DNA of 47,003 bases, taken from the NCBI RefSeq assembly GCF_001696715.1, contig NZ_MBFM01000005.1, positions 308,409 through 355,411 of the forward strand. The letters run 5' to 3'. The notes beneath the pieces were generated by a model. It saw only the letters and a program-made list of their open reading frames with translations, made no database searches and had not been told where the DNA came from. Source of the DNA: Thauera phenolivorans. Lineage in GTDB: Bacteria > Pseudomonadota > Gammaproteobacteria > Burkholderiales > Rhodocyclaceae. Each line of letters starts with the position of its first letter. The first letter of the stretch is position 1. The translations under genes and the position numbers were made by a program. This document shows, piece after piece, positions 1 to 47,003 of this stretch.

Positions 1-200
1 TTGAGGCCTTGTGCGCGCCGGACGCGGCCGGCGAGAAGCTGCTGCGGCAGGCGATCGGCGGGCTGAAGCTGTCCGCCAGGGGGTATCATCGCGTGCTACG
101 GGTGGCACGCACGCTCGCCGATCTCGCCGGAGCGGGGCGCCCCGGCCCCGCCCACATCGCCGAGGCGATCCAGTACCGTCGCAGCCTCGATTCGCGCTGA
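1..200 (+). CDS. comM: ComM/YifB-type Mg-chelatase-like AAA+ protein, C-terminal end (partial)
   Basis: Only the last 65 or so residues lie in the window; the reading frame is open from base 3 to the TGA at 198-200. The visible part reads LLRQAIGGLKLSARGYHRVLRVARTIADL-like sequence followed by HIAEAIQYR, which is the conserved C-terminal signature of the ComM (YifB) family. ComM is a hexameric helicase-like AAA+ protein that promotes branch migration during natural transformation. The Mg-chelatase and AAA+ core would lie to the left of the window. Identification rests on this short C-terminal signature alone, but it is characteristic of the family. Confidence 0.85.
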   Translation, partial: EALCAPDAAGEKLLRQAIGGLKLSARGYHRVLRVARTLADLAGAGRPGPAHIAEAIQYRRSLDSR

Positions 201-263
201 GGGCGCCGGGGATGGCGACGGCGTCGGCGCGCCGCGCCCTCCAAGAACAACGACAACAGGCCG

Positions 264-1454
264 ATGCCCTTCAGTTCGATAAGCCGCTGGCTGCCGCTGG
301 TGCTGGCGACCCTCTCCGCCATCGGTCCGTTCGCGATCGACACCTACCTGCCGGCCTTCCCGGCGATTGGCACCTCGCTCGGCGCGACCCAGGTCGAGGT
401 GCAGCAGACCCTCACGGTGTACATGCTCACCTTCGCCGTCATGGTGATGTGGCACGGCTCGCTATCGGACCGCTTCGGCCGCCGTCGGGTGCTGATCGTC
501 GCCTCGGGCGCCTTCGCGTTCGCCTCGGCCCTGTGCGCGCTGGCGCCGACGATCGAGTGGCTGTGGATCGGACGCGCCGCGCAGGGCGTGTTCGGCGGTG
601 CCGGGGTGGTGGTGGGGCGCGCGGTGGTGCGCGACCTCTATGACGGGGCCCAGGCCCAGCGCCTGATGGCGCGGGTGATGACGATCTTCGCGGTGGCCCC
701 GGCGGTGGCGCCGATCATCGGCGGCGCCCTGCTAGAGCTCGCCGGCTGGCGCTCGATCTTCGTCTTCCTCGCGCTCTTCGGCGCCATGCAGACCTGGCTC
801 ACCTGGCGCTTCCTGCCCGAGAGCCTGCCCGAGGATGCCCGCCAGCCGCTGCATCCGGTCGGGCTCGCGCGTGCCTACGGCGCGGTGCTGTCGAATCGCG
901 CCTTCATGCTGCTGAGCCTGGCGACGGCGCTGAACTTCAACGGCTTCTTCCTCTACGTGATGTCGGCGCCGGTGTTCATCATCGACCACCTCGGGCTGGG
1001 CAGCACCGCCTTCGGCTGGCTGTTCGTGCCGGGGGTGGCGGGGATGATGGCGGGCTCGATGCTGGCGGGCAGGCTCGCCGGGCGCTGGTCGACCGGGCGC
1101 ACGATCGCCGTCGGCTACGCGCTGATGCTGGCGGCGGGCCTGCTCAACGTCGCGCTGTCGGCGCTGCTGCCGGCCGGCTTGCCGCAGTCGGTGCTGCCGA
1201 TTCCGCTGTTCACCCTCGGCATGGCGATGGCGATGCCCTCCCTGAGCCTGCTCGCGCTCGATCTCTTCCCCGCCCGCCGCGGCATGGCCTCGAGCTGCCA
1301 GAGCTTCCTGCAGATGGGGCTCAACGCGGCGGTCGCCGGTGCGGTGGTGCCGCTGCTGTGGGGCAGCACGCTGTCGCTCGCGGCGGGGATGTGTCTGTTC
1401 GCGGGCCTCGGTCTGTTCGCCTTCCTTGCCTGGGCGCGGCGCGCCGCGGCGTGA
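264..1454 (+). CDS. MFS multidrug efflux transporter, Bcr/CflA type
   Basis: This is a 396-residue inner-membrane protein with about 12 hydrophobic segments, matching the usual length of drug:H+ antiporters of the Bcr/CflA subfamily. The N-terminus has the family pattern of PFAIDTYLPAFP in the first membrane helix, and the loop between helices 2 and 3 carries MFS motif A (GSLSDRFGRRRV, near residues 68-79). Helix 5 has the proline/glycine-rich APAVAPIIGG motif typical of drug exporters (motif C). It probably exports toxic compounds with proton uptake; the substrate cannot be told. The ATG at 264 is the first start that includes the whole first helix. It is convergent with the rhodanese gene, leaving only four bases between the two stops. 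Confidence 0.85.
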   Translation: MPFSSISRWLPLVLATLSAIGPFAIDTYLPAFPAIGTSLGATQVEVQQTLTVYMLTFAVMVMWHGSLSDRFGRRRVLIVASGAFAFASALCALAPTIEWLWIGRAAQGVFGGAGVVVGRAVVRDLYDGAQAQRLMARVMTIFAVAPAVAPIIGGALLELAGWRSIFVFLALFGAMQTWLTWRFLPESLPEDARQPLHPVGLARAYGAVLSNRAFMLLSLATALNFNGFFLYVMSAPVFIIDHLGLGSTAFGWLFVPGVAGMMAGSMLAGRLAGRWSTGRTIAVGYALMLAAGLLNVALSALLPAGLPQSVLPIPLFTLGMAMAMPSLSLLALDLFPARRGMASSCQSFLQMGLNAAVAGAVVPLLWGSTLSLAAGMCLFAGLGLFAFLAWARRAAA

Positions 1455-1458
1455 AGCC

Positions 1459-1851
1459 TCAGCACTGCTGCCAGGGCAGGCCGTCGAAGCGCCAGCCGCT
1501 GACGCTGTTGCGGTGGTGGTGGTCGTCGAGCTCGCCCTCGAAACCATGGGCGACGTTGTAGATCTCGCTGAAACCGGCGGCGAGCAGGGCCTCGCCGGCC
1601 GCCTCCGAGCGGTTGCCGCTGCGGCAGATGAGCAGGATCGGGCGCTGGCCGCCGTTGCCGGCGAGTTTCTTCACCTCGCCGACGAAGTGCGGGTTGATGT
1701 CCCAGTCGGGGCCGTCGTTCCACGACACGTGGATGGCGCCGACCGGATGGCCGACGAAGAGGAATTCGATCTCGCTGCGCACGTCGATCAACAGGGCGTC
1801 GGGCGTGGCCTGGAGGAAGGCATGGGCCTCCTTCGGGGTCAGGTGTTTCAT
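1459..1851 (-). CDS. Single-domain rhodanese-like sulfurtransferase
   Basis: This 130-residue cytoplasmic protein is one rhodanese domain. The CH2A-like motif LLIDVRSEIEF lies at residues 20-30 and the active-site loop CRSGNRS at 76-82, with Cys76 as the presumed persulfide-carrying residue. A six-residue loop after the Cys is typical of sulfurtransferases rather than phosphatases of the Cdc25 class. It has no signal peptide. An AGGAG ribosome-binding site precedes the ATG at 1851. It probably moves sulfane sulfur to a thiol acceptor, but the physiological partner is unknown. The residue trio HHH near the C-terminus (about residues 110-112) is a small peculiarity of this protein. Confidence 0.85.
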   Translation of the reverse strand: MKHLTPKEAHAFLQATPDALLIDVRSEIEFLFVGHPVGAIHVSWNDGPDWDINPHFVGEVKKLAGNGGQRPILLICRSGNRSEAAGEALLAAGFSEIYNVAHGFEGELDDHHHRNSVSGWRFDGLPWQQC

Positions 1852-1912
1852 CGGCTTGTCTCCTTTGGCGCAGGATTATATTCGGAATTGCCGATGCGCC
1901 ATGACGCCGGGC

Positions 1913-2656
1913 TCAGCCCGCCTCGCCGAGATAGGCGGCGCGCACGCCGGGGTCGGCGAGCAGGGCCTCGCCGCTGCCGGTGAGGATCAGCCTGCCCGAC
2001 GCCATCACGTAGCCGCGCCCGGCGAACTCGAGCGCGAGCCTGGCGTTCTGCTCGACGAGCAGGACCGTGACGCCCTCGCGTGCCACCGACTGCACGACCT
2101 CGAAGATCTTCTCCACCAACAGCGGGGCGAGGCCCATCGAGGGCTCGTCGAGCAGCAGCAGCCTGGGCCGCGACAGCAGCGCGCGACCGATCGCCAGCAT
2201 CTGCTGTTCGCCGCCAGACAGCGTGCCGGCGACCTGGTGCAGGCGCTCCCTCACCCGCGGCAGCAACGTGTAGACGCGCTCGAGGTCGGCCTCGATGCCG
2301 GCGCGGTCCTTGCGGCTGTAGGCGCCCATGCGCAGGTTCTCCGCCACCGTCAGACGGGTGAAGATGCCGCGGCCTTCGGGTACCAGGGCGATGCCGCGGC
2401 GCAGGCGCTCGTGCGCCGGCACCGGGTTGATGCGCTCGCCGGCGTAGAGGATGTCGCCGCCGGTGAGCGGCAGCACGCCGGCGATCGCGTTCAGCGTGGT
2501 GGTCTTGCCGGCGCCGTTGGCGCCGATCAGGCAGACCAGCTCGCCCGTCCGCAGTTCGAGCTCGATGCCCTTGACGGCCTGGATGCCGCCGTAGGCGACA
2601 CGCAGCTCGCGGAGCTGCAGCAGCGGGCCGCTCGTGCTGCGGGTGTCAGTGGCCAT
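1913..2656 (-). CDS. livF: Branched-chain amino acid ABC transporter ATP-binding protein LivF
   Basis: This 247-residue ABC ATPase belongs to the LivF class. It has Walker A GANGAGKTT (about residues 47-55), the LivF-typical EGRGIF sequence after the Q-loop region, the ABC signature LSGGEQQ, Walker B LLLLDEPSMGLAP and the switch His region LLVEQNA. It would energise uptake of branched-chain amino acids or other substrates of the HAAT family (amides, aromatic acids). It overlaps the end of livG by 11 bases, so the two are translationally coupled. No LivH/LivM permease or LivK binding protein lies nearby, so the real substrate cannot be inferred from context. Confidence 0.92.
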   Translation of the reverse strand: MATDTRSTSGPLLQLRELRVAYGGIQAVKGIELELRTGELVCLIGANGAGKTTTLNAIAGVLPLTGGDILYAGERINPVPAHERLRRGIALVPEGRGIFTRLTVAENLRMGAYSRKDRAGIEADLERVYTLLPRVRERLHQVAGTLSGGEQQMLAIGRALLSRPRLLLLDEPSMGLAPLLVEKIFEVVQSVAREGVTVLLVEQNARLALEFAGRGYVMASGRLILTGSGEALLADPGVRAAYLGEAG

Positions 2657-3419
2657 GCCTGCCTGCGCCGAGATAGGCGGCGATCACCGCCTCGTCCTTC
2701 TGCACCACCGCCGGCACGTCTTCGGCGATCTTGCGGCCGAAGTCGAGCACCGCGACGCGGTCGCACAGGCCCATGACCAGCATGACGTCGTGCTCGATCA
2801 GCATAACGGTGACGCCGTCGGCGCGGATCTGCTCGATCAGCTGTCTGAGCTGGCCGGTCTCGGTGGCGTTCATGCCGGCGGCCGGCTCGTCTAGCGCGAG
2901 CAGCTGGGGTTCGGTGGCGAGCGCGCGTGCGATCTCGAGCCGGCGCTGATCGCCGTAGGGCAGGTTTTTCGACACCACCCCGGCGAAGCGGCCGATGCCG
3001 ACGTAGTCCAGCAGCTCGTGAGCGCGCGCCGTGGTCCGCCGCTCCTCCTCGCGGGTGTGGCGGCTCTGGCCGAGGATGCCCCAGATGCCCGCCTTCGTCC
3101 GGATGTGGTGGCCGGCCATGACGTTCTCGAGCGCGGTCAGCTCGCGGAACAGGCGGATGTTCTGGAAGGTGCGGGCGATGCCGCGGCCCACCACCTCGTG
3201 CGGCTTGCCCGCGGGCAGCGCGCTGCCCTTGAACACGAACGCGCCGTCGTCGGCCACGCAGGCGCCGGTCAGCACGTTGAAGAGGGTGGTCTTGCCCGCG
3301 CCGTTGGGGCCGATCAGGCCGTACACCTCGCCCTCGTTGATGGTCAGCGACACTTCGGACAGCGCGTGCAGGCCGCCGAAGCGCTTCTGGACCTTGCGGG
3401 CCTCGAGCAGTGGGCTCAC
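2646..3419 (-). CDS. livG: Branched-chain amino acid ABC transporter ATP-binding protein LivG
   Basis: This 257-residue ABC ATPase is of the LivG class, with Walker A GPNGAGKTT (about residues 37-45), the family-typical GIARTFQNIRLF sequence around the Q-loop, a signature region LPYGDQRRLEIARAL in place of the canonical LSGGQ, and Walker B LLALDEPAAGMN. It pairs with LivF to form the heterodimeric motor of a HAAT-type importer. It is the first gene of a two-gene minus-strand unit. Upstream, at 3420-3646, there is no liv permease gene but a divergent lipoprotein gene, so this is an orphan ATPase pair, or its permease genes lie elsewhere. Confidence 0.92.
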   Translation of the reverse strand: MSPLLEARKVQKRFGGLHALSEVSLTINEGEVYGLIGPNGAGKTTLFNVLTGACVADDGAFVFKGSALPAGKPHEVVGRGIARTFQNIRLFRELTALENVMAGHHIRTKAGIWGILGQSRHTREEERRTTARAHELLDYVGIGRFAGVVSKNLPYGDQRRLEIARALATEPQLLALDEPAAGMNATETGQLRQLIEQIRADGVTVMLIEHDVMLVMGLCDRVAVLDFGRKIAEDVPAVVQKDEAVIAAYLGAGRHGH

Positions 3420-3646
3420 CGCCCTGCCTCCCGGCCCGGCCGCGGGCCGCGGGTGCGCGCAGGGCGTCGTCCCGCGGCGCGCGCCGCGAAGCCGATGGGG
3501 GTCTGCTTCATTCTCGATTCGCCCTCGCTGTGCTTGCAGTCACTTACCCCGCCGTCGTTGCAAAATGCGCGGCTTCGGAGGATTCTAGCCGAGTGATCGG
3601 ACGCGCTGGCGAGTCCCGTCGGCGCTTCGCATGGAGATCTTCCCCG

Positions 3647-4135
3647 ATGAAGCGATTTCTCGCCTGGCTGTGCGCCCTGTTGTCCGCGATCGGACTGAGC
3701 GCCTGCGACCAGTTCCACATCCGCGAACTCCAGCCCGGGGTTTCGAGCTCGCACGAGGTGCGCGACCGCTTCGGAGCGCCGCAGATGGAGTGGCGCAACG
3801 AGGACGGCTCCGTGACCTGGGAGTATTCCCGCCAGCCCGAGGGCACGGAGTGCTTCATGATCACGATCGGCCCGGACGGCATCCTGCAGCGCATCGAGCA
3901 GGTGCTCAACGAGGCGCAGTTCGCCCGCGTCGAACGCGGCATGGTCGGCGACGAGGTGCGCCGCCTGCTCGGCAAGCCGGCTTCCAGCCAGTTCCTACAA
4001 TTGAAGCAGGAGACCGTGTGGGAGTGGCTGATCGATGTTCCCCCGCCGGGCGGGGATCGCGTCTATTTCACGGTCAATTTCAACACCGACGGCCGCGTCA
4101 CCGGCACCGGCCGCTATGTGAAACCGGGGCGCTGA
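3647..4135 (+). CDS. BamE/SmpA-like outer-membrane lipoprotein (first of a tandem pair)
   Basis: The predicted product is a 162-residue lipoprotein. Its signal peptide runs to lipobox LSAC with lipidated Cys20, and Asp at +2 would be an inner-membrane retention (Lol avoidance) signal by the E. coli rule. The mature part holds two BamE/SmpA-like repeats built on LQPGVSS..EVRDRFGAP (about 28-45) and VERGMVGDEVRRLLGKP (about 98-115), the same pattern as the OmlA/BamE fold. The ATG at 3647 was chosen because it opens the signal peptide; the frame stays open further upstream but without a leader sequence. It is followed after one base by a paralogue. The function is unknown; a role in envelope assembly is inferred from fold only. 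Confidence 0.75.
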   Translation: MKRFLAWLCALLSAIGLSACDQFHIRELQPGVSSSHEVRDRFGAPQMEWRNEDGSVTWEYSRQPEGTECFMITIGPDGILQRIEQVLNEAQFARVERGMVGDEVRRLLGKPASSQFLQLKQETVWEWLIDVPPPGGDRVYFTVNFNTDGRVTGTGRYVKPGR

Positions 4136-4136
4136 G

Positions 4137-4757
4137 ATGAACGCGAATCGACTGCCCGCCGCGCGCGTGCGCGGCGTCGGATTGCTCCTGTTGCTGATGC
4201 TCGCGATGCTGCTGAGCGGCTGCGCGGTGTTCCGGCCGCCGCCGCCCTACACCACCGAGGCGGATGCGCTCGCGGACCGCGGCGAGCCGACCCGACGTTG
4301 GACGAACGAGGACGGCACCACCGTGCTCGAGTATTCGACCCAGCCCAACGGCTACACTTGCCTGATGGTCGAGGTGGACCGAAGCGGCGTCGTGCTGCGC
4401 CAGTGGGACGCCTTGTCCGAGCGCAACCTCGCCGAGGTCCGCCCCGGCATGAGCCGCGAGGAGGTCGACCGCATGCTCGGCGAGCATCGCTCGGAGCAGA
4501 CCTTCCGCCTGTCGGGCGAGGAGGTGTGGGACTGGAACATCTACAACGACGGCCCCGGCATCGCCACTCTGTTCAACGTGCACTTCATCGACGGCAAGGT
4601 GGTGCGCACCAGCCGTACCTACGTCTATCCGAACGACGGCGGGCTGTTGGGCGGCTACTACTATGGCCGTCCCTACGGCTACGGTTTCTGGGGGGGCTAT
4701 CCCTTCGGCTGGCCGTATCGCGCCTATCACCCCTACGCCCCCTGGTTCTTCTGGTGA
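4137..4757 (+). CDS. BamE/SmpA-like lipoprotein with Gly/Tyr/Trp-rich tail (second of a tandem pair)
   Basis: The 206-residue product has a long signal peptide ending in lipobox LSGC (Cys29). It repeats the plan of the preceding protein: NEDGTTVLEYSTQP here against NEDGSVTWEYSRQP there, and VRPGMSREEVDRMLGEH against VERGMVGDEVRRLLGKP. The two genes therefore look like a tandem duplication. Start and stop codons are separated by a single base (TGA-G-ATG), so they are surely cotranscribed. The last 45 residues are unusual, made almost entirely of Gly, Tyr, Trp, Phe and Pro, and end in PWFFW; such aromatic tails may contact the cell wall or membrane. The function is not established. Confidence 0.72.
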   Translation: MNANRLPAARVRGVGLLLLLMLAMLLSGCAVFRPPPPYTTEADALADRGEPTRRWTNEDGTTVLEYSTQPNGYTCLMVEVDRSGVVLRQWDALSERNLAEVRPGMSREEVDRMLGEHRSEQTFRLSGEEVWDWNIYNDGPGIATLFNVHFIDGKVVRTSRTYVYPNDGGLLGGYYYGRPYGYGFWGGYPFGWPYRAYHPYAPWFFW

Positions 4758-4791
4758 TCGACCGTGGCCCGGCTGCGCCGGATGCGGCGTT

Positions 4792-4816
4792 GTAGGAGCG
4801 CAGCCCTCTGCGCGAT
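4792..4816 (+). repeat. REP-like palindromic element, solitary copy
   Basis: A GTAG head is followed by a short hairpin: stem GCGCAG, loop CCCT, stem CTGCGC, then GAT. The same layout recurs as a cluster at 44.7-44.94 kb. GTAG-headed palindromes of this type are known as REP elements mobilised by REP-associated tyrosine transposases (RAYT); no such transposase gene is in this window. The copy sits between a lipoprotein gene and the metH promoter. Confidence 0.7.
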
Positions 4817-4850
4817 TGCAGCGGTGGCGCGGCTACCGGGGCGCGCCCGC

Positions 4851-4880
4851 TTGGCAAGGGATCGCGGGAATGGCTAGAAT
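4851..4880 (+). promoter_or_regulatory. Probable sigma-70 promoter of metH
   Basis: A -35 box TTGGCA at 4851-4856 and a -10 box TAGAAT at 4875-4880 are separated by 18 bases, each matching the consensus at five of six positions. The expected transcription start, near 4887, lies just before the first stem of the SAH riboswitch, which supports the assignment. Confidence 0.7.
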
Positions 4881-4889
4881 TGCGCACTT

Positions 4890-4963
4890 GCCGAGGAGCG
4901 TTGCGACCCGAACAGGCCCCGCGGGCCGGCGGGCCAGGCTCGGCAACCGATTCAACGGCGCTC
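4890..4963 (+). promoter_or_regulatory. S-adenosylhomocysteine (SAH) riboswitch controlling metH
   Basis: The leader of metH contains the elements of the SAH riboswitch class. Stem P1 is GCCGAG (4890-4895) with CTCGGC (4939-4944). The conserved GAGGAGCG..GCGACC strand follows P1, a GC-rich P2 hairpin occupies about 4914-4935, and the conserved CCAGGCTCGG strand closes P1. The pseudoknot pairs GAGCG (4896-4900) with CGCTC (4959-4963) within AACGGCGCTC. This class binds SAH and is known to switch on ahcY and metH when SAH accumulates. The RBS (GAGGT, 5046-5050) lies about 80 bases downstream of the aptamer, so the expression platform is probably in 4964-5050. The assignment is from the remembered consensus, not a covariance-model search. 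Confidence 0.9.
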
Positions 4964-5057
4964 GCAGACCCTTGCCGGTTTGTGGCGCCGTTCGCTTTTG
5001 TGTCCCGCTGCAGCCGGCCAACCTTGCGCGCAAGATCGCAGAACCGAGGTAACCGCC

Positions 5058-8822
<3,765 letters not shown>

Positions 8823-8892
8823 GCACCGGGCGCGCCGGCCTGGTCCGCACGATGCGTGACCCGGGCCGGCGGGCGGTGTAGTATCAGTTATT

Positions 8893-8905
8893 TCTAATAT
8901 TTAGA
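8893..8905. promoter_or_regulatory. AT-rich palindrome upstream of the thioredoxin gene (possible operator or core promoter)
   Basis: TCTAA-TAT-TTAGA is a perfect inverted repeat inside the only AT-rich patch of the metH-trx gap, just before the AAGGAAG ribosome-binding site at 8907-8913. TAATAT at 8895-8900 could serve as a -10 box (four of six), with no convincing -35 box. Its position would suit a repressor site, but no regulator can be named. Confidence 0.35.
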
Positions 8906-8918
8906 CAAGGAAGCGCGC

Positions 8919-9293
8919 ATGGCCACCCTCGACATCACCGCCGAAAACTTCAACGACACCCTCTCGCAGAACGGCATCGTGTTCCTCGACTTCTGGGCGG
9001 CGTGGTGCGGCCCCTGCCGCAGCTTCGCGCCGACCTATGAGGCCGCGAGCGAGACGCATCCCGACATCGTGTTCGGCAAGATCGACACCGAGGCCGAGCA
9101 GGAACTCGCGGCCACCTTCGAGATCCGCTCGATCCCGACCATCGCGGTGATCCGCGAGGGCGTGATGGTGTTCCGCCAGTCCGGTGCGCTGCCGGCGAAG
9201 GCGCTCGGCGAAGTGATCGAGGCGGTGCGCGGGCTCGACATGGATCAGGTGCGCGCGGAGATCGCCGCCCACGAGGCCCAGCAGCAGGGCTGA
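8919..9293 (+). CDS. Thioredoxin family protein
   Basis: The 124-residue product has the classical active site WCGPC (Cys30 and Cys33), preceded by VFLDFWAAW, and the cis-proline loop RSIPT around residues 70-74. It has no signal peptide, so it is a cytoplasmic dithiol oxidoreductase. It is slightly longer than E. coli TrxA (109 residues) because of a charged C-terminal extension ending HEAQQQG. It belongs to the accessory thioredoxins that many betaproteobacteria carry beside trxA. The ATG at 8919 follows a good AAGGAAG site. It is monocistronic, bounded downstream by a strong convergent hairpin. Confidence 0.88.
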   Translation: MATLDITAENFNDTLSQNGIVFLDFWAAWCGPCRSFAPTYEAASETHPDIVFGKIDTEAEQELAATFEIRSIPTIAVIREGVMVFRQSGALPAKALGEVIEAVRGLDMDQVRAEIAAHEAQQQG

Positions 9294-9301
9294 ACGCGCG
9301 C

Positions 9302-9334
9302 CACCCCTGCGGCGGTCGCCGCCGCCACGGGGTG
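9302..9334. terminator. Hairpin between convergent trx and betT genes (probable bidirectional terminator)
   Basis: CACCCC (9302-9307) pairs with GGGGTG (9329-9334), and the inner GCGGCG pairs with CGCCGC, giving a long GC-rich stem in the 46-base gap between two convergent stop codons. There is no clear T-tract on either strand, so termination efficiency is uncertain. Confidence 0.55.
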
Positions 9335-9339
9335 TCGAC

Positions 9340-11391
9340 TCAGCTGCCCTGGGCCGCGCCGCCGGCCGTCGGCGAATTGAGCATCTCGTCGTGCTCGTGC
9401 ATCTTCCACGGCAGGCTGCCCGGCGAGATGTGCAGGAAGTGCAGGTACTTCTCGAACTGGTCGAGGATGTCGTCGATGACCTGCTGGACCTCGAAGCCGT
9501 AGATGTCGTAGGACTGCCCCCCGCGGCGCAGGAAGACTTCGGCGCGATAGTAGTGCGAGGGGCTGTCCTCGGAAATCTCGGGGAAGGCGTACTCCGGCAT
9601 CGCGTACTCGACCATCCGGATGTCGTAGATGAAGTCGATCTGGCCTTCCTTCATCACCTCGATGTAGGCGCGGCCGGTGTCCTTGTCGAGCACCACCTCC
9701 GACACCCAGCCCTGGGTGGCGAGCTCGCGCTGCACGTGCTTCATGCCCTCGGCGGCCACGCCGCCGATGAAGGCCTCGACCTGGCCGCGGTCCGGGAAGC
9801 GGACCAGCTCTTCCAGGCGTTTCTTCCAGGTGCCGGTGCCGGCGCGGCTGCGCGCCATGTGGGCCTGCAGCGACACCTCGCGGTGGCCTTCGATGATCAG
9901 CGCGCGCCACATGCCGAAGGCGGCGATCAGCATGATGATCGCGAAGGGCAGGGCGCTGGCGATCGTCATCGTCTGCAGCGCCTTGAGGCCGCCGGCGAGC
10001 AGTAGCACCGAGGCGACCACGCCTTCGGTGATCGCCCAGAAGGCGCGCTGCCAGGCCGGCGTATGCGCCGCGCCGCCGGAGGCGAGCGAGTCGATCACGA
10101 GCGATCCCGAGTCGGACGAGGTGACGAAGAAGGTCACGATCAGGATCACCGTGATGAAGGAGACGATCGAGGTCAGCGGCAGGCGCTCGAAGAGCTTGAA
10201 CAGCGCCAGCGCATGGTCGGCCTGCACCTCGCCGATCAGCGCCGTGTAGCCCTCCACCATGATCAGGTGCAGCGCGGTGTCGCCGAAGATCGAGAACCAC
10301 AGGAAGGTGAACAGCGAGGGCACCAGCATCACGCCGAAGACGAACTGGCGGATCGTGCGCCCGCGCGAGATCTTGGCGATGAACAGGCCCACGAACGGCG
10401 CCCAGGCGATCGTCCAGCCGAAGATGAACAGGGTCCAGTTGCCGATCCAGTCGCTGCGCGTGTAAGCCTGCAGGTTGAAGGTGCGCTCGATGATGTTGTT
10501 GAGGTAGGCGCCGGTGTTCTGCAGGAAGGTCTCGAGGATGAAGATCGTCGGTCCCACCGAGAACACGAACAGCATCAGGCCGACCGCGAGCACCATGTTC
10601 AGGATCGACAGGTTCTTGACCCCCTTGTCGAGGCCGGCGACCACCGAGATCAGCGCCAGCGCGGTGATCACCGCGATCGCGATCACCTGCACCGTGGTGC
10701 CGACCGGGATCGACGGCCACAGGTAGTTGAGGCCGGCGTTGATCTGGGTGACCGACAGGCCGAGGGTGGTGGCGATGCCGAACAGGGTGCCGAGGATGGC
10801 GACGACGTCCACCGTGTGGCCTATCGGGCCGTGGATGCGCTCGCCGATCAGCGGGTAGAGGGCGGAGCGCATCGACAGCGGCAGGCCGTGGCGAAAGGCG
10901 AAGTAGGCCAGCACCAGGCCGACCAGGCCGTAGATCCCCCAGATGTGGAAGCCCCAGTGGAAGAAGGCGATCTGCATCGCCTGGCGGGCGGCGTCGAGCG
11001 TCTCGGCCGCACCTTGCGGCGGCGAGGCGTAGTGCAGCACCGGCTCGGCGACGCCGAAGAAGAGCAGCGCGATGCCGTAGCCGGCCGAGAACAGCATCGC
11101 GAACCAGGCCGGGAAGCTGTACTGCGGGGTGGCGTGGTCGGGGCCGAGCTTGATGCTGCCCCAGCGCGAGAAGCCGATCGCGACGATGAAGACGAGGAAG
11201 ATCGCCACCGCCAGCATGTAGAACCAGCCGAAGGTCTCGGTGATCCAGGCCAGGGTGGAGGCGAAGACCTCGCCGGCGAGCTCGGGGTTGCTGGCGGTGC
11301 CGATGACCAGGAGCAGGGTGACGATGACCGCGGGGGCGAACACCGGGATCAGGATGGTGGAACCGGGCTTGCTGGCCGCGTTCTGCATCAT
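9340..11391 (-). CDS. betT: BCCT family choline/betaine transporter, BetT type
   Basis: The 683-residue product is an inner-membrane importer with about 12 helices followed by a C-terminal cytoplasmic domain of roughly 180 residues. That is the layout of E. coli BetT (677 residues), in which the long tail takes part in osmotic activation. Signature features are FHWGFHIWGIYGLVG in helix 4 and the BCCT motif NWTLFIFGWTIAWAP. The substrate is probably choline or a betaine, taken up with protons or sodium as an osmoprotectant. Two adjacent ATG codons (11391 and 11388) follow GGAGG; the second has the better spacing, so two residues of the N-terminus are uncertain. The neighbouring nhaR-like regulator on the same strand is a candidate controller. 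Confidence 0.9.
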   Translation of the reverse strand: MMQNAASKPGSTILIPVFAPAVIVTLLLVIGTASNPELAGEVFASTLAWITETFGWFYMLAVAIFLVFIVAIGFSRWGSIKLGPDHATPQYSFPAWFAMLFSAGYGIALLFFGVAEPVLHYASPPQGAAETLDAARQAMQIAFFHWGFHIWGIYGLVGLVLAYFAFRHGLPLSMRSALYPLIGERIHGPIGHTVDVVAILGTLFGIATTLGLSVTQINAGLNYLWPSIPVGTTVQVIAIAVITALALISVVAGLDKGVKNLSILNMVLAVGLMLFVFSVGPTIFILETFLQNTGAYLNNIIERTFNLQAYTRSDWIGNWTLFIFGWTIAWAPFVGLFIAKISRGRTIRQFVFGVMLVPSLFTFLWFSIFGDTALHLIMVEGYTALIGEVQADHALALFKLFERLPLTSIVSFITVILIVTFFVTSSDSGSLVIDSLASGGAAHTPAWQRAFWAITEGVVASVLLLAGGLKALQTMTIASALPFAIIMLIAAFGMWRALIIEGHREVSLQAHMARSRAGTGTWKKRLEELVRFPDRGQVEAFIGGVAAEGMKHVQRELATQGWVSEVVLDKDTGRAYIEVMKEGQIDFIYDIRMVEYAMPEYAFPEISEDSPSHYYRAEVFLRRGGQSYDIYGFEVQQVIDDILDQFEKYLHFLHISPGSLPWKMHEHDEMLNSPTAGGAAQGS

Positions 11392-11543
11392 GCCTCCGGA
11401 TTGAATGGCGGAAGACGGATTCGGACGAATGGATGTACGAACCGATCTTACGTGAGCCAGCCGATGGGTGGAATTCCTTCGTAGGGACCTTCGGCTCATC
11501 GAGCCGCAGCCGCTTGCAGAGGGGCCCGCGCGCGACGGTCCGG

Positions 11544-12473
11544 TCACCGTCCCCGCGGCGGCGCGCCGTCCGCGCCGCTACCCAATGCCTTCGCCGCCTG
11601 TCGGTGGATCGCGGCCATCGCCGGGTGCGACAGGCGACGCTCGGTGGTGATCGCGTAGATCTGGCTGCCCACGTCGGCGATCTCGCCCACCGCGCGCACG
11701 CCGTACTGCGCACACACGTAGTCCGCGATCGTGGTCGGCGCGACGAAGAAGCCGGCACCGCCCTGGCCGAAGGCCTTCATCAGGGCGCTGTCGTCGAACT
11801 CGGCGACGACCTGCGGCTGGATGCGCGCGCGCTCGAACCACTGCAGCAGCGGGGCGCGATGAGCGACGTCGGCGCCCGGCAGCAGGAAGGGCGCGCGGTC
11901 GAGCACGGCTGGCAGAGCGCCTTCGCGTCCGGCGGCGAGCGCCGGCGCGGCGAACACGGTGAGCGTGCTCTCGCCGAGCAGGGTGCTGTAGCCGCGCACG
12001 CTGATGTCCGGTGGGATCGGGCGGTCGGCGATCACCAGGTCCAGGCGGTGCACCGCGAGCTCGGCGAGCAGCTCGGCGAGCGGCGCTTCGCGACACACGA
12101 GGCGCCCCGGGCGGTCGACGCGCAGCGCGGGCTCGATCAGGCGATGAACGACCGACTTGGGCATCGAGTCCGGCATGCCGATGCGGAAGGGCAGGCTGCG
12201 GCGCAGCGCGTCGTCCTGCACCACCGCAACGATCTCGTCACCGAGCGCGAAGATCGCCTCCGCGTGGCCGAGGATGCGCTCACCGGCCTCGGTCAGCTCC
12301 AGCCGGCGGCCGGCGCGGCGGAACAGGCTCACCCCGAGCGCGGCCTCGAAGGTGGCGATCTGGGCGCTGATCGAGTGCGGCGCGAGCTCGAGCACCCGCC
12401 CGGCCTCGGCGATCGTGCCCACGCGCGCGACCGTCCAGAAATAACGCAGATGCCTGTAGTTGAGCTCCGTCAT
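11544..12473 (-). CDS. nhaR: LysR-family transcriptional regulator, NhaR-like
   Basis: The 309-residue product begins MTELNYRHLRYFWTVAR, followed by a winged HTH with TIAEAGRVLELAPHSISAQI and the family EAALGVSLFRRAGRRLELTEAG. The N-terminal NYxHLxYFW pattern is that of NhaR, which in E. coli activates the nhaA Na+/H+ antiporter in response to sodium. A LysR effector-binding domain occupies about residues 95-300. The ATG at 12473 is preferred; the frame is open 13 codons further, but those residues (MNRFFRRNDEAAA) do not belong to the family. No nhaA gene lies in the window. It is divergent from terB-psiE, and the gap holds two inverted repeats that it may bind. Confidence 0.8.
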   Translation of the reverse strand: MTELNYRHLRYFWTVARVGTIAEAGRVLELAPHSISAQIATFEAALGVSLFRRAGRRLELTEAGERILGHAEAIFALGDEIVAVVQDDALRRSLPFRIGMPDSMPKSVVHRLIEPALRVDRPGRLVCREAPLAELLAELAVHRLDLVIADRPIPPDISVRGYSTLLGESTLTVFAAPALAAGREGALPAVLDRAPFLLPGADVAHRAPLLQWFERARIQPQVVAEFDDSALMKAFGQGGAGFFVAPTTIADYVCAQYGVRAVGEIADVGSQIYAITTERRLSHPAMAAIHRQAAKALGSGADGAPPRGR

Positions 12474-12497
12474 CGCGGCGGCCTCGTCGTTCCGTCG

Positions 12498-12535
12498 AAA
12501 AAATCGATTCAAGTACCGATATTAATCGACTTTTT
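12498..12535. promoter_or_regulatory. Inverted repeat in the nhaR/terB divergent region (candidate LysR operator 1)
   Basis: Arms AAAAAATCGATT (12498-12509) and AATCGACTTTTT (12524-12535) are complementary with one mismatch and are separated by 14 AT-rich bases. The site lies 25 bases upstream of the nhaR-like start codon. LysR regulators commonly bind such dyads in divergent regions and repress their own gene, so autoregulation is a reasonable inference. Confidence 0.5.
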
Positions 12536-12562
12536 ATGGCTCGGGCTTTCCCCTAGGCTGAA

Positions 12563-12598
12563 GTCGTCTGCAGGGCCGATCCGGTCGCTGCAGACGAC
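12563..12598. promoter_or_regulatory. Perfect 11-bp inverted repeat before terB (candidate operator 2 or leader hairpin)
   Basis: GTCGTCTGCAG (12563-12573) and CTGCAGACGAC (12588-12598) are exact reverse complements with a 14-base spacer. The site sits 25 bases before the terB start codon. Its spacer length equals that of the upstream dyad and the two centres are 64 bases apart, about six helical turns. It could be a second protein site or a hairpin in the terB leader. Confidence 0.45.
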
Positions 12599-12622
12599 AC
12601 GACACCAGAAGGAGACCGCACC

Positions 12623-13030
12623 ATGCGCCACTACGAAACCGACAGCTCGCCAGCCGCCGCCCGCATCCTCGCCCTCACCATGCTCGCCGACGGCGGCCTC
12701 GACCACAACGAGCTCGATGCCCTGATGCGCTCCGACCTCGTGCGCCGGCTCGGCATCGGCACGCTCGAGTTCGAGCGCATCCTGCGCGAATACTGCGACG
12801 ACCTGATGATGAGCGCCCACTATCTGGACGGCATGCGACTCAAGCTCGCCGACGAGGTGTTCGAGCTGCTGCTCGAGGACATCGCCGATCCCGCCCTGCA
12901 GCGCGCCGTGCTGCGCACGATGCAGGACATCGTCAGCGCCGACGGCGTGGAGACGGGCGCCGAGGTCGAGGTCCTCGCGCGTGCGCTCGAGAAGTGGGGC
13001 GCGCGCAGCGCTCCGGGCAGGATCAACTGA
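12623..13030 (+). CDS. TerB family protein
   Basis: The 135-residue all-helical, acidic cytoplasmic protein resembles the TerB fold found in tellurite-resistance loci. It has two DG-containing helix caps (LADGGLDHNELDAL near residues 22-36 and VSADGVETGAEVEVL near 107-122), which recall the metal-binding acidic turns of the family. The ATG at 12623 follows AAGGAGA. No other ter gene is present, so a tellurite role should not be assumed; isolated TerB-like proteins are widespread and poorly understood. It leads a probable two-gene unit with psiE, 76 bases downstream, and is divergent from the NhaR-like regulator. Confidence 0.7.
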   Translation: MRHYETDSSPAAARILALTMLADGGLDHNELDALMRSDLVRRLGIGTLEFERILREYCDDLMMSAHYLDGMRLKLADEVFELLLEDIADPALQRAVLRTMQDIVSADGVETGAEVEVLARALEKWGARSAPGRIN

Positions 13031-13106
13031 AGGCGTGGAGCAGGCGGGCGCCGCAGGAAACGGCGTCGGCCTGCCCCATCCGCGACACGACGGCCGGGAG
13101 GCTGAC

Positions 13107-13580
13107 ATGGACAAGGCGCATCCGACACGAACCCCGGCGCACGACAATCACCTCGGCGAGCGGGTGGACGATCCCCTGATCGACCGTTTGCACTGGGTGA
13201 TCCGGCAGGCGATCCGCGTGCTTGCGGTGCTGATGGTGGCGGTGATCCTGTGGACGGTTGCCGACGTGGTGCTGGTGCTTTACCAGAAGCTGTCCGCTCC
13301 GCCCTTGCTGCTGCTCGACTTCAACGACATCTTCGTGGTGTTCGCGGCTTTCCTGGCGGTGCTGATCGCGATCGAGATCTTCGTCAATATCACCCTCTAC
13401 CTGCGCGACGACGTCATCCACGTCAAGCTGGTGGTGGCGACCGCACTGATGGCGATCGCGCGCAAGGTGATCGTGCTCGACCTCTCGACGCTCGAGCCCG
13501 CCTATCTGATGGGCATCGGGGTCGTCGTCCTCGCCCTGGGGGTGACCTACTGGATGGTGGCCGCGCGTCCGGGCGACTGA
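13107..13580 (+). CDS. psiE: PsiE family inner-membrane protein (phosphate-starvation-inducible type)
   Basis: The 157-residue product has four predicted membrane helices, starting with VLAVLMVAVILWTVADVVLVL and ending with a hydrophobic segment before WMVAARPGD. The central FNDIFVVFAAFLAVLIAIEIFVNI and ARKVIVLD stretches are typical of the PsiE family. In E. coli psiE is induced by phosphate starvation, but its biochemical function is unknown. The ATG at 13107 is supported by GGGAGG five bases upstream; the earlier open frame overlaps the end of terB and has no such site. Its position after terB suggests cotranscription. No pho box is evident. Confidence 0.78.
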   Translation: MDKAHPTRTPAHDNHLGERVDDPLIDRLHWVIRQAIRVLAVLMVAVILWTVADVVLVLYQKLSAPPLLLLDFNDIFVVFAAFLAVLIAIEIFVNITLYLRDDVIHVKLVVATALMAIARKVIVLDLSTLEPAYLMGIGVVVLALGVTYWMVAARPGD

Positions 13581-13592
13581 GCGCTCCGCGCT

Positions 13593-14534
13593 TCAGTCGA
13601 ACAGCACGCCGACGCTCTCGCCGCTGTGGATGCGCTCGATCGCGGCGGCGAACAGCGGCGCCACGGTCAGCGTGGCGAGATTGGGGAGCTGCTTCTCCTC
13701 AGCGCGGTTGACCGTGTTGGTGACCACGATCGACTCGAGGTCGGCGTTGCGCAGGCGCTCGACCGCCGGTCCGCACAGCACGCCGTGCACCGCACCGACA
13801 TGCGCGCTGCGCGCGCCCGCCGTCTTCAGGATGTCGACGCTCGACAGCACGGTGGCGCCGGTGGAGATCTCGTCCTCGAAGATCACCACGTCGCGCCCGC
13901 GCACCTCGCCGACCACCTCGCCGTGCTTCACCGCGGTGTCGTTGACCCGGCGCTTGTCGATGATCGCCATCGGGATGCCGAGGCGCTCGGAGAAGCGGCC
14001 CACGCGCTTGGCGCCGCCGGCGTCGGTGGCGACCGCGACCATGTTCGACAGCTCATGGTGTGCGCGGAAGTGCTCGGCGATGGTCGGGATCGCGGTGAGG
14101 TGGTCGACCGGCACGCTGAAGAAGCCGTGCACCTGGTCGGCGTGCAGGTCCATCGTCAGCACCCGGTCGGCGCCGGCGGTCTTCAGCATGTCGGCGATCA
14201 GGCGCGCGGTGATCGAGATCCGCGGCGCGTCCTTCTTGTCCGAGCGCGCATAGGAATAGTAGGGAATCACCGCGGTGATGCGCTGGGCCGAGGCGCTGCG
14301 CAGCGCGTCGAGGGTGATCAGCAGCTCCATGATGTGGTCGCTCACCGGCTCGGTGAAGGACTGCACCACGTAGACGTCGCGCTCGCGCACGTTCTCCTGG
14401 ATCTGCACCCGCAGGTTGTCGTTGGAGAAGCGGGAGATCTCGATGCGGCCGGGGCGGATGCCGAGCCGGCTGCAGATTTCGGCGGCCAGCCCGCGGCTGG
14501 CGTTACAGGCGAAGATCTGGAGGGCGTGTTTCAT
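13593..14534 (-). CDS. prs: Ribose-phosphate pyrophosphokinase (PRPP synthetase), probable second copy
   Basis: The 313-residue enzyme would make 5-phosphoribosyl 1-diphosphate from ribose 5-phosphate and ATP. It has the N-terminal RFSNDNLRVQIQENVR region, RDVYVVQSF, the MDLHADQVHGFF motif (128-139), DKRR (about 193-196) and the PRPP-binding loop DEISTGAT (221-228). Several positions differ from the usual housekeeping enzyme of betaproteobacteria: ATDAGGAKRVGR replaces SPDVGGVVRAR, and the PRPP loop has EISTG where MVDTAG is common. The usual neighbours of the main prs (ispE, rplY, pth) are absent. I infer an additional paralogue, perhaps for salvage or a specialised pathway. It is convergent with psiE, 12 bases apart. 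Confidence 0.88.
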   Translation of the reverse strand: MKHALQIFACNASRGLAAEICSRLGIRPGRIEISRFSNDNLRVQIQENVRERDVYVVQSFTEPVSDHIMELLITLDALRSASAQRITAVIPYYSYARSDKKDAPRISITARLIADMLKTAGADRVLTMDLHADQVHGFFSVPVDHLTAIPTIAEHFRAHHELSNMVAVATDAGGAKRVGRFSERLGIPMAIIDKRRVNDTAVKHGEVVGEVRGRDVVIFEDEISTGATVLSSVDILKTAGARSAHVGAVHGVLCGPAVERLRNADLESIVVTNTVNRAEEKQLPNLATLTVAPLFAAAIERIHSGESVGVLFD

Positions 14535-14723
14535 TGCTTGGGTCTCGTCGGATGGGGGCGGCGCCGGGCGGCATGCCGCTTTGTACTCCTTTGGCGGCAG
14601 GGGAGGGAAGCGCGGGATGCCCACTTCGCGTCTCATGGCTTGCCAGAAAGCGCGGTCCGTCCTAGGCTTCGGCCGGTTTGCCCGCCGCCGCCAGGCACCG
14701 ACTCCGTACCGGATCCCGCCCCG

Positions 14724-15281
14724 ATGAAAGAACTGCTGCCCGCCTGGGCCCACCCCTGGATCGAGCTCATCGCGCCCGCGCTGCAGATCACGCTGATCCT
14801 GCTCACTGCCTGGCTGCTGCGAACCCTGCTGCGCCGCCTCATCACGCGCGCGGGCACGCATTACAGCCTGCCCGCCGAGCTGGTGCTGGGCGCCCGCCGA
14901 GTGACCGGCTTCGTCATCTACGCCGGCGCCGTGCTGCTGGTGCTCGACCGCCTCGGCGTGTCGGGTACCGTGTTGTGGACCGCCTTCACCGGTTTCGCCG
15001 CGGTCGCTGCGGTGGCCTTCTTCGCCGCCTGGAGCGTGCTGTCGAACATCTTCTGCACGCTGCTGATCTTCACCTCACGGCCCTTCCGCCTGCACGATCA
15101 CGTCGAGCTGCTCGAGAGCGGCGACAAGGCCGGCCTGCGCGGCCAGGTGGTCGACATCAACCTGATCTACACCACCCTGCAGGAAGGCGCGGGCGGCAGC
15201 GGCGACACCGTGCTGCAGGTGCCCAACAGCCTGTTCTTTCAGCGCGTCGTGCGCCGCTGGCGCTATCCGCCGCGGGCCTGA
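14724..15281 (+). CDS. Short MscS-like mechanosensitive channel protein
   Basis: The 185-residue product has three hydrophobic segments, the third (TGFAAVAAVAFFAAWSVLSNIFCTLLIF) being the pore-lining helix type of MscS. It is followed by a beta domain with RPFRLHDHVELL and GQVVDINLIYTTL. The protein ends at QVPNSLFFQRVVRRW, just where the alpha/beta vestibule domain of a full MscS (about 286 residues) would begin, so the lower half of the usual C-terminal cage is missing. The TGA at 15279-15281 is clear and no continuation is seen, so it is a genuine short form rather than a visible frameshift. A role in osmotic release is inferred from the family. Confidence 0.8.
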   Translation: MKELLPAWAHPWIELIAPALQITLILLTAWLLRTLLRRLITRAGTHYSLPAELVLGARRVTGFVIYAGAVLLVLDRLGVSGTVLWTAFTGFAAVAAVAFFAAWSVLSNIFCTLLIFTSRPFRLHDHVELLESGDKAGLRGQVVDINLIYTTLQEGAGGSGDTVLQVPNSLFFQRVVRRWRYPPRA

Positions 15282-15344
15282 GCCTACACGGCCGGGCGGC
15301 CCGTCCCGTCCTACGGGCTCAGGGGCGGCCTCCGGCATCTGGGC

Positions 15345-17363
15345 TCAGCCGCCGGACTCGAGGAAGTCGCGCAGCCCGCTGGCGCGCTCGGTGGGCCGCG
15401 CCAGCGCCGCCTCGAGGATGCCCGGCCGCTCCGCCATCAGCGTGAAGGCCCGGCGCGCGCGGGTGATGCCGGTGTAGGCGAGCTCGCGGCTGAGCACCTT
15501 GCCGGCGCCCGCCGACAGCACCAGCACCGCATGCTCGAACTCCGAGCCCTGGCTCTTGTGCACCGTCATCGCGAAGGCGGTCTCTGCGTGCGCGAGACGG
15601 CCGACCGCCACCGAGCGCAGCGCCTCGCCGTCGAGGAAGAAGACGCGCAGCGCGTCGCCGCCCCGGGCGCCCGGCAGGGTGATGCCGATGTCGCCGTTGA
15701 AGACGCCGAGCGTCGGCTCGTTGCGGGTGACGATCACCGGCCGCCCCGCATACCACTCGCCGCGCGGCTGCAGCAGGCCCGCGCGGGCGAGGGCCTGCTG
15801 CACCGCCTGGTTGAGCCCCGCCACGCCGAGCGCGCCCTCGCGCACCGCGCACAGCAGGCGGAAGCGGTCGAAGCGCTGCAGGACCGCCTTCGCCCACGCG
15901 GCGTGGGCCTCGGCCTCATCGGCCGCGGGGCCGCGGCGCAGCAGCTCCAGATAGTCGCGGTAGCAGGCGGGGGCGCCGACGCGGCCGCCGGTGGCGAGCG
16001 CGATCACCGCGTCGACGTCCGCGGCTTCGGTGCCGTACAGCGCGCCGCTTTCGTCGCCGGCGAGCAGACGCAGCGGCAGGCCGGTGTCGGCGGCGGCGTT
16101 CACCGCCCGCGCGAGCGCGCCGATCGGCCCCTCGAAGCGGCGACTCTCGCGCAGCATCACCGTCTGCTGGGCGAGCGCCGGCGCCGCGCGGGCGGCGGTG
16201 AGGTGCGGCGCCGGCAGGGTCTGGCCCGCCACCGCCTCGGCATAGCGGGCGGTCTCGGCGTCGTAGCGGCCGGCTTCGGCGTCGCGGCAGAGGTCGCCGA
16301 GCACCGCGCCGGCCTCGACCGAGGCGAGCTGGTCCTTGTCGCCGAGCAGCACCAGGCGGGCGTGCGGGGGCAGGGCGTCGAGCAGCGCCGCCATCATCTC
16401 CAGGTGCACCATCGAGGCCTCGTCGACCAGCAGCACGTCGAGGTCGAGCGGGTTGCCGGCGTGGTGGCGGAAGCGGCGGCTGTCCGGCCCGGCGCCGAGC
16501 AGGGCATGCAGGGTGCGCGCCGGGCCGATGCGGGCGGTGAGCGCGGCGAGGTCGAGATGGCCGGCGAGGCCCGCCTGCAGACCGAGCAGCGAGGCGTCGA
16601 TCGACTGGCGCAGGCGCGCCGCCGCCTTGCCGGTGGGCGCCGCGAGCGCCACCCGCAGACGCTCGGGCGCGGGATGGGTGGCGAACAGCAGGGCGAGCAG
16701 GCGCGCCGCGGTGTAGGTCTTGCCCGTGCCCGGCCCGCCGGTGACGATCGACAGCCGCGCGCGCAGGGCGACCGCACAGGCCAGGCGCTGCCAGTCCACC
16801 GCCTCGGTGCGCGGCGTCGCGTCCGGCGCCGGGGCGAACAGGCGCGCCAGCCAGCGCGCGGCGCCGGCCTCGTCCACCGGCTCGCGCGCCGCGCTGCGCG
16901 CACGCACGGCGGCGGCCACCCGGCGCTCGTAGTCGCGGTAGCGGCGCAGGTAGAGGCGCGGCGCGGCGGCGGGGCCGTCGAGCACCAGCGGCTGGCCGCG
17001 GTCGGCGCCGCTGCCGACGCGATGGACGACCGCGCTCACGGCCAGGGCGGCGCGCCATCCGTCCACGCCTGACGGCAGTCGCGCGAGCAGGGCGGCGGCG
17101 TCCTCGTCCGGCGCTTCGGGCAGGGGAAGCAGGGCGTGGGGGTCCGATGCGAGCGCGGCGAGCGGCAGGCAGCTGTGGCCGCGGCCCTCCATCTGCGCGA
17201 GGACCGCCGCCGCGACCGCCAGCGCCGGGGTCGGCGCGGGGTCGAGCCCGGCGACGAAGGTGGCGAAGGCGCTGTCGAGGTGGCGCAGCTGGCCGCGGTC
17301 GCTGAGGCGGCCGAGCGCCTGCAGGGTGGCGGAGAGCGGGGCGAGCGGGGCGGGCGTGTTCAT
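15345..17363 (-). CDS. recD: Exodeoxyribonuclease V alpha subunit RecD
   Basis: The 672-residue protein is the fast 5'-3' helicase of RecBCD. It has Walker A GGPGTGKTYTAARLL (about residues 226-240), the RecD2-like LAAPTGKAAARL motif, Walker B VLLVDEASMVHLEMM, GDKDQLASVEAG and the C-terminal AMTVHKSQGSEFEH. It is longer than E. coli RecD (608) mainly because of an N-terminal region rich in Ala and small inserts. The start at 17363 overlaps the recB stop (ATGA), so translation is coupled. It is the last gene of the recCBD operon; its end faces the short MscS gene. Confidence 0.96.
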   Translation of the reverse strand: MNTPAPLAPLSATLQALGRLSDRGQLRHLDSAFATFVAGLDPAPTPALAVAAAVLAQMEGRGHSCLPLAALASDPHALLPLPEAPDEDAAALLARLPSGVDGWRAALAVSAVVHRVGSGADRGQPLVLDGPAAAPRLYLRRYRDYERRVAAAVRARSAAREPVDEAGAARWLARLFAPAPDATPRTEAVDWQRLACAVALRARLSIVTGGPGTGKTYTAARLLALLFATHPAPERLRVALAAPTGKAAARLRQSIDASLLGLQAGLAGHLDLAALTARIGPARTLHALLGAGPDSRRFRHHAGNPLDLDVLLVDEASMVHLEMMAALLDALPPHARLVLLGDKDQLASVEAGAVLGDLCRDAEAGRYDAETARYAEAVAGQTLPAPHLTAARAAPALAQQTVMLRESRRFEGPIGALARAVNAAADTGLPLRLLAGDESGALYGTEAADVDAVIALATGGRVGAPACYRDYLELLRRGPAADEAEAHAAWAKAVLQRFDRFRLLCAVREGALGVAGLNQAVQQALARAGLLQPRGEWYAGRPVIVTRNEPTLGVFNGDIGITLPGARGGDALRVFFLDGEALRSVAVGRLAHAETAFAMTVHKSQGSEFEHAVLVLSAGAGKVLSRELAYTGITRARRAFTLMAERPGILEAALARPTERASGLRDFLESGG

Positions 17364-20300
17364 GCGCCGTGCTCCTCGGCGGCCAGCATCGCATCGAGCG
17401 CGTCGATGAGCGCGAGCGGCGGCGGGATGAAGTATTCGCCGCGCGCGGGGCCGTCGATGCCGCGCAGGAAGAAGTAGATCGCGCCGCCGAGCTGTCGCGC
17501 CGGCGCGTAGGCCTCGCCCAGGCGTGCGCGCAGCAGGCGGTGCAGGGCGAGCAGGTAGAGCGCGGCCTGCACGTCGTAGCGGTGCGCGGCCATCGCCGCC
17601 TCGAGCGCGTCGTGGTGGTAGGCGGCATCGTTGCGGCCGAGCGTGTTCGACTTGTAGTCCAGCACCCAGTAGCGGCCGTCGTGTTCGAAGACCAGGTCGG
17701 CGAAGCCCATCAGCATGCCGTGCAGGACGCGCGCGGGCAGCTCGGGGCGCGCGCGGCCGGCGAGCAGGTGGGCGCGGCAGAGGGCGTCGAGCTCGCGTGC
17801 GCGCAAGGCGCCGGCGGGCAGCCAGAACTCCAGCTCCGGCAGCAGCACCGGCAGCTCGCTCAGCGCCGCGCCCAGGCTGGGCAGCGGCCGGGCGGTGAGC
17901 GCCCGCATCCAGGCGATGACGTCGTCGGCGTACGCGCCGCGGCCGGCGCCCTCGCAGCGGCGGCGCAGACGCGCCTCGAGCGCGGGATCGCCGTCGAGGG
18001 CGAAGCCTTCCGCCGCCAGCCACTCGAGCTGGGCATGGAGGAAGTCGCCGCTGAAGCTGCCCTTCGGGAAGCGGTGCCAGGGCGCGGCGGCGGCCGGTCC
18101 GGGGGCGGCGGGGCCGTCCGCGGCGTCGCCGTCGATCTCGTCCTCGGCAGCGCGCTGGCGCTGGGTCGCCGCCATCGGCGCGGGTGTCGTGGCGAGGTCG
18201 CGCACCAGCGCGGAGAAGCTGCCGAGCGCCCAGTCGCGCTCGAAGTCGGCGGCGTAGGGCGGGCGGTCCTGCAGCGCGGGCGGGGCCGAGCGCGCCTGCA
18301 GGCGGCTGTGGCCGACCTCCTCGCCGGCCGCCTCGAGCACGATGGAGGGGCCGTCACCGCTTCCCGCCGCGTCCGCGAGCGCCTGCAGCGGGTCGATCCA
18401 TTCGTTTTCGGCGCGCGCGGCCGTCCCGCCGAGCAGGTATCCCGGCGCGCTGTCGTGGGTGCGGCAGGCCTTGCCGTTGCCGATGCGGATCGCGGCGAAG
18501 CCCATCCACAGTGCGTGGCGCGGGCGGGTCAGCGCGACGTAGAGCAGGCGCAGGTCCTCCTGCAGGCGCTCGCGTTCGGCGCGCGCGAGATCCTCGTCGT
18601 CGTAATGCAGCTTCAGCGCGCGGCGGCCGGTCTCGTCGGCGACGCGCACGAAGCGGGTGTTGCGCCGCTCCACCGGTCGGAAGCTGCAGGGAAAGGGCAG
18701 GCACACCACCGGGTATTCGAGACCCTTGCTCTTGTGCACGGTGACGACCTTGACCAGGTCGGCGTCGCTCTCCAGGCGCAGCACCTGCTCGTCGCCGGCG
18801 GCGCCGACCTCGCCCATCTGCGTCGCCAGCCAGCGGATCAGCGCCTGCTCGCCGTCGAGCGCGGCGCTGGCGGCCTGCAGCAGCTCGGCGAGGTGCAGCA
18901 CATTGGTCAGCCGCCGCTCGCCGTCCGCCGCCGTGAGCCAGCGCGCCGGCAGATCGAGCAGATGCAGGGTGCGGCGCAACATCGCCAGCACGCCCTGTTC
19001 GCGCCACACCCGGTTGAGGCTGCGCACCTGCTCGCTGCGTGCCTCGAAGGCTTCGTCGCTGGCGGCGAGCCAGGCGAGTTCGGCGGGCGGCAGGTCGAGC
19101 GTGCGGGTAGCGAAGCCGGCGCGCACCCGCTGCGCATCGAGCGGCGAGGCCACCGCGCGCAGCCAGTGCAGCAGGTCGCGCGCCTCCTCGCTGGCGAACA
19201 CCGAGTCCTTGTCGGAGAGATAGACCGAGCTCACGCCGCGGCGGCGCAGCGCGTGGCGGACCGCCGCGGCTTCGGTGCCGGTGCGCACCAGCACCGCGAT
19301 GTCCGCCGGGCGCAGGCGTTCGAAGCCACCGTCGGGCGAGGCGAAGCCGGCTCGCTCGTCGCTGAGCCAGCCGACGATCCGCTCCGCACAGCGGGCGGCG
19401 AAGAAGCGCCGGCTCTCGGCGGTGCTGCGCAGCGCGAGGTCGTGGCACACGGTGAGCGCGGGCACTGCGCCCGCGGCGCTTTGCAGGACCGCGTCGCGGT
19501 CCTTCGCCGCCACCTGTACGAAGGGCAGGGGATCCTCGCCGCCGCTGCGGAAGAGGAAGGCGCCCTCGCCCGCGCGCGCCTCGGCGGTGCCGAAGCAGCG
19601 GTTGACCGCGTCGACCAGCGCCGCGGTGGAGCGGTAGTTGGTGTCGAGCACGTAGTGGCGCCCGGCGGTGGCGCGGCGCGCCTGCAGATAGCTGTGGATG
19701 TCGGCGCCGCGGAAGGCGTAGATCGACTGCTTGGGATCGCCGATCAGCAGCAGCGCGCTGTCGCGTGCGTTGTCGGCGGTGCGGTAGAGACGGTCGAAGA
19801 GGCGGTATTGGAGCGGCGAGGTGTCCTGGAACTCGTCGATCAGCGCGACCGGATACTGGGTGAGGATGCGCTCGCGCAGGCGCGCGCCGTGCGGGCCGGC
19901 AAGCGCGTGGTCGAGCCGCTCGAGCATGTCGGCGAAGCCGAAGCTGCGCGCCTGGCGCTTGAGCCCCTGGAGGCGGCGGGCGACGCTGGCGGCGGCGTGC
20001 AGGCGCGCTGCGACCGCGGGTTCGGGGAGCGCGGCGAGGCCGGCGAGCAGCGCGGCGAAGGCCTCGAAGTGGGCCGGCAGCGCAATCGCGGGCGCGCCCG
20101 CCTTGCGCGCCTCGAGCAGGCCTGAGGGGCAGAGCCGCTTGCGGGCGGCCTCGGTGAGATCGAGGCGGGTGGCGAGTGGGTCCTGCGCCCAGGTCTCGAG
20201 CTGGGCGAGCCACTTGCGGTAGTTGTCGGGGCGCAGCTTGCTGCGGTTCCAGTCGCAGCTCGCCGGCGCGGTCTGGCTGTCGAGCCAGTCGCGCATTTCG

Positions 20301-21031
20301 CGCGCACGCCCGGCCCAGCCCTCCGCGATCGTGTGCAGGGCGGCATCGCGTTCGCGGCGGGTACGACGCAGGCAGTCGGCGAGCGTGCCCTCGCCGGCGT
20401 CCTCGGCGATCGGCTGGCCGGCCAGTGCGGCCATGTCCCCCGCGAAGGCGTTCACGCCGGGCCACACCGCGAGCGCGGCGTCGAGCTCGGCGCCGGCGAG
20501 CGGATAGCAGTGCTGGCGCCAGTAGTCGTGCGCGGCCTCGGTGAGCAGGCTGCGCTCGTCCGGCGAGAGGGTCTCGTCGAAGGGATTGCCGCTGTCGAAG
20601 GCGTGCTCGCGCAGCATGCGCTGACACCAGGCGTCGATCGTGTGCACTGCGGCCTCGTCCATGCCCTCGGCGGCCACCGCCAGGCGCCAGGCGGCGCCGG
20701 CGCGGCCGGCCTCGTCGGGGTAGGCCTCGAGCAGGCGGGCCAGCAGGGCGTCGCCGGGCGCGGGCTCGGTCTCGCCGCGGAAGCAGCGCGCCGCCTCGAG
20801 CAGGCGGGCGCGGATGCGGTCGGAGAGCTCGCGGGTGGCGGCGCGGGTGAAGGTCATCACCAGGATCTCGCCCGGCTGCAGCGGGCGGCCGAAGCCCGCC
20901 TCGCCGCCGTGGCCGAGCACCAGGCGCAGGTAGAGGGCGGCGATCGTCCACGTCTTGCCGGTGCCGGCGCTGGCCTCGATGAGGCGGCTGCCCCACAGCG
21001 GGAAATCGATCGGGTTCAGCGGCTGGCTCAT
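17360..21031 (-). CDS. recB: Exodeoxyribonuclease V beta subunit RecB (helicase-nuclease)
   Basis: The 1223-residue subunit carries the 3'-5' SF1 helicase and the only nuclease domain of RecBCD. Helicase motifs are SAGTGKT (residues 21-27), VALIDEFQDTS, LLIGDPKQSIYAFRGAD and TVHKSKGLEYPVV. The C-terminal nuclease motif is complete, with GFADLVF (Asp at about 1110) followed by VLDYKSNTLG (Asp and Lys at about 1123-1125), so the enzyme should be catalytically active. E. coli RecB has 1180 residues. Its start overlaps the recC stop (ATGA at 21028-21031) and its stop overlaps the recD start. It acts in double-strand-break repair and degradation of linear foreign DNA. Confidence 0.97.
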   Translation of the reverse strand: MSQPLNPIDFPLWGSRLIEASAGTGKTWTIAALYLRLVLGHGGEAGFGRPLQPGEILVMTFTRAATRELSDRIRARLLEAARCFRGETEPAPGDALLARLLEAYPDEAGRAGAAWRLAVAAEGMDEAAVHTIDAWCQRMLREHAFDSGNPFDETLSPDERSLLTEAAHDYWRQHCYPLAGAELDAALAVWPGVNAFAGDMAALAGQPIAEDAGEGTLADCLRRTRRERDAALHTIAEGWAGRAREMRDWLDSQTAPASCDWNRSKLRPDNYRKWLAQLETWAQDPLATRLDLTEAARKRLCPSGLLEARKAGAPAIALPAHFEAFAALLAGLAALPEPAVAARLHAAASVARRLQGLKRQARSFGFADMLERLDHALAGPHGARLRERILTQYPVALIDEFQDTSPLQYRLFDRLYRTADNARDSALLLIGDPKQSIYAFRGADIHSYLQARRATAGRHYVLDTNYRSTAALVDAVNRCFGTAEARAGEGAFLFRSGGEDPLPFVQVAAKDRDAVLQSAAGAVPALTVCHDLALRSTAESRRFFAARCAERIVGWLSDERAGFASPDGGFERLRPADIAVLVRTGTEAAAVRHALRRRGVSSVYLSDKDSVFASEEARDLLHWLRAVASPLDAQRVRAGFATRTLDLPPAELAWLAASDEAFEARSEQVRSLNRVWREQGVLAMLRRTLHLLDLPARWLTAADGERRLTNVLHLAELLQAASAALDGEQALIRWLATQMGEVGAAGDEQVLRLESDADLVKVVTVHKSKGLEYPVVCLPFPCSFRPVERRNTRFVRVADETGRRALKLHYDDEDLARAERERLQEDLRLLYVALTRPRHALWMGFAAIRIGNGKACRTHDSAPGYLLGGTAARAENEWIDPLQALADAAGSGDGPSIVLEAAGEEVGHSRLQARSAPPALQDRPPYAADFERDWALGSFSALVRDLATTPAPMAATQRQRAAEDEIDGDAADGPAAPGPAAAAPWHRFPKGSFSGDFLHAQLEWLAAEGFALDGDPALEARLRRRCEGAGRGAYADDVIAWMRALTARPLPSLGAALSELPVLLPELEFWLPAGALRARELDALCRAHLLAGRARPELPARVLHGMLMGFADLVFEHDGRYWVLDYKSNTLGRNDAAYHHDALEAAMAAHRYDVQAALYLLALHRLLRARLGEAYAPARQLGGAIYFFLRGIDGPARGEYFIPPPLALIDALDAMLAAEEHGA

Positions 21032-24000
21032 GCGCGGCGCTCCTCGGAGGCGGCGGACGGGTCGGGGTGGGCGAGCACCGCGGTGTGGGCGGCGATCCAG
21101 TCGCGCAGCGGCGCGTACAGCCGTTCGGCGAGCTCGGCGAAGCGGCCATCGGCGCTCAGCGCCTCGAAGTCCGGATAGAGGCGGGCGAGGCAGGCTTCCT
21201 CGACCTCGCCGTGGGCATGATCGTGGCCCTCGTAGCAGCGCTGCGGATGCGCGCCCTCGAGCTGGGCCAGCGCGGTTCTGAGTGGCAGCGGCAGCGGCGC
21301 GTCGAGGCCTTCGCGCCAGGCCTGCAGCAGCCGCGCGAGTGTGGCGCGCGCGGGCTCGGCGGCGAGCGGTGCGATCGCCACGCTGGCGTCGCGCCCGACC
21401 ACCAGGCCGCGCGCGGGCAGCCCGCCGGCGGCGGCGAGCAGGCTGCGCACCCAGGGCAGGAGCATGCGGTCGGCGCGCAGGTCCTGCTTCTTCGGGTCGT
21501 GCAGCAGGCGGGCGCTGTCGAGCGCGAGCCAGGTCGGCGGTGCGTCGGCCTCCGCCCCCGCGTGCAGCTGGTCGAGCCAATCCTCCATCCTCCCCCCCGC
21601 GGCCTCGAAGTGCAGGCGCTGGCGCTGCAGCGGACGGGGATGGGCGGCGAGCGCCGCTTGCCAGGCGTGCAGCAGCGGCAACACCACCGCCTCGAGCTCG
21701 CGCTCGCTGCGCGCACCGAAGCCGCCCATAGGCAGGCGGCCGGCGCGGCGCAGGCGACCCAGCTGCAGGCGCAGCCGGGCCTCGAGCGCGGCGCCGGGGG
21801 GAAGCGGCTCGCCCGGCGCGGACGCGGCGAGCACCGCCTGCGCGAGCTCGGCGACGAGGCCGTACTCCTCGAGGGCGTCGAAGCCGAAGGCCTCCTCGTC
21901 CACCGGTGCCTCTTCCGCCGCCTCGAAGCGCACCGCGAGGCGCTGGCGGAAGAAGGCCTTCACCGGGTTGCGCAGGAAGCTGGCGAGCTGCGCCACCGTC
22001 AGCGGCGTGCGCGGATCGGGCTCGAAGGGCGCGAGCGGCGGCACGGCCGCCGCGATGGCGGGCTCGTCCGCGTCGGCCGCATGGGCGGCGCGCCATTCGC
22101 GGGCGTAGGTGAACAACGCCGCGCCGGGCTCGAAGTAGCGCCGGCTGAAGGGCTGGAGCGGGTGCTCGGTGGTACGGGAGGCGACCACCCCGGCGCCCCA
22201 GCCGGCGGCGAGATAGTCGCGCAGCTGCGACACCAGTACCGAGGGCGGCTGCTCGCTGTTGTCGCGCACGCTGCGCCCGCTCCAGCTCGCGTAGAAGACC
22301 CGGCGCGCCGACAGCAGGGCCTCGAGCATGAGCTGGCGGTCGTCGTCGCGGCGGGCGCGGTCGCCGGGGCGGGCCTGGCCGGAAACGCCCATCAGGTCGA
22401 AGTCGCTGCGCGGCGCGCGGCGCGGGTAGTCGCCGTCGTTCATGCCGAGCAGGCAGACCACCTCGAACGGGATCGCGCGCATCGGCATCAGGGTGCAGAA
22501 GGTCACGCCGCCGGCGCGGAAGCGCTTGTTCAGGCTCGGCGACTCGAGCGCGCTGAGCCAGGCGCCGGCGGCGACCGCGAGCGGCAGCTCGCCGTCGAAG
22601 CCGCCCTCGCGGCAGGCTTCGGTCCACGCCTCGAGCGCGTCGTCGAGCGCGCCGAGGGTGCGCTGGTCGGCGAGCTCGCGCGCATCGACCAGCTTGGCGA
22701 GCAGGGTGCGGCAGCGGCGCGCCCATTGGTCGGGGGGGGCGGGCTGGCGGGCCGCGTCGCGCCAGCGCAGCAGGCATTCGAGCAGGCGGGCGAAGCCGCC
22801 GGCGAGCTCGGCATCGAGGCCGCCGACCTCGGCGTAGGGCTCGATGTCGGCAAAGGGCTCGCCCGCGTCCTCGCCACCGTCGACGCCGGACTCGCCCATC
22901 GCGAAGCCCATCAGCATCCTGTTCACGCCGAAGCGGGCGCTGTTCTGCTCGCCGCAGGTGGCCAGCTGGAGGGCGGCGCGGTGGGCCGCATCCAGCCCCC
23001 AGCGGATGCCGGCACCGCGCATCCACTGCGTGAGGCGGGGCAGGGCGGCGGCGTCGATGCCGAAGCGCGCGGCGATCGCCGGCACCTCGAGGAGGTCGCA
23101 CAGCTCGCTCAGGCGCGCGCGCTCGCCGGGCAGGCGCAGCAGCCATTCGAGCGCGCCTACCAGCGGGCTCGCCGCGCGCGCGCTGAGGTCGGCGATGTCG
23201 AACGGGATGTGGCGCGGGTCGTGGCGACCGTACTGGCCGAACACCGCGCGGATCGCGGGGGCGAAGTCGTCGATCGCCGGCACCATCACCACGATGTCGC
23301 GCGGATGCAGCGGGCGGCCGCCGGGGGGGTGGGCGAGCAGCGCGAGCAGCTGGTCGTGCAGCACCTCGAGCTCGCGCACCGGGCCGTGGGCGATGTGGAA
23401 CACGATCGAGCGGTCGTCCGCCGCCACCGCGAGGCGCGGGTGTTCGCACAGCGGGACGAGGTCGCGGATGTGCGCGTGCACCTGGCGCAGCAGCGGCGTG
23501 CCGGCTGCCTCGCCCCCGCTCTCGTCCTCATCCCCGTCCTCGTCGAAGAGGTCGATGCGCGGCAGCGAGAAGCGTGCGCGCGCCTGCTCGGCGTCGTCGA
23601 AGGCGTCGAGCTGGCGCACGAAGTCGCGCGCCTGCCGTCCCCAGGCCGCAAGCAGCGGATGGGCGTGCAGGTGCATCTGCTCCAGCGGCAGCGCGTCGAG
23701 CGGGCCCGCCGCGGGCTTGTCGGGCTGGCGCCGGCGCGCGCTGCGCAGCCACTCGCGGCCGTCGATGATGTCCGCCCAGTGGAAGCGGCAGGGGTTGGGT
23801 ACCGCGAGCATGACCTGGCTGTGGCGCGACAGCGCGGCGAGCAGCTCGAGCGTCGGCAGCGGCACGTGGGTCATGCCGAACAGTACGATGCGCCGCGGCA
23901 GCGGTGCGGCGAACGGGCGGCCGTCTTCCAGTGCGGCGAGTACCCGGCGATGCAGGCGGGGGCGGATCGCGGCGCGCGCGTCCTCGTCCACTTCTCCGAG

Positions 24001-24561
24001 CAGACGGCGCCACAGCGCGGGCTGCCAGGCCTGGTCGGGCGGCACCGCGGATTCCACGCCCGCGGCCGACACCAGGCGGTCGTGTCCCGTCGCCCATTGC
24101 TCGAGCCAGTCGGGCCGATAGACCTGGTACTGGTCGAAGAGGTCGGCGATGCGCGCGGCGAGCTGCCACAGCCGGGTGTCGTCGTCGGCGCGCAGATAGC
24201 CGGCGACCGGCGCGAAGGCCGGATCGTCGAGCAGGCCCGGCAGCAGCCGCATCAGGCGCCAGGTCAGCGGCGCCTCGTCGAGCGCCGAGGACGGGGGCAC
24301 GGCAGCGTGGCCGAGGATCTGGCGGTAGCTGCGCCACATGAAGCGCGCCGGCAGGCTCACGGCGGCGGCGGCGCACACGCCCGCCTCGCGCGCGAGGCTC
24401 ATCTTCACCCACTCGGCCATGCCGTTGCTCTGCACGAGGATGGTCTCCTGCTCGAGCGGGGCGAGCGGATGCTGGCGCAGCCAGGCCGCCACCGTGTCCA
24501 TCAGGACCTCGGTGCGGTTGCCGTGCAGGGCGATGAAGCCGGGTTCGATGCTCGATGACAT
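21028..24561 (-). CDS. recC: Exodeoxyribonuclease V gamma subunit RecC
   Basis: The 1177-residue subunit splits the DNA duplex and recognises Chi in RecBCD. The N-terminal QSNGMAEWVKMSLA block (about residues 44-57) and the highly conserved MPMRAIPFEVVCLLGMNDGDYPR segment in the middle are RecC hallmarks. Like other RecC proteins it has a degenerate helicase fold without a Walker A motif. The ATG at 24561 opens MSSSIEPGFIALHGNR, the normal RecC N-terminus; the frame continues open upstream as far as the NO-stress promoter region but without family similarity. It is the first gene of recCBD. Unlike E. coli, no ptr gene lies between recC and recB. Confidence 0.96.
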   Translation of the reverse strand: MSSSIEPGFIALHGNRTEVLMDTVAAWLRQHPLAPLEQETILVQSNGMAEWVKMSLAREAGVCAAAAVSLPARFMWRSYRQILGHAAVPPSSALDEAPLTWRLMRLLPGLLDDPAFAPVAGYLRADDDTRLWQLAARIADLFDQYQVYRPDWLEQWATGHDRLVSAAGVESAVPPDQAWQPALWRRLLGEVDEDARAAIRPRLHRRVLAALEDGRPFAAPLPRRIVLFGMTHVPLPTLELLAALSRHSQVMLAVPNPCRFHWADIIDGREWLRSARRRQPDKPAAGPLDALPLEQMHLHAHPLLAAWGRQARDFVRQLDAFDDAEQARARFSLPRIDLFDEDGDEDESGGEAAGTPLLRQVHAHIRDLVPLCEHPRLAVAADDRSIVFHIAHGPVRELEVLHDQLLALLAHPPGGRPLHPRDIVVMVPAIDDFAPAIRAVFGQYGRHDPRHIPFDIADLSARAASPLVGALEWLLRLPGERARLSELCDLLEVPAIAARFGIDAAALPRLTQWMRGAGIRWGLDAAHRAALQLATCGEQNSARFGVNRMLMGFAMGESGVDGGEDAGEPFADIEPYAEVGGLDAELAGGFARLLECLLRWRDAARQPAPPDQWARRCRTLLAKLVDARELADQRTLGALDDALEAWTEACREGGFDGELPLAVAAGAWLSALESPSLNKRFRAGGVTFCTLMPMRAIPFEVVCLLGMNDGDYPRRAPRSDFDLMGVSGQARPGDRARRDDDRQLMLEALLSARRVFYASWSGRSVRDNSEQPPSVLVSQLRDYLAAGWGAGVVASRTTEHPLQPFSRRYFEPGAALFTYAREWRAAHAADADEPAIAAAVPPLAPFEPDPRTPLTVAQLASFLRNPVKAFFRQRLAVRFEAAEEAPVDEEAFGFDALEEYGLVAELAQAVLAASAPGEPLPPGAALEARLRLQLGRLRRAGRLPMGGFGARSERELEAVVLPLLHAWQAALAAHPRPLQRQRLHFEAAGGRMEDWLDQLHAGAEADAPPTWLALDSARLLHDPKKQDLRADRMLLPWVRSLLAAAGGLPARGLVVGRDASVAIAPLAAEPARATLARLLQAWREGLDAPLPLPLRTALAQLEGAHPQRCYEGHDHAHGEVEEACLARLYPDFEALSADGRFAELAERLYAPLRDWIAAHTAVLAHPDPSAASEERRA

Positions 24562-24677
24562 GTGCCTTGGTGTCGTTGCGCGCCACGGACGCGATTGTGC
24601 CTCAGCGCGGGGCGGTTCCAGTACCGCGGCGACGCCGGCCCGGGGCGGATTCGTCGGCGCTAAAAGATGTACGGGCG

Positions 24678-24712
24678 TTGACTCTTTGAAAGATGTTCTT
24701 AAAATGCATCTT
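24678..24712 (+). promoter_or_regulatory. Promoter with NsrR-type operator over the -10 box
   Basis: A -35 box TTGACT (24678-24683) and a -10 box TAAAAT (24700-24705) lie 16 bases apart. The -10 box is inside a 23-bp dyad: AAGATGTTCTT (24690-24700), one central A, and AAATGCATCTT (24702-24712), whose right half reads AAGATGCATTT on the other strand. This fits the known half-site AAGATG-C-Y-TTT of the nitric-oxide-sensing repressor NsrR. An additional AAGATGTAC half-like sequence lies at 24664-24672. Repressor binding here would block RNA polymerase, and NO would relieve it. No nsrR gene is in the window. Confidence 0.75.
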
Positions 24713-24734
24713 AAAACCACGACCGGAAAGCCAC

Positions 24735-25091
24735 ATGAAACGCGACCAGCGCCTCGTCCAGCTCTCCAGGGAACACCATCCCGCCCTGCGCCTCGGACGC
24801 CATCTGATCGCCGGCGGGGCAGGCGCCGAACTGCGCTCGCAATCCGCCGCGCTGGCGGCGCACTTCGCCGAAGAGGAAGGGACGCTGGTGCCGCTGCTCG
24901 GCGCCCATGGCCACGACGACCTCGCCCGCCGGCTGTGCCGCGAGCATGCGGATCTCGCCGCCCTGTTCGCCGCCGCCCTGCGGGGCGAGCGGGAGGACGA
25001 GGCGGGCAGGGCGCTCATCGCGCACGTGCGCTTCGAGGAACGTGAACTGTTCCCGATCGTCGAGGCGCTGTTCGCGCGTGACCCGGCATGA
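24735..25091 (+). CDS. Hemerythrin-like diiron protein
   Basis: The 118-residue helical protein has the metal-ligand spacing of a hemerythrin/HHE domain: His14 or His15, HFAEE with His43 and Glu47, His71 (REHADL), and HVRFEE with His97 and Glu102. Such domains bind a diiron centre that handles O2 or NO; small NsrR-controlled hemerythrins take part in nitrosative-stress defence. The ATG at 24735 is chosen because it lies downstream of the promoter; an in-frame ATG at 24693 falls within the operator, upstream of the -10 box, and cannot be used. It is followed 51 bases later by a small membrane protein gene, probably in the same transcript. Confidence 0.8.
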   Translation: MKRDQRLVQLSREHHPALRLGRHLIAGGAGAELRSQSAALAAHFAEEEGTLVPLLGAHGHDDLARRLCREHADLAALFAAALRGEREDEAGRALIAHVRFEERELFPIVEALFARDPA

Positions 25092-25142
25092 CGCCCACGG
25101 TCGTCGACCCGATTCCCTCCATCCGCAAGGAGTAGACGCGAA

Positions 25143-25415
25143 ATGCAATCCAGCCTGTATCCCTCCGCCGCCACCCGCGCCCCGTCCGGCGCGGCCCCCC
25201 GCCGCAACATTTACCTCGGCCTCGGCATGATGCTCGTCGCCGCGCTGGCGATGGTCGGCACGATCCTGATCGCCTATCCCTATGCGGCGAACTTCAGCCT
25301 GCCGGCACAGATCGCCGCCCACCTGCTGCTGCCGGTGGCAGCGGGGGTGTTCAAGCTCGGCTACGTCGTGCGCCTCGCCGGCCATCACTCGGCCGGGAAC
25401 TACGCGGCGGGCTGA
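25143..25415 (+). CDS. Small two-helix membrane protein downstream of hemerythrin
   Basis: The 90-residue product has two predicted membrane helices, about residues 24-46 (YLGLGMMLVAALAMVGTIL) and 58-80 (AAHLLLPVAAGVFKLGYVV), with a positively charged start. An AAGGAG site precedes the ATG. It probably shares the NO-responsive transcript with the hemerythrin. The pattern resembles small membrane proteins annotated as PpyR-like, which sit near flavohaemoglobin genes in Pseudomonas, but I recall that family only loosely and would not assign a function. Confidence 0.7.
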   Translation: MQSSLYPSAATRAPSGAAPRRNIYLGLGMMLVAALAMVGTILIAYPYAANFSLPAQIAAHLLLPVAAGVFKLGYVVRLAGHHSAGNYAAG

Positions 25416-25536
25416 GGCGGCGGCAATGCCGCGCCCCAGGCAGGGTGGGAGATCCGCACGGAAGAGCGCTCGGCGCACTGCATGACGATCCGCGGCGCGT
25501 GTCGGGAGTACCCTGCGAAGTGCGCGGCGCACCGAT

Positions 25537-25554
25537 TGCGATCGGGAGATCGCA
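25537..25554. other. Short perfect hairpin upstream of the alpha/beta hydrolase gene
   Basis: TGCGATC, loop GGGA, GATCGCA form a 7-bp perfect stem 42 bases before the hydrolase start codon. There is no T-tract after it, so it is not an obvious terminator. It could be a leader hairpin, an operator, or chance in GC-rich DNA. Confidence 0.3.
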
Positions 25555-25596
25555 TGGCAGTCGGCGCGATACCACTGATGCTCGAAGGGGACCGAC

Positions 25597-26325
25597 ATGG
25601 AAAAGACCAACCTGATCATGTTGCCGGGGCTGCTCAACGACGCGAGCCTGTTCACCCACCAGGTCGGCGAGCTGTCGAATCTCGTCGCCGTCACGGTCGC
25701 CGACCTCACCGGTGCGGACTCGATCGCCGCGCTCGCCGCCGACACGCTGGCGCAGGCGCCCACGGGGCGGTTCGTGCTCGCCGGGATGTCGATGGGCGGC
25801 TATGTCGCCTTCGAGATCATGCGCCAGGCGGGGGAGCGGGTGAAGGCATTGGCGCTTCTGAGCACGAGCGCCCGCCCCGACACGCCGGAGGCCAGCGCGG
25901 GCCGCGAGGCGCTCATCGAGCTCTCCCGGACCGATTTCCCGGCCGTCATCGAGAAGCTGCTCGCGCGGATGGCGCATCCGGCTCACGCCGACACGCCCGA
26001 AGTGGGCGGCATGTTCCAGTCGATGGCGACCGAGCTGGGGCCGGAGGTGTTCGCGCGCCAGCAGCGCGCGATCATGGGGCGCGCTGACAGCCGCCCGACG
26101 CTCGCCGGCATCCGTTGTCCCACGCTGGTGATCTGCGGCCGGCAGGACGAGCTCACGCCGCCCGAGGTGCATGAGGAGATCGTCGCCGGCATTCCGGGGG
26201 CGCAGCTCGCGGTGATCGAGGAATGCGGCCACCTGTCCCCGCTCGAGCAGCCGGAGCAGCTCACCCTGCTGCTGCACGACTGGCTGTACGAGCTCGCCGG
26301 GTCGCCGCAGAGGAGTCCGAACTGA
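25597..26325 (+). CDS. Alpha/beta hydrolase
   Basis: The 242-residue cytoplasmic enzyme has the fold of the alpha/beta hydrolases. The nucleophile elbow GMSMGGY puts Ser at 65, the acid is probably Asp in CGRQDELTPPE (about residue 188), and His is in ECGHLSPLEQP (about 211). The oxyanion-hole HG motif is replaced by LPGLLND near residue 9, as in many esterases and acyl-CoA thioesterase-like members of this family. The substrate is unknown. The start follows GAAGGGGA. It stands alone and is convergent with namZ, six bases apart. Confidence 0.85.
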   Translation: MEKTNLIMLPGLLNDASLFTHQVGELSNLVAVTVADLTGADSIAALAADTLAQAPTGRFVLAGMSMGGYVAFEIMRQAGERVKALALLSTSARPDTPEASAGREALIELSRTDFPAVIEKLLARMAHPAHADTPEVGGMFQSMATELGPEVFARQQRAIMGRADSRPTLAGIRCPTLVICGRQDELTPPEVHEEIVAGIPGAQLAVIEECGHLSPLEQPEQLTLLLHDWLYELAGSPQRSPN

Positions 26326-26331
26326 GCCGGG

Positions 26332-27555
26332 TCAGGGATAGATCAGGAATCTACGCCGCTCCTCGCTCCACGCGAGTTCGTCGGGCCCGGCCAGCGCCTC
26401 GAGGTCGCCGGGCTGCGCCGCTGCCTCATCCACCCACTGCCTGAGCACTTCGCTGCCGTTGATGAGGTCGATCGCCAGCCGCCCGTGTTCGTACTCGTAG
26501 GGGAAATCCCGCCACAGCGGGTAGTCGGGCTGCAGCCGGCGCAGCGCCTTGAATGCCAGCGCCTGCAGGCGCCACGGGCGAAAGGCGGCGTGATCGTAGT
26601 GGGCCGGGTCCTCGACGTGGATCTGTACGCCGTGGCAGAGCCTGCCGGCGTGCTTGTGGAAGGTGGGTTCGAACCAGCATTCGCGCAGCACGCAGCCTTC
26701 GAGCCAGTGCGGCGCGAACGCACGCATCTCGTCGATCAGCGCGCGGGCGTCGATGTTCGGTGCGCCGAACAGCTCGAGCGGGCGGGTGGTGCCGCGGCCC
26801 TCGGACAGCGTCGTGCCTTCGAGCATGACGGTGCCGGCGTAGGCGCGCGCCATCCACAGGTTGGGGGCGTTCGGGCTGGGGTTGATCCAGGTGCGCTCGC
26901 CGAGCGGCCAGCCGTGGCCGGGGGCGGTGTCGGGCTGCCAGCCCTCCATCTCGATCACGCGGCAATCCACCTCGAGCGCGAGCGTGGCGACGAACCAGCG
27001 CGCGAGCTCGCCCATCGTCATGCCGTGGCGCATCGGCAGCGGGCCGGCGCCGACGAAGCTCTCCCAGCCGGGCCGCAGCAGGGTGCCTTCCACCGGGCGA
27101 CCGGCGGGGTTGGGGCGGTCGAGCACCCACACCGACTTGCCGTGGCGGGCGGCCTCCTCGAGCACGTAGCGCAGGGTGGTGATGAAGGTGTAGATGCGGC
27201 AGCCGAGGTCCTGCAGATCGACCAGCAGCACGTCGAAGCTGTCCATCATCGCCGCGGTCGGGCGGCGCACCTCGCCGTACAGGCTGAACACCGGGATGCC
27301 GAGCAGCGGGTCGACGAAGTCGGCCGACTCGACCATGTTGTCCTGCTTGTCGCCGCGCAGACCGTGCTGGGGGCCGAAGGCGGCGGTGAGGCGGAGGTCG
27401 GGCAGCGCGGCGAGCGCGTCGAGCGAGTGCGTCAGGTTGCGGGTCACCGAGGCCGGGTGGGCGAGCAGGGCGACGCGGCGGCCGGCGAGCGGGCGGCGCA
27501 GCGCGGGGTCGGCGAGCAGGCGGTCGATGCCGAAGCGGACGGTGGTCGGGTTCAT
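26332..27555 (-). CDS. NamZ/DUF1343 family exo-beta-N-acetylmuramidase-like protein
   Basis: The 407-residue protein matches the DUF1343 family along its length, with RRVALLAHPASV, FGPQHGLRG, VESADFVDPLLGIPVFSLYG, DLQDLGCRIYTFI and LDRPNPAGRPVEG. The founding enzyme NamZ of Bacillus subtilis removes N-acetylmuramic acid from the end of peptidoglycan sugar chains and is secreted. This protein begins MNPTTVRFGIDRLLADP with no signal peptide, so it seems to act in the cytoplasm, perhaps on imported muropeptides or another glycoside. It is translated from a GAGGAG site ten bases after the DOMON-like gene, making a two-gene unit. Confidence 0.85.
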   Translation of the reverse strand: MNPTTVRFGIDRLLADPALRRPLAGRRVALLAHPASVTRNLTHSLDALAALPDLRLTAAFGPQHGLRGDKQDNMVESADFVDPLLGIPVFSLYGEVRRPTAAMMDSFDVLLVDLQDLGCRIYTFITTLRYVLEEAARHGKSVWVLDRPNPAGRPVEGTLLRPGWESFVGAGPLPMRHGMTMGELARWFVATLALEVDCRVIEMEGWQPDTAPGHGWPLGERTWINPSPNAPNLWMARAYAGTVMLEGTTLSEGRGTTRPLELFGAPNIDARALIDEMRAFAPHWLEGCVLRECWFEPTFHKHAGRLCHGVQIHVEDPAHYDHAAFRPWRLQALAFKALRRLQPDYPLWRDFPYEYEHGRLAIDLINGSEVLRQWVDEAAAQPGDLEALAGPDELAWSEERRRFLIYP

Positions 27556-27565
27556 CTCGCGCTCC

Positions 27566-28207
27566 TCAGTCGACCGGCGGCTGCCAGGTCTTGAACATCA
27601 GCACGAAGCCGGCGCGCGCGTGGAAATCGGGCGTCGCGCGGGGGTGGTGCACGGCCCAGCAGTCGAGCCGGCCGTCGCTGCGTTCGAGCACCGCCGACAG
27701 CCCGGCCTCCAGCTCGGTGCCCGGCGGCACGGCCGGCAGGGCAGCGGCCGGCACCTGCGCCACCAGCATCAGGCGGTCGTCGTGGCGGTCGAAGCGGATC
27801 GTCGGCGCGGCGGCGGGGCGCAGCTCGTCGCTGCGTTCGCGTTCGGCGCGGAAGTCGTAGATCGCCCACTCGCCGGAGGGCGAGAAGTTGTACTCGCGAT
27901 AGCCCGGTTCGCCCGCGAGCGCGAGGAAGACCTCGAAGCAGGTGTGGCGCCACAGGTCCTCTCCCGGGCCGGGCGCGGCCGGGGCGGGAATGCGCAGCTC
28001 GGCCGCCGTCAGGCCCTCGAGGGCGAACTCGAAGCCGGCGCCGCCGTCCGGGGTGGCATACATCGTCGCCAGCAGGGCCGTGGCGGGGACGTCGGCGCGG
28101 TCGGCCGCCTGGACAGGATCCGCCGCGGGGGCGGCGGTCGAGGGATGGGGGCGCAGGCCGACGGTGACGGTCGGCACGCGGGGGCGTTCGGCGGGGGCTT
28201 GGCTCAC
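27566..28207 (-). CDS. DOMON-like domain protein
   Basis: The 213-residue protein resembles the DOMON-like, carbohydrate-binding beta-sandwich family, with LWRHTCFEVFLALAGEPGYREYNFSPSGEWAIYDF near the middle and GLSAVLE..DGRLDCWAVHH..PDFHARAGF at the end. It has no signal peptide or membrane segment. It starts with GTG at 28207 after a weak GAAGA site; the first 45 residues are low-complexity (Pro/Ala) and poorly conserved in appearance, so the start is not certain. It precedes namZ in the same operon, suggesting a shared cell-wall sugar or glycan task. The TIR gene starts divergently 173 bases away. Confidence 0.72.
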   Translation of the reverse strand: MSQAPAERPRVPTVTVGLRPHPSTAAPAADPVQAADRADVPATALLATMYATPDGGAGFEFALEGLTAAELRIPAPAAPGPGEDLWRHTCFEVFLALAGEPGYREYNFSPSGEWAIYDFRAERERSDELRPAAAPTIRFDRHDDRLMLVAQVPAAALPAVPPGTELEAGLSAVLERSDGRLDCWAVHHPRATPDFHARAGFVLMFKTWQPPVD

Positions 28208-28380
28208 GATCTTCGGGCAGCGGGCGTCAATTTGGTTGGCATCGGTTCCGGCGCGGCCGGGCGGCCGCGACGGGGCAGGCGCAATGGTAGCCGGTTCGCC
28301 GCGGCCGCGCGCGGGGCCTTGGCGACCCGCGTCGGCGGGTGCATGCTGAGTCCCGGACGGCGGTCGGACGGAGGGCAGCG

Positions 28381-31300
28381 GTGTCGGGGATCTTCATCAG
28401 CCACAGCAGTCGCGACCGGCAGGCGGCCGAGGAGATGGCCGCGCGCCTGCGCGCCCATGGCTACCAGTCGCTGTTTCTCGACTTCGATCCCGCCGACGGC
28501 ATCCCCGCCGGACGCGACTGGGAGCGCGAGATCTACGCCGGGCTGCGCAGCTGCAGCGGTGTCGTGGTGCTGTGCAGCGCGCACTCGATGGCCTCCGACT
28601 GGTGCTTCGCCGAGATCACCCACGCGCGCGCCCTCGGCAAGCGGCTGTTCCCGGTGCTGATCGGCGAGTGCACCCTGCGTGCGCTGCTGCTCGACACCCA
28701 GGTCGTGGATCTGCGGGCCGATCCCGATGACGGCTACGCCCGGCTGTGGCGCGGCATGCGGGGTGCCGGGCTGGACCCGGCCGACAGCTTCGCGTGGGAA
28801 AGCGGGCGCGCGCCCTATCCCGGCCTCGCGCCCTTCCAGGCGGCCGACGCCGCGGTGTATTTCGGTCGCGAGGAAGAGCAGCGCCGCTGCCTCGACGCAC
28901 TGGCGCAGATGCGCCGCTATGGCGGCGAGCGCCTGCTGGTGGTGGTCGGCGCCTCGGGCTGCGGCAAATCCTCGCTGGTGCGCGCGGGGGTGCTGCCGCG
29001 CGTCGCGCGCATGCCGGACTGGCGGGTCCTCGGCCCGATGCGGCCGCTGCGCCGACCCGACGAGGAACTCGCCCGGGTGCTGGCGGCGGCGCAGGCACCG
29101 CCAGGACAAGCGGCTGCGGGACAGGCACCCGGCAGGCGCGGCGGGCGCCGCGATGACGGCGGTGACGCGGCGGTCGCCGCTGCTACGGGGGGCATCGGGG
29201 CCGCGCTCGCGGGGGCCTTCGCGTCGGCGCCGGGGCGGCCGGCGGTGCTGCTGGTGGTCGACCAGCTCGAGGAGCTCGTCACCACCAGCGCGCCCGAGGC
29301 GGCGGCGCGCTTCGTGCAGGCGCTGCGCGCCGCGCTCGCACCCGAGGCCGGCGAGCTCTACTGCCTGGCGACGCTGCGCGCGGACTACCTCGGCGCGCTG
29401 CAGGCGCATCCGGCGTGGGGCGCGCTGCCCTTCCGCCAGCTGCCGCTGGCGCCGATGAACGCAAGCCATTTCGCCGAGATCATCCGCGGCCCCGCGCGCG
29501 TCGCCGGGCTCGAGCTGGAGGACGGCTTGGTCGAGGCGCTGGCGCACGACACCGGCAGCCCCGACGCGCTGCCGCTGCTCGCATTCACCCTGAACCGGCT
29601 GTGGCGCGAGTTCGGCGACGACCGCCGCCTCACCCTCGACGAATACCGCGAGCGCGTCGGCGGCCTGGAGGGGGCGATCCGCCACGAGGCGAGCGCGGTG
29701 CTCGCCGCGCTCGCCCCCCCGGCCGAGGCCCTCGACGCGCTGCGCCGCGCCTTTCGCCAGCTGGTGCGGGTCGAGCCCGAGGGCGGCTACACGCGGCGCG
29801 CGGCGCGCTGGCAGGATCTGCCCGCGGCCGCGCATCCGCTGCTCGAGGCCTTCGTCGCCGCCCGCCTGCTCGTCTCCGCCCAGCAGGAGGACGGCGAACG
29901 CACGCTCGAGGTGGCCCACGAGGCGCTCTTCCGCGCCTGGGACGAGTTGCGCCGCTGGCTCGACGAGGACCGCGTGTTCCTGCTCTGGCGTCAGCATGCG
30001 CTGGCGGCGGCCGAGGCCTGGCGGCGTGCGCCGGCCGACGCCGGGCTGCTGCTGAGCGGCGGTCCGCTCGCCGAGGCGCAGCGCTGGCGGGCCGCGCGCG
30101 ACGACGAGCTGGGCGAGCCGCTGCGCAGCCATATCGACGCCAGCGTCGCCACCGCGCGGCGGGTGCGCATGCGGCGGCTGGGCGCACGCGGCGGCCTCGC
30201 GGCGCTGGTGTTCGCCTCGGCCGCGCTCGGCGCCGGTTTCTGGCAGCAGCAGCGCGAGGCCGGGCGGCAGCGGGTCGACAGCTACTGGAGCGGCGCCTTG
30301 TCGGCGCGCGACGCCGGCGACGACGCGCTGCGAGCCGCCCACTATCTTGCGCGTGCGGCCGACCTCGGCGGCGCCGGCCCGGCGCGCGACAACGCGCTGA
30401 TCGCGATCGGCATGCTCGCCGGCGGCGTCGCGCTGGCGGGTGAGCTCGCCCTGCCGGGCGTGCCCGACGGCGTGCGGCCGGCGGTGGAACAGCGTGCGCT
30501 GCTGGCCTGGCGCGGCCGCGAGGGGTGGCTACACGACCTCGGCGACGGCAGCCTGCGGGCGAGCTTCGCGCATCCGGATGCGGTCGCCGAGGGCCTCGTC
30601 CTCGCCGGCGGCGAGGTCGTCACCCGCGACGCCGGCGGCGGCGTGTGGCTGTGGGGCGGCGCGGGGCCGCCGCGCGCGCTCGCGCCGGGCGGGGTGGCGC
30701 GCATCGCCGCCGACCGCGAAGGGCGGCAGCTCCTGGGCTGGGGCGACGACGGCCTGCGCTGGTGGATCCTGCCCGGGGGCGCGCCCGCCGGCCCTCTGCT
30801 CGCCGGCACGCCGATCGCGGGCGCCGCCTTCGTCGACCGCGGCGGGCTGCTGGCGTGGGACGCCGCCGGCCGCTTCTGGCGGGTGGACGCGGCCGGCGCG
30901 GCGGCGCGCTGGGAGACCGGTTGTGCGCCGCGCGGCGTGGAGCTTGCCGCCGATGGCCGCAGCGCGATCAGCTTCTGCGACACCGCGCTGATCCGCCACG
31001 ACGTGATGGCGGGCAGGATAGCGGCGCGCTGGAATTCGCCCGAGCTGGTCGATGGCGTGCACTTCGACGTCGACGCCGGCCTGGTGGTGTCGTGGAGCGC
31101 GGGCCGCGGCCGGCTGCGGGTGTGGCAGGCGGCCGACGGCGCGCCGCGCTTCGAGCGGCCGCTCGATCGCGAGGGCAGCCTGTCGCGGGTGCTGCTGTTG
31201 GCGGGGGGCGCGCGGCTGCTCACCGCCGGCGCCGATGGCCGGCTCGAGGCCTGGGACCTCACCCACGGCGAACTCGCCGCGCGCGGCCGCCATCATCGCG

Positions 31301-32088
31301 AGGAGGCGCCGGTGCTCGCCGAGGCCGACGCGGGCGGCACGCGGGTGCTGGCCTGGAGCCGGGCGGCGGGCGCGCGGCTGTGGGACGCCGGCACGCTGAC
31401 GCCGCTGAGCCTGCCGCTGCAGCACCCCGCCAGCGTGGTCGGCGCTGCCCTCGTCGATGGCGGCGGCGCGATCCTCAGCTGGGCGGACGACGGCGGGGTG
31501 CGCCTGTGGCGCCGCCAGCCGGCGCGCGAACTCACCGCGCCGGCGGCGGCGGGCGGGGAGCCGGCCTTGCCGCGGCCGCAGGCGCCGGATGCCGCATTGA
31601 AGGCGAGGCTCGACCGGCTCGGCCTGCACGACTACCAGGTGCTGCACACGCAGGGGGAACAGGTGCTGCTCGCCGCCGGCCCGCTGGTCCGCCGCCTCGG
31701 CCCGGGGGAGCGCCTGTCGCCGCCGTTGGCGCTCGACGAGGGCGCGCGCGGCGGCGCCCTGCTCGACGAAGAACGCGTCGTGCTGTGGGGCAACAGCAGC
31801 GTGCGCCTGTGGGACGCGGCGGGCGGCCGGCCGCTCAGCGCCCTGTTGCGTTCCGACGTGCTGTTTCCCGAGCGCGGCGCGGTCGACGGCGGCCTGCTCG
31901 TCTCCGACGGCGTGCAGGCGCGGCGCTGGCGCTGGTCGCTGCCCCCTACCGCGGGCGCTGCCGAGTGGCTCGCGCTCGACAATGCGACGACGATGGACGA
32001 ACAGGGGGCGATCCGTCCGCTCGCGCGCGAGCAATGGTGCGAGCGCATGCACAGGGCGCAGCGCACGGCGACCGGTTGCGACCCGTGA
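28381..32088 (+). CDS. TIR domain-STAND ATPase-WD40 protein (NLR-like)
   Basis: This 1235-residue protein joins four parts. A TIR domain (1-135) begins SGIFISHSSRDR and keeps the catalytic region SMASDWCFAEI, with candidate NADase Glu78. A STAND-type ATPase (about 146-590) has YPGLAPF and YFGREEE, Walker A GASGCGKSS (190-198) and Walker B LLVVDQLEE (290-298), interrupted by a Gly/Ala/Arg-rich insert at 239-271. A hydrophobic segment at about 603-621 could be a membrane helix. The rest (about 665-1170) holds WD40-like strands such as GRLRVWQAADG, GRLEAWDLTHG and SSVRLWDAAGG. GTG at 28381 is chosen because GGAGG lies six bases before it. It is probably a self-oligomerising sensor whose TIR end consumes NAD+ or makes a signal; an anti-phage role is inferred only from the architecture. 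Confidence 0.88.
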   Translation: MSGIFISHSSRDRQAAEEMAARLRAHGYQSLFLDFDPADGIPAGRDWEREIYAGLRSCSGVVVLCSAHSMASDWCFAEITHARALGKRLFPVLIGECTLRALLLDTQVVDLRADPDDGYARLWRGMRGAGLDPADSFAWESGRAPYPGLAPFQAADAAVYFGREEEQRRCLDALAQMRRYGGERLLVVVGASGCGKSSLVRAGVLPRVARMPDWRVLGPMRPLRRPDEELARVLAAAQAPPGQAAAGQAPGRRGGRRDDGGDAAVAAATGGIGAALAGAFASAPGRPAVLLVVDQLEELVTTSAPEAAARFVQALRAALAPEAGELYCLATLRADYLGALQAHPAWGALPFRQLPLAPMNASHFAEIIRGPARVAGLELEDGLVEALAHDTGSPDALPLLAFTLNRLWREFGDDRRLTLDEYRERVGGLEGAIRHEASAVLAALAPPAEALDALRRAFRQLVRVEPEGGYTRRAARWQDLPAAAHPLLEAFVAARLLVSAQQEDGERTLEVAHEALFRAWDELRRWLDEDRVFLLWRQHALAAAEAWRRAPADAGLLLSGGPLAEAQRWRAARDDELGEPLRSHIDASVATARRVRMRRLGARGGLAALVFASAALGAGFWQQQREAGRQRVDSYWSGALSARDAGDDALRAAHYLARAADLGGAGPARDNALIAIGMLAGGVALAGELALPGVPDGVRPAVEQRALLAWRGREGWLHDLGDGSLRASFAHPDAVAEGLVLAGGEVVTRDAGGGVWLWGGAGPPRALAPGGVARIAADREGRQLLGWGDDGLRWWILPGGAPAGPLLAGTPIAGAAFVDRGGLLAWDAAGRFWRVDAAGAAARWETGCAPRGVELAADGRSAISFCDTALIRHDVMAGRIAARWNSPELVDGVHFDVDAGLVVSWSAGRGRLRVWQAADGAPRFERPLDREGSLSRVLLLAGGARLLTAGADGRLEAWDLTHGELAARGRHHREEAPVLAEADAGGTRVLAWSRAAGARLWDAGTLTPLSLPLQHPASVVGAALVDGGGAILSWADDGGVRLWRRQPARELTAPAAAGGEPALPRPQAPDAALKARLDRLGLHDYQVLHTQGEQVLLAAGPLVRRLGPGERLSPPLALDEGARGGALLDEERVVLWGNSSVRLWDAAGGRPLSALLRSDVLFPERGAVDGGLLVSDGVQARRWRWSLPPTAGAAEWLALDNATTMDEQGAIRPLAREQWCERMHRAQRTATGCDP

Positions 32089-32163
32089 GCCGCGCCGTGC
32101 GCGAGCGTTGGCGGCGAAGCGCGCTCCCCGGCCCGGCCAGCGCCGACGGCCAGCCGCCGTCGC

Positions 32164-33213
32164 TCACTGCACGAGCACGAGCGACTCCGACCAGGCGCCG
32201 ACCCAGTCGCCGCCCTCGTCCCACACTCTCACCTGCAGCTGGTGGCGGCCGGTCGACAGCTGCGCGCGTTCGTCGCGGCCGTCCCAGCGCTGCGGCGGGG
32301 CGCTCTCGATGCGGCGGTCGCGTTGCACCGGGCCGATGCGCTGGCCCCGGACGTAGCGCTTGCGCACGCCGTCCGGGCTCTGCGTCACCTGCATGAACTC
32401 GACCGCGGCGTGGTCGAAATCGGAGCGCGAGTGGAAGGCGTAACCCGCGGTCTCGCCGCGCGCCGGGCGCATCAGGCCGGGGTCGAACTCGAGCCCATCG
32501 ACCGCCACCGAGCCCACCGCGCGCGGCCCGATGCCCAAGCCGTGGACGCTGAAGCCGTCGATCGTCTGCGTGCCGGTCTCGAGGTCGGTGGCGGTGAGCG
32601 CGATCACCGCCGGCTGCAGGCGGTCGCCGAGGAAGGGCGGCAGCTCGAAGCGCAGCGCGTGGCGGCCGAGGCCGAAGCGGTCGAGCCGGTAGCTCACCGT
32701 CTCCGCACCCGGGATCGCGATCCGCAGCAGCACCCGCCCCGGGCGCTGCTGGGTGTAATCGACCACCACCGGCCAGCCGCCGCGCACCAGGCCGCGCACG
32801 CCGAAGGCGCTGGCGTTGAACTGGGGCGCGAGCTGCGGGCCGTCGCGCAGCAGCTCGCGCGTGGCCTCGACCTCGTCGCGCTCTTCCGCCTTCTCTTCGG
32901 CGAGCGCCTTACCGATCGCGAACAGCGCCGCTGCGCCGACGATGATCGCCGGGATCAGCCAGTTCCTGCCGCCCCCGCCGCCGCCCTCGCCGGTAGGGCG
33001 ACCGTCGCCATAGTCGCCGCCGCCGACGTCACGGGCCGGCTGGTTGGGCGGGGCGTCGCGCGTCACCCCGGGATAAGTCGGGGTGGTGGTCGTGGTGGTC
33101 GCGCTCCCTCGGGGCGACTGCTCGATGGCCTGCGCGCCTGCGGCCGGCGGCAGCGCGGCGAGCGCGAGGCAGAGCGCGAGGCACAGACTGCGGCGCGCGA
33201 TCGGGGTGGTCAT
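32164..33213 (-). CDS. Exported protein of unknown function with a membrane segment
   Basis: I do not recognise this 349-residue protein. It starts with a clear signal peptide (cleavage near AGA-QA at about residue 27), then a Thr/Pro/Gly-rich linker and a short hydrophobic helix (NWLIPAIIVGAAALFAIGKAL, about 84-104). The remaining 240 residues are beta-rich, with alternating hydrophobic strands such as RPGRVLLRIAIPG and RHQLQVRVWDEGGDWVG, resembling immunoglobulin-like modules. It is probably anchored in the inner membrane and faces the periplasm. The ATG at 33213 follows GGGAG with good spacing. It lies 28 bases after the gene for a glycine-zipper lipoprotein, so the two may be cotranscribed. 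Confidence 0.65.
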   Translation of the reverse strand: MTTPIARRSLCLALCLALAALPPAAGAQAIEQSPRGSATTTTTTPTYPGVTRDAPPNQPARDVGGGDYGDGRPTGEGGGGGGRNWLIPAIIVGAAALFAIGKALAEEKAEERDEVEATRELLRDGPQLAPQFNASAFGVRGLVRGGWPVVVDYTQQRPGRVLLRIAIPGAETVSYRLDRFGLGRHALRFELPPFLGDRLQPAVIALTATDLETGTQTIDGFSVHGLGIGPRAVGSVAVDGLEFDPGLMRPARGETAGYAFHSRSDFDHAAVEFMQVTQSPDGVRKRYVRGQRIGPVQRDRRIESAPPQRWDGRDERAQLSTGRHQLQVRVWDEGGDWVGAWSESLVLVQ

Positions 33214-33241
33214 GGGCAACTCCCGTCAGTGGTGGTGGCGC

Positions 33242-33724
33242 TCAGGCGGCCTGGCTGCTGAAATCGAGGTTTTCCTCACCCGGCGTGCGGCAGGCGATGC
33301 CTTCCATGACCTCGCGCCGGCCATCCACCTCGACGACCTGGTCGAAGCGTCGGCACTCCTTGCCGGCCTCGGCGTAGAAGTCCGAGGTCGGCGTCACCGC
33401 GAAGTCGCGGCCGGTGTCCTCGTTGTGCCAGCTCACCGTCCGACCCCTTGGCGTCGTATCGATCGTCTCGGCGAGCCGCTTCCTGTCGGCGTCGTCCATG
33501 TACTGGCCGATCATCCGCCCCACCACGCCGCCGAGCAGGACGCCGATCGCGGCGCCGCCGGCGCTGTCGTCGCCGATCTTGTAGCCGGCGATGCCGCCGA
33601 GCAGGCCGCCGATGGCGGTGCCCCAGTCGCGCTTCTGCATGTTCTCGCAGCCGGATGCCGACAGCAGCACGAGGGCGGCGGCGAGGGAGGAGGCCAGGGT
33701 TCGCGCAGCGGGCATTCGGGGCAT
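33242..33724 (-). CDS. Glycine-zipper lipoprotein (17-kDa surface antigen-like)
   Basis: The 160-residue product has a signal peptide ending in a lipobox-like SASGC and then a double glycine zipper (GTAIGGLLGGIAGYKIG and GGAAIGVLLGGVVGRMIG, about residues 35-70), as in Rickettsia 17-kDa antigen/SlyB-like proteins. After it comes a C-terminal module with GRTVSWHNEDTG and GKECRRFDQVVEVDGRREVMEGIACR, typical of this surface-antigen family, whose two Cys may form a disulfide. It probably sits in the outer membrane. The function is unknown. It begins the pair with the exported protein downstream. Confidence 0.75.
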   Translation of the reverse strand: MPRMPAARTLASSLAAALVLLSASGCENMQKRDWGTAIGGLLGGIAGYKIGDDSAGGAAIGVLLGGVVGRMIGQYMDDADRKRLAETIDTTPRGRTVSWHNEDTGRDFAVTPTSDFYAEAGKECRRFDQVVEVDGRREVMEGIACRTPGEENLDFSSQAA

Positions 33725-33904
33725 GTGGGTGTCCTCGGGCGGGGACGGGAGCGGGCCTGTGCCGGTCGGCGATGATGACGGGGACCGCGCCGGAACGGGG
33801 CGCCGAATTCATTCTAGTTCACCGTCGGGGCGCGATCGGCGCGAAGGCGCGGCGCGCGATCGCCCGTCTTGAGCCGACGGCGACGGCCGCGCAGACTGTG
33901 GCCC

Positions 33905-35086
33905 ATGCGCATCCCGCCGCTCGTCCTGATCGTGGTCGCCCAGCTGTTCGGCACCTCGCTGTGGTTCTCCGCCAACGCCGCGGGGGAGGACCTGATGCGA
34001 GCGTGGGCGCTGCAGCCGGCCGACATCGGGCGGCTGACGAACGCGGTGCAGTTGGGCTTTATCCTCGGCACCCTCGGCTTCGCGCTCAGCGGCCTGGCCG
34101 ACCGCTTCCCGGCGAGCCGCATCTTCGCCTGCTGCGCACTGCTCGGGGCGGCGGCGAACGCGGGTTTCGCGCTGCTCGCGCACGATCTCGGCGAAGGATT
34201 GGCGTGGCGCTTCGCGGTGGGGCTGGCGCTCGCCGGCATCTATCCGATCGGGATGAAGCTGGTGGTGAGCTGGGTGCCGCAGCAGGCGGGCGCGGCGCTT
34301 GCCTGGCTGGTCGGCATGCTGACGCTGGGCACCGCCTTGCCGCACGGCGTGCGCACGCTGGAGACCGGCTGGGGATGGCAGGCCGCGATCCTGGTGTCGT
34401 CGGCGCTGGCGCTGCTCGCCGCGGGAATGATCGCCGCGCTCGGCGACGGGCCGCACCTGGCGCGGCGCGCCGGGGCGGCGCGGCTGCGCCTCGGCGAAGG
34501 CTTCCTCGCGCTGCGTGAGCCGCGCTTTCGCGCCTCGGCCTTCGGCTATTTCGGCCACCAGTGGGAGTTGTACGCCTTCTGGACGCTGGTGCCGCTGATG
34601 GTCACCGCGGCGCGTGGCCCGCAGGCGGGCTCGCCGTCCGGGCCCGTGTTCGCGGTGATCGGCATCGGCGCGGCGGGCTGCGTGCTCGGCGGCTGGCTCA
34701 GCCGGCGCATCGGCAGCGCGCGGGTGGCGGCGCTGGCGCTCGCCGTGTCGGCGGCCTGCTGCGCGCTCTATCCGCTCGCCAGCGCCTGGCCGGCGCCGCT
34801 GCTCGCCGCGCTGATGCTGGTGTGGGGGGCGAGCGTGGTGGCGGATTCGCCGCACTTCTCGGCGCTGTCGGCGCGCGCCTGTGCGCCGGAGCGGCTGGGC
34901 AGCGCGCTCGCGTTCCAGAACGCGGTCGGCTTCGCGATCACGATGGTCGCGATCGAGCTCGCGACCCGGCTGTGGCCGCAGATCGGCGATCGCGTCGCGT
35001 GGGTGCTGCTGCCCGGGCCGCTGCTCGGGCTGCTCGCGCTGTGGCCGCTGTGGCGCGAGCGCGAACCGGCGGGCGATTCGCGCTGA
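33905..35086 (+). CDS. MFS transporter of unknown substrate
   Basis: The 393-residue product has about 12 hydrophobic helices. Helix 1 is [23 protein letters not shown], and the loop after helix 2 reads [12 protein letters not shown], a degenerate MFS motif A. The [13 protein letters not shown] segment in helix 4 is typical of a common group of uncharacterised MFS proteins with homologues across proteobacteria. The ATG at 33905 opens the first helix; the frame is open 12 codons earlier, but those codons encode an Arg-rich stretch. It is convergent with mscS (12-base gap). Confidence 0.8.
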
Positions 35087-35098
35087 GGGCCGGCCGCC

Positions 35099-35941
35099 TC
35101 AGGCGACGTTGCGCTCGGCCGGCAGCTGGACCACGCGCTGGTGCATTTCCATCTGCGGCAAGGGGATGGTGATGCCGTGGTCGTCGAAGGCGATCTTCAC
35201 CTTCTCCTTGAGGTCGCACATCGTCGCGAAGTGGTCGGCGGTGGCGACCCAGGGGCGCACGTGGAGGGTGACGCGGCTGTCGGCGAGGTCGGCGACGCCG
35301 ATGTAGGGCGGCGGGTCGGCCAGCACGCGCGGCTCGTCGTTGAGCACCTGCTCGATGATGCGCTTCGCCTTGCGGATGTCGTCGTCGTAGCCGATGCCGA
35401 ACACGAGATCGATGCGGCGGGTCGCGCGCGCCGAATAGTTGATGATCACGTCGGCGTAGATCGCGCCGTTGGGGACGATGATCTCGCGGTTGTCCACGGT
35501 GCGGAAGGTCGAGCTGAAGATGTTGATGTTCTCCACCACGCCGGAGGTGCCGCCGGCCTCGACGAAGTCGCCGGCGCGGAACGGGCGGAATACGATCAGC
35601 ATGACGCCGGCGGCGAAGTTCTTCAGCGAGTCCTGCAGCGCGAGGCCGATCGCCAGGCCGGCGGCACCGATGATCGCGACCAGCGAGGTGGTGTCGACGC
35701 CGAGGCGGTCGAGGGCGGCGATCACCACCACCAGCAGCAGCACGCCGTGCAGGATGGAGTTGATGAAGTTGATGAGGATCTCGTCGAGCTTCGCCCGCGT
35801 GAGCAGGCGCCTGGCGAGCGCGACGATGCCGTTGGCGACCCAGCGGCCGACGATGAAGATGCCGAGCGCGAACAGCAGGTTGATGCCCCAGGGCAGGGCG
35901 TACAGCTCGATCCAGTCGAAATTCGTGAGGACCTCGGGCAT
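35099..35941 (-). CDS. mscS: Small-conductance mechanosensitive channel, MscS type
   Basis: The 280-residue protein matches full-length MscS (286 residues in E. coli). Helices 1 and 2 are followed by the pore helix GAAGLAIGLALQDSLKNFAAGVMLI, with the AxxGLAxGxAL and L-x-NxAxG pattern that packs the pore. The beta domain contains RPFRAGDFVEAGGTSGVVENI and the PNGAI motif, and the C-terminal alpha/beta cage is complete. It opens on membrane tension to release solutes during osmotic downshift. It is the second MscS-type gene in the window, and unlike the one at 14.7 kb it is complete. Confidence 0.92.
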   Translation of the reverse strand: MPEVLTNFDWIELYALPWGINLLFALGIFIVGRWVANGIVALARRLLTRAKLDEILINFINSILHGVLLLVVVIAALDRLGVDTTSLVAIIGAAGLAIGLALQDSLKNFAAGVMLIVFRPFRAGDFVEAGGTSGVVENINIFSSTFRTVDNREIIVPNGAIYADVIINYSARATRRIDLVFGIGYDDDIRKAKRIIEQVLNDEPRVLADPPPYIGVADLADSRVTLHVRPWVATADHFATMCDLKEKVKIAFDDHGITIPLPQMEMHQRVVQLPAERNVA

Positions 35942-36101
35942 GGGTCTTCCTTCGCTTGTTGGGCGCCCCAGTATACCTGCGTGAGCGGGCGGGATTGTGC
36001 ACTGCAGTATCGACGCCGGCGACCGTGCGCTTTGCGCGCGATCACGGCGGGCGCATCATGCGGCCTGGTGATCGTCAGGCTTTTCGTACGGAGCGCCCAT
36101 C

Positions 36102-37190
36102 ATGGACATCGGCATCCCGAAGGAAATCAAGGTTCACGAATACCGCGTGGGGGCGACTCCCTACAGCGTGCGCGAGTTCGTCGCCCGTGGTCACCGGGTG
36201 GTGGTCGAGCACGATGCCGGGGCGGCGATCGGCTTCGGTGATGAGGACTATCGCGCCGCCGGTGCCGAGGTGGTGGGGGAGGCGGCCGAGGTCTATGCGC
36301 GCGCCGAGCTGGTGGTGAAGATCAAGGAGCCGCAGCCGGACGAGTGCCGCTTGCTGCGCCCCGGCCAGATCCTGTTCGCCTACCTGCACCTGGCGGCCGA
36401 TCCCGGGCAGGCGCGCCTGCTGATGGCCTCGGGCTGCAGCGCGATCGCCTACGAGACGGTGACCGGCGCGGGCGGCAGCCTGCCGCTGCTGGCGCCGATG
36501 AGCGAGGTCGCCGGGCGGATGGCGATCCAGGCCGGCGCCACCTGCCTCGAACTCGCGCACGGCGGCGCCGGCCTGCTGCTCGGCGGCGTGCCCGGGGTGG
36601 CGGCGGCGAAGGTGGCGATCCTCGGCGGCGGCGTCGTCGGCGTCAATGCCGCGCGCATGGCGGTGGGGCTGGGCGCGCGGGTCAGCGTGATCGACCGCGA
36701 CATCGGCCGCCTGCGCCGCATCGACGAGACGTTCGGCAACCGGGTTCGCACCCAGCTCGCTGCGGCGGCCGCGATCGAGCGCCTGGTCACCGACGCCGAC
36801 CTCGTGATCGGTGCCGTGCTGATCCCCGGTGCGGCCACGCCGCGCCTGGTGCCGCGCGAGTGGCTGACGCGCATGCGACGCGGCTCGGTGCTGGTGGACG
36901 TCGCGATCGACCAGGGTGGCTGCTTCGAGACCAGCCGGCCCACCACCCATGCCGAGCCCACCTACGTGGTCGACGGCGTCGTGCACTACTGCGTCACCAA
37001 CATGCCGGGCGCGGTCGCCCGCACCTCGACCTTCGCCCTCGACAACGCCACCCTGCCGTACGCGCTGGCGCTCGCCGACAAGGGCAAGGCGCGCGCGCTG
37101 GCCGAGGATGCCGGCCTTGCCGCCGGCCTCAACGTGGACGCGGGCCGGATCACCTGTGCGCCGGTGGCGGAGGCGCTCGGCTTTTCCTGA
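36102..37190 (+). CDS. ald: Alanine dehydrogenase
   Basis: The 362-residue enzyme catalyses NAD-dependent reversible deamination of alanine to pyruvate and ammonia. Substrate-binding Arg15 (HEYRVG), Lys75 (VKIKEPQ) and catalytic His96 (YLHLAAD) fall at the family positions. The NAD-binding [13 protein letters not shown] lies near 168-180, and DVAIDQGG near 266-273 carries the second catalytic acid. The C-terminal [11 protein letters not shown] block is typical, with an Ala where Pro is more usual. A GGAG site precedes the ATG. It is divergent from mscS and probably monocistronic. Confidence 0.95.
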
Positions 37191-37202
37191 GCGCCCCCGC
37201 GC

Positions 37203-37718
37203 TCACTTGCCCTCGAGGGTGTCGATCAGGGCGAACAGGCGGCGGTAGAAGTCGGGATCGACCACCGTCTCCTCGCCGACCTTCACCAGCGACTCCTTGT
37301 CCGCCGCCCATGGCAGCGAGATCGAGCCGAGGCCGGTGACGCTGAGGCCGGTGTTGGATGCGGCCGACTTCAGCTCGAAGTGGGTCTGGCGGGCGTTGGC
37401 GTAGATCGCCGCGCCGACGTTGCTCGGCAGGCACACCAGGGTGATGTCGAGCCGCACGCTGTGCTCGTACTTGGGCTGGAACAGCTTCTCGCCGCGGATC
37501 GTCTGCGGATCGGCGTTGTCGATCTGGTAACCCTGGCTCAGCAGCGCGCGCCGACCCAACTCGCAGGCCGCCACCGGCTCGCGGGTGCTCCAGGTGACGA
37601 ATGGCGACTCGGTGGCGAAGCTCTCCCCCTCGAAGACCGAGCGCGAGGACGAGGCGCAGCCGACGATGGCCAGGCTGACGAGGGCCGCAAGCGGGAAAAG
37701 GCGCGCGAGACGAAGCAT
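37203..37718 (-). CDS. DUF2242-like lipoprotein
   Basis: The 171-residue product has a lipoprotein signal peptide (LAIVGC, Cys at about 21) followed by ASSSRSVFEGESFATESPF, which is the look of the DUF2242 family of betaproteobacterial lipoproteins. Family assignment is from memory and moderate. The mature part mixes strands and helices, with two further Cys (about 53 and 96). The function is unknown. It is convergent with ald, 12 bases apart. Confidence 0.6.
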   Translation of the reverse strand: MLRLARLFPLAALVSLAIVGCASSSRSVFEGESFATESPFVTWSTREPVAACELGRRALLSQGYQIDNADPQTIRGEKLFQPKYEHSVRLDITLVCLPSNVGAAIYANARQTHFELKSAASNTGLSVTGLGSISLPWAADKESLVKVGEETVVDPDFYRRLFALIDTLEGK

Positions 37719-37868
37719 GGGGCGATGTTTCCGGGGGCGGGGGGCGGTGGAGGTGATGCGCGCATGTTAGGGCATCCGTGCGGACCTCGGGGCGGGCGCT
37801 CGCCGCTAGAATGCGGGTTTCCCGTTCAATTGCAGCGGCGGCCCGCCGCCGACGAAGGTGTGCCGATC

Positions 37869-38501
37869 GTGTCTTGGGATTCGTGGTTCAACATGCTGGT
37901 GGGCCTGATCGTGATCGTCAATCCGCTGACCGCGGTGTCGGTGCACGCCAGCCTCACCACGCGCCAGAGCCCGCGGCGCCGGCGCCGCACCGGGCGCATG
38001 GCGGCGTTCACCGTGGGCGTGGTGCTCACCGTGGCGGCGCTCGCCGGCGAGACGGTGCTGGCGATGTTCGGCATCGGCATCTCCGAGTTCAAGGTCGGCG
38101 GCGGCGTGCTGATCCTGCTGATGGCGATCGCGATGCTCAACGCCCAGATGGGCGGCGCGCGGCAGACCGAGGAGGAGGCCGACGAGGCGCACGACCGCGA
38201 CGAGATCGGCGTGGTGCCGCTCGGCGTGCCGCTGCTCGCCGGCCCGGGCGCGATCAGTACGGTGATCATCTACGCGCTGCAGCAGGGCGGCTGGCTCAGC
38301 CGGCTGGTGCTGGTGGCCGAGATTTGGATCGTCGCCGGGCTGGTGGCGCTCGCACTCGCGCTCGGCCAGCCGCTGGTCGAGCGCATCGGCAAGACCGGGC
38401 TCAACATCGTCACCCGGATCATGGGCCTGATCCTCGCCGCGATAGCGGTCGGCTTCATCACCAGCGGCCTGAAGGTCCTGCTGCCCGGCCTGGCGGGCTG
38501 A
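37869..38501 (+). CDS. MarC family inner-membrane protein
   Basis: The 210-residue product has six hydrophobic segments and the MarC/UPF0056 hallmarks: an early NPLTAVSVHASL motif in helix 1, GIGISEFKVGGGVLILLMAIAML in helix 3, and PLGVPLLAGPGAIST after the charged loop. The family is widespread and its function unsettled; the earlier link with multiple antibiotic resistance was not confirmed. The start is taken as GTG 37869 after AAGGTG with eight bases spacing; GTG 37860 and TTG 37830 are alternatives. A TAGAAT box at 37807-37812 may be its -10. Confidence 0.85.
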   Translation: MSWDSWFNMLVGLIVIVNPLTAVSVHASLTTRQSPRRRRRTGRMAAFTVGVVLTVAALAGETVLAMFGIGISEFKVGGGVLILLMAIAMLNAQMGGARQTEEEADEAHDRDEIGVVPLGVPLLAGPGAISTVIIYALQQGGWLSRLVLVAEIWIVAGLVALALALGQPLVERIGKTGLNIVTRIMGLILAAIAVGFITSGLKVLLPGLAG

Positions 38502-38556
38502 GCAGGGCGGCCGTCGAGGCGCTAGAATTCCCGCTTTTGCATAGCTGGAGAGGCGC

Positions 38557-39867
38557 ATGAGCAGCCGTCGCGTACTGACCGGGATCACCACGTCGGGAAC
38601 CCCCCATCTCGGCAACTACGCCGGGGCCATCCGGCCGGCGATCGACGCGAGCCGCCCGGCCGGTGTCGAGAGCTTCTACTTCCTCGCCGACTACCATGCG
38701 CTGATCAAGACCGCCGATCCCGCGCGGGTGCAGCGCTCGACGCTCGAGATCGCCGCCTCCTGGCTCGCCGCCGGGCTCGACACCGACCGCGTGTGGTTCT
38801 ACCGCCAGTCCGACATCCCGGAGATCCCCGAGCTCACCTGGCTGCTCACCTGCGTCGCCGGCAAGGGCCTGCTCAACCGCGCCCACGCCTACAAGGCGGC
38901 GGTGGACAGGAACCTCGCCGAGGGCGTCGACCCGGACGCCGGGGTCAACATGGGCCTGTTCATGTACCCGGTGCTGATGGCGGCCGACATCCTGATGTTC
39001 AAGGCGCACTCGGTGCCGGTCGGCCGCGACCAGATCCAGCACATCGAGATGGCGCGCGACATCGCCGCCCGCTTCAACCACCTCTACGGCGAGCACTTCG
39101 TGCTGCCCGAGGCGGCGGTCGACGAGTCGGTGGCGACCCTGCCCGGCCTCGACGGCCGCAAGATGAGCAAGAGCTACGACAACACGATTCCGCTGTTCGC
39201 GCCGCGCGCCGAGCTGAAGAAGCTGATCTTCTCGATCGTCACCGACTCGCGCGAGCCGGGCGAGCCGAAGGACGCCGAGGGCTCGGCGCTGTTCCAGCTC
39301 TACCAGGCCTTCGCCACGCCGCAGGAGACGCGCGCGATGCGCGCCGCCTTCGAAGAGGGCATCGCCTGGGGCGAGGCCAAGCAGGCGCTGTTCGAGCGCA
39401 TCGATCGCGCGATCGCGCCGATGCGCGAACGCTACCTCGAGCTGATCGCCGAGCCGGCGCGCATCGAGGACAGGCTGCGCGAGGGCGCGCTCAAGGCGCG
39501 CGCGATCGCCACCCCCTTCCTCGCCGAGCTGCGCCACGCGGTCGGCCTGCGCGGGCTGGCGAGCGCCACCGCGGCCCAGGTCGCCGAGCGGCCGAAGGCG
39601 GCGGTGCTGCCGCAGTTCAAGCAGTACCGGGAGGCCGACGGCCGCTTCTACTTCAAGTTCGTCGACGGCGAGGGGCGGCTGCTGCTGCAGGGCGCCGGCT
39701 TCGACTCGCCGCGCGATGCCGGCCGCTGCGTCGCCGGCCTGAAGCAGGGCGCGCCCTTCGTCGCGCTCGGCGACGAGCTGGCGATGGAGGGGCGCGCGGT
39801 CGCCACCCTGGCCGCGGGCGCCACGCTGGAGGAAGTGCGCGCGGCGCTCGCGGCCCTCGCCGCCTGA
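38557..39867 (+). CDS. trpS: Tryptophanyl-tRNA synthetase with C-terminal extension
   Basis: The 436-residue class I synthetase charges tRNA-Trp. The HIGH-equivalent motif is TSGTPHLGNYAG (about residues 12-23) and the KMSKS motif is GRKMSKSYDN (about 200-209). Family blocks ADYHAL, GLFMYPVLMAADILMF and PVGRDQIQHIE are all present. The catalytic protein would normally end near residue 335-340; here about 95 extra residues follow, including QFKQYREADGRFYFKFVDGEG and LLLQGAGFDSPRDAGRC, which look like a small DUF1508/YegP-type beta-alpha module. A TAGAAT box at 38523-38528 may be the -10 of its promoter. Confidence 0.96.
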   Translation: MSSRRVLTGITTSGTPHLGNYAGAIRPAIDASRPAGVESFYFLADYHALIKTADPARVQRSTLEIAASWLAAGLDTDRVWFYRQSDIPEIPELTWLLTCVAGKGLLNRAHAYKAAVDRNLAEGVDPDAGVNMGLFMYPVLMAADILMFKAHSVPVGRDQIQHIEMARDIAARFNHLYGEHFVLPEAAVDESVATLPGLDGRKMSKSYDNTIPLFAPRAELKKLIFSIVTDSREPGEPKDAEGSALFQLYQAFATPQETRAMRAAFEEGIAWGEAKQALFERIDRAIAPMRERYLELIAEPARIEDRLREGALKARAIATPFLAELRHAVGLRGLASATAAQVAERPKAAVLPQFKQYREADGRFYFKFVDGEGRLLLQGAGFDSPRDAGRCVAGLKQGAPFVALGDELAMEGRAVATLAAGATLEEVRAALAALAA

Positions 39868-39871
39868 GCGG

Positions 39872-39887
39872 GCCGGCGATCGCCGGC
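39872..39887. terminator. Perfect palindrome between convergent trpS and methyltransferase genes (possible terminator)
   Basis: GCCGGCGA-TCGCCGGC is a 16-bp exact palindrome in the 29-base gap between two convergent stop codons. It lacks a T-tract and, as RNA, would need a small loop, so it is only a weak terminator candidate. Confidence 0.3.
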
Positions 39888-39896
39888 GTGCGCCGC

Positions 39897-40751
39897 TCAG
39901 TGCCGGGTGATCACCGCCTCGAGGTATTCGCCCGGCACCACCAGCGAATGCGTGCCGGCGGTGTTCAGCGACTCGAGCAGCGCCAGCAGGTCGGCATGCA
40001 GGCGCGCCTGGCCCGCCTCGTCGAGCGCGGCGAAGGCCTTGTGGGTGGGCCCGTACCAGCTGCGGAAGACCTCGATCCAGTGCGCCGGCGAGCGGTAGCG
40101 GAAGTTGAAGCTGCGCCGGCTGCAGCGGATGTCGTCGGCGCGCGGGCCGAACAGCTCGGTCAGATAGGCCTCGTCGCCCCATTTCACCGGCGAACGCAGC
40201 CCGGCCGGGGGCGGCACATGGGCGCCCACGGTGCGGAACAGCTGGCCGATGAAGCCCTCCGGTGTCCACGCGGCGATGCCGATGCGTCCGCCGGGACGCA
40301 CCACCCGCAGCAGCTCGCCGGCGGTGCGCTCATGGTCGGGGGCGAACATCGCACCGAAGGTGGAGAGCGCGACGTCGAAGCTGCCGTCGTCGAAGGGCAG
40401 AGCCTCGGCGTCGGCGACCTTGCACTCCACCGCCAGACCCTCGGCGTGCGCGCGGGCGGCCGCCTTGTCGAGCAGCTGCGGCACGTAGTCGGTCGCGGTC
40501 ACCGCGGCGAAGCGGCGGGCGGCGGCCAGGGTGGCGTTGCCGTTGCCGGCGGCGACGTCGAGCACGCGTTCGCCGGCGCGCACGTCGGCCGCCTCGGCCA
40601 GATTCTCGCCCACGATCTGTAGTGTCGTGCCGATCACCGCGTAGTCGCCGCTCGCCCAGGTGGCCTGCTGGCGCTGCTTGATCGCGGCGAGGTCGGGGGC
40701 GGGCGCGGCAGCGCTCGGGGCGGGGGTGCGCAGTTCGAGGGGTGCGTTCAT
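39897..40751 (-). CDS. Class I SAM-dependent methyltransferase
   Basis: The 284-residue cytoplasmic enzyme has SAM-binding motif I VLDVAAGNGNATLAAARR (about residues 64-81), an acidic post-I region ATDYVPQLLDKA, CKVADAEALPFDDGSFDVALS (motif II region) and LLRVVRPGGRIGIAAW (motif III), the layout of UbiE-like methyltransferases. The C-terminal third (FRSWYGPTHKAFAALDEAG) is characteristic of a group of small-molecule methyltransferases of unknown substrate. GGAGAG precedes the ATG at 40751. It is divergent from an AraC-type regulator, its probable controller. Confidence 0.85.
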   Translation of the reverse strand: MNAPLELRTPAPSAAAPAPDLAAIKQRQQATWASGDYAVIGTTLQIVGENLAEAADVRAGERVLDVAAGNGNATLAAARRFAAVTATDYVPQLLDKAAARAHAEGLAVECKVADAEALPFDDGSFDVALSTFGAMFAPDHERTAGELLRVVRPGGRIGIAAWTPEGFIGQLFRTVGAHVPPPAGLRSPVKWGDEAYLTELFGPRADDIRCSRRSFNFRYRSPAHWIEVFRSWYGPTHKAFAALDEAGQARLHADLLALLESLNTAGTHSLVVPGEYLEAVITRH

Positions 40752-40941
40752 GGTGCTCTCCTTCTCCTTGGGGTTGGGGCGGGCCTCTGCGGGCCCGTGC
40801 CGGCGGGGCGATGCGGTATCTGCCGACGTGCTCATTGTTTCGGAACGCCGGATTCGGTGCTTGACTGGAAGTCGGGCGAACCTGCCCGTGCGTCCGCGAT
40901 CGCGGGCGCGTGCGGGCGTTCGCCGTGCGGAGCCGACCACG

Positions 40942-41955
40942 ATGAGCTGCGACACCCTGTCCGACCTGCTTGGCGCCGTGCGCCTGCGCGGCGCGGTGTT
41001 CTATTACGTCAGCTGCTGGGAGGAGTGGGCGACGGAAGCACCGCCCGCGGGCGAGATCGCCGCCGCGGTGATGCCCGGCGCCGACCACGTGATGGCCTTC
41101 CACATGATCGCGCGCGGCAACGGCTGGGCGGCGGTGAGCGGCTGCGCGCCGGTGCGGCTGGCCCCCGGTGACGTCGTGATGTTCCCGCACGGCGACGCGC
41201 ACGTGATGTCGAGCGCACCTGGCCTCGCCGCCGAGCGTGTCGCGCCGGCGTGGGTGTTCGCCACCCGCAAGCTGCCGCGCCCGATTCCGGTGAGCTACCG
41301 CGACGGCCCCGGCGTGGTGGCCGACCTGCCGGTCGACGACGCCGACGCGGTGCTGGTGTGCGGCTTCCTCGGCTGCGACCTGCGGCCCTTCAATCCGCTG
41401 GTGTCCGCGCTGCCGCACCTGCTGCACCTGCCGGCGGCGCGTGCCGGCGGCTGGATGGAGCACGTCATCGCGCAGGCGGCGCGCGAATCCGCCGAGCGGC
41501 GCGCGGGCGCCGAGGCGGTGCTGGAACGGCTTGCCGAGATGATGTTCGTCGATACCGCGCGGCGCTATCTCGACGACCTGCCGCCGGACGCCACCGGCTG
41601 GCTCGCCGGCCTGCGCGACCGCTACGTCGGCCGCGCGCTCGCGCTGCTGCACGAGAACCCGGCGCGGCCGTGGACGATCGACGAACTCGGCCGCCAAGTG
41701 GGCCTGTCGCGTTCGGCGCTGCACGAGCGCTTCATGCAGTTTCTCGGCCAGCCGCCGATGCATTACCTGGCGAACTGGCGCATCCAGCTCGGCGCGCGCC
41801 TGTTGCGCGAGCGCGGCCTGAGCGTGGCCGCGGTCGCGCTCGAGGTGGGCTACGAATCGGAAGCCGCCTTCTCGCGCGCGTTCAAGCGCCTCGTCGGCCT
41901 GCCGCCGGCGACCTGGCGGCGCCAGGCCGAGCAGATTGCCGGCAGGGGGCAGTGA
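40942..41955 (+). CDS. AraC family regulator with N-terminal cupin domain
   Basis: The 337-residue protein starts with a cupin_6-type sensing domain (about 1-190) containing RGNGWAAVSG, LAPGDVVMFPHGDAHVM and a conserved CGFLGCDLRPFNPL segment. It ends with two AraC HTH motifs (about 245-330), WTIDELGRQVGLSRSALHERF and SVAAVALEVGYESEAAFSRAFKR. The ligand is unknown. The ATG at 40942 begins MSCDTLSDLLGAVRLRGAVFY, the normal N-terminus of this subfamily. It is divergent from the methyltransferase gene; the 190-base gap between them holds several short GC palindromes but no operator I can name. Confidence 0.87.
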   Translation: MSCDTLSDLLGAVRLRGAVFYYVSCWEEWATEAPPAGEIAAAVMPGADHVMAFHMIARGNGWAAVSGCAPVRLAPGDVVMFPHGDAHVMSSAPGLAAERVAPAWVFATRKLPRPIPVSYRDGPGVVADLPVDDADAVLVCGFLGCDLRPFNPLVSALPHLLHLPAARAGGWMEHVIAQAARESAERRAGAEAVLERLAEMMFVDTARRYLDDLPPDATGWLAGLRDRYVGRALALLHENPARPWTIDELGRQVGLSRSALHERFMQFLGQPPMHYLANWRIQLGARLLRERGLSVAAVALEVGYESEAAFSRAFKRLVGLPPATWRRQAEQIAGRGQ

Positions 41956-42015
41956 GCAGCCGCCGACTGCGTTCCCCGCGGCGCTGGCGCCCGGCTTGCC
42001 CCGCCCGGATCGCGC

Positions 42016-42993
<978 letters not shown>

Positions 42994-43134
42994 GGATGAC
43001 TCTCCCAGTGTGGGCGAGCGGAGCTGCCGCTCGCCGCTGAATGAAGGCAAGGCGGGCACGCCTCGATTTCAACAATAGCAGCCCGCGCGCACCACGGTCC
43101 GGGTGCGGCACGCGGCGTGCAGCGAGGGGGCGGG

Positions 43135-44568
43135 CTAGGCGGCGGCCGGGCGCGCCGCGGCGTCGGGGCCCTCGGCGGTGCCAGCGCCGAAGGCCGTGTC
43201 GGTGTCTTCGGCGGTGTCCGGCGCGGCGGCCGCTTCGCGCGCGGGCGGCGCCGGCTCGGCGCCCGGGTCGTCGCTGAAGGCGTCGGCATCGGCATCGGCG
43301 TCGGCTTCGGTCTCGGACGCGGGCGCCGTCTCGGCATCGGGTTCCACCTCGGCTTCGGGCGAGACCATCTCCAGCACGGTCGGCGAGGTGCGCAGCATCG
43401 GGGTGAAGTGGGCCGCCTCGTCGACGATCTCGTCGGCGCCACGTCGCGCCTGCACCAGGGCGAACAGCGCCACCGGCGCGAAGGCGAGGGCGAAGTGCAG
43501 CGGCAGCGCGATCGCCCCGATGCGGCTCATCAGCCAGCCGGCGAAGGCGGGACCGAGCGCAGCGGCGACCCCATGCAGCAGCAGGATGCCGGCGTTGCCC
43601 GAGAGGATCTCGTCCTGGTGGAGATGGTCGATGAGGTGGGCGACGACGACCGGATACACGGCGAAGGCGGCGGCACCGAACACGAAGATCCCGCCCAGCA
43701 GTGCGGGCGCGTTGCCGCCGAAGGCGGCCATCGCCGCAGCGGCGGCGACCGCGAGCGCCGCCACCACCGAGAGCACTGCGCGGCGGTCGAAGCGGTCGGA
43801 GAAATGTCCGATCGGCCATTGCAACAATGCGCCGCCGACGATCGCGGTGGTCATCATGGTCGCGATCTGCGCCGGGTCGAGGCCGCTGCGCTCGCCGTAC
43901 AGCGGACCGAGCGACCAGAACGCGCCCATCGCCAGGCCGGAGGCGAGCGCGCCGGTAAACGCCACCGGCGCGGCCTGCCACAGGCGGCGCAGGTCGTGCG
44001 GCGGCGCGTCGCTGAGCGCAGGCGGCGGCAGGCGGGTCGCGGTGACCGGCAGCAGCGAGATGCAGACGAAGATCGCCGCCACCGCGAACAGGGTGAAGGC
44101 CGAAGGCGAGTCGAGCCGCAGCAGCTGCTGGGCACCGGCGAGCGCGACCAGGTTCACCACCATGTACACCGCGAACACCTTGCCGCGGCTCTCCGACGGG
44201 GTGGTGCCGTTGAGCCAGCTCTCGACCACCGCATAGAAGCCGACCAGCGCGATGCCGGTCAGCACGCGCAGCCCCATCCACACCCAGGGATTCACCACCA
44301 GCGCGTGCGCGAGCACGCAGGCGGCGGCGACCGCGCCGAAGAAGGCGAAGGCGCGGATGTGGCCGATGCGCCGGATCAGCGCCGGCGAGGTGAAGGTGCC
44401 GAGGAAGAAGCCGAGGAAGTAGGCCGAGCCGAGCAGGCCGAGGGTGGCGTCGGAGAAGCCTTCGAGGCTGCCGCGCAGCGAGATGAGGGTGTTGAGCAGC
44501 CCGGAGCCGAGCAGCAGCAGGGCGATGCCGGCGAGCAGGGCGCCGATCGGAAACAGGACGGGAAGCAT
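43135..44568 (-). CDS. MFS transporter (YcaD-like) with long acidic C-terminal tail
   Basis: The 477-residue product has 12 helices in its first 380 residues. Features are GSAYFLGFFLGTFTSPALIRRIGHIRAF (motif A region), VVESWLNG..P.ESRGKVFAVYMV in the loop after helix 4, and GHFSDRFDRRAVL, all typical of the YcaD/UMF-type MFS group. The last 95 or so residues (from about 382) are a disordered tail rich in Glu, Asp, Ala and Pro, with runs such as EADADADADAF and almost no basic residues. Such a tail is unusual for this family. The substrate is unknown. A TACAAT box on the minus strand at 44653-44658 may be its -10. Confidence 0.8.
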   Translation of the reverse strand: MLPVLFPIGALLAGIALLLLGSGLLNTLISLRGSLEGFSDATLGLLGSAYFLGFFLGTFTSPALIRRIGHIRAFAFFGAVAAACVLAHALVVNPWVWMGLRVLTGIALVGFYAVVESWLNGTTPSESRGKVFAVYMVVNLVALAGAQQLLRLDSPSAFTLFAVAAIFVCISLLPVTATRLPPPALSDAPPHDLRRLWQAAPVAFTGALASGLAMGAFWSLGPLYGERSGLDPAQIATMMTTAIVGGALLQWPIGHFSDRFDRRAVLSVVAALAVAAAAAMAAFGGNAPALLGGIFVFGAAAFAVYPVVVAHLIDHLHQDEILSGNAGILLLHGVAAALGPAFAGWLMSRIGAIALPLHFALAFAPVALFALVQARRGADEIVDEAAHFTPMLRTSPTVLEMVSPEAEVEPDAETAPASETEADADADADAFSDDPGAEPAPPAREAAAAPDTAEDTDTAFGAGTAEGPDAAARPAAA

Positions 44569-44669
44569 GTCGGGGGCAGCGCACGTCGACGTGCGCCCGC
44601 TCGCTGGCGGGCCGGCGCGTCACGGGTCGCCGGAAACTGTTTTTGGACCAACATTGTAGCGCGCGCCGG

Positions 44670-44941
44670 GCCCGCCTGTGGCGGGCGCCGCCGCCTCCGG
44701 CAGGAGCGCTGCCCCCAGGGCGATCGCAGCCGTCATCGCCGGCACCACCGCCCTTATCGCGCAGGGGGCTGCGCTCCTACGGTGCCTGCGACGACCGCCT
44801 TCCGTGCAGGGGCCCTGCCCCCAGGGCGATCGCAACCGTCATCACCGGCACCACCGCCCTTATCGCGCAGGGGGCTGCGCTCCTACACCACCGCGGCGCG
44901 CAGCCCCCGGTAGGAGCCCTGCCCCCAGGGCGATCGCTGCG
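44670..44941. repeat. Cluster of REP-like hairpins, including a 72-bp direct repeat
   Basis: The 408-base gap between the MFS and CoA-transferase genes has no open gene of note and is mostly repeats. A 72-bp unit occurs at 44709-44780 and again at 44815-44886 (106 bases apart, two mismatches), and a partial third copy begins at 44919. Each unit ends in a reverse-oriented REP (44751-44780 and 44857-44886) with GTAG head and GCGCAG-CCCC-CTGCGC stem-loop. A second REP type at 44910-44937 has stem GCCCTG-CCCC-CAGGGC. An ordinary GC hairpin lies at 44670-44686. The units look like BIME-style paired REPs; the cluster may also terminate CoA-transferase transcription. Confidence 0.8.
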
Positions 44942-44975
44942 TTGCCGTGGGCACAGCCGACGTCGTCGGGAGGGC

Positions 44976-46487
44976 TTACATCCGCTCGCCGCGAAGCGCG
45001 CGCAGGTGCCAGTCGAACACCTCCTGCAGCAGGTGGGGCGTGTGCTTGCCCGGCGACTGATCGAGCGCGCGCCGGTAGTAGTCGCGCAGCGCCGGCTGGA
45101 AGTCGGGGTGGGCGCAGTTCTCGATCACCGCCTTCGCGCGCTGGCGCGGCGACAGGCCGCGCAGGTCGGCCAGACCCCGCTCGGTGACCAGGATCTGCAC
45201 GTCGTGCTCGGTGTGGTCCACATGCGAAACCATCGGCACGATGCACGACAGCGCGCCGCCCTTCGCCTGCGAGGGGGTCATGAAGATCGACAGGTAGGCG
45301 TTGCGCGCGAAGTCGCCCGAGCCGCCGATGCCGTTCATGATCTTCGAGCCCATCAGATGGGTCGAATTGACGTTGCCGTAGATGTCGGCCTCGATCATGC
45401 CGTTCATCGAGATCACGCCGAGGCGGCGGATCACCTCGGGGTGGTTGCTGATCTCCTGCGGGCGCAGGATGATGCGTTCGCGGAAGCGGTCGATGTCGGC
45501 GTTGAACTCGGTCAGCGCCTCGTTGCTGAGCGACAGTGCGGTCGCCGAGGCCACCGCGAGCTTGCCCGACTTCAGCATCTCCAGCATGCCGTCCTGCAGC
45601 ACCTCGGTGTAGGCGGTGAGGTTTTCGAACGGACCCTCGTTGAGACCGGCGAGCACCGCGTTGGCGATGTTGCCCACGCCCGACTGCAGCGGCAGCAGTT
45701 CGGCCGGGAGCCGCCCCTTCTTCACCTCGTGCTGCAGGAAGTCGAGGATGTGGCCGGCGATCCGGCGTGAGTTCTCGTCGGGCGGGCTGAACGCGGAGTT
45801 GCGGTCGGGTGCGTGGGTCTCGACCACCGCGATGATCTTGTCCGGATCGCAACGCAGATAGGGCTCGCCGATGCGCTGGCCGGCATCGACGAGCGGGATC
45901 GGCCTGCGGTGCGGCGGCAGCTGCGTGCCGTAGTAGATGTCGTGCATGCCCTCGAGCCCGGTGCTCTGCCAGGAATTGACCTCGAGAATGATCTTGTCCG
46001 CCTGCTCCAGCCAGGTCTTGTTGTTGCCCACCGAGGTGGCGGGGATCAGCCGGCCGTCGGGCAGGATGCCGGCCACCTCCACCACCGCGACGTCGAGCTT
46101 GCCGAGGAAGCCGAACCACACGAACTGCGCGACGTGCGAGAGATGGATGTCGATGTACTCCATCTGGCCGGCATTGATGCGCTCGCGGCAGATCGGGTCG
46201 GACTGGTAGGGAAGACGCATCTCGATGCCGTCGACCTTGGCCAGCGCGCCGTCGAGCTCGGGCGCGGTCGAGGCGCCGGTCCACACGCCGATGCGGAACT
46301 TGCCGCCATTGGCGTTGGCCGTCTCGATGCGGCGGGCGAGCGCCGCCGGCAGTGCCTTCGGGTAGCCGGACCCGGTGAAGCCGCTCATGCCGACATTGGC
46401 CCCGGAGGGGATCAGCGCGGCGGCTTCCTCGGCCGACATCACGCGGTTCTGCAGGGCGGGGCAGTGGATTCGGTTTTCTCGGGTCAT
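44976..46487 (-). CDS. Acetyl-CoA hydrolase/CoA-transferase family (succinyl-CoA:acetate type)
   Basis: The 503-residue cytoplasmic enzyme belongs to the Ach1/AarC family that moves CoA between succinyl-CoA or propionyl-CoA and acetate. Typical blocks are SGFTGSGYPKALP (35-47), YGTQLPPHRRPIPL, QSGVGNIANAVLAGL (268-282) and NLTAYTEVLQDG, which places the catalytic Glu at 295, next to Glu294 of AarC. LMGSKIMNGIGGSGDFARNAYLSIF supplies the family GxGGxxDF motif. In betaproteobacteria such enzymes often run acetate or propionate metabolism; the exact acceptor is not shown by sequence. The start codon has only a weak SD (GAG 12 bases away), and the leader contains an attenuator-like pair of hairpins. 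Confidence 0.9.
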   Translation of the reverse strand: MTRENRIHCPALQNRVMSAEEAAALIPSGANVGMSGFTGSGYPKALPAALARRIETANANGGKFRIGVWTGASTAPELDGALAKVDGIEMRLPYQSDPICRERINAGQMEYIDIHLSHVAQFVWFGFLGKLDVAVVEVAGILPDGRLIPATSVGNNKTWLEQADKIILEVNSWQSTGLEGMHDIYYGTQLPPHRRPIPLVDAGQRIGEPYLRCDPDKIIAVVETHAPDRNSAFSPPDENSRRIAGHILDFLQHEVKKGRLPAELLPLQSGVGNIANAVLAGLNEGPFENLTAYTEVLQDGMLEMLKSGKLAVASATALSLSNEALTEFNADIDRFRERIILRPQEISNHPEVIRRLGVISMNGMIEADIYGNVNSTHLMGSKIMNGIGGSGDFARNAYLSIFMTPSQAKGGALSCIVPMVSHVDHTEHDVQILVTERGLADLRGLSPRQRAKAVIENCAHPDFQPALRDYYRRALDQSPGKHTPHLLQEVFDWHLRALRGERM

Positions 46488-46514
46488 CGTGGATTCGCTC
46501 AGCTTTCAGGAGGT

Positions 46515-46599
46515 AAAGAAAACGCGCCACCGGGCGGTGGCGCGTGCTTTGGTCGATCGCGCGTGCCCGCGCCACCCCGAGGGAGTGGATGGCGCGGGC
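46515..46599 (-). promoter_or_regulatory. Attenuator-like leader of the CoA-transferase gene
   Basis: On the minus strand the transcript first meets hairpin 1 (46599-46565; stem GCCCGCGCCA with TGGCGCGGGC), then hairpin 2 (46545-46522; stem ACGCGCCACC, loop GCCC, GGTGGCGCGT) followed by TTTTCTTT, the form of an intrinsic terminator. The 3' arm of hairpin 1 contains GGTGGCGCG (46576-46568), which can pair exactly with CGCGCCACC (46544-46536), the 5' arm of hairpin 2. The two folds exclude each other, as in terminator/antiterminator switches. No gene upstream on this strand needs a terminator here. Confidence 0.6.
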
Positions 46600-46634
46600 G
46601 CCGGGCCGAAGGGTGCTACTGAGTTGTGCGCGCC

Positions 46635-46663
46635 AATATAGGCAGCGCCGTTCGCGGCAACAA
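46635..46663 (-). promoter_or_regulatory. Possible promoter of the CoA-transferase gene
   Basis: On the minus strand TTGTTG (46663-46658) and TATATT (46640-46635) are 17 bases apart. The -10 is good, the -35 matches three of six. The predicted transcript start, near 46628, would give a leader of about 140 bases containing both hairpins. Confidence 0.45.
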
Positions 46664-46713
46664 ACTAGAATTCCTTGTCCGACAGGTAAGCAGAGCTAAT
46701 CCATCACCTTGCC

Positions 46714-47003
46714 ATGAGCTATCGCCTGCCCAGCCTCGCCCTCCTGCGCACCTTCGAGGCCGCAGCGCGGCACCTGAGCTTCAAGCGTGCCGCGGCCGAG
46801 GTCTGCGTGACGCCGTCGGCGGTGAGCCAGCAGATCAGGGCGCTCGAGGAGTGGCTCGGCGCGCCGCTGTTCCACCGCATGACGCGCGGGCTGGCGCTGA
46901 CCGCGCAGGGCGAAGCGATGCTGCCCAAGCTGCGCGAGGGCTTCGAGTGCATCGCGGCGGCGGTCGAGCTCACCCGCCAGGCCGGTGACGGCCCGCTCCA
47001 GCT
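46714..47003 (+). CDS. LysR-family transcriptional regulator, N-terminal part (partial)
   Basis: The frame opens at ATG 46714 and runs off the window after about 96 residues. It begins MSYRLPSLALLRTFEAAAR followed by the HTH LSFKRAAAEVCVTPSAVSQQI and ALEEWLGAPLFHRMTRGLALT, a pattern close to the GcvA/AmpR branch of LysR regulators. The effector-binding domain is outside the window. It is divergent from the CoA-transferase gene, a common arrangement for a LysR activator and its target, but no binding site is evident beyond the leader elements already described. Confidence 0.88.
   Translation, partial: MSYRLPSLALLRTFEAAARHLSFKRAAAEVCVTPSAVSQQIRALEEWLGAPLFHRMTRGLALTAQGEAMLPKLREGFECIAAAVELTRQAGDGPLQ

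Follow-up and report, generated by a model that had tools for sequence, protein, structure and literature searches.

An exported protein with no Pfam family, here called the partner, was found consistently alongside one or the other of two dissimilar TIR effectors. In the window (the whole 47,003-nucleotide stretch of Thauera phenolivorans DNA analysed here) its gene belongs to a cassette of three, together with a gene for a TIR-STAND-WD40 protein (TIR-STAND) and one for a glycine-zipper lipoprotein, the TIR-STAND gene being convergent to the other two. The three genes stay together at about seven genomic sites. With confidence a little short of even, we favour the view that these three genes form a mobile cassette encoding a TIR immune receptor linked to the cell envelope, in which the partner acts as sensor or gate.

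The cassette and its genomic setting

The sequence-only reading had described a single, stand-alone TIR-STAND gene. We found that the gene is real but that it does not stand alone, as the lipoprotein and exported-protein genes belong to the same cassette (Table 1). The frame 28339-32088 (+) has coding-like codon-position GC (0.82/0.58/0.92), and its product exceeds the Pfam cut-offs for TIR_2 (80.3 bits against 28) and nSTAND1 (314.3 bits against 27.1). The antisense frame 30529-32052 is likewise coding-like by codon-position GC, which leaves that measure ambiguous, and the choice of the plus strand was therefore decided by the Pfam domain matches. The L059 orthologue has an ATG at the position matching GTG 28381, supporting that start. 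Comparison of the window gene with four orthologues gave dN/dS of 0.32-0.41 over the four pairs.

Table 1. Features of the cassette, its TIR-STAND product and two flanking genes, in window positions
Feature	Position	Strand	Remarks
NamZ (exo-beta-N-acetylmuramidase), flanking, outside cassette	26332..27555	-	Pfam; 25/29 genus genomes
213-aa protein, flanking, outside cassette	27566..28207	-	no Pfam match; 25/29 genus genomes
TIR-nSTAND1-(hydrophobic segments)-WD40 gene	28381..32088	+	1235 aa; GTG start; upstream in-frame GTG at 28339
TIR domain (TIR_2), residues 4-122	28390..28746	+	Pfam, E 2.2e-22
nSTAND1 ATPase, residues 145-551	28813..30033	+	Pfam, E 2.3e-93; Walker A K196, Walker B D294
Gly/Ala/Arg-rich low-complexity insert	29083..29205 (approximate limits)	+	not conserved
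Hydrophobic segment, residues about 600-621, after Arg-rich stretch	30178..30243	+	candidate transmembrane helix
Second hydrophobic segment, residues 673-691	30397..30453	+	hydropathy 2.00 in window protein
WD40-like region, residues about 691-1235	30451..32085	+	HMM support for 826-1044 only
Partner, exported protein, no Pfam family	32164..33219	-	start 33219 TTG or 33213 ATG
Glycine-zipper lipoprotein	33242..33724	-	lipobox Cys26 by eye; upstream of partner, same strand

Loci with the window's arrangement (glycine-zipper lipoprotein, partner, convergent TIR-STAND) are called type A. An alignment of 11 of the 14 known type A TIR-STANDs showed that Glu78, Lys196 and Asp294 are invariant in all 11, so both Walker motifs are kept, as had been claimed. 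In PDB sequence alignments Glu78 aligns with the Glu of Cat1 'DWCWDEL' and with that of SARM1 'DWVHKEI', which we take to be the catalytic residue Glu642; the title of PDB 7cm7, 'Sarm1 E642A', fits such a role. These alignments, together with Pfam, support the earlier proposal that Glu78 is a catalytic glutamate, and the window TIR is putatively of the NADase type by its Glu at the SARM1 position. The Gly/Ala/Arg insert that had been singled out in the ATPase is present, but three of the four full-length orthologues in the genus do not have it. We therefore rejected the idea that it matters; it is a lineage-specific low-complexity stretch.

All three cassette genes are common to the same six of 29 genus genomes (the window's own included). 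TIR-STAND orthologues occur in these six, with 67-86% identity by segment. Partner orthologues were found in the same six, plus one distant relative in G003 (7/29). Strong lipoprotein orthologues (68-84%) are confined to the other five of the six, while weak generic glycine-zipper matches are widespread, 28 of the 29 genomes having some lipoprotein match. The 213-aa gene and MFS/mscS flank the cassette in G000 and G024; in G005, G006, G009 and G028 it is found at the opposite side, following NamZ. Seven cassette-less genomes were fetched at this place, and in three of them (G018, G002, G008) the 213-aa and MFS genes are directly adjacent. Universal syntenic conservation, which the sequence-only reading had named as the sign of a housekeeping role, was not found: occurrence is patchy (6/29) and the cassette has about seven sites.

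Seven window proteins (five neighbours including RecC, and the two cassette proteins other than the TIR-STAND) gave no PADLOC match at E 0.001; the TIR-STAND itself showed weak TIR- and Walker-level matches only. The TIR-STAND protein was not found in IMG/VR. The region between the convergent genes was also considered for a special RNA structure, which is unsupported (fold z-score 0.15).

Hydrophobic segments and the WD40 region

A hydrophobic helix between the ATPase and the WD40 region had been proposed to place the sensor on one side of the membrane. The segment at about residues 600-621 was found in all 11 aligned TIR-STANDs, with 19-residue hydropathy of 1.47-1.89, and sequence identity among them drops to 32% there. 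One clean helix was not established, because in the window protein this segment scores 1.47 and the second, at 673-691, scores higher (Table 1). The second segment outscores the first in five of the 11 proteins (those of the window, L059, L062, L114 and L115) and may either mark where the propeller begins or form another membrane segment. Membrane attachment of the TIR-STAND is thus plausible, and if both segments or neither of them span the membrane, the WD40 region would be cytoplasmic.

Propeller HMM matches were weak, fell within residues 826-1044 and stayed under the curated Pfam cut-offs. The large WD40-like array of the sequence-only reading is supported to this extent; the propeller would continue outside 826-1044 by inference. 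Three cysteines of the region (Cys848, Cys866, Cys1220) are invariant in 11/11 aligned TIR-STANDs, a pattern that may fit an exported WD40 region and is compatible with it rather than proof.

The partner and its two TIR companions

The window's partner has a signal peptide, a second hydrophobic segment and a predicted tandem beta-sandwich. Its structure model has a mean pLDDT of 71 and is confident for most of residues 128-350, where the tandem beta-sandwich lies. Foldseek matched it to Ig-like and other beta-sandwich modules with query TM-scores of 0.15-0.24 among the 50 matches listed; because these are low, only the tandem beta-sandwich reading was kept. A PDB sequence search with the partner returned nothing at E 1.

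We searched for the partner by profile in sets of genomes sampled from larger groups. It was found in 4 of 399 genomes of the order sample (two of the four were rejected), 19 of 395 of the family sample (one match each), 2 of 369 of the class sample and 2 of 398 of the phylum sample, the window's own genome being included each time. A scan of named genomes gave nine loci: three in Thauera, one each in Denitromonas, Azoarcus, Cognatazoarcus and a Rhodocyclaceae bacterium, one in an unplaced Proteobacteria bacterium and one on a Desulfuromonadales fragment. The partner was absent from the plasmids, phages and IMG/VR viral contigs searched. Two matches were discarded. The G072 match (E 8e-5) falls in a frame whose product looks, by eye, alcohol-dehydrogenase-like, though a 22-sequence partner profile still matches it (E 7.9e-6 over 92 positions); the G319 match (E 2e-4) was not recovered with that profile. 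After duplicates were merged and L090 was dropped (a 44-aa fragment at a contig end, its neighbour gene out of view), 24 loci were kept, 14 of type A and 10 of a second arrangement, type B.

In all 24 the partner adjoins a TIR-protein gene, and these genes fall into two dissimilar architectures. For 21 of the loci the TIR part and the partner share a contig. At G005 the TIR-STAND is a split gene over two contigs; at G917 and G506 the TIR part lies beyond the contig end, and the portion of the neighbour still on the contig (at G917 a WD40-like stretch of 307 aa) has its matches in the same protein families.

Type A loci (G000, G005, G006, G009, G024, G028, G526, G559, G609, G613, G628, G659, G917, G1488) all have the glycine-zipper lipoprotein (14/14). 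Two of them, G917 and G1488, lie in other families of the class. With flanking genes read by eye, type A occupies about seven sites, one of which is a tRNA-Pro/ihfA/merR region, and at G1488 a gene for a SLATT/DUF4231 effector adjoins the cassette.

Type B loci (G003, G424, G448, G457, G469, G502, G503, G506, G510, G605) consist of the partner followed on the same strand by a gene for a membrane protein of about 504-543 aa with a C-terminal TIR; tblastn of the fetched stretches found the lipoprotein at none of the ten. From its N-terminus the TIR protein has a hydrophobic helix, a beta-rich region in which two Cys are invariant, another helix and then the TIR (structure model pLDDT 80.5). Pfam TIR_2 was matched by five of the six type B proteins scanned; the sixth, from G506, is cut before the TIR and gave no match. 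Glu460 is invariant in the nine proteins long enough to be aligned. The type B profile matches the SARM1 TIR at E 6.7e-19, and Foldseek gave target TM-scores of 0.81-0.87 against solved, isolated SARM1 TIR domains. The type A and type B TIRs are distant from each other, since the TIR-STAND query, at E 0.001, missed the type B TIR in G003. RoxA-like di-haem cytochrome c genes lie directly upstream of the partner in six of the ten type B loci; none was present in the 7-18 kb fetched at G457, G506, G510 and G605.

The partners of both types carry an N-terminal hydrophobic export-type segment (24/24), as called by hydropathy with hand-chosen start codons and no trained signal-peptide predictor. 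A lipobox pattern matches four type B partners, of which three (G457, G506, G510) were counted as clear and G502 was left aside. The second hydrophobic segment is found in all 14 type A partners (15-residue hydropathy 2.29-2.82) and in none of the ten of type B (maximum 1.28).

Possible modes of action and relation to known systems

In the envelope-receptor reading that we favour, the exported tandem beta-sandwich partner would sit at the inner membrane as the subunit that senses or gates. The trigger would be an event at the envelope, with adsorption of a phage or entry of its DNA the likeliest, and the partner and WD40 region would relay the signal. The nSTAND1 ATPase would bind nucleotide and oligomerise, and the clustered TIR domains would hydrolyse NAD+ or make an NAD-derived signal, so that the infected cell would be stopped. 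We counted in favour of this reading the domains and catalytic residues, the co-occurrence in 6/29 genomes and the 24 partner loci beside TIR genes. The lipoprotein at 14/14 type A loci, the SARM1-like TIRs of type B, the 24/24 export-type segments and the SLATT/DUF4231 gene were counted likewise.

Its weakest step is the membrane side of the type A partner and of the WD40 region. Segments 600-621 (1.47) and 673-691 (2.00) of the window protein leave the WD40 region possibly cytoplasmic. If the second segment of the type A partner is a membrane span that remains once a signal peptide has been cleaved off, the beta-sandwich of that partner would be cytoplasmic, unlike that of the type B lipoproteins. 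Also counted against an immune receptor of the envelope were the lack of defence genes among the seven window proteins and of the partner on phages, plasmids and viral contigs, and the RoxA-like genes before 6/10 type B pairs, which point to redox or envelope chemistry.

The TIR-STAND might instead be a cytoplasmic NLR-like protein that senses phage proteins inside the cell, its hydrophobic segment being at most a tether. The exported proteins would then be accessory, either as a module for immunity or restraint or as surface proteins preventing adsorption. TIR plus nSTAND1 is indeed an already known kind, and relatives with no partner nearby were found in related genomes in four of four stretches of 4.5-15 kb (L063, L064, L065, L066). 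The architecture matches known STAND sensors, and the window protein has a weak candidate for a membrane helix. However, the partner also accompanies a TIR protein, that of type B, which has neither STAND nor WD40 region and whose single large portion outside the TIR is a predicted beta-rich stretch with a helix on either side. We regard the cytoplasmic sensor as unlikely.

The association of type B with RoxA-like genes is a genuine pointer to redox or envelope physiology rather than immunity, and the cassette could encode an envelope-stress or redox signalling receptor whose TIR makes an NAD-derived signal. Such a role would agree with the 6/10 type B loci directly downstream of cytochrome genes and with the seven window proteins scanned, among which no defence genes were found. 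The variable type A sites with unrelated neighbours, the patchy distribution and the one SLATT gene argue instead for mobile, defence-like behaviour, and we rate a role outside immunity somewhat below the cytoplasmic sensor. That the TIR is a non-enzymatic scaffold giving its output by assembly alone, as some TIR domains do, is very improbable, given that Glu78 and Glu460 are invariant in 11/11 and 9/9 aligned proteins, respectively.

We compared the cassette with known systems. STAND NTPases of the nSTAND1 class belong to bacterial conflict systems (PMC8195603); like them, the window protein has an nSTAND1 ATPase with an effector at the N-terminus and a putative sensor region at the C-terminus, but its gene has constant convergent neighbours that encode two exported proteins. 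With SARM1 and the bacterial TIR proteins that are NADases, the TIR proteins found beside the partner share the conserved catalytic Glu, and the type B TIR is clearly SARM1-like; they have no ARM/SAM region and are linked to an exported companion. Likeness to Thoeris ThsB and TIR-SAVED is limited to weak TIR-level HMM matches of the TIR-STAND, and no ThsA or SAVED domain was seen here. Membership of Thoeris was rejected: the type III TIR model gave 26.2 bits, far under its cut-off of 220, ThsB_TIR gave 19.8 bits against 21.2, and no ThsA-like domain was found among 19 window frames scanned. DGR-diversified STAND sensors of multicellular bacteria, some of them predicted to be periplasmic (PMC10907252), share the idea of STAND conflict proteins watching the periplasm; those have C-lectin and DGR, whereas here there are a WD40 region and an exported beta-sandwich partner.

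The exported partner appears to be new, as does its association with TIR proteins of two architectures: neither the family nor its TIR linkage was found described in the titles, abstract starts and passages of the open-access literature. A broader form of the envelope-receptor reading is more doubtful than the one given for the window, though we hold it likelier than the cytoplasmic sensor. It posits an undescribed family of bacterial TIR receptors that span the membrane, where a single exported subunit of tandem beta-sandwich fold would work with two independently evolved transducers, the TIR-STAND-WD40 protein and a SARM1-like TIR on a membrane-anchored ectodomain.

To our knowledge, the bacterial TIR and STAND defences characterised so far mostly detect phage components within the cell. 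With an exported protein as its constant component, a TIR system would move detection to the envelope. If the broader reading is true, the receptor family would act as an alarm on the envelope side, converting a signal from outside into the destruction of NAD+ within the cell, and would be a bacterial parallel to the logic of Toll-type receptors. The partner family, with its two natural architectures, would offer a setting for testing signalling across the membrane.

Genes near the cassette and other TIR genes

The recBCD genes lie about 3.7 kb from the cassette. The 213-aa gene beside NamZ gave no match in Pfam and was found to be less conserved than NamZ, with 45-65% identity against 82-89% across the same genomes.

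A second TIR-domain gene of the same genome encodes 314 aa, with TIR in the middle part, and its surroundings are unrelated. In G003, a genus genome with a type B locus, WD40 repeats are joined directly to TIR in a 960-aa protein, in which no match to a STAND ATPase was found.

Coordinates of the features discussed
Feature	Position	Strand	Basis or setting
recD, recB, recC	window 15345-24720	minus	Pfam
213-aa gene	window 27566-28207	minus	beside NamZ
Second TIR-domain gene	L002:1108-2052
TIR-WD40 gene (G003)	L069:3851-6736
SLATT/DUF4231 gene	L128:10330-10842
tRNA-Pro(ggg)	L084:12727-12803		pheT-ihfA-merR region
tRNA-Pro(ggg)	L085:7184-7260		pheT-ihfA-merR region

Surroundings of type B and type A loci

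RoxA-like di-haem cytochrome c genes immediately precede the partner and membrane TIR genes in six of the ten type B loci (L070, L116-L120). At one type A cassette, a SLATT/DUF4231 2TM effector gene adjoins the lipoprotein gene. In L084 and L085 the cassette adjoins tRNA-Pro(ggg), and this pheT-ihfA-merR region is possibly an insertion hotspot.
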